From: Brachypterus glaber
Taxonomy: Eukaryota > Arthropoda > Insecta > Coleoptera > Kateretidae
Assembly (NCBI GenBank): GCA_958510825.1
Contig: OY294044.1
Location: 46,774,626-46,838,625 of the forward strand
Direction of reading: 5' to 3'
Length of the DNA stretch: 64,000 nucleotides
The notes below the pieces were generated by a model. It was not told the origin of the DNA and did not search any database. It worked only from the letters and a program-made list of their open reading frames with translations. The number at the start of each line of letters is the position of its first letter. Within the stretch, counting starts at the first letter, position 1. The position numbers and the translations under genes are program-made. This document shows positions 1-64,000 of the stretch, one piece after another.

Positions 1-77
1 TAATTCTTCCAGTGTATAAGCTGGGGGTTCATTCTCACTCTGAACAAGTGTATCATACTTTAGATATTCTTCAATAC
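1..77 (-). CDS. Serine hydrolase exon 3 (runs off the window)
   Basis: Acceptor AG at 79-78 is followed by a phase-1 frame encoding GIEEYLKYDTLVQSENEPP and onward to the edge. The phase matches exon 2, and the NEPPAYTLEEL stretch is characteristic of this hydrolase family. Open at the left edge. Confidence 0.75.
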
Positions 78-3000
78 CTGTCAAAGAAAAAAATGGATTA
101 AAGCCATATCGCACTGACTGCAAGACCACCATAACTCAAAATTTATCGATTTTGAGATTTTTGCTCTATTATATTGTTCTAGATGCTATCTTTGATAATA
201 CAATACCAACATATCCGAGAGGCTGACCGCGAGGAAATCTTTTGTACAAGCCAAAGGAACTCAGGAGGAACTCTGAAGAACTCTGGAGGAACTCCGAAGG
301 AACTCTGAGGAACTATTTGCAAAAAGGAACTTTTTTGTACAAATTTCAGACGCGGTCAGAAACAATTATTATTTATTACCCATGCGGATTAACGTTTTTA
401 TTTTCAAACTAGATGAGCCGTTGCAAACACCTTATCAAAATATCCTACCTTTGAGCGTCAATTTTTTTTGTGAAGGGGCGCCAATTTTTGTTTTGAAGGG
501 GCGCCAAGTTTGGTAGAAACTGTCAGGGGGGCAAAGCTTTTCTTCCTGAAGGTAATTTTGGGGCGCCAAGTTTGGTAGAAACCGTCAGGGACAAAGCTTT
601 TTTTTTTTCTTGAAGGTAATTTTGGGGCGCCAATTTTTGTTTTGAAGAGGCGCCAAGTTTGGTAGAAACCGTCAGGGACAAAGCTTTTTTTTGAGGGTGC
701 CTTATTGGCAGTAGTGCTTGCATAGCAGTAATTTCTACGGCTTATTTTCCAAAAATTACCCCTTCCACCCCTTCCAGAGAGGAACTATTAAGGGACACAG
801 GAGGAACTCCCAAGGAACTCTAGAGGAACACCGAGGAACTCCGGTGGAACTCTGAGGAACTCTTTGCAAAAAGGAACTCTTTTGTACAAATTTCAGAATG
901 GCCTATAAAGAACAAAGTGTTACTATTGATTTTTTCCTGAAAATACTTTTCTTAATACAACATAACTCAAAATATATTTTTTTTTATTTTAACCCCCTAT
1001 AACTTTTTTTATTTTTGGGGGGATTACTTTCAAAAACAATAGGGATTTTCCCCTCGTAGAACTTGATTTTTCCTTAAAACTTCAAGTATATCGGATTATT
1101 CGTTCTTAAGTTCACAAAAATCATGAAATCGGACAAATTGACGGACAGAAGGACATTTCAAAGAAAAGGTGCTTATTTTTTCATGAAACAAATTTATATC
1201 CAAGAATTTTTTGTCTAGGACGATTTCTGAAAATTCGAAACTACTGTATATTATTCTAGCGCAGGCGCTGTGAATAATATAATAATAATGCTTAAATATA
1301 TCCTCGAAAAAAATCACAATTAATTTTAAAAAAAGTTTTGTGCAATTTTTGTACTAGTGTATAATGTAATAATTTCATTTTTCTAATTGACGTTTGCTGG
1401 ACATTTTTCATGTAAAAACGAAGGAGAAATTAACATATCTTTATCTTAAAAAACTAGATGAAACGTTGCAAGCACCCTGTCAAAACATCGGGACTATTGG
1501 GAAAACTAATAACATGCTATAATAGCATTGCTATTAGAACAGGATAGAATAACATAATTACAATTTTACTACTACTCCTCACTGCACAAACTAACTTGTA
1601 TAATATTTATATTAAACTTTAGATTTTCTTGTACACTTAATATATGTTTTTACTTGGATGCAAGTTGAACTTATTAATTACAATTTTTGATTGATTTTAA
1701 AAACAAATGAATGGAAGCTTAAAATTTGTACACTAGAGCCATCTAGTTTGCAAACTAGGTGTTTTGTTTGATTTTAAATTCTGTATCTTTAAAACATTAT
1801 ATTCTAGCAAAAAACTATATATAAAATTTTTTATAGGGCTTAAAAAGAGCTTTTATTTAAAATATAATTTTTTAAAATCGGGTTATAAATATGTGAGATA
1901 TGCTTTAAACGCCAATATCTCGAAAACAATGCGTTTTATGAAAACGTTGTTTATAACATTTTTTGACCAATTTAAAATTATCTTTTATATAAGTGCTAAA
2001 TTAACCAAATACAATAATTGCCTTAATTATAAACAAAAAACGCTAAAAATAGGAGTTTTACCCTATTTTTACCCCCTTACCCCCAATCGTTTACCCCCAA
2101 ATCTAATCAGCTCTTCGTAATACGATAAGAAACAATATGCAAAAAACCGCAAGTCGATATCTCATGTAGAAATGGAGTTAGAGAGTTTACACCCAGACAG
2201 ACAGACGGACGCAAATTTTTTTTTTACTGTGAAAAAAACGTGGTCAAAGATTTTGACTTTTCGGCGAAGATTTCAATACATCGGCACTCTTAGTAGCACT
2301 AAGTGCCGATGTAATATAATACTGTAAAAAAAGGTGCTAAACGTTTTTTTGCACTTACAGTCGGTTTCTGGAAACGTTTAATCCCTAATAAATTTGATGG
2401 ACGTTTAGTAGCATCCGCGAAATGGTAGTGATAGTACAGTACACTCAGGTAAAAAGTCACCATAATTGTAAGTGAAATATATTAGGACAATTTTTTAATA
2501 TGTGAAAGGGAACTATCAGAAAAGCTTAAATCTGGATTTTCGTATTGCTATGGTGGCTTCCGGTCGCCATATTGGAAAACGCGAATTCTGCATATCTCCG
2601 AAACTTCAGCGGAAAAGTTCCAAAGGCCAAAGTTGTAGATAATTAAATCGTCTTTTATTTTCAAATACACTTTTTTTGTGCGGGCAATATTTTTGAGGCT
2701 AAATAAAAAAAACAAAATGGCGGACCTCTCAAATTACATTTTTCGATCGGAAGGTCATTTAAACTTGAAATTCGGTATTTAGGGGTAAAATGAAAAACAA
2801 AAATCGACAAAACCAAAAAACAAGACCTGTAAACCTGACATATTTTCGAAGAAGAGGTCATGGAAACTTGAAATTTGTTTGTAGGGGTACAAAGAATCAA
2901 GTGCCTACCTACATAGCAAATTTCAAGTTTCTACGACCTCCCGTTCAAAAGATTTGACATTGAGAGGTCAGTCATCTTGTTTTTTGGTTTTGTTGATTTT

Positions 3001-3690
3001 TGTTTTACATTGTACCCCTACATACCAAATTTCAAGTTTCTATGACCTCCTGTTCGAAAAATGTAATTTTGACAGGTCCACCATTTTGGTTTTTGATTTT
3101 GGTTTGTCCTTGTAATCCCATATACCGAATTTTAAATTTCTACATACCGAATTTTAAATTTCTACAACCTTTTGTTTAAAAAATGCCATTTTGAAATTTT
3201 GGGCAAAGATTTATAACTCTTAAAATAATCTTAAATATAAAAAGTCAGCTCCGACGTTCACCTCTTATAAGAGGTGAACGTCGGCGCTGACTTCTCGGAG
3301 CTATAACTTTGGACTGCTTTATCGCACCATCTCAAATTACACGTACTTTATTTTTTTACGACGGGTTTCCTGTACGTAACTTCTTCCGGAAACGAGATTT
3401 TATTTATTTGGTATATGGGGGTTTTTGAGGTAGCTAAAACTGAATCTGATAATAAATTCTAAATTTAACCCCTAATGGGCGGGGGGTAATTTTCCCGAAA
3501 ATTGGTTTATTAGGGTTAACTCTTGAAAATTTTCAAGGTTGAAAAAAAGTGAATCTGATAATAAAAAATACACTGCCCAGAAAAAAATGGGAATGCTTTT
3601 TTCTGGGCAGTGTATTTTAATATTCGTTCAGCATTTTTAAATTATTTGATATTAAACTTTACAATTTGTGTCTAGCTGCATGTACATGCA

Positions 3691-3728
<38 letters not shown>

Positions 3729-4392
3729 CATTCTTTTTCACCAAAAATTTATAAAATTTACATTCCCCCATGATCTTTAGCCTTTTCAGTGTTTTACAGA
3801 TATGGATTTATAGTTTTGGATATGGATGACATTTTTCCTTGCAAATATGATTTTGTTTTATTTACCTTTTGCCATTTTCCTTTGATTATGTAATTTACTC
3901 TGAGGTTTTAGGGCATCGATTAAAATTAAATAATCAATTTCTTCTGGATATAACATAGAATATATATAACATGAAACAGCTCCTAATGAATGTCCCATTA
4001 ACCTTACAGATGACCAGTTGAAATATTTTATAATTCGTCTCATTAAAAAAGGATAATTCATGTTATCATAATGAAAGCCAACAGGTAATTTTGATGATAG
4101 ACCATGGCCTGGTAAGTCAATTGCTAATATTCCCTGGTTTAGGTTCAATAAGGGTACAAGACGATCAAACGTTGAACTGTTGTCCTATTTTTAAAAATAT
4201 CAAATTAAAATCTAATTAACAGATTAAATAAAAACTTACTTGCCAACCATGTAATGCTAAAATAGGCTTTCTGTCAGATGGTTCCCACCATTTAGCACTT
4301 AAATGGCCCCAAGGAACTGGGATATTGATTTCTTCATAATTTCTTGTATTTGTAGAATATTTTCTCACTTGTTTTATAGCATTTCTAAACAT
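1..4392 (-). CDS. Serine hydrolase (alpha/beta hydrolase fold, SERHL/kraken type), 5' part of gene
   Basis: Minus-strand gene with three visible exons (4392-4240, 4184-3866, 77-1); the rest lies beyond the left edge. Splicing was set by GT-AG sites and a continuous frame, giving about 183 residues. Exon 1 starts MFRNAIKQVRKYSTN, rich in K/R and free of acids, so a mitochondrial presequence is possible. Family marks: LALHGWQ (oxyanion-hole region), LAIDLPGHGLS, and the nucleophile elbow GHSLGA with the likely catalytic Ser near residue 117. Exon 3 reads EEYLKYDTLVQSENEPPAY, a stretch typical of insect and vertebrate probable serine hydrolases. The catalytic Asp and His would lie in the missing exons. 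Substrate is unknown for the family. The 3.8-kb intron 2 is full of repeats. Confidence 0.88.
223..359. mobile_element. Small inverted-repeat element with GGAACTC minisatellite core
   Basis: Ends CTGACCGCG and CGCGGTCAG, each followed by a TTTTGTACAA box. The core is a short tandem array of GAGGAACTCTG-like units. A second core without clear ends lies at about 775-895. Confidence 0.65.
470..695. repeat. Minisatellite with GGGGCGCCAAGTTTGGTAG units
   Basis: Three to four imperfect units in the serine hydrolase intron. Each has GGCGCC, AAGTTTGGTAGAAAC, CGTCAGGGACAAAGC and a T run. Opposite orientation to the 16478 array. Confidence 0.75.
950..1320. repeat. Interspersed AT-rich repeat (GAAACTACCGTAT family)
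   Basis: Shares TTTTTGGGGGGATTACTTTC, TCGGATTATTCGTTCTT, TCATGAAACA and AAATTCGAAACTAC blocks with 13140-13866 and 39480-39975. No coding capacity. Together with the other listed repeats, this is what fills the 78-3865 hydrolase intron. Confidence 0.65.
2640..3190. repeat. Diverged direct and inverted repeats of an AAATTTCAAGTTTCTACGACC unit
   Basis: The block AAATTTCAAGTTTCTATGAC plus CTCCTGTTCGAAAAATG occurs several times, with inverted partners at 2740-2890. This looks like an old foldback element. No gene. Confidence 0.6.
3244..3291. repeat. 48-bp near-perfect palindrome
   Basis: Arms of 24 bp (GTCAGCTCCGACGTTCACC...) meet at TTATAA with one mismatch. No loop. Confidence 0.85.
3566..3617. 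repeat. Hairpin with ATACACTGCCCAGAAAAAA arms
   Basis: Two about 20-bp inverted arms ending in CTGGGCAGTGTAT around a GGGAATG loop; probably a MITE remnant. Confidence 0.7.
3689..3727. repeat. (ACT)n microsatellite
   Basis: About twelve perfect ACT units in the hydrolase intron. Confidence 0.9.
3866..4184 (-). CDS. Serine hydrolase exon 2 (nucleophile elbow)
   Basis: Starts after the acceptor AG at 4186-4185 with DNSSTFDRLVPLL and ends at the donor GT at 3865 in phase 1. It contains DLPGHGLSS and the catalytic elbow GHSLGA. The intron upstream is only 55 bp. Confidence 0.88.
4240..4392 (-). CDS. Serine hydrolase exon 1
   Basis: 51 codons in phase 0, from ATG at 4392 to the donor GTAAGT starting at 4239. 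It encodes the putative presequence followed by INIPVPWGHLSAKWWEPSD and the LALHGWQ motif. An overlapping longer ORF (4374-4562) is in another frame and is not coding. Confidence 0.87.
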
Positions 4393-4663
4393 TTCGAATT
4401 AGTTTTAAAATTACTTGAATTACAGAAACTAGTTTTGTGCTGCTTTAAAATTATTAAATGATTAAAAAAATAAATATTTTCTAAAAAACTTGACAATTTG
4501 TCAAATTGAATTTGAGTCTTTTGAACTACTTTTGATTTATTTGAACTAATAAATGTCTGCATAGTAGTTCAAATGTACAGCGCGGTCCAGTTGTCAAATT
4601 TTTTTGTTTTGCTCAATTTTTGGAAAACTTTATATATCCAGCTGAAATTTTAATATTTTAAAT
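4393..4663. promoter_or_regulatory. Putative bidirectional promoter between serine hydrolase and BLOC1S1
   Basis: 271 bp separate the two divergent start codons. Both 5' UTRs and any promoter elements must fit here, or be shared. No clear TATA box or known operator was recognised, so the assignment rests only on gene geometry. Confidence 0.45.
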
Positions 4664-4724
4664 ATGTTGTCACAAATGGTTAAGGAGCATCAAACAAAAC
4701 AAGTCTTGAAAAAAGAAATACAAG
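4664..4724 (+). CDS. BLOC1S1: BLOC1S1 exon 1
   Basis: Encodes the conserved N-terminus (20 codons plus one base) and ends at the donor GTAAAG at 4725. Too short for an ORF scan. Confidence 0.93.
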
Positions 4725-5102
4725 GTAAAGTTTTTATTTATTTATTTTTTCAATCAATAAACGAACTAATTTACAGAAAGCAAAAGAAAAGAAGCCTGTC
4801 AAGCTGCTAGTGATTTAACACAATCTTTAGTGGATCACTTAAATGTTGGTGTGGCACAAGCATATCTAAATCAAAAAAAATTGGATGCCGAAGCTAAACA
4901 ATTACATGCAAGTGCAACAAATTTTTCAAAACAGACTCAGCAGTGGGTAAATCTTGTTGAAAACTTTAGCAGTGCCTTAAAAGAAATAGGAGACATTGAA
5001 AATTGGGCTAAAACTATAGAAGGAGATGTTCGTACAATTACTACAGCTCTTGAGATTGTTTATAAAAACTCACAAGATTCATCACAAAGTAGCTTAAATT
5101 AA
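4664..5102 (+). CDS. BLOC1S1: BLOC-1 subunit 1 (BLOC1S1/Blos1/GCN5L1)
   Basis: Complete gene of two exons, 4664-4724 and 4777-5102, with a 52-bp GT-AG intron; 128 residues, close to the usual family length of about 125-150. The protein starts MLSQMVKEHQTKQVLKKEIQ and continues with the hallmark stretches VDHLNVGVAQAYLNQKKLD, KQTQQWVNLVENF, ALKEIGDIENWAKTIE and TALEIVYK. It is a small coiled-coil subunit shared by the BLOC-1 and BORC complexes, acting in lysosome-related organelle biogenesis and lysosome positioning. The start is supported by the conserved MLS-KEHQ opening. A poly(A) signal lies about 75 bp after the stop. Confidence 0.96.
4777..5102 (+). CDS. BLOC1S1: BLOC1S1 exon 2
   Basis: Begins after TTTACAG at 4776; the G from exon 1 completes a Glu codon (ESKRKEACQAASDL). 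It carries the whole coiled-coil body and ends in TAA at 5100-5102. Confidence 0.95.
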
Positions 5103-5177
5103 TATTAATTATTAAAACCTGTTTATCTATTATTTAAAAGGTTGCTTAAAATTATAATTTTACTTCATAGGTTTTTG

Positions 5178-5183
5178 AATAAA
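5178..5183 (+). terminator. BLOC1S1 poly(A) signal AATAAA
   Basis: Canonical AATAAA, 76 bp downstream of the BLOC1S1 stop codon in otherwise unremarkable AT-rich sequence. Confidence 0.6.
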
Positions 5184-5264
5184 AGTTTTTAAAATATGCA
5201 AAACTTTACCTACATCCTTTTTGGTTAAATTAGAGTCTGGTGAATTTAAAAGTATTCTGCTATT

Positions 5265-5474
5265 TGGTCTGTTTCATCAAGCAAGATAGTAAATTAAAAA
5301 CCGCACAGTAAATATTTTTACAACGGTTTGAATATTATTTGTTTGTGTATAGAACATAGTTATGTTGTATAAAATAAACTATGCAGTATATTTGCACTTC
5401 CAATATTCGAATCTGTTTTGAAAATATTCACTGTGCGATTTTTATTTACTATCTTGCTTGATGAAACAGACCAT
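5265..5474. mobile_element. MITE with about 50-bp terminal inverted repeats
   Basis: Left arm starts TGGTCTGTTTCATCAAGC and continues through GATAGTAAAT; the right arm is its reverse complement, ending GATGAAACAGACCA. Both arms share the CGCACAGTGAATATTTT-type inner part. No ORF. It lies between BLOC1S1 and the TMED gene; apart from it, the 5184-5842 interval shows nothing recognisable. Confidence 0.8.
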
Positions 5475-5842
5475 ATTATAGCTTAATAGTAATATAAAAT
5501 CGAATTATTACCATGAAACTAAAAAATAAGTGTTCGATTTCATATGGATTCGGTCATTGGTTCAACCAATTTGGTTGCCTTCATATGGAATCACCCATCT
5601 GTACTTTCGAACTACTTTTCATTTAATCAATTGATTATTTTTCATACTTCCCACTTTATCAAATGAATAATTCTTCTCTTCAGATTCAATAAAAAATTGA
5701 ATAGAATGATTCTTTTACCATCCTAAAAGATGAACTAATCCAAAAAACTGCAAAAAAATTATCCAAATTTTTTTGCCCAAAAAGAACGGAACTTTCTAAA
5801 ATTGCTGACTAGGCAACCAGCACTTCACAACATAAAATAAAC

Positions 5843-6058
5843 ATGGTTCGCGGTAGTGCCACGTTATTTACATTTTTCTCGATATGTTTTGTTTTTTTGT
5901 GTGAATTACAGACAAATATTGCCCAACAGGGTACAGTACCTTGGTATGAAAATTTGCCAGCCGTGGCAATGGATTACAAAGTCCATATTGACCCGGGAAA
6001 GGAAGATTGTTACTTTCAATATGTTAATCCTGGTGCTACTTTCTTCGTGAGCTTTCAG
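5843..6058 (+). CDS. TMED/p24 exon 1
   Basis: 72 codons from ATG to the donor GTAATA at 6059. Encodes the signal peptide and the start of the GOLD domain (WYENLPAVAMDYKVHID, then CYFQYVNPGATFFVSFQ). The short ORF at 5856-6050 is an out-of-frame shadow. Confidence 0.92.
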
Positions 6059-9000
6059 GTAATATAACTAATAATTTATAAATACTTTTGTATTCTCAAG
6101 AAGTATAAAGATATAGTTACAGAATTATGTGCCTTTCAGTGATCTTAAACATACTCTTATCTCAGCAAACAAGATGGACAAGTCCGAGACCAAAGCCCGC
6201 TTTTTGGGTTCAACCTTTAAATATGTATGTGGCCCCTTTATAAAAAACCAGGAACAGCCTACATATACATTTTATCGAAGAGCACTTAATTTTTAAATAC
6301 AATGGACTGTGGTCCCCCTATTGCAAACAAAACCAGCTGTTTTGAATGAGTGAGAATACTTTCTCATAAAAAAATGTTCTAATATTTGAGGGGGGGGGGG
6401 ATTTTTTAAAACTTGTAGTTGGTTTTAAAATATTTCTTCTATTGTGAATACTAAAAAAGTTATGTCTAGAAACCATTTTTTACATTTTGGGGAGAGGAGG
6501 AGGGGCTGGAAAAAATTATTATTACACATTTGGTGCAATTTTATTTGACTTTTTATGTAGTTTTAAAATTTTTCTCTTATTATGAATAATAAAAAAGTTA
6601 TGTCTAATAACAGTTTATTACATTTTGCTGGAATGAGGGGGGGGGCAGTACTGGATGTTATCAAAAATGACAATAACTTTTTTGTGTAATTTTATTTTAC
6701 CTTTCATTTGTTTTTTTTATTTTTCTTCTTTTGTAAATAATAAAAAATGTGACTATAACAAAAATTTAACCACCCTTTCGCCCCCTTTCCACCCAACTGA
6801 TTTAGCTGCAAATGAACTTGTATATGATTATATATAAAATACATCTGCATACCAAATTTCAAGTCGCTCAAAGCATTCTTAAGTTATCTTGGAGACAGAC
6901 TGACAGACAGACATATTTTTTTTTCTGCTTATTTTGATTTTTCTCGACGTTTCAGGTAAAAATAACATGATTTAATAAAAAATGATTTTTTTTTTCTATC
7001 ACAATACTTTTCCTATTGAAAATAACGGGTCTGGGCGGGTATAAATGGTGCACAAACCCGTCATTTTCAACAGGGTTCTTTTATGAGAATTTAAAAACTT
7101 TTTTTTTATTATGTTAACTAAGTGAAGAAGTGAATCACAGCTGTGACTACTTGTAATTACTATTTATGTCCAGACAAGGGCTGAGGGGTCCAGAATAAAC
7201 TGGTAGCTTTAATCAGAAAAAAATAAACGGGGTTAAAACCAGAAAAAAACTGGAAAACCCAAAACACTGTTTCAGTCAATTACTGATTTTTTTCAGCCCA
7301 GGAGTTAACCACTTAAAGACACCTTTATCTGTCTATAATTCAGGGGCTGAATTTTAAACATGAGCCTTAATTATATTTGACATAGGTGAAATTTTCCATC
7401 CCAAAGACCTAAATATTATTGTACTAAGCACATCTATACACGGTGTCCCACGGTAGACAAATCAGTCAAACATTGGCGTTATTAACAAAGATATCAACAT
7501 GAAACTTTTACCAGTCAATATGGACCTAATTATCTTCAATTGACCCAAAACAAAAGTTTTCTACTCTTTTTTGGTTTTGAGCTGGAGCTCCACACATGCA
7601 CTTTTAAAAGCATAACAATACTTTCAAATGCCAAAATTAAAAAAAGTAACAGTTTTTCTTTATCATATAATAGTTTTTTTCACTAAAAACAATAATTTTC
7701 GATTTAAATTCTTAATTTTATAAAACCTTAAAAAAAGGCAATTGCATAATGGAATGACCCCGCTATGGCAAAAGAGTAGGATGCCTTGAAATTAAATTTT
7801 TTAAATAAGTCGTATATGATAACAATAAATGTCAAATTTGATTTTACATTATAATCAAAAAATTAACAAAGCAAGATTTTTATAAAACCAAGTTTTGAAT
7901 GCCAAAATGATAACTTTAGAAGTAAAGAAAGAAATTATTTTAACTTATGGAGAATGTGCTCGAAATTTAAGAGAAACAATGAGAAGAATAGTAGAAAAGT
8001 TCCCCGATGATAGTATTAGTTACTTTAGCGTAAGAAGAATTGTTAATTTATTTTTGGATACTGGAGGAGTGAGGGACATAAAAAAAGTTTGCGAAAGTCC
8101 AGTAACCAAAGATCCTGAAACTATAACTATAATTGAAGAAGCAGTTATCAATGATCCCCACACGTCTACAAGCATAATCGCAAGGGAACATCATTTATCA
8201 CGCACATCAGTTAGTAGGGTTATTAAAAATTCTAAATTACATCCGTATAAATTATGTCTTAATCAAGAGTTACATGGGAGGGATTTTGAAAATAGGGTTC
8301 GATTTTGTGATGGACTTTTGGAATTAACAGGGGATGACGAGGACTTTTCTACCAAAATTTTGTTTAGTGACGAATCTACATTTAAAAGCAATGGGGAGTT
8401 GTCAACAGGCATAACATGCATTAAATTTTTTGCGTGATGAATTACCGGAACTTTTAGAAGACGTACCACTAAATTTGCGAAATGACATAATTTTTATGCA
8501 GGATGGGGCTCCTGCTCATTTTTTTCATGAGGTGAGGACTTTTTTGGATGAGACTTATAATACATGGATAGGTCGTGGTGGTCAAATTGCCTGGCCAGCA
8601 AGATCACCCGATTTAACCCCGTGTGATTTTTTTTTGTGGGGATTTGTAAAGGACAGGGTTTACCGACAAGCTCCCACCACTCCTGAAAATATGCGTCAAA
8701 GAATCGTTGAAGCATTTAACGAAATAACACCGGTAATGCTTCAACGAGTCAGACATAATTTTGAAAGTAGGCTTTTTATGTGTATTCAGGAGGATGGGAG
8801 AACTTTTGAACATTTACGAAACGACTATGACTAACTACTTTACAAAAAGACAGATAGATACGTAGACAGACTCAGACATCTAAACAAAATTAAATTGCTT
8901 TATCGTGTTAAAAATGGGGGCTTCTTATGTAGACGATGTGGGGAAGAGGATCAATGCAGATACATATTAACTTGCTGCTTGATTTGAATCCATTTGAATC

Positions 9001-12000
9001 GTGGAAGACTCGCAAAGAATTAGAATTATTTGCTAATAATAGATTTTGTGAAATGGCATTTATATTCCCATGATTCTCTGAAGTTAGATGCGTAATTTTG
9101 ACCTTTTTTCATCAGAACTGGAGTGATTTGGGAAAACCTAAGGACTAACATGGATTTATTTGAAATATTGTACAAAACAATTCTAATAACACTGAAAATA
9201 TTCTAGAAAGGCGTAATATTTTGTAGATGTATGGAATTTGACACAATGATGAGTTAATTAATTCAAATATCATAAATACGTCTTGCGTTTCGCATATTAA
9301 TAAATAATATTAATAATAACAATCAATTTGATATTTTAACTTATGAGAATTATTCTTAGTATCATTTAACTTTTAATTCCAACCAAAATGTACGTAATTA
9401 ATTACATAACAATAAATTAATTGACTAAATTGCCCATAATATGACAGTTTTTTTCCTTTGTTCTTCTGTATTTGGTCTAATTTTGGTCTGGTTTGGTTCA
9501 AAAAAAAAACAAAACAAACGACTAAGAACAAAAGCACAAAGTAGGACTAGATGAAGTGACCCTAATATGCAATATGCGGACAGAGCCAGCCCGGGCCCCG
9601 GTTTAACTTTTTACTCGGGCCCCCATTTTTTCAAAACATAATTGTCACATGCAGGCCTGCAGCTAAGGCACTGAGGGCCGAAGCGGCGCCCCCATTCATT
9701 AACTAAGCGCCGCAGTCGAAAATTTTTCCAAATTATGTTAATTTCTGACTGTTTTATTTTCATAGTTCAGCAAGCTTAAGTATGTAAAAAATAATAAAGT
9801 CTTAGCGCCGCAGGCGAAATTTTTTTCAATTTTGATAGCTCTGGCGCCGCAGGCAATTTTTACAAATTTTAAGCTTTTGCAAGCTTGAACTAAAAAAAAA
9901 TACGTAGGTAAATTAGCCCTAGCGCCGCGGGCGAATTTTTTTACAAATTTTAAAACACTAGTAACAGTGCACTATTATTTTTTACAAAAATCCAAAAAGG
10001 CTTAAGAGCTGCCGCGGCGAAATTTTTTCTATTGCCCATTTGGAACGAGATCTACTTATTTGCTCATTTTGACGCCTTATCGATCTGGGGGAGTATAAAT
10101 AAATAAACTGTTTATTAAAAACTTCTGTCGCCGGGCCCCCTTCGAGCCCGGGCCCCGGGTAATCTGTACCCCCTGCACCCCCCTGAATCCGGCCCTGCTA
10201 ATATGAACCAGCTGCAACTTCATGCAACTGCGAGGGAAGGGGGTTCTTTACAAGCTAATTAATTATGTTTTTTAAAATCTCATAATTATAAAACATGTTT
10301 TATCATAAGTTGTCCAATAGGTTTTATAATAACTTGCTTTACCAATACTTTCATTATGATATAGACTTGACTTTGTAAAAAAAACTACTAAGATTAATCT
10401 AAGATTAATCCAATCATACCAATTAAAAAATTTGATTGAGCGCAAAAAATCAAAATTTATTAGTAATTAAGTAATACACTCTGTAGTATAAAATACCCTA
10501 GTCCACAAGGTCCTTACTAAGTCTAAGTAAAAATCTAATTTATAACATTAGATTTGACATTTATTTTGCAAATTTGCAAACATTTATTTTCATGGCATCC
10601 TCTCTTTTACATTAGCGGGGTCATTCCATAATGCACTTACCATTTTTTACCGTTTTCTAAAATTAAAAATTTAAATAGAAAACTATTGTTTTTAGTAAAA
10701 AAAACTATCATATGATAAAGAAATGATATTATTTTTTTAAATTTTGGCGTCAAAAAACGTTATTATGCTAAAAAAATTTTCTGTTTGTTGCTCTAGCCTA
10801 AAAACAGAAAAAAGTACAACACTTTTTTCTGGCGTAAATTGAAAGTAACTAGGTCTATATTGACTGGTAAAAAATATATTTTAATAGCTTTGATAATAAC
10901 GCCACAATTTGACTGATTTGTCTACCGTGGGACACCGTGTATATATATTCTATAGTAATAATAAATATTTCTTATCTACCAGTTTACAAGTTACCTTGCT
11001 ATACATCTGGCTATGATCAAAGGTGCTTCTTGAAAAGCTTAATTTGTTTTTAATATAATCTAATCTATATGATATTATTATACTCCTTGTTAGACTTTAA
11101 ATTTTTATACCTTCATTAAAAGAGTAATTCATACCAAATTAAATAAACAATCCATTTAAAAACAACTTAAAATTTAGAAATATCCCCGTACAGTTAAGTT
11201 AACAGAGAACTTCAACAGAAAAAAGCTATTTGCAACTGTAAGGAGTATACTATAGAATGTGAAGCATTATATATCTTCAGGGCTTATTATTTTGTATTTT
11301 GAAGTATTTTATTTTTTATAATTTATAAAGATGCATATGACTAATATGAGAAAAATCTTGATATATGCACTTACTTATAAGTAATGAGTTTTCGAAAAAA
11401 CGCCAAGACAGGTCAATTTTTATTTTAATGGGGACATGTAACCAATAATTGACGTAACTACCCCCACCACTCAGGAACTACCAGTTCGAAAATCTTAAAT
11501 GGGAATGTGGGTCATGTAATACATTATTGAAAAGGTTTTTAATTCTGGTTATAACAAAGGTTTATTTTTAACTGACTTCCAAAAAGGAGGAGGTTATCAA
11601 TTCGACGTGTGACTTTGTTTTTTTTTATGTTTGTTCCCGCACAACTTTGGAACGAATGAACGGAATTTAATGAAACTTTTTGCAACTTAAAGAGGGCATT
11701 CATGAGGTGGTCGCGACTTAATTTGGTTCTACTACCAGCCAAATTTTTAGAGAAATATCGGATAACTCGGATAAGCCGGATAACTTGATGAAGGGGTCAC
11801 TTAAATAATACGGCACACTGAAAATCTTTTAAATGTCGCTAAACTTGATTCTCTGGACCTGTAATATTAAAATATCAAGAGAAAATGATAAATGTTGTGA
11901 TTTTACCAAAAGGCGTTGTTTGATTATTACTTAACGCTTAAAGTTTAACAAGATTTTCTTTGGTATTTGGTTTAAAATAAGCTTGGTTGGACTCTTGGGC

Positions 12001-15000
12001 GCTTAAATAAAAATATTACTTTTTATTATTATTTTATTTTTTAGAAATTTATCTTTGAGATAATGACGTCACAACGCACTAACAGTGCGTTGTGACTAGA
12101 GGTGTGCGCCGACCAGTGTTTGATCGGCGGCGGCGTTTTGCTAAATTTTGGTCGGCGGGCGGCGCTTTCATCGGCGGCGCGTCATTCATCGGCGGCGGCG
12201 TGACCGGCGCGCCGAGTAATTTTCAAAATACAAAAATATGCAATTCACTATTATTTACATACAAAACAAAACAATTATAAAACTTAGTATTTTAAAAAGA
12301 AATCTTTCATGCCATCATTTTCAACTTCTTTAAAAGGGACTAGATCTTTACAAAACCAAAGGGTTACGTATCTAGCCATGACCCATTTTTTCATGGTAGT
12401 ATTCTCATTACTATTTCTCTTAGCTTGAGGAGTAAAAAACTGGGTTAATTTCCTTTTTTTTGCTATATGCATGTCATTCTTAATTTTATGGACTTCTTCC
12501 AAATGCTTTATTAAGTTGCCAGTACTAACCTTTTTTGAAAATTTTTTGATAATTAAAATATTAAATGGATTTTTAGTCATTTTTAAATCTTCAAGGCATT
12601 GATTACAATACACTTTTTCTGGGTCTATGTTTTTTTTAATGCCTTCTTGTGTATACGTATATAACGCACCAAAATAATTCCACGCATTTATCTTTGCTGG
12701 AACATTTTGTGTGACAGATTCCCCTTTTCGCGCAATGTGGTAGTTTTGGGAATTATCCATTTTCTATTAAAAAAATATATAAATAATATTTTATCCACGG
12801 CCGTGATTAATAGGTCTATTAATCACGGGTCTGTAAAAATAAACCGTTTAAATTTTAAAACGGACATTGATAAAGTATAGTATTCTACTCGCGTATAATA
12901 ATAATTCACCCTCATTGATAATGTTACGCCGCGTTACATGGAGGGTGGGGGTCAAAAACAGTGGCGTAACTACAGGGGGTGCGGTGCGGGGGGCAGCCTC
13001 TAGGCGGCCCTACGCAGTCGAATAAAAACAACACCACATGCCGGTGGTACATTTTTTTCTGAGGGGCCCCGTCTGAAATTCTGTGGAGGGGGAGGGGCAA
13101 TTTGTAGTTACGCCACTGGTCAAAGATGACCAAATTTTGGGTTACGTAATACTTGAACGTTCCCATATAGGTAAAAAAAATATATTTTTTTTTTACTTTT
13201 CTTTTTGCGAAAAACAAAAATTAAAAAAAAAACTAAAAAAAATAATTTTCAGGAAAAAAATATTTAAAAATACATTTTTTTGAAGATCTTTTTTGAAGAA
13301 CAAAAAAAAATTACAAAAAAAAAATTACAAAAAAAAAGAAAATAAAAAAAAAACTAGAAAGATATTCAATTTTTTTGTTTATCTTTGTACGAAAAACGAA
13401 AAAAAAAATAAAAATGATATTTGTATTTTTTAAGTTTAACCCCCCTCAACTTTTTTGTTTTTGTGGGGATTAAGATTACTTTTAAAATTGGAGAATTGAC
13501 ACTTATAACAAAAGTAATTTTTTCTGAGAAACTTTCATTAATCGGAATTTTCTTTCAGCTTTTTTCGATCTTTTTAAAAGTTTAACCGTATAACTTTCCC
13601 CTCATGGAACTTGATTTTTCCTGAAAACTTCAAGTCGATCGGATTATTCGTTCTTGAGATATCGTGTGACACGATTCGTGTCTACAAAAATCGTGACATC
13701 GAACGGACAGACAGATAGACGGACGGACATTTTCAAAGTTTCTTATTTTTTCATGAAACATATTTGTATGATACAAATTTTATAAAATAATTATTTGTCT
13801 AGAACGTTTTTTGGCGATTTTGGAAAATTCGAAACTACCGTATTATAGCGCAAGCACTGTGAATAGTATACACCAAATATAGATGCAAGTCGCTTGCATA
13901 ACAACTTTACACGATATTTCAAGAACGCTTTGACATAGAGACTTGAAATTTTAGACAAATATTTTCTACCACTTTGTTCTGCAAGGGACTTGCATCTATA
14001 TTTGGTGTATATAATGTTTTGATGTTATTTTGTACAGTTACTAATAAATCTATAAAAAAACTTTTATTGTAATATTATAATATAGTATCTAATCTATTAA
14101 AAAAATATTAGTTACGTTTGGTTGAATTTCTTCCACCCTAATGCCAGGGTTCGTTGTTTTTGTTTTTTTTTGCATGCATAAGTAGTTCACATAAAAGCTG
14201 ACTCCCTGACTGTTTATAAACGGTATCTAAGGATTATTGTTAGAAACCTGCATAATTCAGTTTTGTTGTTTATTTATATATGTTAAATATTTACTTACTT
14301 TTGTTGATTACCTATTTTAGCTCGAATTAAACTAGTTTAATTAGAACGAAAACAAACACACGCACTCGCTACTCACATCAGGTTGGACTAATCGTTTCAA
14401 GGTTATGCAAGGGCCGTTTGATTCTCTGAGCTTAGTTCTATCTCTTTCTAACTCTTTAATTAGAAAGAGAGAGAACTATACTCGGAGGGCCGGTGCCTCA
14501 ACTTAAACAGCCAATGACTTGCGCATCGCTTAGCGCACGTTGTCTAGAATAGGCTGGCAAAAAATGTCTTGAATAAAAACTTTTGATTAATATTATTAAT
14601 AGCTAACTTTGAATTTTGTTGCTTCATTTTAAGGTCGACGCGCCGCCGTCTGACCCTATATTAGGCGGCGGCGGCGTGATCAGTCACGCCGACCAAGTTT
14701 GATCGGCGGCGGCGGCGTCCCAAATTCAGTCGGCGGCGGCGGCGCGGCGCGGCGGCGCACACCTCTAGTTGTGACGTCAGCAGCTTGACGAGATGGAAGG
14801 ACAACTATAATTTAGCTTAGATGACGTTACAAATCTACAAGTTCTGTGTCTCTAAAAAGTAAAAAATTAAAACTTTTCGCAAAAAAAAATGAACCGACTT
14901 CTATGTCTCTAAAAAGTAAAAAATACTTAATTAGGTTCAGTAGTTCTCGAGAAATTGTATGTTTTTTTTAAAAATTTAAATACAAAGATATAATCACAGA

Positions 15001-18000
15001 CCACCAATTAAATGCACTGAGCTGTATACAGCTTGTATAGTGTTTTAAGTTAACAAGTCACATACAGGGCCGGACAGAGCCAGCCCGGGCCCCGGGGAAA
15101 CTTTTTATTCGGGCCCAATTTTTCCAAAAAAAGTAGTCACGCGCAGGCCCCTAACTATAGCTATACAAGTGCTTTAGAAGGCACTTGTACAGTGGGGGGC
15201 TGAAGTGGCGCCCCCATTTATTAACTAAGTTAGCGCCGTGTGCGAAGTTTTTTTCGAATTATGTTAATATCTGACTCTTTTTAATATTTTATTTTAAACT
15301 TAACCTTGGTTTTACAATTTAAAAAAATAAATAAAAAAGCCTTAGCGCCGCGGGCGAAAATTTTTACAACTTTGATAGTCCATTTTAATTTTAACACGTG
15401 TTAACAGTGTTTTAAATTTCATAAAAATGAAAGCTCCAGCGCCACAGGCAATTTTTTTTACAAATGTTGGCGCCGTAGGCAATATTTTTTTTTAATTTTA
15501 CGCCCAAGTTTTACAAGCTCAAATTAAATAAAGTGTAAAAAAGCCCTAGCGCTACAAATTTGATACCTAGTCTATTCTAATTTTATAACAGTGTACTATT
15601 CTAAAATTAGAATAGACTAGGTATCAAATCTGTAACACTGCAGTATTACAATTTTAAGTTTCATATTAATGCAAGTGCAATACAATATAAAGTTTTACAA
15701 AAATACAAGAAGGCTTAAACGCCGTCGGCGAAAATTTTGACAATGTTTACGTTTAAGTTTTACAATCTTAAATTAAAGAAATAAAAAAAATAGCGCCGCA
15801 GGCGAAAATGTTTACGAATTTGACGGAAAAGTATCTGCATATTTGCTCGTTTTGATGCCTTTATCATTCTGGGGGAGTATAAATAAATATACTGTTTATT
15901 TTAAACTTAACGAAACTTCCGACGCCGGCCCCGAGGAATCGTCCCCCCCTACCCCCCCCCCCCAGAATCCGGCCCTGGTCACATAGTGTGCGATCATATT
16001 ATGATTTTGTGTGCCGTTATGCACAGTATTACTAGTAATAGCAAAAAAACTTGTTAAACCTTTAAATATTTTAGAGTTTAAAAAGTTTCAAATATATTTT
16101 ATTGAAAAAACAACAAGCTGTGAAGATATTTAATGCTACACATTCCATTATACATTATACTATTTACAGTGGATGGTATATTTAATTTTCCCAAATAACG
16201 CAAGTTAAAACTATTTAAATCGCAAATTAAAATATTGCCGCCCTGTAGGCGGCCTGCAGTAGGCCTAGGTTAATTAAAACAAAAATCAAATCAATTAAAA
16301 ATAATAATTAAAATGTCATAATTACAAATAATATTTTTCCTCTTAAAATCCAAATTTAAGTAACTCAAATTAACAAATTATCCAAAAAATGGTATGGCCT
16401 CCGTAAAAGAGCATAGCAGGGCCGTAACCAGAAAAAATCTAGGGGCCCCCAGAGTGGCACCTTAAATAACATTGGCGGCCCCTAAAATTACCGTCAAGAA
16501 AAAAAACTTTGTCCCTAACGGTTTTAACCAAATCTTGGCGCCCCTGCAAAAAAAATTGGCGCCTCAAAAATTACCTTCAAGAAAAAAGCTTTATCCCCGA
16601 CCGTTTTACCAAACTTGGCACCTCTGCAAAAAAAATTGGTGCCCCATTACCTTCAAGAAGAAAAGCTTTGTCCCTGACGGTTTCTACAAAACTTGGCACC
16701 CTTCAAAAAAAAAATTGGCGCTCAAAAAATTACCTTTAAGAACAAAAGCTTTGTCCTTCACGGTTTGGACTTTTTCTACCAAACTTGGGACGCCCCTGCA
16801 AAAAAAGTAAAAAAAAAAATTGCGCCCAAGTGTAGGTGACTTAAGAAATACCAGGGGGCTCAGCAAAAACGCCAGGGGGCTCAAACCAAGGCCAGGGGGG
16901 CTTACAAGAAGACCAGAAAACTTAAAGACATTCTACCAAATTTAATGTGTAGATTCCCTATAGGTACTGTTATAATTTCTATAGGTTGTTATCAAAATTA
17001 ATGCCGAGCCCCTAGCACAAGCTTAAGCTTATTTGGACTTTTTTTAAATTTTTTCCCGTAGACTGACCCAGGGGTGGATCTAGAATCGAGCTATGGGAGG
17101 GGTAAACGGAATAATGATTTTGAGTTGGTTTTTGAAATTCTTGTACTTGAAGTTTTGAAGTTTTTTTCGAATTATGTTAATATCTGACTCTTTTTAATAT
17201 TTTATTTTAAACTTAACCTTGGTTTTACAATTTAAAAAAATAAATAAAAAAGCCTTAGCGCCGCGGGCGAAAATTTTTACAACTTTGATAGTCCATTTTA
17301 ATTTTAACACGTGTTAACAGTGTTTTAAATTTCATAAAAATGAAAGCTCCAGCGCCACAGGCAATTTTTTTTACAAATGTTGGCGCCGTAGGCAATATTT
17401 TTTTTTAATTTTACGCCCAAGTTTTACAAGCTCAAATTAAATAAAGTGTAAAAAAGCCCTAGCGCTACAAATTTGATACCTAGTCTATTCTAATTTTATA
17501 ACAGTGTACTATTCTAAAATTAGAATAGACTAGGTATCAAATCTGTAACACTGCAGTATTACAATTTTAAGTTTCATATTAATGCAAGTGCAATACAATA
17601 TAAAGTTTTACAAAAATACAAGAAGGCTTAAACGCCGTCGGCGAAAATTTTGACAATGTTTACGTTTAAGTTTTACAATCTTAAATTAAAGAAATAAAAA
17701 AAATAGCGCCGCAGGCGAAAATGTTTACGAATTTGACGGAAAAGTATCTGCATATTTGCTCGTTTTGATGCCTTTATCATTCTGGGGGAGTATAAATAAA
17801 TATACTGTTTATTTTAAACTTAACGAAACTTCCGACGCCGGCCCCGAGGAATCGTCCCCCCCTACCCCCCCCCCCAGAATCCGGCCCTGGTCACATAGTG
17901 TGCGATCATATTATGATTTTGTGTGCCGTTATGCACAGTATTACTAGTAATAGCAAAAAAACTTGTTAAACCTTTAAATATTTTAGAGTTTAAAAAGTTT

Positions 18001-21000
18001 CAAATATATTTTATTGAAAAAACAACAAGCTGTGAAGATATTTAATGCTACACATTCCATTATACATTATACTATTTACAGTGGATGGTATATTTAATTT
18101 TCCCAAATAACGCAAGTTAAAACTATTTAAATCGCAAATTAAAATATTGCCGCCCTGTAGGCGGCCTGCAGTAGGCCTAGGTTAATTAAAACAAAAATCA
18201 AATCAATTAAAAATAATAATTAAAATGTCATAATTACAAATAATATTTTTCCTCTTAAAATCCAAATTTAAGTAACTCAAATTAACAAATTATCCAAAAA
18301 ATGGTATGGCCTCCGTAAAAGAGCATAGCAGGGCCGTAACCAGAAAAAATCTAGGGGCCCCCAGAGTGGCACCTTAAATAACATTGGCGGCCCCTAAAAT
18401 TACCGTCAAGAAAAAAAACTTTGTCCCTAACGGTTTTAACCAAATCTTGGCGCCCCTGCAAAAAAAATTGGCGCCTCAAAAATTACCTTCAAGAAAAAAG
18501 CTTTATCCCCGACCGTTTTACCAAACTTGGCACCTCTGCAAAAAAAATTGGTGCCCCATTACCTTCAAGAAGAAAAGCTTTGTCCCTGACGGTTTCTACA
18601 AAACTTGGCACCCTTCAAAAAAAAAATTGGCGCTCAAAAAATTACCTTTAAGAACAAAAGCTTTGTCCTTCACGGTTTGGACTTTTTCTACCAAACTTGG
18701 GACGCCCCTGCAAAAAAAGTAAAAAAAAAAATTGCGCCCAAGTGTAGGTGACTTAAGAAATACCAGGGGGCTCAGCAAAAACGCCAGGGGGCTCAAACCA
18801 AGGCCAGGGGGGCTTACAAGAAGACCAGAAAACTTAAAGACATTCTACCAAATTTAATGTGTAGATTCCCTATAGGTACTGTTATAATTTCTATAGGTTG
18901 TTATCAAAATTAATGCCGAGCCCCTAGCACAAGCTTAAGCTTATTTGGACTTTTTTTAAATTTTTTCCCGTAGACTGACCCAGGGGTGGATCTAGAATCG
19001 AGCTATGGGAGGGGTAAACGGAATAATGATTTTGAGTTGGTTTTTGAAATTCTTGTACTTCACACTACTTCGTCCCTTAAAATTATGGCCATGAGGGTAA
19101 TTACTCTCATTACCCCCGTAAATTCGCTAATGGACTGACATTTTTTTTTCACGGATATCATCTTTTTTGCCGAAAAACGTTTAAAACAAATAATTTCATT
19201 TATTCAATACATACAGATAATAAGACAATTACCAGCTTTATTTTAAATAGATAAACTCAATAATAACCCCCGCGTGGCTTTAGTTTATTGAGTGGATAAT
19301 TATTTATTTTACCCACTCAACTGTCACTTGTCAAATTATTTTCTTGTAAATGTCATTAAAATTTTTAATAAAAATATGAATTCCTAAGCCATTTATTGGA
19401 TAAAACCTTGAATGGCACTCATGGGTAAACCGATATTGCCCTCTCGAAAATTAACCTGCTTGGCTGACGACCCGCAGGTTAATTTTCTCATGGGCAATAT
19501 CTTACTTTACCCACTAGTACCATAAATAACTATTTTTTTTTTCAAATCAAAACAAACAAAAGTTATTTGAGTTTTTTTTTAGGTTGTCCGTGGTGGTGAT
19601 GGAATGGCCGGTTTCGCGGTGCGTCATCCTTCAGGGCAAATCGTTCATCCCTACCAATGGAAACCGAACAGCGAGTACCAGGACCAGAGTTCGACGGGTG
19701 GATACTACTCCGTTTGCATAGACAACCAATTCTCGAGGTTTGCCGGCAAACTGGTTAACATCTACCTAACTGTCGTAAGATACGATATGTGGGAACAATA
19801 CACCAAAGAAGTTGATGAATTGAATATGAATATGGAAAATTTCACGGTAAGAGAACCTTACTGAAATAGGCGAGTAAAAACATGCAAATTCCATAAATTG
19901 CGAAAATTTTAGTTGATTCTACTCGTTTTACTTATATTTGTCGGTCTTCTGCATTAAGAAAAGCCTGCCAGGGCTCCCACCAGTAGAAACATTTAGAGCA
20001 ACCAAGCGAAAATATGTACCTGGAAAACCTATATCTTGGGTTTTTTATTAAAAAGTTAGGAAATGTATAGTTTTTTTTTTAATTTCGTATACCCTCAAAA
20101 GAAATACCATACTCGTTGTAAGACTATATATTATATTCTTTTTTGTCAAGGTTGATCAGAGGAAGAGCTGATCAAGTTTTCAGTAGTGTGCAGAATTTCA
20201 ATGTACTTACATTGAATGCTTGTTTTAGGGGTTTGCCAACATTAATAATAAACATAAATAATCAAGTTTAGAGTATTTGGGCATACTGGGTGTCCCAACT
20301 CTATTTACCCAGCGATTTTCTCGAAAACTAAAAGAGATAATCAAGTTCTGCAAAAACCACCTTAAATGGGACAACAATATCTATAAAAATTAGTCGAAAA
20401 TGAAATCCACCCCTTAACCCCTCCCCCTCAATTTACCCCTAACTTTATTTTTTCAAATAGCACCGCTATATTTTTTTTGGTTGTATTGGATAGATTAGAA
20501 TAGAATAGAATTTATTGGTGCTGGTGTGCAGAAATAGTGCACTTACACAAGTCAAAAATATAAATTAAAACATTACTATACATACAGGGTGATCCATAAC
20601 TGGCATGCCAAAATTTAAGAGGTGATTCTAGATCCAAAAATATAAAAAAAGTTCCTATAAAGGTTGGTCCGGAAATGAGCCCTAAGGGATCTAGGGCCCT
20701 TTAAAATTGTAATAAAAATAAGGTTTTTAATTAATAACTTGGGTACCGTTTAAGCTAGAGCGGCGAGCTTTTGCATCTATACTAGTATTAATAAGGGCAA
20801 TAAGTTTATGTTAATTTATTTTTTTAATTTATCCAGAGGCATGCCCAGACGGACAAAATATATGAGGCTTAAAACATTTTTGCCCCAAACTTTTCTATGT
20901 GTATGTTTTTTGGATTTGTTGTAAAAAATATAGATTTCTAGAGTAAAAATACATATAAAATATCATATAGTGTAACACTGTAGGAGCAACCGTTATCAAA

Positions 21001-23318
21001 ACAAAATGCAATTAAGAGGAAGTAACATTTTGTGCCACCAAAAACGTTACTTTTTAAAAGGCTATTACTCCTTTAATATGAAATTTAGGTGTTTTGGTGT
21101 ATAATACTTTTTTGCTCAGTTTTAAATGAAGAATCACCCTGTAGCATTAAAATTTTATTGGTGCTTTTTTTTGTTCCCCATTCAATACGTCATCTTCGAA
21201 GGGCCGTAGCTCCCTTAGGGCTCATTTCCGGACCAACCTTTATAGAAACTTTTTTTCATATTTTTGGATGTAGAATCACTTCTTAAATTTCGGTACGCGA
21301 GTTCTGGAACAGGCTGTATCTAAAACATTATGGACTACATTGAAAAATTTCTAAAATCAAAACACGAATATTCATTTAGAGAATAGAAAGCCTCTTGCAG
21401 CAGAAAATTCTTTACAGTGTGCTTAAACTTGATGAGAGGAAGTATTTGGACATTTTCAGGTAGAACATTAAATAACTTTATTCCTGTGTACTCATAGCTT
21501 TTCTGGGATTTAGTTAATCTCAGGGGATTAGGCACAATGTTTTGACCTTGTCTAGTTGGATATCTGTGAGCATCAGCATGTTTCTGATATTTCTCTTCGT
21601 TTTTTTAATAAAAAGAAGACATTCCAGAATGTATGCAGAAGGGAAGGTGAGAATTTTGTGTTTAATGAACGCACTCTTGCAATCAGCTCTATAGTTTAAA
21701 TTATCAATAATTCTGAGTGAATGCCTTTGTAACCTGAAAATTCTATCCCATTCCGACCCCTGACCCCAGCATAACAGACAGTAGGTCATTTTAGAGTGAC
21801 ATAAAGCGTGGTAAACTGTGAGTAACGTTGATTGAGAAACATGATTACTTAGGGTACGCAAACTAAAAATAGATTTTCGTAGTCCAGATGCTACAGAATC
21901 GGTATGGTTGTCCCAGCACAATTTTTGGTTAGACCTTAAGCCTGTAAATACAATGGTATAATATACTTGCTATGTTTAAGTTGAGAAGTAGTGAAAAACA
22001 ACCCCCTAATTTCAACTTTTTTTGGGCAGCGATTTCCCCGAAAACTAAAGTAGATAATCAATTTCCGCAAAAGGCAGTTTAAATAAGAGAACAGTATCTC
22101 TAAAAAGTAGCCCAAAATTAAATCCACCCCTACATGTATACGGTGTATACACCGCTTCCCACAACTTACCACAAACTTTATTTTTTCAAATAGCACCCCT
22201 ATATTTATTCGGTTGCTTTGGAAAGACTTTGAGGTTGCAAATACAATGATTATAATACTTGCTATTTTTGAGTTTTAGAAGTGGTAAAAAAGTTCAAAAA
22301 CAGCCCCCGGATCCCATCTATACAGGGTGTCCGGAAATAACATTTGGAAACTTCGGGAGCCAATTCCTCGGACGAAAATAAGAAAAAAAGTTTCTATGAA
22401 TATGGGTCCGAAAATGCTTATTGACGGAGCTACAGCCCTCTAATTTTGGTTCCCTAAAGGTTTTTATTTATTATCTCAGGAACCCTTTGAGATATAACAA
22501 CGGGGTTTTGCACGTAAACTAATATTAATAAGACCCATCTTCGTATGTTATTTTCATGTACCTATTTTAACCATTATAATTATATTATATAAGATAATTA
22601 TCTTTCTTTTGGTTTTCAAGAAAATCACTGCCTAAATATAGATGGGATTTCCCCAGGTGGTTTCTAAACTTTTTACCACTTCTAAAACTCAAAAATAGCA
22701 AGTATAATACACCATTATATTTGCAAGTTCAAAGTCTATCCAAAGCAACCGAAAAAATATAGGGGTGCTGTTAAAAAAAATAAAGTTGGGGTAAGTTGGG
22801 GGCTAGGGGGTTGAGGGGTGGATTTTTTTTTGGCTACTTTTTATAGATATTGTCGTCCCATTTAAGGTGTTTTTTTGCAGAACTTGATTATCTCTTTTAG
22901 TTTTCGAGAAAATCGCAGGGTAAATAGAGTAGGGACACCCGGTATGTGTATCGAAAGTATCGCACTCGCTTCTAAGGCACGTTAAACTAAATTTATTTAT
23001 CTGTTTATAAACTTTATAAAGTTGTAAAGCTTCTGTGGTTTGCTAAGTTAACTTCGTAAACATGTATCTACTTTAAATTTTCAGACTGCTATCGTCGGCG
23101 TAGAACAAAACATCAACGTGATGTTACAATTCCAACATCACACAAGAGGCAGAGAAGCCTGGGACATGAACCTGATCGAATCCAACAACTCTTACGTGGT
23201 GCGTTGGTCAATCATTCAAATCGTCGTGATTGCTGCGACGACAGCGCTGCAGGTGTACTTTGTGAGAAAGTTGTTCGAAACAAAAAACACGAGCGGGAAA
23301 TCGAGAGTCGGAATATAA
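5843..23318 (+). CDS. p24/TMED cargo receptor (emp24/GOLD family)
   Basis: Complete gene of three exons (5843-6058, 19583-19846, 23085-23318), all in phase 0, giving 237 residues. Order: signal peptide (hydrophobic LFTFFSICFVFLC), lumenal GOLD domain with the paired cysteines C56 and C117, a helical stretch (EQYTKEVDELNMNMENF), and a single membrane span near residues 202-220 followed by the short tail YFVRKLFETKN. The YF pair fits a p24 ER-export signal; a C-terminal dilysine is absent. p24 proteins cycle in COPI/COPII vesicles as cargo receptors. Subfamily is uncertain; sequence memory suggests the insect logjam/TMED6-like group. Intron 1 is 13.5 kb and is expanded by nested transposons. 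Confidence 0.92.
7008..7074. repeat. Hairpin, MITE remnant
   Basis: Arms TTGAAAATAACGGGTCTGG and the AACCCGTCATTTTCAA counterpart around a short loop. The rest of 6059-7436 is AT-rich repeat DNA with a CAGACTGACAGACAGACA box near 6897; no gene seen. Confidence 0.6.
7895..8834 (+). pseudogene. Tc1/mariner-like transposase, internally deleted and frameshifted
   Basis: Two overlapping frames make one broken transposase. The first (7895-8437) has helix-turn-helix-like N-terminal regions and the first catalytic Asp in LFSDESTFKSNG. The second (8430-8834) resumes at LNFLRDELPELLED and carries the second Asp (FMQDGAPAHF) and third Asp (RSPDLTPCDFFLWG). The segment that normally links FKSNG to LNFLRD in related insect transposases is missing and the frame changes there, so this copy cannot make an active enzyme. 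Spacing between the second and third Asp is 40 residues, larger than classical mariner (34). The C-terminus reads TPENMRQRIVEAFNEITP, common in this insect group. Confidence 0.88.
9570..10197. mobile_element. Non-autonomous hAT element nested in the mariner-like element
   Basis: Flanked by the 8-bp duplication CTAATATG (9562-9569 and 10198-10205). The right end is TCCGGCCCTG; the left end is degenerate (CAATATGCGGACAGAG instead of CAGGGCCGGACAGAG). Interior holds repeated GCGCCGC-GGCGAAATTTT motifs shared with the copy at 15065-15977. No ORF. Confidence 0.85.
11560..11745. repeat. Interspersed repeat with GACTTCCAAAAAGGAGGAGG motif
   Basis: Contains the ACTGACTTCCAAAAAGGAGG box followed by TTATCAATTCG, a repeat signature seen widely in insect genomes. 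Apart from this, 10942-12088 shows no gene. Confidence 0.5.
12284..12760 (-). pseudogene. hAT transposase N-terminal fragment with BED zinc finger
   Basis: 158-residue frame. Residues about 25-95 look like a BED finger: AWNYFGALYTYT, then Cys-x2-Cys (YCNQCLED) and the His pair in STGNLIKHLEEVHKI. After a basic linker, YVTLWFCKDLVPFKEVEND resembles the start of the hAT catalytic region, and the frame then stops. The RNase-H-like domain and the dimerisation domain are absent, so this is a remnant. It belongs to the surrounding hAT element. Confidence 0.8.
12959..13118. mobile_element. 160-bp hAT-type MITE inside the larger hAT element
   Basis: Ends CAGTGGCGTAACTAC and GTAGTTACGCCACTG; flanks GTCAAAAA (12951-12958) and GTCAAAGA (13119-13126) form an 8-bp duplication with one mismatch. 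CAGTGGCGTA ends are typical of hAT MITEs. Confidence 0.85.
13140..13866. repeat. Interspersed AT-rich repeat (GAAACTACCGTAT family), longest copy
   Basis: Same block order as 950-1320, ending with GAAACTACCGTATTATAGCG and GTGAATAGTATA. Confidence 0.65.
13869..14009. mobile_element. Mariner-type MITE (TACACCAAATATAG ends)
   Basis: About 32-bp near-perfect inverted repeats (TACACCAAATATAGATGC ... GCATCTATATTTGGTGTA) flanked by TA on both sides. Its CGCTTGCA inner motif recurs in the MITE at 27132-27319. Confidence 0.8.
15065..15977. mobile_element. Non-autonomous hAT element with CAGGGCCGGA ends
   Basis: Termini CAGGGCCGGA and TCCGGCCCTG with a perfect 8-bp duplication GTCACATA (15057-15064, 15978-15985). 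The interior carries several GCGCCGC-GGCGAAAATTTTT units spaced through AT-rich DNA and an internal hairpin (about 15556-15630, arms TTTGATACCTAGTCTATTC). Same family as 9570-10197. Its right part is copied again at 17157-17890 by the tandem duplication. Confidence 0.9.
15244..17148 (+). repeat. Tandem duplication, copy 1 (about 1.9 kb)
   Basis: Identical to 17157-19060 as far as read, apart from one base in a C run (12 versus 11 C). It begins inside the hAT element and includes its right end, the 8-bp duplication and a repeat-rich segment. An 8-base filler GAAGTTTT joins the copies and repeats the first bases of the unit. Confidence 0.9.
16478..16815. repeat. Minisatellite of about 65-bp units (GGTAGAAACCGTCAGGGAC type)
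   Basis: Several units with AAAGCTTTGTCCCTGACGG, ACCAAACTTGG and GGCGCC blocks. The same family appears at 18390-18727 (in the duplication) and, in the opposite orientation, at 470-695 and 27960-28075. The apparent ORFs here are made of the repeat and are not genes. Confidence 0.75.
17157..19060 (+). repeat. Tandem duplication, copy 2 (about 1.9 kb)
   Basis: Second copy of the unit above, ending at CTTGTACTT before unique sequence (CACACTACTT). The hAT half-copy inside lacks its left terminus. Confidence 0.9.
18390..18727. repeat. Minisatellite, duplicated copy
   Basis: Same array as at 16478-16815, carried in copy 2 of the tandem duplication. Confidence 0.75.
19583..19846 (+). CDS. TMED/p24 exon 2
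   Basis: 88 codons between acceptor TTTTTTTTTAG and donor GTAAGA. Reads VVRGGDGMAGFAVRHPSGQ and onward, joining exon 1 in phase. GC content is visibly higher than the surrounding intron, as expected for conserved coding sequence. Confidence 0.93.
20585..21316. mobile_element. Foldback MITE (CAGGGTG ends, TA duplication)
   Basis: Inverted arms about 60 bp or longer (CAGGGTGATCCATAACTGG ... CGAGTTCTGGAACAGGCTG), TA on each side. It includes the CGTAGCTCCCTTAGGGCTCATTTCCGG stretch (split for brevity: CGTAGCTCCCTTAGG) also found in the 45183-45600 repeat. Confidence 0.75.
21335..21936 (-). pseudogene. LINE reverse-transcriptase C-terminal fragment (Jockey/CR1-like), frameshifted
   Basis: Two frames encode the part after the reverse transcriptase. 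21921-21520 reads SIFSLRTLSNHVSQSTLLTV ... YHALCHSKMTYCLLCWGQG ... RIFRLQRHSLRIIDNL; 21535-21335 reads RLTKSQKSYEYTGIKLFNVL. The short HTRN-type linker seen between these blocks in related LINEs is disrupted and the frame shifts. It is 5' truncated. The exact clade is uncertain. Confidence 0.75.
23085..23318 (+). CDS. TMED/p24 exon 3 (membrane span and tail)
   Basis: Follows acceptor TTTTCAG; 77 codons plus TAA. Encodes the EQNINVMLQFQHHTRGREAW helix region, the span WSIIQIVVIAATTALQVYF and the cytosolic tail. Confidence 0.93.
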   Translation, partial: TAIVGVEQNINVMLQFQHHTRGREAWDMNLIESNNSYVVRWSIIQIVVIAATTALQVYFVRKLFETKNTSGKSRVGI

Positions 23319-24914
23319 ATAGGTATATTTACGATGTGGATGAGTAGCCAGATTTCTGATTGGACGTTAGAATTGCGGACATAAATTCTAAAAGTAGCTT
23401 TAGGCATAAATTTTTTAAGGTCAATTTCTAGTTTTAATTTAATTTTTAAGGCATTGTACTATCAAGTTTTACTTTTTGAGGAACCTACCAATGAGATACG
23501 TAGTTTGACAGTTGTAAACCTATAAATTGACGCTTCTTAAATTATTTTGACGTTTCTTAAAAATTAAAACTGTCTGATTTTTGTATACTTTGGAAACTGA
23601 AGCATAATTGTTAAATTCTTTAAAATTAAAACTAAAATAAGTGGTCCAGTTTTATTTTAAGTTTTAATTTTTAAGAATTCACTAATCACGTTTCAGTTCT
23701 TAAATAATCCACCAATTACAAATACAGATTTAATTTTTAAGAAACGTCAAAATAATTTAAAAAAAAAACGTTATAGATGACTTTTTACTTATTTATTGAC
23801 TTAAAATTGCTACAGTCATGGAGATCCCCAAATAAGCTTAAGCTTGGGCTAGGGGCTCCGTTAATTTCGATAAAAAATAATTAAAATTAGTATGGTGTAG
23901 GTAACAATCACATTAAATTTGGTAGGGTTTCTTCAAGTTTTCTGTTCCTCTTGTATTACTTAACTCTTGTACTTAATTATATGCACAAAAAGCCGGAATT
24001 GACATTTTTATTTTGTAAATTTAATTTTTTGTCACTTATCAATTAAAATAATGTCTTGAAAAAATGCTGGTTATACATTCATAAAAATTCATAGTAAAAT
24101 ATAACTTGTATACCAAAAAAACTAAATATGTGTTGGTTCTTTATAAAGCAATGAAGAAAATTGAGAATAAAAATAAAAAAAAATGGTGGGGTGAAGTAAA
24201 TTTACCATAGTCTAGTAAAAACTGAAAGAAATTAGTAAAATATCTAAGTATGAATCACGAAAAACCATGATCAAAGGTATGCGGTACCTCATTGTACAAA
24301 TTTCCTAAAACTTTGTTTAAAATTAAATTTGTCATGAGGATGAACCCTCATGAAAAATTTGGTACAAATATCTAGTTTTAAAATCTAGCAACAAGTTAAG
24401 CAAATAAAGCTTTTAATGTAGAAGCATAATGGTCAATTGTTGTAAAAGTTTCGTTTGAAATCTAATCTAAAATAAATCAACATTTACTGTGTTAATAATA
24501 GAATTCATCAAAACCAAGAATAGTGTATGAAATTATTATTCAAAAACTGTGTCAATTCCCGCTTTTTGTGCATATAATTGTAGTGAGGTCATACCATTTT
24601 TTGGATAATTTGTTAACTTGATTTAATTAATTAATTTACTAAAATTTGGATTTTATCAGGAAAAATATTAATATTGTAATTATGACATACATTATAATGT
24701 TATCTTAAACCTATTTAAAACTGCGTTTTTGATTGGTGGATTTCTTAAAAACTGAGCCTTGATTGGTGAATGCCTTAAAAATAAATTAAAACTGACCTTT
24801 AACTGGATTGTTCTGTAAACCTGAGGTATAGAACTTTGCACTTCGTATTAATCCTAACTAATTATTATATTCCCCCATCTTCTCATTCCCACCTCCCTAC
24901 CGCGCGTAATACTA

Positions 24915-25208
24915 CCCTAGTAGAAATTTAACCTACTACCCTACCCTAGTAGAAATTTAACCTTTTTCTAACGCGTTTCTAAAGTATAAACGTCCCGGTT
25001 CCTAACCTTAGAATTCCTAACGTTAGGCCGCTAACGTTAGAATAACGTTTATCTAACGTTAGTTAAAACTGCTAACGTTAGACAAACGTTATTCTAACGT
25101 TAGATCCTAACATTACAAGTCTAACATTTAAACCACATTCATCTAACGTTAGGTCAAGTAGTTTAGTTGTTTCGCAGTTAGTTTGGCTAACGTTATTTTC
25201 CACCAGGG
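24915..25208. mobile_element. MITE of the CCCTGGTAGAAA family with AACGTTA sub-repeats
   Basis: Ends CCCTAGTAGAAATTTAAC and TTTTCCACCAGGG (inverted). Interior has many CTAACGTTAG palindromes. Relatives at 26799-27010 and 37848-38681. Confidence 0.75.
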
Positions 25209-26391
25209 TATTTGTAGTTCAAATATTTGAACTACAGCAGTTGGAGGGGGTGAAACTGAAGCGCGCGACAAAGTTCTATGGAACCGGCTTAACATCATAC
25301 TAAAACCTAGAAGCATGTATGGAAAATAAAATTCTCTTATATCTTTGAACATTTAAGACCTAAATTGGGTTTTTAATGTTTTAAATCACTAAGTTTTTAT
25401 GTTTATTTATTAGTAAATCAAGTCATGACTAGAATGCTCTCTATTAGAGAGTCTCTAATTATTTGTATTAGAAAAATGAGTCTCTCATTTTAAGAAAAAT
25501 GACTGCCTCTTGGATTTAATGAACTTAAAACCTGCCCACAAAAAAAAACACGTCAGCAACTTTTAACCAGACTATATTTACGTATTTAGGGCGCTTGAAA
25601 AGACATTGACAGTGACCCCCAATTTGTTATCAATAAACTGCAAAAAAAAATAACCTGCTAACTCGAGAAAAAAAAATATGTTTAAGGGTAATTGACGTTT
25701 TTTTTTGTGTGCCTTTGTTATTTTCTGTGTAATTCAGGTCAGTGAGATCGAAAAAAAAAACAATTTTCAATGTTATTGCATTTATGAGCTTCCTCTTTAT
25801 CAAAAATATTCTGTGATTTATTTTTTAAGGGTAAATTAAAAAAGACAGGCAACTGTATAAAATGGATCACAAAAAACTTCTGTTATAGTACTTGTTATTA
25901 TTTTTTTATGATAATAAGGGAGAGATGGCAATTATCTGGATAGAAAAGCTCGATTAAGAAAAATACAAATTTAAAATAAATCATCGGTGATCATATACCA
26001 CAAATGTAACTAATTAGGCTCATTTAATTTATTTGCTTGCCCCCGCAGTGTTTGATGTACGAACCCCATCTTGTTTCTCTTTGTAATCAATCAATCAATT
26101 GAAACTACAAGAATGATACATCAAAACTAGAAAATTGCAATTTTCTCCAATAACTTTCTAGTTTACGAATTGGCGTCGATGCCATTTTAGGTTCACTATG
26201 GACTACTCACGGGTAGATGGAGCATCTAGTATTTAAATTGAAAAATTACTATACAACCGAGATATACGATGGCCACCATTATCCCATTAGAGGCCACCAT
26301 TTCTCCCTTTCCCCTAAATCATTTATTTTTATTTATGTATGACGACATCTAAAATATATTTTCGTTCCTTCGTTCCAGTAATATGTGAGTG

Positions 26392-26521
26392 GTTCAGCGA
26401 AAAGGTATATTAGCAAAAAAAAAACTTTCATTAACTAACGTAGAAATGCATCGGAAACCGCAAAAATAAAAAATAAATCTTTTTTTTTTGTAATATTCCT
26501 TTTTGCTGAGCCACTCACATA
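26392..26521. mobile_element. MITE with TATGTGAGTGG ends
   Basis: Arms TATGTGAGTGGTTCAGCGAA and TTGCTGAGCCACTCACATA are inverted; AT-rich core. Confidence 0.75.
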
Positions 26522-26798
26522 AAGTAAAAAATAATAGATAGTAATTCATATATAAATATATTTTTATAACTTTTTATATTTTTTCAAATCGTTTTATAGT
26601 AAGTTATTTAAAGTAGGTATTAAATTTTATTTTATTGTAATAGAAATCTATCCAAACATTTATAAATTAAATAAATACATTTTGTTGTGAAATAATATAT
26701 AAATTTTGAAAATATACAATACTTTTATCTAACTACTTTTTTTATCTTCTAACAAATAAAAGACACATTCCTAGATTTAACTCTTAATTTCTACTAGG

Positions 26799-27010
26799 CC
26801 TAGTAGAAATTTAACGTTAGATAAACGTTTTTGCTAACGCGTATTTAATGTATAAATGTCCCGGTTTTTAACGTTAGTTGACTAACGTTAGAATAACGTT
26901 TGGCAAAACCTCCAACGTTAGATATACGTTAGTTCCTAATGTTAGTCATCTAACATTTAAACCACATTTATCTAACGTTAGGTCAAGTCGTTCTAACGTT
27001 TCCACCAGGG
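26799..27010. mobile_element. MITE of the CCCTGGTAGAAA family, second copy
   Basis: Ends CCTAGTAGAAATTTAACG and GTTTCCACCAGGG; shares GTCCCGGTTTTTAACG and the AACGTTA array with the 24915 copy. Confidence 0.72.
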
Positions 27011-27131
27011 AACCTAGCTAAATCTCGTAATTTCGAACAGAAAGAATTTTCGTTATATCCAGCGTTGCCACATTTTGAAAAAATCAAGGAATAATACATC
27101 AGGGAAAAGCTATATTTTTTAATATAGTCAT

Positions 27132-27319
27132 ATTAATGGTGGAGGTCGCTTGCAAAACATCTTTAAACTACCATATTTTAAGAAAGCTTTGATACAAATA
27201 AATTTTCGACCAAAGATTTGCAATGTGGCAAAAAATTTTTGGTCAACATTCTCCATGTTAAAGCGTTCTTAAAATATCGTAGTGTAAAGTAGTTTTGCAA
27301 GCGACCTACACTATTAGTA
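27132..27319. mobile_element. MITE with GGTCGCTTGCAAAAC arms
   Basis: GGTCGCTTGCAAAAC and GTTTTGCAAGCGACC are inverted; outer ends diverged. Related to the 13869-14009 MITE. Confidence 0.65.
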
Positions 27320-28542
27320 ACACTTCAATCAGATTTTTTTTTAATCTGATTTTTTTATGAATTGAGGAAAGTTTAAATATTTAAAATCAACGATTTTGGA
27401 AAAATTTGAAGTATCTAACGAAATTAAGTGTGTGAAAAGAGAAGCAACATTTACTATAGTAAAATATATTTTTCAGTAAAAATTAAAATTATTAAAAATA
27501 CTTTTAAAAAATACACAAAAACTACTGGATACTTTGGAAATAAATGGCAGACTAACATCTCTACTCTAAATTTCTCTACTCCATAACATCCCTACTCCAC
27601 AACAACTCTACTCCGTAACATCTCTACTCCATAACATCTATATAACTAAATAAAAAAAAAAGGTTTGGCCAGCATACATATCTAAACTCCTGAGCAATTA
27701 ATGTTGTAAACTCAAAAATTTCTGGCGATATCAAATTTAAATACACTACTCAAAACAGTTACCGCATATTTTTTAAATTTTTTTCATTTTGAACAACAGT
27801 GAAAATTAACTACTGAAATACGTTTTTAAATAATTTTGATATTTTTTAAGAACTTTTAAAAAAGAATCCCCGAGGGGTAAACCGCAGAGGAATTTAGGTG
27901 TACAAATTGGAAGTAATCTGGAGGAAATCTTTGAAGGTTATGAGGTAATCTGAAGGAAATCTTTAAAGTTTGGCAGAAACCATCAGGGACAAAGGTTTTT
28001 TTCATGAAGATATTTTTTTTTGGGCGCCAATTTTTGGTTGAAACCGTCAGGGACAAAGCTTTTTTTTAAGGGTGCCACCCTGGGGGCTGAGCCCCCCCTA
28101 GATTTTTTTCTGGTTACGGCCCTTACTTCTCACCGACTTTCGTGAAAAAAAATTTAAAAGTTGCTCTAAATAATTCAAAAGAAATTGTATATTCTTGGGG
28201 CAAAAAAAGTGATAGGCCTTATAAGGATCTAACGTGCAAAACTTTGCATAGCTATAGCTCCAAAAGGTTCAGAGTTATTAAATAAAAACTGGATTTTTTG
28301 AGCCTTCTTTTAAGAGACGTAGTTCCCTTTGGACTCATTTTTGAACATGTTAATGTTTTTCATTTTTTTATGCAGATTCACCCCTTAGAGTGTAGCTATT
28401 TCAAAATTATGCTGTATATTTAAATTTTTGAGTTTTTTATTTTATATTTTCTTATGGATATTTAAGACAAATAATATCTAGATTTACATTTAGTAAAAAA
28501 GTGTAGGGCTTGTTAGTGGTATAAAATATGGTTCAGCGGAAT

Positions 28543-28758
28543 CAACGAACTAATAACTCTTCTTTCTAAAATACGCATACCGTTAAAATAAAGTATCGCC
28601 AACATTTCGGTTTGTTTGTAAACAAATAGTATGTATATTCAGGCCTGAACAATAACAGTTACCAGTAACTGGACAGACGAATGTTTATGTTGCCGACGTT
28701 TTTGTCAGTTTTAACGAATGAAATGCCTATTCTAGAGAGAAGAGTTATTAGTTCGTTG
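28543..28758. mobile_element. MITE with CAACGAACTAATAACTC arms
   Basis: Arms of about 35 bp, CAACGAACTAATAACTCTTC and its inverted partner ending GTTATTAGTTCGTTG. Confidence 0.78.
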
Positions 28759-30225
28759 GGCGGAATAACTTGGAGCACTTCAAAATTACTAGTATTGTTA
28801 GACAGTCTAATATGGTACAAAATACCTTAAATAAGGTCTCGGAATGACTTTAAACGTAATAAATAAATAAATAATGTTACAATAATAAAACTTAAGTTTT
28901 ATTATTACTATTATTATTATTATATTATTATTATATTATTATTACGCGGACACAATTGTGTCCGGGTATTTTTGAGGATGCCAAATCCAAATCTAATATG
29001 AAAGTTCAAAATGGCGAATCCAATATGGCGGCAAATTTTGGACAATTTTTATGGAATTGAAAAAATGGAGTTTTTGTGGTAGCTAATTTGACGTTAAAAA
29101 TCTAAAATTCAATATGACGGATTTAAGGTAGCACCATTTTTTTTTTAATTTCTATACATATATTAAAACAAAATTTAATAAAAAAAAAACAATGCATTTT
29201 TTTTTATTTTTACGAACTAAAACTAAATAATAATAATACATAATTATTGTAATAATTAATAATAATATATTATATTATTATTATGGTAATTTCAAACTAA
29301 CAGATTGCTTTGTTTAATTAACAAAAATAAATAAAATAATTACTTAATAGATTTATTAATTAAAAGTTCTAATTTCGAAGCTATTCGGATTCCGCCATTT
29401 TGAAATAAAATTATGTTTAATTTTTTTTCACCACTTAATACAGATATGTAACAAAATTCAAAGTTTATCGCTATATTGGTTTCGCTATTAATAGCCTTAA
29501 AAATTGCTAGATGCCCTTTTTTATTGAAGCTTATTTAAATTTATAAAACTTTGCCGCCATATTGGAACCGCCATTTTGAATTTTAAAATTTCAATAATTG
29601 ACTCGGTTTCAGCATCCTCAAAAACCCCTAGATATAAATTTTTATTGAAATACACCAAATTTTGCCGCCATATTGGATTTTGGAATTTAAAAAGTATATA
29701 TAAAATAATTATTTTAGAATGTGATTGATTTATTATTCTGAATTCTATAGGGGACTTTTGGCCAATTTTAGGGAGCTCCTGGCCCATAGTGCGGGGGTGC
29801 AAATTTGGATTTAAGCTTTTCAAAGGAACCCCCTTTGATTACAAAAAAAAACAGGGAGTGCGCATATCGCCGCAAGTTCAAACTACCGTTCTATTTTATA
29901 AATATTTGTTTTTATTATTAATAAAGATCTAAATCTGGTATTCTGGAAATTAAAACTATGCATTTAAAAATGTTATTTTATTGTAATAGAAATATGCAAA
30001 CCTTTATAAAGAGATTATATACATTTTGTTCATAACAAATTTATATATAAATTTTTAAAATATACAAATATCACACTACCTTTCTTGTCTATTATTTCAA
30101 CAACAACAACAAACCTCACATACACTTTTCGATTATTTAATAATTTACTAATTTTAATATAAAAGTTTAAATAGATATGTACAATAGCAGTAAGAAAAAA
30201 CACTTTTTAACGAGTGTAACTGCTA

Positions 30226-30231
30226 TTTATT
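30226..30231 (-). terminator. Exn poly(A) signal AATAAA
   Basis: AATAAA on the minus strand, 24 nt beyond the stop codon. Close, but other signals further down are possible. Confidence 0.45.
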
Positions 30232-30254
30232 TTACACAATTAAAATAACTACGT

Positions 30255-30409
30255 TTATTTTGCTTTCAAATAATTTTCTGAAAAAGTTAATAACCTATGT
30301 CTCTGCTTCAGATGTCTCGCTTTAACGTGTGTATTTGCAATTTCTTCCGTGTAATTCCCTGGGAACCAACCTGTTTTACCATCTTTTACTCTTTCACCAT
30401 GGTACCACC
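30255..30409 (-). CDS. Exn: Exn exon m (end of SH3, C-terminus)
   Basis: Reads GWYHGERVKDGKTGWFPGNY, TEEIANTHVKARHLKQRHRL, LTFSENYLKAK, stop. The WFPGNY motif closes the SH3 fold. A poly(A) signal follows 24 bp after the stop. Confidence 0.93.
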
Positions 30410-33400
30410 CTAAAATACAAAATAAATATATTCAACTTTTTACAAACAAAAATTTTTAACCAAGAAAAAGTCCAAACGAAAATGTGCCTAAGTTTTGAGA
30501 TTTTTATTATTTATGTTGTTATCAGTTTGCATCAAAGAAATGTTACACAAAGAAGTAATTTCAGACCAATGTTTACAAACATGTTATCTGTTTATTTTTT
30601 TTATAAAACCCTGTAAAAATGATCCTGCCTAATCTTATCAAAATCCTATGGAATTGATCACATTAAATTGGCATTGATACTTTGCGTAGGATTTGATGGG
30701 ACCGAGAATGGTATTTTCGTAAGATTTTAAAGGAATAGTAATTTCTGTTTCAAAGTGACGAAAACGCTACCAAAGTTTATCAAAAACCATAAAAACCTAT
30801 CAAGTTGATGGAATATTTCCTACTTTAGTGATGGGATTTTCTTAAGATTTCATAGGACCGTTTACGTAAAATTTGATGGGACTTTTTTTAATCGGAATGT
30901 ACACGATATTGTCGCTAGTTTTGACTTTCTGATAACTTTGTAGCGATGTTGCGTAATTTCCACCTTATCATTAATTCAAATTATTAAAATTGAATTAAAA
31001 ATTTAAAAAGCATTTTTTATACTAGGGTAAATGTATTAGAATTGTTTAATAATATAATATTTTTGAATATAATATAATATAATATATTATTACTAAATTA
31101 AACTAGTAGTTCATATAAAACAATGTAACTTGTATTGTATTGTATTGCTTTACTTCTAGTGGAAAGTATATTTTTAACAGTATATTTAAAAAAAAATGTT
31201 GCATACCATCAGTCATTTTTCGGAGCACGTTAATAACATCTCCTTTAATTACTGGCAGTTCATCAGGCTGTTTTGCAATATAATTATGAACTGCTATCAC
31301 TTGAGGACAATCCCAACATTCATACAGTTTTTCATCAGGATTTTCCGACTGAGGGGGAGTAAAAGCTTCAATCCACCTTTCTTTATCACTTACACTACTA
31401 CATGAGAGCATCTGAAACAAAAATGGGACAATTATATACACTAGTTTACAGGGCTTTTTACGCAAGTTGTTTTTAACGGTTTCTTATATATTTTTTTATG
31501 CTAATTCCAAATCCGACAAAAAAATTGCTTAACATTTTTAGATATTCGACCACAAAATTATAAAAACTGACAAATTTTGAAATAATATAGCAAAATTTGT
31601 AAGTTCATCCATATATTTACAGCAAAGAACAGTACTTGTCCTAGATTAGTACTTTTCTTGCCCCAGATTAATACTGACTGCCGCATTTGAGAAGTTATTG
31701 AAAATCATAGATACCGATCTTTTACAAAAGATCTAGGATAGATTCAAAATCAAAACTAGTCTTCGATTTATTTATTTATTTATTTATTTATTAACCCCAC
31801 TACAAAAATTAAATGTACATGAGATAACATGATAATAGAAACCTAATATAATGTAAAAAAAATAATTGTAACAAAAAAAAAATAGAACAAATAACCTTGC
31901 AAATAACAAAAAACTATACAATACTAAAATTAAAAAATTTAAACATTAAGAAGAAATTTAAACATTAATGAAATTAATGCTTTTTAAAGAGGTTTTAAAC
32001 GATCTCAAAGTAGAAAAGGTAAAGTCATAATTATCCAAACTATTGGCTAAAGTCATGACTCTATCCATGGGAAAATTACAACCGTAATTTGTACGGTGAT
32101 ATGGGATTTTAAAAAGCGGAGAAAAGTTGCGCATGACCCTAGCCGGAACATTTAAATGTATTTGACTTAGTAAGTCTGGGCAATCAATAAGCCCATTAAA
32201 TATTTTAAAAAGGTAACATAAATCTGACGTTTTTTCCTACTTTCCATTAAATCTACATCTAAAAATTAATAAATGTGGGAGTAGTTATGATCAGGAATAG
32301 GAGTGTTTAATTTAAAAGCACAAAACCTAAGCATTTTTCTTTTCATACTTTCCAACCCATCAATATGATTATTATATTGAGGCATATTCTAGATTGGATC
32401 TAACTAACTATAAAACAAATCAATGAAAATCAAGAAAAAGACAAAGATAAAGCTTAGAATTGCCGACGTCAGATATCGGTGGTGTTTGATATGCTTCGGA
32501 CGAAAAACGTTATCGGTTTCAGAAAATAAAGATTCATTTTCATTTTTTACCGGAAAATTGTTCGGTTTTGTAAGATCGATTATGAAAAAGATCCCAAGTA
32601 AAAAAATTGATTTAAAAAATCAAATAATTTTATTAAAATAATCGATCTTCAAAAGAATCAATTAAAAATTGGCATCCCTGTGAAATATATGTGTTTATTG
32701 TTGTATGTATGTATGAGTATGTAATACAACGTGTTATTTGCAATGTTTCTTATTATTAACTATCACGTAAATTAAACTAAAATAACTTTCCTGTAATTCA
32801 TTCTTCAATTTTTTTTTGACAAACTGCTCTTCTTATGTATCAGTTTAGTCAAACACTACAACTTAGTAATGCATGCAAACACTGTATAATCAATATTTAC
32901 GGAAATAATAGTATATTATTCAATACTTGCTATTAATCATTGAGGGTGAATTTTGGGAGACGAGCCGAAAGGCGAGTGACCTAATTACTCGAATGATTAA
33001 TAGCTATTATACGCGAGTAGAATTCTATACTTTATCCACGGTCGTTTTAAATTTTAAACGGTTTATTTTTACAGACCCGTGATTAATAGACCTATTAATC
33101 ACGGCCGTGATTTTTGTGTCTATCTCAAAAAGACATTTTTGGACTAGTACTGTTCTTCAACTGACTAATTCATTTTTTGTTATAAAATACTTTGTGAGAG
33201 AATATTTGGATTTAACATGAATAAATATGTAGGAAAACGTTGAAAGAAGCGTGCGTAAAAAAAAGGTTAAAATTGGTAGTTTTATCTTAGAGTAAGAAGA
33301 AGGACATATAGGCATTTAAGGCAAGTACCTATACTATTTAATAGTAATTAAACTTCATACATTATTATTTTTTTTTTACTTACAAATTCAATAGTTTTTT

Positions 33401-36400
33401 CATCTTGATTTGCTAAAATTGTCATGTATATAAGATGTTTTCCTTGGCCATCCTTGATTGGTAAAGACATTAGAACTTCACTGGTGTTTAATTCTACTAC
33501 GTTTCTTGGGCAGTAATGAACTACTGTATACAAATTATCACTGAAAAAAGAAATAGATATAATTTTTGTCAAAATTCAAGGAATTTTATAAAAATAATTG
33601 ATTGCAAAAAAGATGTTGACAATTCTACAATAGCTATTTTCCTAACAAGTGCGGAAAGAGGCCCGTTTCCGCACTCGATTGCATTTGCCTGAACGACGCC
33701 TAGCGGAGTTCAGGCAAGCAATCGAGTGCGGAAAAGCCTCTTTACGCATGCGTTAGGAACATTACTTTTCCTACGAGCAGGGTTAAAATAAAATATACTT
33801 TTATATTTTACCAAATAAATCAAAATAAATCTTATTTTTATAATTTTTCAATAAGAAAATCAATTAACAGGTAAAAAATTTACATTTTTATAATATTATG
33901 AATAAATATAACAAGAATAACACTACACAATTAAGAAATTAAACAATACTTATGCGTGCGGAAAAGGGTTTATTTCCTCACGCTCGTAGGAAAAATAATT
34001 ATTTCCTAAGAATTGTCATATAAATAAATAAATTATAAGTTTTACACCTAGATTTTTACCGAAAACAATTCCAGGTTTGAATAAGGAAATAAGGAATGTT
34101 CAAAATTAGAAATCTTTAGCTCAGCGGGTTCTCGATTCGCTAACGCTTTCAGAGTCATGAGTTATTGTGGTCAAGATTTTTTTGGACAAACAGACAGATA
34201 AAAGTTTTTTTTGACCGGAATCTTCTTTTTCGATATGAAATAACAAGAAAAGTAAAAAAAAGCAATATTTTTTTTTCTAACGCAATATCTTATAAGAGGA
34301 AATTCTTGAGACTAAGCTTAGTCTGAAGAATTTCCTCGGGGAAAGTAATAAATATAAGTACAGTGTAAACTCCGTTTCTCAAGGGACCGCGAAATTAGTT
34401 CGACTTAGAGAGATTTCGAGATGAAGAAAAAACATTCCGCAAAACTTTGGGGATTCCCTTAGCAAACACACAGTAAACGACGCGTACGGCGCACTGTGGG
34501 AATTTTCAAGGTTTTTTATTTAAAAATTCTAGAAGAAGGTCAATTTTGAATCAATCTTCCTAATTTTTTTTTAAACAACTTGTTAAGTCTTGTACTTTCA
34601 TAACCTACTGCTACAAATTTGATTTGAGGTATAACAAATGAGTGCTGAGAAGTTAAGTTGTCAGATTATAATTTTTTCATTTATTTCAAAAAAGAATATT
34701 TAGGGATTTTGTGGTTGCTAAAAAATTAAAATTTAAAATGGCGTACTCAATATGGCGTCGAAATCCTAAAATTTTCAATTATGTTTGCCGAAAATTAGTG
34801 ATTAAGTATATTTAAGGTCGTTGAAACCAAATCCGATGTTAAAAATTGAAGATTATAATGATTGATTTCGACGCCATATTGGATGCGCCGTTTTAAATAT
34901 TAATTTTTTAGAAACCTCAAAAATCCTAAATATTCGTCTCTGAAATAAATGACAAACTTAACCTCTCAGCACTCAATTGTTATGCCTCAAATCAAATTTG
35001 TAGCAGTAGGTTATGAAAGTAAAAGTCTTAACAACAAGTCTTAACAAGTTATTAAAAAAAAAATAGGAAGATCGATTCAAAATTGACCGTCTTCTGGAAT
35101 TTTGAAATAAAAAACCTTGAAAATTCCCACTGTGCGGCGTCTCGATTTTTTAAAGTGCATAATACTGTGACGAAAAATTTAATTTGATACTGCCCAAAAA
35201 TTTGAGTTATGGAGTGTGGACTGTGTTACTGTGGTTTCGAGATTTTCGAGTTATAGAACATTTGAGTTAGAGAGGTGGAAATACATTGTTACAATGGAAA
35301 ATGTGCGGGTGACTGGTTTCGAATTATGGAGAGTAGAACTTCGAGAGGTAAAAATACATTATTACAATAAAAAATATGCGGGCAGCATTAGTAAACTTCG
35401 ATTTATGGAACATTTCGAGCTATGGAGGTTCGAGTTATGGAGTTTCCACTGTATATGAAAAAAATCAAAAAAGATTTTAATAATTTTACAAAAAATCTAT
35501 TGTGCGACAAGCTACTGCAAAAAATAATAGGTTTTATAAAAAACAATTTTATTTGAAAACTTTGGGTAGGGACCTAGGTCCAAAATCAAAGGTTCTAGCT
35601 CAAAGCGTTATTCAGTTGTTGTCACAAATTTTCCGGAGAGAGAGAGAGAGAGATTTTTTTGAGGTAATCAGACTAAACCTACTGTTTTACTCCCGCATCT
35701 GTATAACACAGAACACCCAGAACACGATAGCTGTACACTTTTTTTTTATTTGGATGACAATAAATTTAAAATAGCCTCTGTTGCCTGTTTCTCAACAACC
35801 ATTATTTCATTAAAATCCATAAGGACAGAAATTTTTAATTTTAAACAAAATTATAAAAATATTAATTTATTATTCCATCAATCTATTTTCTAATCATCGT
35901 ACAGAGTGATATTGGTAGACTGACAGTTTCGGGCTGCTGGCCCATTTCAGTACCAAGAGTCATCTCTGCACGCTGATTAAGAAAACAGTTCCAGTCCTTA
36001 CTCGCAAAAGAAGTAATGTCATCAGATTGATGTATACAGGTGCGCCATCTATTGCTAGATGTAGACAACTACTCAAACCTCTCCTAGTCTGGAGACTGAA
36101 TGGTAGCAAGTTGAAAACTTGTGTGTCTCAAGCACATAGTACCACTAACCTGGGGTCAGATGTAGAATTTATAAGGACAGAAATTTTTAATTTTAAACAA
36201 AATTATAAAAATATTAATTTATTATTCCATCAGAGTTGACTCTTGGTACTGAAGAGGGCCAGCAGCCCGAAACTGTCAGTCTACCAATATCACTCTGTAC
36301 GATGATTAGAAAATAGATTGATGGAATAATAAATTAATATTTTTATAATTTTGTTTAAAATTAAAAATTTCTGTCCTAACTAATTTTACGTCTAACCACC

Positions 36401-39400
36401 CGTTAGTGGTACTATGTGCTTGAGACACACAAGTCTTCAACTTGCTACCATTCAAAGTCTCCAGATAAGGAGAGGTATGAGTAGTTGTCTACATCTAGAA
36501 ATAGATGGCGCACAAGTCTACATCAATCTAATGGCTATATTCCTTTTGCGAGTAAAGTCTAAAAACGTTTTCTTAATCAGCGTGCAGAGTTGACTCTTGG
36601 TACTGAAGAGGGCCAGCAGCCCGAAACTGTCAGTCTACCAATATCACTCTGTACGATGATTAGAAAATAGATTGATGGAATAATAAATTAATATTTTTAT
36701 AATTTTGTTTAAAATTAAAAATTTCTGTCCTTACTAATTTTACGTCTAACCACCCGTTAGTGGTACTATGTGCTTGAGACACACAAGTCTTCAACTTGCT
36801 ACCATTCAAAGTCTCCAGATAAGGAGAGGTATGAGTAGTTGTCTACATCTAGAAATAGATGGCGCACAAGTCTACATCAATCTAATGGCTATATTCCTTT
36901 TTCGAGTAAAGTCTAAAAACGTTTTCTTAATCAGCGTGCAGAGTTGACTCTTGGTACTGAAGAGGGCCAGCAGCCCGAAACTGTCAGTCTACCAATATCA
37001 CTCTGTACGATGATTAGAAAATAGATTGATGGAATAATAAATTAAAATCCATATTCTTTATTACTTTTTCTTGAGCTGTCATTTCGCGATTCGTGCATAT
37101 CTTGATTTAATTTTAAAAGAAATTTCAAATTACATGTTTTAATTTAAATTGAATGTTGCTCAATTTGTTTTATTGCATACCTATTTAATTTTTTTAACGT
37201 GAGTTCTCATACACCCTGTAGTTGTTAGTCGTGCAAAAATTAGTGTATATATCTCAAGAGAAATCTGTGTTTTAGAGCGTAGCATGAATACTTCATGCTG
37301 CAGGACTAAAACAACCATTTGGTTTGGTCTTTTGACGCTTGATGTATAAATAACTACTTACCGTTTTAATTTCGTTATAAACAACATATCGTTGAACAGA
37401 AACAGATGAAGAGGAACCTTCAGGAATTTCTTTCCAAAGGTCAGTTTGGTTTCGTCCGTTCGCGTTTGCATTTGAGTGACCATCCCGGATCTGACCAACC
37501 AGCGACTCCCGGACTCCAATTCGATGGGTTTCGTGCCTTTGGGAAATTCTAATTGACGGGAAATTTTTATCAGTTCGTTTTCCCGCTCTTTTGTTCTTGC
37601 GGCTTCGTTGCATTGATGGACAATCTTAAAAAAAATACAAAAACATAATTAATGGACAACCTAAGATAAATACAAAAAGCACAGTGTTCAGAAAAATTCT
37701 AAAAATATTTATTTTATATAATATAATTCCTTAAATTTTCTTTTTATAAAGATATTAAATAAATTTCTAGAAAAATATGAGGTAGCCCAATCATTTTAGA
37801 TTTTTTCATGACAAAAAATTACAAAGTAAGACTTTTGACGCAGTTAACCCTGGTAGAAAAGTACACAAATCTAACTTAACATAACATTAGATTAGTGATG
37901 TTTAGTCTCAAACGTTATACAAAAACGTTATGAAATATATAAATCTAACCTTAAAAACTAACGTTTGACAAAAACGTTATAAAATACATAAATCTAACGT
38001 TAGTTTCCCAATTAAATTCTAACGTTTTTCTAACCTTATTCTAACTTTAAATATCTTTTAAATTTCCATTTACATTCCAATCTATAGTAGAAAATAGTCA
38101 TTTTAGACAGCTATGTGCCTAGGTTTGATAATTATTTATTATTTCTATAATAAGTTTAAAAAAAAACCCCAAAAGTCAAAATTATAGTAAGTCTGGCAAT
38201 GGTGTATTAGAATTGAATAAATATTTTAAGATTCTGAATGTATAAATAAATATTAACTAACTAAATATAAAGTTTTTCTGACAGGTAAACGTATTTATCG
38301 AAGTATAAGAGCATATTACACGAAAAATATTTAGAGCCACATAAAAAGATGGCCATTTTATAAATATGTAACGAAATTCTGTTTAAATATATTATGATTC
38401 CTATAATATATTAGGATTTATTTATATGAATAAATTTGTCTCTAGCTGCCATTTTATGATGCAGGTAGAAATTTCCTAGTTGGCCACGCCCCCTCCGAAA
38501 GTTAGAAATTAAACGTACTTATAACGTATTTCTAACTTAAAAATCTAATGTTAGATTAACGTTTGTAACTAACGTTAGATTCTAACGTTAAAAAGTGATA
38601 CATTTGTACATATTTTATAACGTACTTTTATACAGTTATTACAGTATAAAACGTTATTCTAACGTTAAATTTCTACCAGGGAAGTGTCCCCCGCGGAGTA
38701 GATGAAGAAATCACATCTTGCCCATAAATTTGATATGGGGACTGTCCGCCATCTTGGACTTTTGTGTTTTTGTCAATTTGCAAGTGTATTTTGCATTTCA
38801 TGATAAAAAAGGTAACAAATTTGTAGAGAATTTAATTCTCTATATAAAGATAGTAATCTTTATATAGTCAATATTGTTAAAAAAAAAAATATTGCTTGTT
38901 AGGGTTCACAGAAAATAATGTTTATATTTTTAATTTAAATCTTTAGCGGCATTTTTTATCGCTTCGTTCGATATCATTTTTTGTATACTTTTTTATACCT
39001 GCGAATACGTATCGAAATAAATTAGTTACTGTTCAATATTAACACTTCGTTTCTAATACCTACATCAAATTATTTCTTAATCAAATTATTAATTATAATA
39101 AAATATATTGGTAGCTTAGTGCTAAACTAACAGTGGCGATGAGAATGGGATCCGAACCCACGCGGGCAAAGTTGATTAGTGCAAGGAACTGAAAACAAAC
39201 AAACTGTAGACAAATGACCTTTGTATCTAATGGATAATTGCAAACGTAACTATATTTCATTCCTGGTTTTCCCTGGAAAAATCTCACAAGGGCGTAACAA
39301 AATTTTGTTGTTGAAATTTTGGCAGGCCTACCCTGGGGCCCCTTAAAATTTACATTTATCGTTACTCTTTCATAATCAACGAAAACAAATGCTAACTGAT

Positions 39401-42400
39401 ATGAAAACAAGCCTTAAAGATATGTAATGATACGCATTCTATTATATATTTTTTACATTAAATGGTATATTTCCTTGTATATTGCATTTTCCCAAATATT
39501 AAAAAAAAATATATTTTCAAAAAAAGATCTTTTTTGAAAAACGAAATTAAAAAAAAAACAAGTTTTTTTTTAAATCTATTTTTTTATTTTTTATTTTCTT
39601 TTTGCAAAAAGTTTAACTTCCCATAACTTTTTCGTTTTTGGAGGGATTACTTTCAAAATTGGTAGAATTGATCCTTATAATAAAAGTAATTTTTCCTAAA
39701 AAAGTTAAGTTAATCGGAATTTTCTTTCAGATTTTTTTGATGTTTTTAAAAGTTTAACCCCCCATATTTTTTTGTTTTTGGGGGTATTACTTTTAAAAAC
39801 AATAACTCATAGAACTTGAGTTTTCCTGAAACTTTCGTGTCACCGGACAGACGGATGGACGGTTATTTCTATTTGTATCCAAGATTTTTTTGTCTAGTTT
39901 ATTTTTGGCGATTTTGGGAAATTCGAAACTACCGTATAATACTATCCTATCGCTACGCGCTGCGAATAGTATAATAACAAAATAACCAAAATCTTAAAAC
40001 TTTTTCACGAGAAAGTAAGTGGGGTCCCGTACCATTTTCAGTTTATTTTATTTACCTTACTGAGAGTTTCAAGCGCGCACTGACAATTTAAATATTCGCT
40101 ATCTTGTTCATGCAGCCTCTTCAAAACTGCATCCACCAAGAGAGGCCATCTGGTTATTCGTTGCATTGGTAACATCAAAAAGGAATACAGTGTTAAAGAT
40201 TGGCATGTTATACTACCTTCTAACGTTTTTAGTATATCTACAAAACCAGGTTTCTCCCTAAAAAGAAATAAAAATTACTATTAAAATACACGGTATTTGA
40301 AATAGGGTCCGAAATTTTATGTGGTGATCATAAAATATGAAAAAAAGTTCCTATAAACATATGTATAAATTTGCGTCGCAAGTAGCTCCCTTACGAAAAA
40401 GCCCCTTTGAAAGTGGCTAAAAATTCGGTTTTTATTTAATAACTCACGAACCCTCTGAGATATAACAACGAGGTTTTGCATGTGAACGAATCTTAATAAG
40501 GTCTATCTTTGTATATTATTTTCATGTACTTATTTTAACCAGGGGTGTGCGAAACGGGACGGGCCCTTATCAGTTTTTCGTCCCAAACTTTTTTCTTAGT
40601 AACTTTTTTGTAGTTTTATTTTGGGAATATGATTCCTCAGATCAAAATACATAAAACAGGTATTGTTGTAATACTGTAGGATTAACCGTTTTCGAGAAAA
40701 ATTAATTTGAAGGGGAAATTTCACGGTTCGAGGACGAAAAATTAAATACTAAAATGTTGAAAATTTAAATTTAAATGATACAGCGTGAATGTACATCAAA
40801 AACTAAAAAGAAAACCTCATATACCGGTACTTCCAAAAACCAATCCTAAGAGAGCTATGGTCTCCTAAAATGCACTATTTTTAAAAGGCCATAGTAGCAG
40901 TTCTTGCATGTAGTTACTTAAACGAGGGGCGTCGGAAATGAGGGGTCTTATCACTTTTTTGCCCCAATTTTTTTTTCTGCTTAACACGTTCGCTGCCTAT
41001 GAGGCATACGTGGCGGCAAAATTACACGTTAAATCGTGCAGTCGGTTCCTGCGCGGAGATTACAAATTACCACCGTAATGCCGCGGCAACGAAAGTGTTG
41101 TGAAACTTATTTGTGGGTTTATTTTTAAAATAGTGTATCTCAGGTAAAATTACATAAAAAAGGTACTCTTGTAATACCGTAGGATTAACTGTTTTCGGGA
41201 AGAAAACAATTAAAGGCAAAATTACACGTTTCTAGAACCAAAAAGTAAACACTAAAATGTTAGAAATCAAAATTGCAATAACGCAGGGTGATTCTACATT
41301 AGAAGCAAAGAATAAATGTTTCTATAAATGTAGATCCAAAAATCGCTTTTAAAGATACCGATACCCCCAAGCAACAAAGTCGTAACTCATATATTATCAT
41401 TTTTCACGACAGCTAAATTTCTAAAATATTTATTTTCTTATTTAAGGGTGGGGAAATGATTGAAGTGGAAAAGGAAGCCATGTGATACATCATTTAAAAG
41501 CTTATAACATTCTCTATTTAACTCTATAAGTATTTATTTTTTATTTATTGTTTGTTTCTGATAATATTCAAAATTATAACTTATTACTTTAGTGTTTTTA
41601 GGTAAACTTTTGGTTAAAATGGCCTGTGGAGAAATCTGAGTAGTACCACTATGTGTGTCTTTTTTTAAGGCGTTTACCTATGGGTATAACTCAAAATAGG
41701 TCTAACTTGAGTTACATCCTTGTTGCATGGGAGTGTCGATACCATTAGCATCGATTTTTGGTAGAAATATATAGAAACTTTTTTTTGTAACCCTACACCA
41801 TGAAATTTTGGTTTTTAGTGTAAAATTTTTGGTTTTTGAAAAAAACGTGTAATTTTGCCTTTAATTGCATTTTTCTCGAAAACGGTTAATCCTAAGGTAT
41901 TACAACAAGATTAACTGTTTTATGTGTTTTAACTGAGAAATACTATTTTGATGAAAAACTCACAAAAAAGTTAAGCAAAAAGAAGTTTGTGGCAAAAAGT
42001 GACAAAACCCCCTATTTCGGACGACCCTGGTTAAAGTAACTACATGCAAATACCATTAGATGATAGGCCTTATTAAGGATAGATCACAGGCAAAACCTTG
42101 TTGGGTTCCTGAGATTAAATATAAATCGAATTTTTGGAAACCTTTTTGAAGGGGCGTAGCTTCTTTACGAGTTGTTTTTGGACATATGTTTATAGAAACT
42201 TTTTTCTTATTTTGAACTTTAGAACACATCCTTTAAATATTTCCCTTTCCTCCCGAAACACCCTGTATTTAAAAAATATGAATATTTATTTAGTGAAATA
42301 TTTGGTATAAAATGTTTAAAAGATTTATACTAGTTGTAAAAAAATTAATAAAATTTAAATACTATTTTTGTACTTACTTGAGCCTTTTAAGGGTGTCATC

Positions 42401-45400
42401 AATAAGAATCTGGTTTTCACAATAGGAAATATAAACGGAAAAATTCTCATCTGCGTGTTTTTGCACAATGTCGCATATTCCGGTCAGTAAAATATTATCT
42501 TGCCAGCATTTTTCAAGATCTTGTAACAACTTTTCGGAACAATGTCGAACTAAAAATAAAATTATTGATTTTTTTTAAGAAATTGAATTTTTAATAACAA
42601 ATAAAAGAGGTTTTATTCCAGGTGTTACTGCTTTCACATATAAAATATTCAAAAATGTGTATATAAATTACTAGCCGCGAAGTTGCCGCTGATTGTTCTT
42701 AATACACAAAATTTACGAATGGTTTGGGAAATTAGCATAAAAAATTAATATAGTTTTAATGGGTGCAACACCCTTTTTTTTCTCATAAAAGCATCCCTGG
42801 ACGAGTTACCGCCCTTTTCTCCAAAACCGTAGATCTGAAGAAAAAGTCCAAACAGTCACTGGACCAATGATATACCATAGAATTCCATAGTTATTGGCGC
42901 GGAAAGATAAGGGTACCCAAAAAATTCGCAAGATTTCGCGGGTTTTCGCAAGGATTTGCCAGATTTAGTAAGATTTCGTAAGTTTCGCAAGATTTTATAA
43001 GATTTCAGAAGATTTCGTAAGATTTCACAAGGTTTCGTAAGATTTCGCTTAATTATTTTTTTCTGTTGTTAACTGTTTTTCATTCTAATCTTACCGTACT
43101 AGAATGGAAAGACTTATTTTGCAGTATTTTACTTTCAAGGAAAGTTCTTCGTTAGTAAAAAAATATTTTATAGATTTTTTAAATTATTCTATTGCTTTTT
43201 TATGTTTCTATGTATGTAAAAAGCTAACTTCCGCGAAAAAATCTGTCTGTCAGTCTGTCCAGGAAAATTTGTGACCATTTGTAAGAACGCTTTGAGCTAA
43301 AGATTTCAAATTTGGACTACTGGTTCCTTATACAAAGTTCTCGGATGTGAAAGTTTCCGGTAAAAAACTTACTTTTTGTGACAGATCGCATCACAAAAAT
43401 TATTGTTGCGAAATTTTTAAATATTTTTCGTTTGGACTTTTGAGAACCACTCATGGGAGAAAGCAAAGGGAAAAGTATTTTTCTACGACTGCTTTAGAAT
43501 GTAAGCAAATACACACTCTTTTCAAACACAGAATGAATCCATTCTAGCTCTACATACGGTATGAATATTTCGTTTGGACTTTTTATATTCCATATCAAGT
43601 GTTAGAATGAGCACATGTAGTGTCATCTCTTGTTTATAAAAGTAAAGAAAACTGTAGCAAAATTAGCAAAAATATATATATTTTACCATGAAATATTGAA
43701 TAATTTAATGCAATTTAAAGATTTGCGTTAAAATTACATAAAGTTTATTAGTTTTTCTTAATATTTGACAAGTTTTTTATTAATTTAGTTAAAAAAATTA
43801 AAACTGCTCCATCTACTGTTAAATATTTAAACCTGATATCTGTCACAATAATCTAACATAACCTTCAATTTTTGCATTATAATTTGTAAATATCTGCTAA
43901 AATTAAATAAAAATCTTTTTTAAGTACTGATTTGATAAAATTATTAAATAACATTAATTGCTTTATTTAAAAATATGTGTTTTTTTTGCATTTACATTGT
44001 CGAGTTACAAAAAAACATTGTTTTTAACCTTGTCCGCAGTTTAAAGCCATACAGTGTTTCATATTTGCAGTCAAAGAAAAAGTATAGTCTACAACATGTA
44101 TGGAATAGTCATTCCGCGCTCGCGGGACCATCATACTCGCCTACCGGCTCGTATGACAAACTTTCCGCTTGCGCGGAATATTGTCTATTCCATACTAGTT
44201 ATAGAATATACTATTTTTTTTGTTAGCAGTATTTTGATTTGGAATATCTACTTAAAATGTTTTGATCAAAATATTTACCTGCTTGAACTTTTCCAAAAAG
44301 TATATTAATCTCTTCTGGAGAAATCAAGTTGCTATAACCTTGCAGTGATTTCGAAAAATGATTTATTAGCACGTTTAGAGAATTTAAATATGATGCTTCT
44401 GAGGTCAACATTTCGAATTTGGCCTCTTGAATTTTCTTTTGGTGTCCACTTAATGTACCTAGAAAAATAATCTGAGATAAAAACAATACAAAATAAAAAA
44501 AAATATGTTTTTTTCCTCACTAAGAATATAGTCTGAAACACGCTAAGAAAACTACAACAAAAGGGGGAAAAACACAGAACACTAACAAAAAACGCTGCGA
44601 TTTAAGCGAATTCAGTGTATAGTCGCTGCCAGAGTTATAAAAGATTTTTTTTTAACAGCGGTTATTTTTATCTGACGCGTGTCAAACTGTTTGTCCAATC
44701 GTTGCATAATTTTAGACTCATTTAAACTAATGTATTTTTATCGAGTCCACGTGGACTGATTCTAGTCAGTTAAAGTTCAACCCTATCCAATCATATTTCA
44801 CAAAAGATTTAGCCACATCCACAATAGTCTGGGCCGAAAAAAATCTTTTGATCACCGATTTTAACCAAAATTGGTTAAAACCTTTATTCTGGTCCCCTAA
44901 GTGTGTCATAAGCTCAATTAAATGATCAGAAACCCAATTTTGGGGGTCTAACCGCCAAGATTTTGCGTTAAAATATATATAAATATTATGTATGCGTTGT
45001 TAAATGAGACGACAGCTTAAGTTTGGACTTTGCCTCTTTAATCGCAATTTTCCCTAAACGGTTGACCCTACAGTGTTACATAAGGAGTACATTTTTTATG
45101 TATTTTTAATTAAAGATTAATATTTTATTTAGCTAATGTCAACAAATCTACTGATAAAAAAGTTTGGGGCAAAAGAGTGACATCGCCCCCCATTTCGCAC
45201 GTCCATGGTTAAAATTACCAAATAAAAATTACATAAAATGATAGCCTTTATTAATGTTAAGGCATGTGCAAAAACTCGTTACTGTGGTTTATAGGGTTCC
45301 AGAAATATTAAATAAATATAACTTTTTAGATGTACCCTTAGGAGGGTCGTAGCTCCCTTAGGGCTTATTTCCGCCCCATTTTGTACGTCCCTGGTAAAGA

Positions 45401-48400
45401 TTACTAAATAAAAACTACATGAAATAATAGCCTTTATCAATGCTAAGGCATGTACAAAAACTTGTTACTGTGGTTTATAGGGTTCCAGAAATATTAAATA
45501 AAAACTACTTTTTAGATGTACCCTTAGGAGGGTCGCAGCTCCCTTAGGGCTCATTTCCGGACCAACCTTTATAGAAACTTTTTTTCATATTTTTTAACGT
45601 AGATTCACCACTTAAATTTCTCGAACTTATATCTGGTTCAGCTTTCGGATTTTTTTTAAGTTTCTGTATGTAAAAAAAAACTGATTTTGTGAAAAAAAAA
45701 TCTGTCGGTCGGTCGGTCTTTCCAGGAAATTTGTGACGAATATTCAAGAACACTTTAAGCTAAGAGTTAAAATTTGGAAAATAGGTTCCTTAGTTCCAAA
45801 CTTCTTGTCTGGGATTGTATTTGGTAAAAAACGGGGTGGGGTAAAGGGATAAAAAAAATAATATATATTTTTTTTTCTTAAAAAAAAAATTGTAAAAAAA
45901 ACTTTTTTTTATATAGGGAAAAGTATTTGTTGCCAGCAGCAGCATTTTTTAATATTGTAAAAAGCGTTGTTTTGTTTTTATTTGAAAATTTTGTTTTTTA
46001 TTTATTTTTTTATTTTTATTCGTTTTTTTTATCTAAAATTTGCACTTACTTAATACTGAGGAGTTGACAACTTCAGGTATTTCACACCATAGTGTCCTTG
46101 AGTAAATCACGGAGTTTCTGGGACTTACTAACTCCATGGCTGTTGGTCTTGGAGAAAGGTGTATTTCGTGTTTTTCTACTTCTTCATAATTATCAGAGTC
46201 AAATTCAGACGACTGAAAAATACATAATATTATTATTACTAAATAATATAACTTATTATAATTCTTGCAAATTAATATTACTAATTAGTAACTGTAAATT
46301 AACGATAAAAAAAGAAAGACACTGGTTTAAATCCAGATCTAGAAGTGTTGTTTCTGTTTGTCAGATCTGTGGTAGCCAAAATGTAAAATATCTACAGCCT
46401 TTAATAACGCGAGAAGCTGGGTTTTAAGTGTATGAATTTTGGTACAATTTTCGTAACGTAATATATGGACAGCCCCTTAAATAAAATATAGACATTTATT
46501 AGCTACCTTAAGGTGTTCATAATTTATCGTGTCTAAAAGATTTCTCGGGCAAAACGACCGACAAAAATAAATCGACAGACCGATCGACCAAAAGATCGAC
46601 CGACCGATTCACCGACCGAAATTTGTTTTTTGCTCGAAATTGATTTATATCGACATAAAACGTTATAAAACCAAAAAGTACGCAAAAAAATTGATTTTTT
46701 TTGCACGAATACAAGGCTTTTCCTAAATTTTGAAAACATTAAAATGGGAAAGCAATAACTGGGACAAAAAACTGAAATTGTACCAGTTGAAGTACACTCT
46801 CAGTATTGCAATATATTGTCAAGATAGTCAGTTTATAATACAAAAAATATAGGGACTTTTAATGTAACGTAAGCAACGAAATTCTTTGTAACGTAAACAA
46901 CAGATGTTTCATCTTTTAATACATAACTCAGTAATTGTTAAATATTTAAAATATTTTAGCCTGATTTCTTAAACATTTTTAAATGCACATTTAGTTTTAA
47001 AAAGATTTTGTATTCTGGAATAGAACATAAATTTAAAGCTACATGTACTTAAGTCAAAATCTATGTCACAAAATGTTACGTAAGCAACATTACGTAAAAT
47101 TATAAATTTATCACAAATTAAACTTATGATACTAATTATAAATATATGTTTTATTACTTTGTTATTTACTAAAAATAAATATTGTATTTAAATTTTATGT
47201 CTATTAATGTATTTGACAAATTTATACATTTAAAAGTTAAAATGGTCTTAAGATGTAACGTAAGCAACGCTGGAATTACCTTATATCTGTATCGGACTAG
47301 TTTTATTTTGTTTTTTGCCCTTACCCTGTTTTTCAGTTTTAATTAGTAAACTTACAGAAAAATAAAAAGTTTTGTGTTGCTAGTCCTAAATTTTCTAATA
47401 GTAGGACAAAGTTATGAGAAAGATGTCGGGGGAGTATTTTAAGTTGCCTTATTACGAAAAAAATATAGCTTTACGTGTTGGATCTTATTTTTGGTAATAG
47501 GGCATTAAATTTTTATAATATTTCGCCGACTTTTTCTCATAACTTAGTTGTACTATTAGAGCAATAAGCACTAGAAATGCAAAACTTTTTGTTTGTCAGA
47601 AAGTTTACAAATTAAAACTAAAACACAAAATAAAAGTGTCCCACTTGCAGGTCTGTAAGAAAGAAAATACCTGGGGGGTTAACCGCTACCAGGAAAGTGT
47701 ACAAAAGAGTTTCCCTAATGCCTGAATTCCCCCGAATTCCTCATGAGTTCCCCCGAATTCCTCACGACTTTCCCTGAATTCCTTGTGACTTCCCCTGAAT
47801 TCCTTGTGAATTTCTCTTGAATTCCCCATGAATTCTCCTGAATTATTACTGGGTTGCCGAAAGGTGTACAAAAGACTTCCCCGGCGGTTAACCCCCCAAA
47901 AATACCCCTTATCTTTTTTATTTAAAAATGACAAAATGGATACCTATATACAAATTGATAGAAAATAAATATAGTTTAACAGAGTGCTGACAAATAACAC
48001 AGGCCAACAAGGATTTTGTCATCGGATGTTTTTTTATTTTCTGGCAAGCATTTTTTTGTTTCCATTAAGTATAATTTTTTAAATTTTTTTAAAATGAAGT
48101 GTAGAATTTTTTAAGTTATGGACATTGGTCCACACAAACATAATCAAAAGAAGCCATCTGACACATTTTTAGAAAGATCAAAACAAAAATAAAATTTTGG
48201 TCTATCCTTATAGCGCGGATTTTCTTTTTTTTTGAAATTTTTTGTTATTTTATTCGAAATCAAAAATAGGCGTATGCTAAAATTCAGAATTTTATTCCTG
48301 TTTTTTCCTGGCCAAAGGACCAAAGGACAAAACGGAAGTTATATTCGAAATCAACAAAACTAACCAAAATCAGCTGTCAGATCCAAAATGAAAATTTATT

Positions 48401-51400
48401 GGCCTGTGCAATTATTGTTTTAAATTTTTGAGTTAATAAGTCTTCAATATATAAAGTAATTATCTATTTTCTATTAATTTTTAAAATTAAATTTCAAAAA
48501 ATAGGGATCAGTTCATAATTTTACGCGTTGGACTTTTGTCAACTACAAAAAATCTAAAAATAAAATGCGTAGGAAAATGTACTTAAATATAAAAATACTT
48601 TCACATAACAATAATATTCAATTACTAAAATATTATAAGCTATAGAACATGGAACATAAATATAGGGGTTCATTCAGAATTTTAGAGTTTTTTTTAATTT
48701 TAAAAAGCCAAAATTTAACCTAATATATGAATACTCTGAATGAGATATTAATTTGATTAATATAAAATACATACATTTATAAGTAAACTAATCTGAAATA
48801 TATTTTTATTTATTTTTAATTATTTAAATATAAGAAGGAATTTTCTTGCCAGTATGAAATTTTAACTAGTTTTTCACACACCCTTTATTCCCGAACTTTA
48901 CACAGAAACCAGAGTATAGGTATAAATAAATCTGCCACATGCGCCGCGACGCGTCGTCAATGATTTCCGCGCTACCAACATTGTAAAAACTAAACTACCT
49001 AAAATATTTGAATGTAAAGGTTTTGTGACTGATATAAATTTTACTCACTCACAATAAAATCACTGCATAAAATTGAAACCTCACTTTTATAACTTTTGGA
49101 AGTCATAACAGCTTAATAAAGTAATATTATAACAAAATATCAACTAAAATACAATTTCAATGTAATTTTTTGATCTTTTTTATTCCAAAAATTAGAAATG
49201 TCAAACTTGAATTTATTGTTTCAAAATAAATTAAAATCAAATTAATTATTATTAATTATTTATATAAACTACTTTTAAAGATTTAAAGTGTTAAAAAAAT
49301 GTTTTAAAAAATAGTCCTGCAAATACACCTCCAGATTCGGTATATTACATATGAAAACTATTTCTTTCAGAAATTACTCATTTATCTTTTTATTTTTTAT
49401 GAAAAAATCCATTAATATAAATTAAGGAATGCTTTTAAATCTTTTAAAAATTGTTGTAAAGTTTAATAAGCTCTCTAGATGAAGAGTATTATAAAAGAAT
49501 ATTTTTTCTACGACTGCTTTAGAATGTAAGCAAATACACCCACTTTTCAAACACAGAATGAATCCATTCTAGCTCTAGATACGGTATGAATATTCCATAT
49601 CTAGTGTTAGAATAAGCACATGTAGTGCCATCTCTTTTTTATAAAAGTAAAGAAAACTGTAGCAAAATTAGCAAAAATATATATATATATTATACCATGA
49701 AATATTGAATAATTTAATGCAATTTAAAGTTTTGCGTTAAAATTACATAAAGTTTATTAGTTTTTCTAAAAAGGACAGTTTTTTATCAATTTAGTTCAAA
49801 AAATTAAAACTGCTCCATCTATTCTGTGTATCTATCCTACAATAAATAAATAAATAAATAAACAAATATTTAAACCTGATATGTCACAACAATCTGACAT
49901 AACCTTCAATTTTTGCATTATAATTTGTAAATATGTGCTAAAATTAAATAAAAATCTTTTTTAAGTACTGATTTGATAAAATTATTAAATAACTGCTTTA
50001 TTTAAAAATATGTGTTTTGTTGCATTTACAATGTCGAGTCACAAAAAACATTGTTTTTAACCTTGTCCGCAGTTTAAAGCCATACAGTGTTTCATATTTG
50101 CAGTCGAAGAAAAAGTATAGTCTACAACATGTATGGAATAGTCATTCCGCGCTCGCCTGCCGGCTCGTATGACAAACTTTCCGCTCGCGCGGAATATTGT
50201 CTATTCCATACTAGTTATAGAATATACTATTCCTTTATAGTTAATACAGACGTTATTTTTTAAATTGACATTTTTTTATCGATTTTTTGTCGCAAAAAAT
50301 AAAATAAATTAAAAAAAAAACCTTAATACATTTTCAAAAAAAATAACTTTCCTTGGGAAAAGTAAAATAAACACGTGGGATTTAATTAACTTTGGACTGG
50401 CAAAACAAGTTAAGCTGATATTTTCGGGAACAAAATTGGCATTTTCCAAAAAGAAGTTGGAATTTTCGGAAAAAAAAAAGTTTGCATTTTGGCTTAAACG
50501 TGGTTTTAAAAATGAATAGCGCCTTCAAATTAGACACGTGAATATTATGAAGTGAAGTTTGTTTTTAGGAATGAGTATTTACTTTGCGATTTTTTTGCCT
50601 TAGGAGCACCCATAAATTACTTTAGGCAAATTACCCAATACTAAAACCTATTGCGGCTAGGGCACGCAATCCCGGAACTATGAACTGAATGAAAAAAATA
50701 ATGAGCATAGATTTTAATGTTCTTATATCGGAAAAAAAATAATTTAAAAAATCAAACTTTAATTTTTATATATATTTTTTGCAAAAAACAGTGTGTGCCA
50801 TATGTGGTACACTATGCAGTAAGAAAACTTAGTAAGTATGTCGGTAGGTCTTTCTGTGCGGGAAATTTGTAACCACGATGACTCTAAAACGCTTTTTTTC
50901 TAAGCTGGGATTGTTTTTAGTTAAAATCGGGGTGGGGTAAGGAGGTAAAATGGGGTAAAAACAAGTTTTTTCAAAAACATATTTTTAAGTTTTTTTCCGT
51001 TTTTCGTAAAAAGAAACTTTTTTAAAAAAAAAAACAATTGTTATTTGCGCTTCTAGTAATTTTTCTATGGATCAAGCGGAGCTAAGGTCCATAAACACGA
51101 CCGAAGACAGAAAAAAACTTACCTACGAGTAGCGCATTACGTTTTTCTCACTACCAAGGAGTTAAAATTTTATTAATATTTTTAACATTTATATGTGTGA
51201 AATTTCAAAAAATCATTTTTTTTATGGAATCACTCTATAAAATTAAGAATAGTAGTCTTGTGTCTAGGTGTCCCCCTTAGGTAAGTGTCGGACACTTTAG
51301 CGGTAAAACGTTTTTTCTGTCTAGTTACGGTTTTGTTTGTATTGATTCTATTGATTTCATCTATCACTACTAAGTGTGCTTGATATAGTACTTTCCAATT

Positions 51401-54400
51401 TCTTAAGGCTAGCCGTGCCCTGCATTAGGCTAATACCAAACTTGTACAAAGCGGTGATTTATAGGCCTATTAATCACGGCCGTCGATAAAGGTGTATGAC
51501 ACACGGACGAAAACATTTTCGTTCGGCCTCACATGTGCTCGCCCGGCAACGAAGCTTTCGTCCGAAAAATCGTAGTTTTCATTCTTGTGTCATAAGCAAG
51601 ATGACTTTAGAAAGTAATCTTGGTCATAAGTAAGGGGCTGTCCATATATTAAGTAACGCAAATTGACCAAATTCATAAACTTCATACCGCGTTTCTCGTG
51701 TTATTAAAGGCTGTAGAGATTTTATATTTTGGCTACCCCCCCCCTACCTGCCCCCCTGTTTGGGGGGTAGTTAAAATATGAAATCTCTACAGCCTTTAAT
51801 TTTAATAACGCGAAAAACGCGGTATGAAGTGTATTAATTTTGGCGAATTAGCGTCCAAACGTAATATATGGACAGCCTAGCCCTTACCCTAAACTAATAA
51901 TAATTTTTCGATTTAATTGTGTTTTTTTATATTTGCTATGCCTAAAAAATAAACCAATTTTTTTTAGTTTTTGATCGAGTTTTTGTTTCCTTAGAGTTTC
52001 AGGAGAGCTGTATTATACTGAATTAAATTTGCATATTTGTTTGCATATATAATAAGTCTATAAAAGTATTTTAAATTAATATTGCCTTAAAGAAAAACTA
52101 AAGTCACAATTGCGACACCCTGAAGGGTAAGGGCTAGACTAACTATTTTTATAGTGAAAGTTACCTCTGAAATGGCAGCATCATAAAACTGATATAGTGG
52201 TTCATCTTGAAGTTGTAGATGCAAATTCTGATTGGTCAAACTGTCATCTTTCTTAGTATCAGCACTACTAAAACTATGTATACTAGCGTTATAATAATCG
52301 TTGTTGTTCTTAGAATAATAATAGTCTTCATTTTTCTCGTTGTTGATAAATTCAATATTGGAATCAATAATTTTCCTCATATTATTGTTATTATTAATAC
52401 TATTTTGTTTGTTGATAATTATGTTATTGGTGCTGCCACTGTTTTCTGCTGAAGAAGTGCTGGGTGTGCTGTTTTGGGTGTTGTATAATCCTACTTCTGC
52501 GTACCAAAAGGTGTTCGGCCTTTTCGCCGCGTTGTTCGGGTCATTTCGGAATAATCCTGCTTCAGCGTACCACGATGAGGCCCTTTGCGACACCTTTTTT
52601 AAGTCTATAAAAATAAATAAATTTTATTTTATTGTCTTGTGGGATAGAAGAGTTCGTTTATGACATAAACTTTATCCTCTTTAAAAAATCAGACTTGAAT
52701 GACACTATTTAATGTTATTTTTGTTGGGATTATAACTACATTTTATATTTATGTAAATAAATATCGATGTATTATAATAGAACTGCGTTTAAATTAGAAT
52801 AAAAATAAAAAATTTCCCAACGTTTCACCATTTATTGGACTGGCATCCTCATGTGATTAATATAGTACAAAACAAGAAAAATATTACTTTAAGTACAAAG
52901 TAATAAATTAATGACAGTGACATGAAAAATAAAGGTAATATTTTTGTTGTTTTGTACTATATTAATCCCCTGAAGATGCCAGTCCAATAAATGGTGAAAC
53001 GTTGGGAAATTTTGTCTTTTTATTATATTTTAAAGGCAGTTCTATACACCGATATTTATTTTAATTAGAACAAGAGTAAATACATATATAGGGTGTCCAA
53101 GAACTCGCGACCATCCTTGAAGGTACATATATTATATAAAAAAAGTTTATATAAACCTAGATCCAAAAATCGGTCCCAAGGGACTAAAGGGGATACCAAA
53201 AATGCGGTTTTTATTTAATATCTCTGGAGCCCTATGAGCTAGAGGGACAAGGTTTTAAATGTGGTTTAGTATTATTAGGGTCAATTATTTCAAGTCCTTT
53301 TAGTTTGTAAATTTAACCGGAGGCGCGCCTAGGTGTGCGAAATGGCTGTGGCTTACCAATTTTTTTCCTAAACCGTTTTTCAGTGTAAATTTTTTGCATA
53401 CAAAAATAAAAAGATTCTACCAGTGTAATAACGTAAAACTGTTTACGAGAAAAGTCGAATTAAAAAAAAATACAGGGCATGCCCCTAAAAAGTGTTACTA
53501 TTTAAAGAGTTCATAACTTGCTTAATATTTATTTTTGGGCCAGGGTATAACAAACTTTTTTTCTTATTTTCTTATGTGGAATCGCCCAGAAGTGATAAAT
53601 TATTTTATTATCGCCTTTTTGGGTCCAATTTAAGAGACCTACATTCATTAGGCCGTAAGTCTATTAGGACCGATTTGCGATATGACGTTTTTTTCATATT
53701 TTTTGATATTTGTATATGCATATACAATACATGTATTCCTTCAAGGATGGTCGCGAGTTCTGGGATACCCTGTATTTTATATTTGTATTCAATTATTTTT
53801 ATAAAAGCATAGGGCGAATTTAGCCAGTTTTAATTTTTTTTAGTCTTAACAACAAAGTTTTAATTTTTACAAAACATCAAAATAAATTTAAATTATATCA
53901 GTAAATTGTTAAAAACAGCGTCTGTGGTTGGTAGTTTTGTTTTAGAACCAAACATGATTGGTGAATTCGAGTCTTTTAAAAGTTATCTGACGCAATAAGA
54001 CCGTTTCGGCAGACATTCTCCAGCAACAACTTTGCTATGCCCAGAATTTCATTTTATATTACTTTAGTTATGTGCCGTGAAAGTATTTTCTTATTAGTAT
54101 AGGTAGTATGAAGTGAGTCGTGAATATTTATGTGTAGCCAAAAGTAATACAAATTAATGCTGATCTGGCTAATTATCTCTTTGAGAAATGACCACTAACA
54201 ATAAAGGAGGAAGATGATTGACAATTAAAATAAAACCAAGTAAATCCACCTTTGAAGTATTTAATATAGTATACTATACCATTTTTGATTGGTGGAGCGG
54301 GAGGGGGCGGACTTTGCGGCCGCGCCAAAGCGATACTGTTGCGTCCCCTGGCGTTGGGTACAGGCGACAAAGAAATCCCGCTATCTGGATTAGCTTCTTC

Positions 54401-57400
54401 GGCATTTTCTATATCTACGTCGATGGTTTCTGTCAAGTAAAAGGTACTTTTTGGTTTATTCAGGTTGTTCGTCAGTTCGGAAGCATTTTCTGTTGACATA
54501 GACATGCTCCGGCGAAATTTGTTTAGGAAACCTAAAATAAAATTACTTTAGTAGAGGAACACGGAAAAAATTATAGCCTAGAGCGCTATAAGGCATAAAC
54601 AAATTGTAATCGCTTATTATATAAATATAAAGCTTTCTGTTACAATTATGGCATTCAGTGTAAAAAATTATATGAAATTATATGAAATACTTATATGAAA
54701 TACTTGTTTAGTGAATTGTTTAGTGAATAATAAAATATAATAAATAGTATGATATTTATAGGTAAAATAGATTTAATTATTGTCCGTGCTAATAATTTTT
54801 ATGATATAATAAAATTTCTGTAAATTTATAATAGTGCCTGTAAAAATATAATCGTGTCTGTAATAAATATAATCGTTTCCAATTTATTTTTAACATTATT
54901 AGTTATTGTGTCCCTTATAATATATAGCTTAAATCACTATAATTTGCCACTGTTACCAAATATCTTATAATGTAAAGAGCAGAGACCACTAATTTATTTT
55001 CGTGAAGAGTCAAATTAAATTGACAATAAATTAATATAGATATGGTCAATATAATATTATATTTAGAATGCTTATATAATGTTATTAAATCAATCTTGGA
55101 ACTGATAACTGTTCGATGATGTTTTTTCATATAATAAAACTTAAGGATTTTTTTGGCTAAGTTTATTATTTGTATTTACTAAAGTTTTTTTCCTTAGACA
55201 CAGTGAATGCAATTTAATGGGTGGAGTGCTTGATAAGCAAAAAGGTTTTCGTAAGTACCAACAGAAATTTATACACTTTTTATTGTTAATATTACTATTA
55301 TTATTAGTTTTCTGGCATTATCATGAGAAATATTATCAAAACTATGGCCTGGTTTTAAAAATTATCTTTTATTTTGCGCAATAACAAATTCATAAACTAA
55401 TTTGTCCTACTACTTATAGTAGGACAAACATTTTTACACAGTTAAAAATAATTTTGTGATTTCCTACAAACACATATGTTATCATTTTTATCGTAGGACT
55501 ATTAGTTTCCGAGATATGGACATTTAAATATATTTTTTACATTCAAATTTCACTTTTGAGAAATATTCAAAATTAAATCTCAAAAATAAAATTTCAATTT
55601 ATTATTTTTTTAATAAATCTAATATTGGCGTGGCCAAAAAAAAACAATCCGATAAAGATAGAAAAAAAAACTAAAGAAAAAAGTCCATAAATGTAGGAAA
55701 GTGACGAATTTGTGAAAAATGAAAACAAGAAAATTGAATGAACATGAACTCGAACGAAACAGAGACAAGAAACGTTCTCATTTTTCCACCCAGCTAGAAA
55801 TGTTATCCGTTTCAGATATTTTCCTTAGATGGGGAAGTCGGAGGTTAGGTTTCGGATTTTTCTCTATTTTACTACATGTACATGCCAAATTTCAAGTTTT
55901 TAGCTATTCTGGATATTCATCATATAAGGTGCTGTCCATATATTACGTAACGCGCCTAGGGGGCGTTGATTTGAGCGAATGTTTACCAGAAATTAAAGAA
56001 ATAGAGAGATCTGTAATGCCATTTGTCGACGTGAAAAAACACATGAGTAGGGCCGTAGCTATAGGGCGATGGGGAAGACTTTCCCACTTACCTTGAAATT
56101 CTAATATATATATAAAAGTTGTAATTTTAGCAGTATTGATACTACAACTACTACTTAGTGAAAACGTGTTTTTTTTTAGTAGTCAACTTTTTCGTCAAAG
56201 GAAAAAAATTTTAATTTTAGCAGTAGTGGATCCTGAAATTCGAAAAAATTTATGGGTCAAAAATATGAAAGTTGTAATTTTATCAGTAGTGGCAACGTTT
56301 TTTTTTAGTCATTAACTTATTTGTCGAGGGGATAAATGTAATTCTAGACTAAAAAAATTGTTTTTTTACCTTATTCCCCTCCACTATATCTTCTTTGCTA
56401 CGGCCCTTCACATGACTTTTCCGTGAACAAATGAATAATATTTTGTTTTTTTTTTGCAAGTTATGTAGTATTGAATTTAATAAGTAAGGCGATAAAAATG
56501 TATCCTTAGGTAGCTACATAATAAATATGTATCATTTTTAAACTTTATAAAATCTTGCATTATCAACTATAACCCGAAATTCTGTGTCATAAAGTATCAA
56601 AAAAATTGTAATTTGGATATTGTTACGTTACACCCTGGGGGAGGGGGCGGTGTTAGTAAATGTGAAAGTTTGTGACTCAGGGTGGAGGGGTTCAAAAATT
56701 TCGAAAAATTGCGTTACGTAATATATGAACTTTTCCCTAATTCAAGATTTTTAATATTTTTAATTAATGATTTTTTTTAATAAAATAAACGAAGAGGTTG
56801 TTGTTAATGAAAGTTAACTAACTTAAGTCTTACCTTTTTTACTCAGACTTTTCGTTTTTTCACCACTTTCCGGTTTATTTTCAGTTAAACTTAAATTTGG
56901 AGAATTAGCTTCGACATTTTGATATGGTGGATGTTCAATGTATTCGATATTTTGTGGTGGCTCCGCATGAGCTATCACGTATATCGTTTTCTCTTCTTTT
57001 GATTCTTTTCTTGTTAATTCTAAAATTATTAAAAACACACGTGTTAAGAAAGAAATAAAGTAAAAAAAACTATATTTTTTTTAATTTTATGTCATTAAGA
57101 CCAAATGTACATTAAAATGTACATGCGTATTTTCAAAATTTTAAAAATTTGTTCATATATAAGTTATTTATAGGCTTTAAAAGTTTACAACTCAAGAAAN
57201 NNNNNNNNNNNNNNNNNNNNNNNNNNNNNNNNNNNNNNNNNNNNNNNNNNNNNNNNNNNNNNNNNNNNNNNNNNNNNNNNNNNNNNNNNNNNNNNNNNNN
57301 NNNNNNNNNNNNNNNNNNNNNNNNNNNNNNNNNNNNNNNNNNNNNNNNNNNNNNNNNNNNNNNNNNNNNNNNNNNNNNNNNNNNNNNNNNNNNNNNNNNC

Positions 57401-59670
57401 GCCAACTTAGTTAAACCGTATATTTGACCATTAGGTGGATCCGGCAGTTGTCCATGGCCTATGTCGAGACCGCTGTCATTCTAAGCAGAAAAAATATTAC
57501 ATATTACATTTGAGAGCAAATATATCGATCCAGGTAAACATTTGCCATTTTTTTAAATTCAAATATTTCGAAAACTATTTATTTGATTCTTTTGTTTTTT
57601 TTTTGAAGCTTAAACTTTCTCTACTTTTGTTTTTATTTAGATTAATTAAAAAAAAATGTATAACTACCCTATTTCTCTTCTGCTCAAGTTATCAAACAAA
57701 TTTTTGTGTTTTTGATAAACTTGATTAGAAGAAAAACGTAACACGGTTACGCTTTAAATGTAAAGCACAGCATCAATCAAATTCATGTAGTACTTTTTGA
57801 GTTAACTGAAAAAATTACAACTTTCAGGAAAATCCTGAAATCTTCTAAGCCCGGAATGAAAAAATTAAAAATAAAAAAGAAATATTCATAACAAATGCGG
57901 CATTAAGAGAGACTTTAACAATTTGATAAACAGTTGCAGTGGCGTACCATAGTTGTACATTTTTTGTTGCTGTAGCTTCCACCCCCCCCCCCCCCCCCGG
58001 TGTTTTTTAAATCTACTGTATGTACGCTGCTGATTAACCTTAATTTAACGCGTGGTACACCTCGATTTTTTTCGATTTTTTTTGACCTCGGATTTGGATT
58101 CACGGACCGAAAATACATACATACTTTTTTTTGTGGGGCTGTGTCATTAAAGTGGGGGTGTTATACCATATGAATTATAATGCGTATAGAAAGTCCACTT
58201 AAGGTCCCATTTGATATGGGTTTGTTTAGAGAGTCTTAATGTTTCCTACATATTAGTTTTGATAGCAAACAACTAGGATCGTATGTTTATGTTGCATGTA
58301 TCATACCCAGATAACATCGGTGATTTTCACTTTCAGATCACACTGTGAAGTTCACTGTGTGTACTCACTGTGAGCTCACATTCGAATCACACGTGTCCAA
58401 GCCGGAAAATTTCAAAGTTCAAATTCACTGTGTATACTCACTGTGAGCTCACATTCGAATCACACGTGTCCAAGCCGGAAAATTTCCAAGTTCAAATTCA
58501 CATGTGAGCACTTGGTGATTTTCACTTTTAGATCACACTGTGAAGTTCACCAGGTGTGTTCACTGTGAGTTCACATTCAAGTCACGCGTGTCACAGTTTA
58601 GAAATTTACAAGTTCAAATTCACGTGTGAGCCCAAAGTGATTTACAGAACTTTTTATAAATTAGCGCATGCGCAAACTGAACTAGATATTATAAAAAACA
58701 GCTCTGCTAACAGAACGTATCGGTGGATACATTAAGAAGAAGTGACCCAATCTTCTAGAATAATATAAATACAAATTTATATTGAGCTGTCTAAATTCTA
58801 TTCAATCTCGAATTACTCGAGTAATGGATCCATTAGACTCTTAAAAATTAATTATTTTACAATTACTTTAATAATATCCTTTTTTTGTGTTTCTCAGAAT
58901 GTCTCTAATAAATCGTGAACTTAAGACTATTGTTTTTATTAAAAACCTTCGACCTAACAACCGAAATGAACGAAACTTTAATTGAGCTGTACAATTTTGA
59001 AAATATTTTAATTTAATATTAATGATTCATTCCCAGTTGCAAAAATCCACATAGTAAATTGGCGTGGAAAATCCGTATGGAAATTCCATATGGATTTTCC
59101 ACGCCAATGGATTTTTGCAATTGATCCTATTTGTTTGTAAAATTTTATAATTTAATTCATTCCATTAATTTTTTAATTTATTTATATAAATTTGCCGTTC
59201 TTAAATAGGCTAATATGTCTTAATAATTATTTTGGTAACTTACATTGTTATTAATAAAAGTAAAAAGTATAAAAAATGAAATGGTATAAAAAATTCCGAT
59301 CTCTAATAAAAATAACAATGTGATTCTAATGTAAATTTCACACTGTGAACTTGATGTCACTCACATGTGAACTCACTGTGAGCTCACTCTGGTCATACAA
59401 GTGTATGCAGTTGTGAGCTCACATGTGACTCACTTGTGACGTCAGTGTGACACACTATTGTTATCTGGGATAGCTATTATGAACTAATAATTCGTAAGTG
59501 AAAAATTAAATTATTAGTACTTACCAAATTGACTCTGCTAAAGGAGGTATCTGATTCGGTGTCACTTTCAAATGAATCATCATATTCTATGTATTTTCCA
59601 TCTTCATAATGTGCGCCTTTTTGACTAGTACATAAGCTCTCATAATGATGGTCTGAGTCACTATCTACAC
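30255..59670 (-). CDS. Exn: Ephexin-type Rho guanine-nucleotide exchange factor (DH-PH-SH3), 5' end not in window
   Basis: Thirteen minus-strand exons joined by GT-AG sites with matching phases: 59670-59525, 57480-about 57400 (cut by the N gap), 57019-56834, 54531-54280, 52604-52165, 46212-46050, 44458-44279, 42549-42378, 40257-40056, 37624-37362, 33540-33384, 31411-31207, 30409-30255. About 867 residues are visible. Order: acidic low-complexity N-terminal region, a proline-rich patch (SPPPPAPPIKN), RASSWYAEAGLF, then TLWCEIPEVVNSSVL leading into the DH domain (EASYLNSLNVLINHF; FLMLPMQRITRWPLL), PH domain (SRWLVRSG ... DKERWIEAF) and C-terminal SH3 (VIAVHNYIAKQPDELPV ... GWFPGNY). Ephexins activate RhoA-type GTPases downstream of Eph receptors and at synapses; that role is family knowledge. 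The initiator exon was not found before 64000. Confidence 0.93.
31207..31411 (-). CDS. Exn: Exn exon l (end of PH, start of SH3)
   Basis: Reads MLSCSSVSDKERWIEAFTPP (PH C-terminal helix with its conserved Trp) and WDCPQVIAVHNYIAKQPDEL, PVIKGDVINVLRKMTD (first SH3 strands, ALYDY-like). Donor GTATGC. Confidence 0.93.
31760..32400 (-). pseudogene. LINE 3' fragment with (AAAT)n tail
   Basis: Minus-strand translation gives LEYASQYNNHIDGLESMKRK, FNGLIDCPDLLSQIHLNVP and TNYGCNFPMDRVMTLANSL, the conserved C-terminal region after the reverse transcriptase in Jockey/CR1-like LINEs. It has an in-frame stop (after HIY) and a frameshift (before FNGLID). A run of TTTA repeats at about 31764-31798 marks the 3' tail. 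Confidence 0.72.
32885..33115. repeat. Interspersed repeat with ATTAATCACGGCCGTG palindromic end
   Basis: Contains GACCTATTAATCACGGCCGTG and TAAACGGTTTATTTTTACAG; an inverted partner lies at about 12790-12920 and a fragment at about 51455-51490. Confidence 0.6.
33384..33540 (-). CDS. Exn: Exn exon k (PH domain)
   Basis: Reads DNLYTVVHYCPRNVVELN, TSEVLMSLPIKDGQGKH, LIYMTILANQDEKTIEF. Acceptor TTTTTTCAG, donor GTAAGT; the split Arg codon with exon j confirms the phase. Confidence 0.92.
33637..34006. mobile_element. Inverted-repeat element with strong internal hairpin
   Basis: Ends TTTTCCTAACAAGTGCGG and the CGTGCGGAAAAGG...CGTAGGAAAA region. The first third holds a hairpin with 27-bp arms at 33666-33733. 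No ORF. Confidence 0.65.
34294..34338. repeat. Near-perfect palindrome centred on AAGCTT
   Basis: Arms GAGGAAATTCTT-AGACTAAG and CTTAGTCT-AAGAATTTCCTC with a two-base mismatch. Confidence 0.75.
34361..35451. mobile_element. Pogo/Tigger-like inverted-repeat element (CAGTG-AAACTCC ends)
   Basis: Left end CAGTGTAAACTCCG, right end GGAGTTTCCACTG, flanked by TA (34359-34360 and 35452-35453). CAGTGGAAACTCC-type ends with TCGAGTTA boxes are typical of pogo/Tigger-like elements. A second foldback is nested inside. No transposase remains; the ORF at 35216-35458 is repeat. Confidence 0.7.
34488..35139. mobile_element. Foldback element nested in the pogo-like element
   Basis: Arms longer than 200 bp: GCACTGTGGGAATTTTCAAGG at left and its inverted copy CCTTGAAAATTCCCACTGTG at right, continuing through AACCTACTGCTACAAATTTG and its complement. 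Confidence 0.8.
35636..35652. repeat. (GA)n microsatellite
   Basis: Short GA run in an Exn intron. Confidence 0.7.
35898..35972 (-). ncRNA. Hammerhead ribozyme in inverted copy, core mutated
   Basis: Minus-strand copy keeps stems I and III and the GAAAC strand, but the core reads CUGAAAU where CUGAAGA is expected. This changes G8 and A9, both essential in the hammerhead, so it is predicted inactive. Confidence 0.75.
36231..36297 (+). ncRNA. Type I hammerhead ribozyme, copy A
   Basis: Core CUGAAGA (36249-36255), stem II GGGC/GCCC with loop CAGCA, GAA (36269-36271), stem III ACU/AGU with loop GUC, cleavage base C at 36281. Stem I is UUGGUA (36243-36248) with UACCAA (36282-36287), then an internal loop (UGACUC against UAUC) and outer pairs CAGAGU with ACUCUG. 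Predicted cut is between 36281 and 36282. Every core residue of the hammerhead consensus is present. Confidence 0.88.
36581..36655 (+). ncRNA. Type I hammerhead ribozyme, copy B
   Basis: Same core as copy A, 354 bp on. The outer stem I is longer here: CGUGCAGAGU pairs with ACUCUGUACG over 10 positions including one G-U. Predicted cut after C 36635. Confidence 0.88.
36935..37009 (+). ncRNA. Type I hammerhead ribozyme, copy C
   Basis: Identical core and 10-bp outer stem. Predicted cut after C 36989. The array ends about 30 bp further on. Confidence 0.88.
37362..37624 (-). CDS. Exn: Exn exon j (DH-PH junction)
   Basis: Reads IVHQCNEAARTKERENEL, SRQLEFPKGTKPIELESG, SRWLVRSGMVTQMQT, FGKKFLKVPLHLFLFNDML, FITKLK. 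The open frame at 37293-37613 starting MQRSRKNKRAGK is a shadow in another frame. Confidence 0.93.
37848..38681. mobile_element. CCCTGGTAGAAA-ended element with AACGTTA sub-repeats, long copy
   Basis: Ends CCCTGGTAGAAA and TTTCTACCAGGG. Both subterminal zones hold repeated TCTAACGTTA and AAAACGTTAT motifs. 834 bp without ORF, in an ephexin intron. No target duplication is obvious. Confidence 0.75.
39480..39975. repeat. Interspersed AT-rich repeat (GAAACTACCGTAT family), third copy
   Basis: Same family in an ephexin intron; ends GAAACTACCGTATAATAC and GCGAATAGTATAAT. Confidence 0.65.
40056..40257 (-). CDS. Exn: Exn exon i (DH domain, catalytic helix)
   Basis: Reads EKPGFVDILKTLEGSITCQS, then LYSFLMLPMQRITRWPLLVD and VLKRLHEQ. 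The LP-QR-TR-PLL block is the most conserved helix of Dbl-family exchange factors. Confidence 0.95.
40289..42265. mobile_element. Large mariner-type foldback element
   Basis: Ends CACGGTATTT and AAACACCCTG flanked by TA (40287-40288, 42266-42267). Diverged arms of about 250 bp share AAAAAAGTTCCTATAAACAT, AATAAGGTCTATC and AACCAGGGGTG-type blocks. The centre (about 40983-41105) carries a GC-richer insertion with ACACGTTCGCTGCC and an inverted AACGAAAGTGTT end. No ORF. Confidence 0.65.
42378..42549 (-). CDS. Exn: Exn exon h (DH domain)
   Basis: Reads RHCSEKLLQDLEKCWQDN, ADENFSVYISYCENQ, then DDTLKRLK, fitting the DH middle region. Flanked by ATTTTTAG and GTAAGT, with phases matching both neighbours. 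Confidence 0.9.
42915..43050. repeat. Minisatellite of AAGATTTCGT units
   Basis: About a dozen imperfect 10-12-bp units (AAGATTTCGTAAG variants) in an Exn intron, on the plus strand. Confidence 0.8.
43477..44222. repeat. Interspersed repeat, copy 1 (about 0.74 kb)
   Basis: Matches 49494-50232 over its length with small indels, beginning TTTTTCTACGACTGCTTTAG and ending GTTATAGAATATACTATT. Its end overlaps Exn exon g's downstream intron. It carries a hairpin MITE at 44081-44212. Confidence 0.8.
44081..44212. mobile_element. Hairpin MITE (AGTATA-TCTA-AAC ends)
   Basis: AGTATAGTCTACAACATGTA, then GGAATAGTCATTCCGCGC, is inverted at GCGCGGAATATTGTCTATTCC and onward. Core contains CGGCTCGTATGACAAAC. 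Present at the same place in both copies of the larger repeat. Confidence 0.78.
44279..44458 (-). CDS. Exn: Exn exon g (DH domain start)
   Basis: Reads TLSGHQKKIQEAKFEMLTSE, ASYLNSLNVLINHFSKSLQ, then ISPEEINILFGKVQA: the first helix block of the DH fold. In-frame read-through past 44279 is intronic. Confidence 0.93.
45187..45560. repeat. 186-bp tandem duplication within a foldback-type repeat
   Basis: Two units offset by 186 bp share GGCATGTGCAAAAACT, TTTATAGGGTTCCAGAAATA and TGTACCCTTAGGAGGGTCG. Same family as the 20585-21316 foldback. Confidence 0.75.
46050..46212 (-). CDS. Exn: Exn exon f
   Basis: Reads SSEFDSDNYEEVEKHEIHLS ... SRTLWCEIPEVVNSSVL; the LWCEIPEV-NS-VL block directly precedes the DH domain in ephexins. 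Donor GTAAGT. Confidence 0.92.
46371..46477. repeat. Half copy of the GGCTGTCCATATATTACG element
   Basis: Matches one arm of 51635-51878 (GTAGCCAAAATGTAAAATA ... CGTAATATATGGACAGCCCC). Confidence 0.65.
47673..47897. mobile_element. Inverted-repeat element with GAATTC minisatellite core
   Basis: Ends GGGGGGTTAACCGC and GCGGTTAACCCCCC; inside each is a GTGTACAAAAGA box. The core is a tandem CCCCTGAATTCCTTGTGA-like array. Related to 223-359 and the CCGAGGGGTAAACCGC piece at 27868. Confidence 0.75.
49494..50232. repeat. Interspersed repeat, copy 2
   Basis: Second copy of the 43477 repeat; has an extra (AATA)n stretch near 49840-49862. The MITE is at 50114-50228. Confidence 0.8.
50114..50228. 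mobile_element. Hairpin MITE, second copy
   Basis: Same arms as 44081-44212, with a slightly shorter core. Confidence 0.78.
51635..51878. mobile_element. Foldback MITE with GGGCTGTCCATATATTA ends
   Basis: Almost the whole 244 bp folds on itself: CTTCATACCGCGTTT and GGCTGTAGAGATTT blocks each occur inverted around a C/G-rich centre (CTACCCCCCCCCT / GGGGGGTAG). Confidence 0.85.
52165..52604 (-). CDS. Exn: Exn exon e (RASSWYAEAGLF repeats, Asn-rich linker)
   Basis: Starts LKKVSQRASSWYAEAGLF; a second related motif, NTFWYAEVGLYNTQN, follows within 20 residues. Then a Ser/Asn-rich linker with an NNNNN run. Ends ... YDAAISE at the donor GTAACT. The WYAE[AV]GL motif is characteristic of the insect protein. 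Confidence 0.9.
52760..53068. mobile_element. Foldback element with CTGAAGATGCC / GAAACGTTGG arms
   Basis: Arms of about 115 bp: ATATCGATGTATTATAATAG and TTTCCCAACGTTTCACCA at left; their inverted counterparts TGGTGAAACGTTGGGAAA and CTATACACCGATAT at right. The right arm contains CTGAAGATGCCAGTCC and GGTGAAACGTTGG. Confidence 0.8.
53089..53772. mobile_element. Mariner-type foldback MITE
   Basis: Arms AGAACTCGCGACCATCCTTG / CAAGGATGGTCGCGAGTTCT, ends TAGGGTGTCC and GGATACCCTG, TA flanks. 684 bp without coding sequence. Confidence 0.85.
54280..54531 (-). CDS. Exn: Exn exon d (proline-rich)
   Basis: Reads FLNKFRRSMSMSTENASEL ... TETIDVDIENAEEANPDSG, then RPQSPPPPAPPIKN. The proline run is a possible SH3 ligand, perhaps for intramolecular binding to the C-terminal SH3. 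Donor GTATAG. Confidence 0.85.
55928..56738. mobile_element. Element with GCTGTCCATATATTACGTAA end
   Basis: Left end matches the 51635 family; the right end GCGTTACGTAATATATGAAC is its inverted counterpart. Inside are C/G-rich blocks and two AT-rich repeats (GTTGTAATTTTAGCAGTA). The ORF at 55719-56096 overlaps it and looks non-coding. Confidence 0.6.
56834..57019 (-). CDS. Exn: Exn exon c
   Basis: 186 nt between TTTTAG and GTAAGA. Reads LTRKESKEEKTIYVIAHAEP ... PPYQNVEANSPNLSLTENKP, polar and probably disordered. Enters and leaves in phase 1. Confidence 0.75.
57200..57399. other. Assembly gap (200 N)
   Basis: Exactly 200 N, probably a placeholder of arbitrary length. It hides the end of Exn exon b and part of the next intron. 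ORFs that span it are artefacts. Confidence 0.99.
57400..57480 (-). CDS. Exn: Exn exon b, interrupted by assembly gap
   Basis: Acceptor TTCTGCTTAG at 57482-57481; frame NDSGLDIGHGQLPDPPNGQI and on into the N run. Exon a ends in phase 0, so the join is in frame. The 3' end lies inside the gap. Confidence 0.75.
57979..57998. repeat. Poly-C run
   Basis: Long C homopolymer in an Exn intron; it creates a glycine run in a spurious ORF on the minus strand. Confidence 0.8.
58306..59469. mobile_element. CCCAGATAAC-ended element with CACTGTGAGCTCAC subterminal repeats
   Basis: Ends CCCAGATAACATCGG and TTGTTATCTGGG, flanked by ATA on both sides. Both subterminal zones are filled with CACTGTGAGCTCAC, CACACGTGTCC and CACATGTGA-like motifs. 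At 58358-58510 a unit of about 76 bp is directly repeated. 1164 bp, no ORF; contains the hairpin at 59037-59121. Confidence 0.78.
59037..59121. repeat. Long hairpin (GGCGTGGAAAATCC arms)
   Basis: Inner 49-bp palindrome (59059-59107), TTGGCGTGGAAAATCCGTAT against ATATGGATTTTCCACGCCAA, centred on GGAAATTCC. Outer arms TTGCAAAAATCCA / TGGATTTTTGCAA extend it. Confidence 0.85.
59525..59670 (-). CDS. Exn: Exn exon a (acidic N-terminal region)
   Basis: Acceptor TTTTTTCAG, donor GTAAGT. Reads VDSDSDHHYESLCTSQKG ... DDSFESDTESDTSFSRVNL, acidic and probably disordered. Phase 1 at its 5' side, so a further upstream exon exists. Confidence 0.8.
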
Positions 59671-60339
59671 CTGAAAAAAAAAATACACATATTTTATTTC
59701 CATTAATCGGAATAAATTCAGTTATGACTCATCAACGTTGAAAATATAGGCTTACGGAATAATTTTGCCGAATTTTGAGGGAAATTTTTATAAAGGTCAC
59801 TAAATCGAAACATTTGACGACTATTTTGTTACACACAACAATATTGAATATACATATTAACTATAAATATGTAAATATATCGGTGTTTTTCGAAGAAAAT
59901 AAAAATGTAAATATTTAAAACCTCGCGTCAACGATAAAATCGACGCGGCGCCTATGCGAGCACTGGAAATTCGCCGATGACTGTTTATTTCACTACATTT
60001 TTTATGTGCAATTTTTTCGGCAAATGTAGCACACCTCACACAAAGAAGTTAAAAGGTAAATTATTATTAAATCTTGTAAGATTATAATACAATAAACCTC
60101 CGGATAAAACCTACCAAACGACTTGAGGAAAACGTTCTTATAAGAATCTTAATAAAATTTTCTTAGAAGGGCACTCTAATTCAAGGTATGTATAAATGTT
60201 GAAGTAAAACCTTACCTAAGATTGTACGGAGGAAGGTATGAGAACAACTTACGAAATGTTACATAAAGAAGAAGGGGGGGTAAAAACATAAAAAAATGTC
60301 TTACGTAATTAATACATGAACCCTATTACGATATATATA

Positions 60340-61480
60340 TTCTAGTTATTTTGGCTCCCCTGAATCCGAAAATATTAATCGTATTTGCGGAAACGCACCG
60401 TTTTTTTTTTCTATGTCGACTTTTTATATATTTTTTGTTTTAGCAAAAAAACGTTATGGAAATCTGTTATCGTTAAAAACGAAGTATATTTTCGTTATTT
60501 TGGCTCCCCTGAATCCGAAAATGATAACCTTTCTTTGCGGAAATGCCCCACTTTTTTCAGTAGTCATGACTTTTTTTAAGGAGATTGATATCACCAGGGT
60601 AATCTGTTATTAAAAAAAAAAACAGTTTTTTTTCGGATGGTGTTTTTATTAATTAATTTTTTGGTTTACGTTTACGTTGGTTTGGTTTTTTGCTGGTTTG
60701 GTGTTTTTTTTTTAATGGGGGACGTTGGTTTATGTTAACGTTGGTTTAAGTTGGTTTTTCTTCTGTTTAATGTTTTTTTATTTAAAATATATAAGTAAAA
60801 TTTTTTCCAAATAAATATTAAAATAGCGGGCAAAGAAAAAAAATTGTGCATTTCCGCAAAGAACGATTGCCATTTTAGGATTCACGGGAGCCAAAATAAC
60901 TAAAATATACTTCATTCCAAATGATAACAGATTTCCATAACGTTTTTTTGCCAAAACATAAAATATTTAAAAAATCGCTATAGAAAAAAAATGGCGAATT
61001 TTCGCAAAGAACGACTACCATTTTCGGATCCAGGAGGGCCAAAATAACTAACGGTAACAGATTTCCATAAAGTTTTTTTTGTCGAAACAAAAAATATATA
61101 AAAAATCACCATAGAAAAAAAATGGTGCATTTCCGCAAAGAACGATTACCATTTTCGGATTCAGGGGGGCCAATATAACTGTAATATGCTTCATTTTTAA
61201 AGATAACAGATTTACATACCGTTTTTTTGCCAGTACAAAAAATATATAATAAATCGCCATAGAAAAAAAAATGGTGCATCTCCGCAAAGAACGATTACCA
61301 TTTTCGGATTCAGGGGGTCCAAATAACTAGAATATACTTCATTTCCAACGAAAACAGATTTCCATAACGTTTTTTTGCCAAAACTAAAAATATATAAGAA
61401 ATCGCAATAGAAAAAAAAAACGGTGCATTTCCGCAAAGAACGATTCACATTTTCGGATTCAGGGAGGTCCACAAAGGCAA
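60340..61480. repeat. Array of about 150-bp units in two opposing orientations
   Basis: Units contain TTTCCGCAAAGAACGATTACC, CGGATTCAGGGGGGCC, ACAGATTTCCATAACG and TTTTTTGCCAAAAC. About 1.5 units lie in one orientation (60340-60560) and about five inverted (60840-61480), spaced 130-150 bp around a 280-bp T/G-rich centre. The ORFs here are repeat. Confidence 0.8.
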
Positions 61481-61879
61481 AACAAAATTTGTTTAAAAAT
61501 GTAGCTGATTTCCTGCAAACGAAAGTTGGCACAAAATTAATTTTGAAGTTTTATTTTATTTTTTTTTTGGAAAAAAAAATATTTTTTTTTTCTCAAAAAA
61601 AGATCTTTTGTTTAATTAATTTTTTAAGAGTATTTGGAAAAATGCAATATGCCATTTACTGTGAATAATATATAATGGAATGCGTAGCATTACATATCTT
61701 CACGGCTTAATATTTTTATTATTTTACATGTTTTATAAAAGTTTTCTATTTTTAATTTTGTCTCAAATAATGTCCAAAATAATTACTATAATTATAGCAA
61801 TTATAATTCTTACTTGGAATATTGAAAATAAGTAATTTTCTCGTTTGTTTTAAACAACACATTCTTTTTTTAGATTTTA

Positions 61880-64000
61880 AGCTTTCACGGCCATTAAGAT
61901 ATAAACAACTTTCACTTTCGGGTTTAGACCGTGTTAATGGATTTTCACTTTCCGACGTTTCGTCTCTTACTACTAGAGACATCTTCAGGGATTAATCTGA
62001 AACTAAGTTTCGAATCAACTTGTGTCACTATTTATGACGAGTTGTGGTTATTCACCCGTGACGACCTTTTTCCTATCAAAGACTTCCATATTGCAGGTAA
62101 GTGGTAACCAGTGTCCCGATTGATATTGTTAGGATGCTTGATGATTTCTATCGATTCCCGTATCTTCCTTGGCATTTTTCTGTTTTCTGTTAATATTTGT
62201 TTAGTAAAGAGAAACCTCCAGTAAATTCAAACACTGTTGTTAATTTGTCAAAGACAAACTTAACAGAATGTGAGATCTCTTTGCTGTCCAAAGGACATAA
62301 CTTTGCCATTACACCTAGGACAGTACCAACAGAAGAAATAATTTCTATAGTGGAGTCTTCCTTGTCTTCATTACCCACGGTAGATGCAGAGATAGTACGT
62401 TATGAAACGGCTAAGATTCTAAAAAAGTCAAAACCACCTAAGTCTAACCTGACAAGGGAGGAATATTTAGCTTTAAAGAATCTTAATCGTAATGACGATA
62501 TTATTGTTGTGCCTGCTGATAAGGGTAATGCCACTGTGGTGATGGACAAACTTGACTATTTTAACAAAATAACGGAACTCATAGACAATGACACATACGA
62601 AAAACTCGAGACCGATCCTACTGGAAAATTTGAACGAAAAATCACACAATTACTTAAACAATCCTCCCTTACACCTCTTGAAATTTATAATCTAACCCCC
62701 CGAGACTCCCGCGTACCAAAATTATATGGTTTACCTAAAATTCACAAGGATGGTGCCCCTCTTAGACCAATTGTCAGCACAATAGGTTCCCCTACGTATA
62801 AACTTGCCAAACACCTTGCCCAAATCTTAAATCAGTTAGTTGGAAAAACGAGGTCTTATGTAAAAAATTCCACACACTTTGTACAAACCTTATCGACAGT
62901 GACCCTGGACCCCTCGGACATAATGGTTAGTTTCGACGTAGAATCTCTATTTACTAACGTTCCCGTTCCCGATACAATAAATATTATACGAGACCTACTT
63001 ACAACTGGAAATCTTGACCCTAAGTTATGTAAATTATTTGAAGCTTGTCTGACATCTACATATTTTCTGATACAGGGAGAGTTCTATGAACAAGTGTCAG
63101 GCGCCGCAATGGGATCCCCATTATCACCCCCTGCGGCCAATGCTTTCATGGAATACTTCGAGGAAAAAGCTATTGAGTCATTTCCATTAAAACCTAAAAT
63201 TTGGCGCAGATACGTAGACGATGTCTATGCTATTTGGCCCCATGGCATGGAAAGCCTTCAAGGTTTTCTAAATCACCTCAATTCCCAACATAAATCTATA
63301 CGGTTTACGATGGAAATTGAGAACAACGGATCACTTCCCTTTTTGGACGTTTTGGTTTACAAAACGGAAAATGGCTCAATAGGACACTCGGTATACAGGA
63401 AGAAAACCCACACTGACAGATACCTAAACGCATTTTCACATCACCATCCCTCTCAAAAACGCTCGGTAGTTAATTCACTTGTTCATAGGGCTTTCATGAT
63501 TTCAGACAAGAATTCCCTAGACACAGAACTCCTTAAACTAACCAAAGCCTTGACCATGAACGGTTATACCAAAAAAGACATTAATAAGACCATATACAAA
63601 TACAGAAATCCCAGACCCAAACAACAGGACAATAGTGACAATGACAGACAGACACAAGTTATACTTCCCTATGTAAGCGGTATCACGGATAAAATAGGTA
63701 AACTTTTGAAGAAGTCAAATATTAAGCCTATATTTCGGTCCAACCAAAAATTAGGTCAATGTTTGACTTCAACAAAAGACAAAATACCCCTGAGTTCAGA
63801 AGGCGTATATAAAATACCCTGCTCCTGTGGTACGGTTTACATAGGTGAAACTAAGAGAAAAATTTCTACAAGACTTCAAGAGCATGAGCGCAATATAAGA
63901 AAGAAACAAATTTCCTTATCGGCAGTAGCCGAACATGTACATGAAACAGGTCATAAAATCAATTTGTCTGAAACAAAACAAATATTAACAGAAAACAGAA
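61880..64000 (+). mobile_element. Penelope-like retroelement (runs off the right edge)
   Basis: Contains the long RT + GIY-YIG reading frame and, upstream, a hairpin (about 61950-61988: GACGTTTCGTCTC ... GAGACATCTTCAG) of a type seen near Penelope-like elements. The left limit is estimated from the CTTTCACGGCCATTAAG box. A good donor (GTAAGT at 62099) and acceptor (TTTGTTTAG to 62204) frame a possible 106-bp 5' intron. Confidence 0.85.
62194..64000 (+). CDS. Penelope-like reverse transcriptase with GIY-YIG endonuclease, 3' end outside window
   Basis: Open for about 600 codons without a stop up to the edge. N-terminal region: LSKGHNFAITPR, then VVPADKGNATVVMDK and KLYGLPKIHKDGAPLRPI. RT motif A is FDVESLFTNVP, motif B GAAMGSPLSPPAANAFMEY, motif C RRYVDDVYAIW, followed by LPFLDVLVYK. 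Near the edge, GVYKIPCSCGTVYIGETKR is the GIY-YIG endonuclease start. The first in-frame ATG is at 62542, too far inside, so translation probably begins upstream through the suggested intron or at a non-ATG start. This element copies RNA at a nicked chromosomal target. The frame looks intact, unlike the other transposase remnants in the window. Confidence 0.93.

Follow-up and report, generated by a model that had tools for sequence, protein, structure and literature searches.

A head-to-head element in an apparent intron of a RhoGEF gene

The 64-kb window, which is the whole stretch of beetle DNA analysed here, contains a short repetitive element near a sequence encoding a conserved protein, whose best named relatives are found in beetles. 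One exon matches Rho guanine nucleotide exchange factor 16 in the PDB, and a putative next exon lies on the other side of the element. When the exons of this host gene were joined, RhoGEF and SH3 domains were called, both outside 33351..33575. The element looks to be located in an intron of a RhoGEF gene.

33351..33575, minus strand: putative next exon of the RhoGEF gene (reading frame picked by eye)
37361..37627, minus strand: exon of the host RhoGEF gene, PH region by the ARHGEF16 match (PDB match, E 1.5e-9; ends approximate)
36231..37045, plus strand: forward array, a direct repeat of the 354-bp retrozyme unit (TRF and alignment); 37041-37045 are common to the right duplication
36282..36635, plus strand: full unit 1, cut site to cut site, a predicted 354-nt monomer (35.9% G+C)
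36636..36989, plus strand: full unit 2, cut site to cut site, a predicted 354-nt monomer (alignment)
35822..36232, minus strand: inverted array of ~1.2 units, its RNA-sense 3' end at the left duplication (alignment)

TRF resolved 36231-37045 on the plus strand into 2.3 copies of a 354-bp period with 99% matches. Tandem 354-bp repeats had been predicted for the whole of 35821..37040; this proved right for 36231-37045 only, as 35822-36230 is a copy in inverted orientation. Full forward units 1 and 2 show two differences over their 354 positions, and the partial third copy of 107 nt shows no difference from the corresponding stretch of unit 2. Both changes are private, each being confined to one full unit, which fits copies of one template. 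The G+C content of the unit is below 50%, as in metazoan non-LTR retrozymes, and the longest stop-to-stop frame of the forward array has 65 aa. No other copy of the unit was found within the window (E<=1e-3), which holds this one locus. Besides the arrays, the only direct repeat of at least 20 nt between 35500 and 37500 is a 24-nt AT-rich match at 37106.

Type I hammerhead motifs in the forward copies

A strict hammerhead descriptor was run over both strands of the window and returned 3 sites, all in the forward array; 200 dinucleotide shuffles (25.6 Mb) gave 0 matches.

36231..36297, plus strand: type I hammerhead 1, predicted cut after 36281 (strict descriptor and folding)
36585..36651, plus strand: type I hammerhead 2, predicted cut after 36635 (strict descriptor and folding)
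36939..37005, plus strand: type I hammerhead 3, predicted cut after 36989 (strict descriptor and folding)

All three motifs are identical and read UUGGUA - CUGAAGA - GGGC/GCCC (loop CAGCA) - GAA - ACU/AGU (loop GUC) - C - UACCAA, with a 3-bp stem III in every copy. The descriptor matches place the cuts at the same positions as the original prediction, and the foreseen stem I (UUGGUA/UACCAA, an internal loop and an outer stem of 6-10 bp) was also recovered, the outer stem in the active fold consisting of 8 bp with one bulged U beyond a 3x3 internal loop. A complete type I hammerhead in each unit, as had been proposed, is thus present in the three forward copies and lost in the inverted copy, whose core reads CUGAAAU.

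A loose core pattern is not distinctive, giving 33 overlapping matches; the count in 100 shuffles averages 10.4 and is at least 33 in three of them. The proposed check with a covariance model did not bear the motif out: Rfam reported no hammerhead at the gathering score and none in a 2-kb scan at E<=5, and the best match in an 86-nt scan was RAGATH-1-hammerhead with 13.4 bits (E 3.5) against a cut-off of 56.3, with the correct core aligned. Rfam is poorly sensitive to such motifs, as 0 of 6 queried viral-contig hammerheads passed at gathering and one of these run singly scored 24.6 against a cut-off of 48.5. The Rfam matches MIR8007 and MIR1435 are far under gathering and cover the inverted repeat, and were read as a palindrome effect. 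The exact core pattern had 0 matches in the prokaryote genome contigs searched.

A diverged inverted copy sharing one module with the forward units

The inverted copy is ~91% identical to the forward unit, and its full unit has 352 nt. Alignment of inverted and forward units reveals 34 differing columns out of 354 (9.6%), compared with 0.6% among the full forward units. The strict descriptor did not match the inverted copy at 35902-35968, where the core is altered at two positions, which we take to be G8 and A9 of the hammerhead.

35902..35968, minus strand: remnant hammerhead in the inverted copy, whose cut, if it were active, would fall between 35918 and 35917 (core CUGAAAU, not CUGAAGA)
36256..36379, plus strand: module at offsets -26 to +98 around the cut, starting from stem II (no differences between unit 2 and the inverted copy)

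The differences between the arms are unevenly spread. Outside the module, forward and inverted units are ~15% different, and the longest clean run between the inverted copy and the forward array is 122 nt for unit 1 and 124 nt for unit 2; in 100000 random placements of 34 differences, 0 reached the former and 1 the latter. Within the module unit 1 carries one private change, at 36378. Gene conversion between the palindrome arms could leave an identical module, but is unlikely, since two tracts ending at one unit position would be required and conversion from unit 1 would have transferred the change at 36378. The inverted copy also holds a frame of 106 aa, the longest overlapping 35821-37040; a database search for proteins having three 5-residue words in common with this frame gave no candidate. 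The original prediction had overlooked this copy with its dead ribozyme, and it says nothing of the target-site duplication described below.

A 13-bp duplication frames the pair of arrays

35809..35821, unstranded: left copy of the 13-bp target-site duplication ATTAAAATCCATA (exact match); its last 3 nt, ATA, also fit the element
37041..37053, unstranded: right copy of the 13-bp target-site duplication ATTAAAATCCATA (exact match)
36231..36232, unstranded: head-to-head joint, 2 nt (CA) fitting both arrays as microhomology (alignment of both arrays)

The duplication begins with ATT and is the sole exact match of at least 9 nt between 35700-35840 and 37000-37140. Among random position pairs, 23 of 300000 gave an equally well placed 13-nt match, and 0 of 2000 reached a 12-nt match. 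At the inner joint no duplication was found; the best match on either side is 5 nt, which is ordinary, as 800 of 2000 random pairs give at least 5 nt.

The RNA-sense 3' ends of both arrays face outward, toward the 13-bp duplication. Relative to the ribozyme cut, they lie at ~+51-56 in the forward array and at ~+96-99 in the inverted array; the overlap with the target is 5 nt for the former and 3 nt for the latter. Neither RNA 3' end is followed by poly(A) or a simple repeat past the unit sequence.

Comparison with known hammerhead-bearing repeats

Metazoan non-LTR retrozymes are described as 150-450-bp repeats with type I hammerheads and a G+C content below 50%, which have no LTRs and show target-site duplications, when present, of more than 4 bp; insects are named among their hosts, without species in the text available (PMC7229834). 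Like those of Acropora, Mytilus and axolotl (Cervera & de la Peña 2020), the present element has a tandem unit (354 bp) with a type I hammerhead, low G+C, a target-site duplication longer than 4 bp (13 bp here) and a predicted self-paired circle. Several features favour calling it a metazoan-type (non-LTR) retrozyme of an insect: the unit length, the type I hammerhead, the low G+C, the lack of a recognisable protein, the 13-bp duplication and the beetle-like host gene. The earlier reading as a probable insect retrozyme is sustained to that extent by length, hammerhead, G+C and duplication, with Rfam giving no match at its cut-off.

The class is already known, and the locus adds one more host to the metazoan retrozymes, a beetle, which sets it apart from those treated in PMC7229834. 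Among the matches listed from the open-licence literature, no report of a beetle retrozyme was found. The available main text of PMC7229834 makes no mention of a head-to-head insertion with two diverged arms, and the word 'inverted' is absent from it.

Plant LTR retrozymes, the subject of PMC4918200, are likewise non-autonomous, non-coding and hammerhead-bearing (PMC7229834, PMC7761336). According to the sections available, they carry type III hammerheads in LTRs and yield 600-800-nt circles and 4-bp duplications (PMC7229834, PMC7761336). The type I hammerhead and the 13-bp duplication led us to reject this class for the present element. Another insect tandem repeat with a hammerhead is the pDo500 satellite of Dolichopoda cave crickets, whose transcripts are described as self-cleaving; unlike the 354-bp unit, its repeats are roughly 500 bp long and make up ~5% of one genome (PMC2837043). 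Type III hammerheads also turned up in 19 viral contigs of IMG/VR, where each contig stretch has a single match and none is in tandem. They resemble the present motif in the core and in stem-loop II (GGSC CAGCA GSCC, demanded by the search pattern), whereas their stem I is hairpin-closed and their stem III open, as read by eye.

A model for the insertion

The scars at the element ends suggest how it was copied into the genome. We consider it probable that the locus is one recent, target-primed insertion of a metazoan-type retrozyme, both DNA ends having been extended on retrozyme RNA. The anatomy, the duplication, the joint and the divergence pattern are directly visible at this locus, and from them we infer cleavage, circles, priming at both ends and two templates. 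Tandem copies would be transcribed, and their hammerheads would cut the RNA into 354-nt monomers, which a host ligase would close into circles. A retrotransposon reverse transcriptase would then use retrozyme RNA as its template right at a staggered chromosomal break, so that both broken 3' ends are extended on it. At the bottom-strand end, synthesis would start ~51-56 nt past the ribozyme cut and run ~2.3 turns round the 354-nt template; at the top-strand end, it would start ~96-99 nt past the cut, with another retrozyme RNA of slightly different sequence as template, and run ~1.2 turns. Joining of the two cDNA ends by the 2 nt of microhomology would leave a head-to-head element between 13-bp duplications. 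Extension of both strands requires RNA-sense 3' ends that lie outward, and both arrays do point toward the duplication. Because 34 columns differ between the arms, simple twin priming on one RNA is inadequate, and two templates or two events are needed.

Two events could have been successive insertions, an older inverted copy and then a younger forward array exactly at its edge. Such a history would suit the high divergence between inverted and forward units relative to that between full forward units, and the confinement of the dead ribozyme core to the inverted copy. We regard it as unlikely, however, since the 13-bp duplication lies outside both copies, matches at the inner joint extend to at most 5 nt on either side, and the second insertion must have hit the exact junction of element and duplication and left no duplication of its own. 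Still less probable is a hammerhead satellite spread by unequal exchange or circular DNA without retrotransposition, its inverted copy arising by later rearrangement: the unit is tandem and hammerheads are known from the pDo500 satellite (PMC2837043), but only 2.3 forward units lie in the intron, the window has no further copies, and the duplication frames the whole structure. A chance motif or an assembly artefact is scarcely credible, for although Rfam is negative at gathering, the loose core pattern is undistinctive and inverted repeats can stem from assembly faults, shuffled sequence (25.6 Mb) gave 0 strict matches and the inverted copy is diverged, being no mirror of the forward array.

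Candidate mobilising enzymes

Metazoan retrozymes, as presented in chapter 7 of PMC7761336, have no conserved motif that would point to the retrotransposon moving them. The present insertion looks young, and its clean duplication, its conserved module and the mapped RNA 3' ends of its two arrays offer concrete places to look for the mobiliser. No open reading frame with reverse transcriptase and GIY-YIG domains, and no frame longer than 106 aa, overlaps 35821-37040; among the 14 window frames compared with Pfam, out of 25 of at least 100 aa, no reverse transcriptase was recognised.

By analogy, a Penelope-like element is the most likely mobiliser, a choice we make tentatively, at somewhat less than an even chance. 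The passages available on PAc, a Penelope-like protein of Anolis, describe cutting of AT-rich DNA at ATT, extension of both strands, and two internal start sites, mainly 111-118 nt into the ORF, with the hammerhead cut at +26 (PMC11167929). These starts lie in an AC-rich stem-loop and have no homology to the cut DNA; ribozyme mutants had no effect on insertion in vitro (PMC11167929), and this step may thus not depend on the hammerhead. The present locus likewise has a hammerhead upstream of internal reverse-transcription starts at a similar distance, an AT-rich ATT target and, by our reading, extension at both ends. It differs from PAc in having AT-rich starts with short target homology (5 nt and 3 nt), and from Penelope-like elements generally in its 3-bp stem III and its lack of an RT/GIY-YIG ORF.

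A LINE that mobilised the RNA in trans by classical twin priming is possible but less likely. L1 is known to undergo twin priming with a 3'-overhang stagger, which yields the same geometry. Against it stand the absence of poly(A) or a simple repeat at both RNA 3' ends, the sequence difference between the arms, and the both-strand extension and internal starts described for PAc (PMC11167929). As a rather doubtful elaboration of the Penelope-like reading, the locus would record the way in which retrozymes of animals transpose: its module would mimic the recognition and reverse-transcription start region of Penelope-like elements, and a dimeric enzyme of that kind might have held two different retrozyme RNAs and extended both ends at once, yielding head-to-head insertions with flanking duplications. 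In this scheme, competition of a 5-bp with a 3-bp pairing for the strand UCAGU would stop the circle from cutting itself.

It is very unlikely that the element is a decayed fragment (pseudo-LTR) of a Penelope-like element and not an independent retrozyme. RAGATH-1-hammerhead, the best if sub-cut-off Rfam match, is linked to Penelope-like elements. A hammerhead upstream of reverse-transcription starts is also found in PAc (PMC11167929). However, the 354-nt unit closes on itself, the forward array has no frame above 65 aa, the word search with the 106-aa frame of the inverted copy gave no relatives, and the stem III present here is absent from Penelope-like hammerheads as described in PMC7761336.

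Predicted self-blocking of the monomer

Folding predicts that the single ribozyme in the monomer is mostly blocked by its own pairing, with ACUGA:UCAGU as the candidate blocking helix, and efficient self-cleavage therefore cannot be assumed. The isolated motif folds modestly better than its shuffles (z -2.06; 7 of 200 shuffles equally good), and its MFE structure differs from the active fold. The 67-nt motif taken alone has predicted energies of -45.1 kcal/mol as an active dimer, -32.6 as two active monomers and -45.2 as two blocked monomers, and the best dimer fold, at -49.3 kcal/mol, is not the active form. Over 480 nt of tandem sequence, two single active forms come out at -135.3, ahead of the double form at -127.5, and the unconstrained fold is far lower than either, at -148.5. 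All these energies omit loop-loop contacts. On these energies a double-hammerhead (dimer) mechanism was rejected and is not claimed.

Most metazoan retrozyme circles leave the ribozyme free according to the Discussion of PMC7229834, unlike the circle predicted here, which would block its own. That Discussion leaves open why retrozyme circles escape re-cutting, and the predicted self-blocking is a candidate built-in reason.

Forward array and hammerhead motifs

The forward array (36231-37045) has a period of 354 bp, and each of its copies carries a complete type I hammerhead motif, with predicted cut sites after 36281, 36635, and 36989. Using a strict descriptor (CUGANGA, stem II, GAA, a stem III that starts with A, ends with U and spans at least 3 bp, a non-G cleavage nucleotide, and stem I of at least 5 bp), we found these three hammerheads as the only sites in the window and no match in 200 dinucleotide shuffles (25.6 Mb, both strands). 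The loose core pattern by itself is not distinctive, giving 33 overlapping matches against a mean of 10.4 in 100 shuffles, three of which reached 33. These results bear out the predicted 354-bp periodicity with a type I hammerhead per unit. The original prediction had also read 35821-37040 throughout as tandem repeats; this holds for the direct array from 36231, whereas 35822-36232 is an inverted copy. By anatomy, the element is a metazoan non-LTR retrozyme, and the value of the locus is its insertion anatomy.

Two positions, 36378 and 36548 in unit-1 coordinates, separate unit 1 (36282-36635) from unit 2 (36636-36989); the third copy, 107 nt long, is identical to the corresponding part of unit 2. 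With the inverted copy as comparison, both differences are private to one unit, as expected of copies from one template that were later mutated or miscopied. The inverted copy comprises about 1.2 units, aligned at 91%. Its ribozyme core reads CUGAAAU, in which the changed bases are G8 and A9 of the standard hammerhead numbering. A study of PAc, a Penelope-like protein of Anolis, reports that a G8C mutant abolished cleavage by the PAc hammerhead (PMC11167929).

Rfam and viral-contig hammerheads

No Rfam family reached its gathering score in the whole window, and no hammerhead was reported in a 2-kb scan at E<=5. An 86-nt scan gave RAGATH-1-hammerhead at 13.4 bits (E 3.5, cut-off 56.3) with the core correctly aligned. 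The original prediction had named failure of a covariance model as evidence against itself, and on that ground the lack of a match at cut-off counts against it. The same core and stem-loop II (required as GGSC CAGCA GSCC) were found in 19 viral contigs, all 19 of which show, by eye, a stem-I hairpin preceding the motif in type III style. Among six viral loci (five of the 19 and one further contig, L020), none of the queried motifs was matched at gathering; the single match, in L010, lies away from the queried motif, and L001 alone scored 24.6 bits (cut-off 48.5). Clear hammerheads of similar make are thus missed by Rfam, which weakens its negative as a test. Several of the type III hammerheads in the 19 contigs lie a short way upstream of an ATG.

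Insertion anatomy

The array pair is flanked by a perfect 13-bp duplication, ATTAAAATCCATA, at 35809-35821 and 37041-37053; with the same tolerance, a 13-nt match arose in 23 of 300000 random position pairs (the tandem repeats of the window included). At the inner joint (36231/36232) the arrays meet 5' end to 5' end, with a CA that fits both, and no comparable duplication was found there: the best match on either side is 5 nt, a length equalled or exceeded in 800 of 2000 random pairs, none of which reached 12 nt. The RNA-sense 3' ends of both arrays face outward and adjoin the duplication. Counted from the cut, the forward array ends at +51 to +56 and the inverted array at +96 to +99, the ranges reflecting bases that also fit the target. 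This geometry would be expected if the break was staggered, each of its DNA 3' ends acted as a primer for reverse transcription, and the two cDNAs were then joined in the middle, giving head-to-head arrays. Because the RNA 3' ends lie off the ribozyme cut, reverse transcription did not begin at the end of a linear cleaved monomer; the array ends fit a circular template or an uncut multimer. As 34 of 354 alignment columns differ between the inverted and forward units, the two arms would have been copied from different RNAs or, alternatively, would have arisen in two separate events.

The PAc study places the hammerhead cut at ORF +26 and the main reverse transcription starts at +111 to +118 (85-92 nt past the cut); another start is close by, and a 30-40-bp 'tail' separates the two. 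Both DNA strands are cut, usually at ATT motifs, and then extended; ribozyme mutants left in vitro insertion unaffected (PMC11167929). The inferred retrozyme starts, at +51-56 and +96-99 after the cut, are spaced 40-48 nt apart, and the 13-bp duplication opens with ATT. However, the retrozyme starts are AT-rich whereas those of PAc are AC-rich, and they differ in having a few nucleotides in common with the target. Penelope-like elements were already proposed as a strong candidate mobiliser in the Discussion of the 2020 study of metazoan retrozymes (PMC7229834). The parallel, drawn post hoc at one locus, is a lead rather than a membership test.

The two lineages share one module:

36256-36379, forward array, -26 to +98 around the cut: module common to both retrozyme lineages

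All 34 columns differing between unit 2 and the inverted copy, and 33 of 34 for unit 1, fall outside it, the exception being a private change of unit 1. The longest difference-free runs are 122 nt (unit 1) and 124 nt (unit 2), lengths reached by 0 and 1 per 100000 random placements, respectively. The module opens where stem II begins and extends to the inferred reverse transcription start of the inverted array, its +98 boundary coinciding with +96-99. Constraint, recombination, or homogenisation could each have produced this identity, and the three cannot be told apart in a comparison of two lineages.

Predicted ribozyme folding

In the minimum free energy fold of the isolated motif, core ACUGA pairs with stem III UCAGU, and the active fold lies 6.3 kcal/mol higher. 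Compared with shuffles, the 80-nt hammerhead stretch has a modestly more stable fold (z -2.06, 7/200 as good); the dead hammerhead of the inverted copy scores better still (z -3.67, 1/200), so fold energy is uninformative on activity. The putative 354-nt circle has a stable predicted fold (-93.3 kcal/mol, z -4.7, 100 mononucleotide shuffles). At 37 C, four of its five blocking pairs form at probability 0.96-0.999 and the fifth at 0.63, and stem III pairs at about 2.5e-5 to 3e-5. Holding the core free costs 5.9 kcal/mol, compared with 0-3.5 in 11 distinct hammerheads of a different type among the 19 viral contigs (duplicates dropped, L020 left out). Since loop-loop contacts lie outside the energy model, a fair prediction is that cleavage would be slow rather than absent. 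By folding energies, a dimeric hammerhead is attractive for the isolated motif but not in the tandem stretch.

Host gene and surrounding sequence

The element lies within an intron of a RhoGEF gene:

30258-44516, minus strand: exon-like frames of the RhoGEF gene (DH and SH3, ARHGEF16-like)

Pfam identified RhoGEF and SH3 domains, and called no PH domain, on exons joined by eye; the exon at about 37361-37648 has a PDB match to ARHGEF16. Read in the sense of the gene, the locus contains only the dead ribozyme, an arrangement that, in a single copy, is no evidence on selection. As the three intact hammerheads are antisense, they would leave the host pre-mRNA uncut. The inverted repeat 35811-36097/36456-36742 has 287-nt arms, 91% complementary; a transcript across it could fold back into an extended hairpin and possibly serve as a source of small RNAs, and the repeat may account for sub-threshold Rfam microRNA-precursor matches.

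Among the best 120 of 669 matches to a BLOC1S1-like frame (4770-5102), the top named ones belong to beetles: Diorhabda at 91%, and Gonioctena and Rhamnusium both at 87%. This one protein is the basis for placing the host, most likely, among the beetles. The frame at 7886-8437 is similar to the N-terminal part of a transposase (DUF4817 helix-turn-helix; a Tc3-type match falls below its cut-off); the overlapping frame 8415-8834, by eye its apparent continuation, matched no Pfam family. A direct duplication of about 1.9 kb (15244-17148/17157-19060, 99.95% identity) is either a tandem duplication of very recent origin or a duplicate introduced during assembly. A dispersed repeat of about 0.75 kb (43478-44225/49503-50243) is 85% identical, and its copy at 43478-44225 adjoins the frame at 44226-44516, which we interpret as an exon of the RhoGEF gene.
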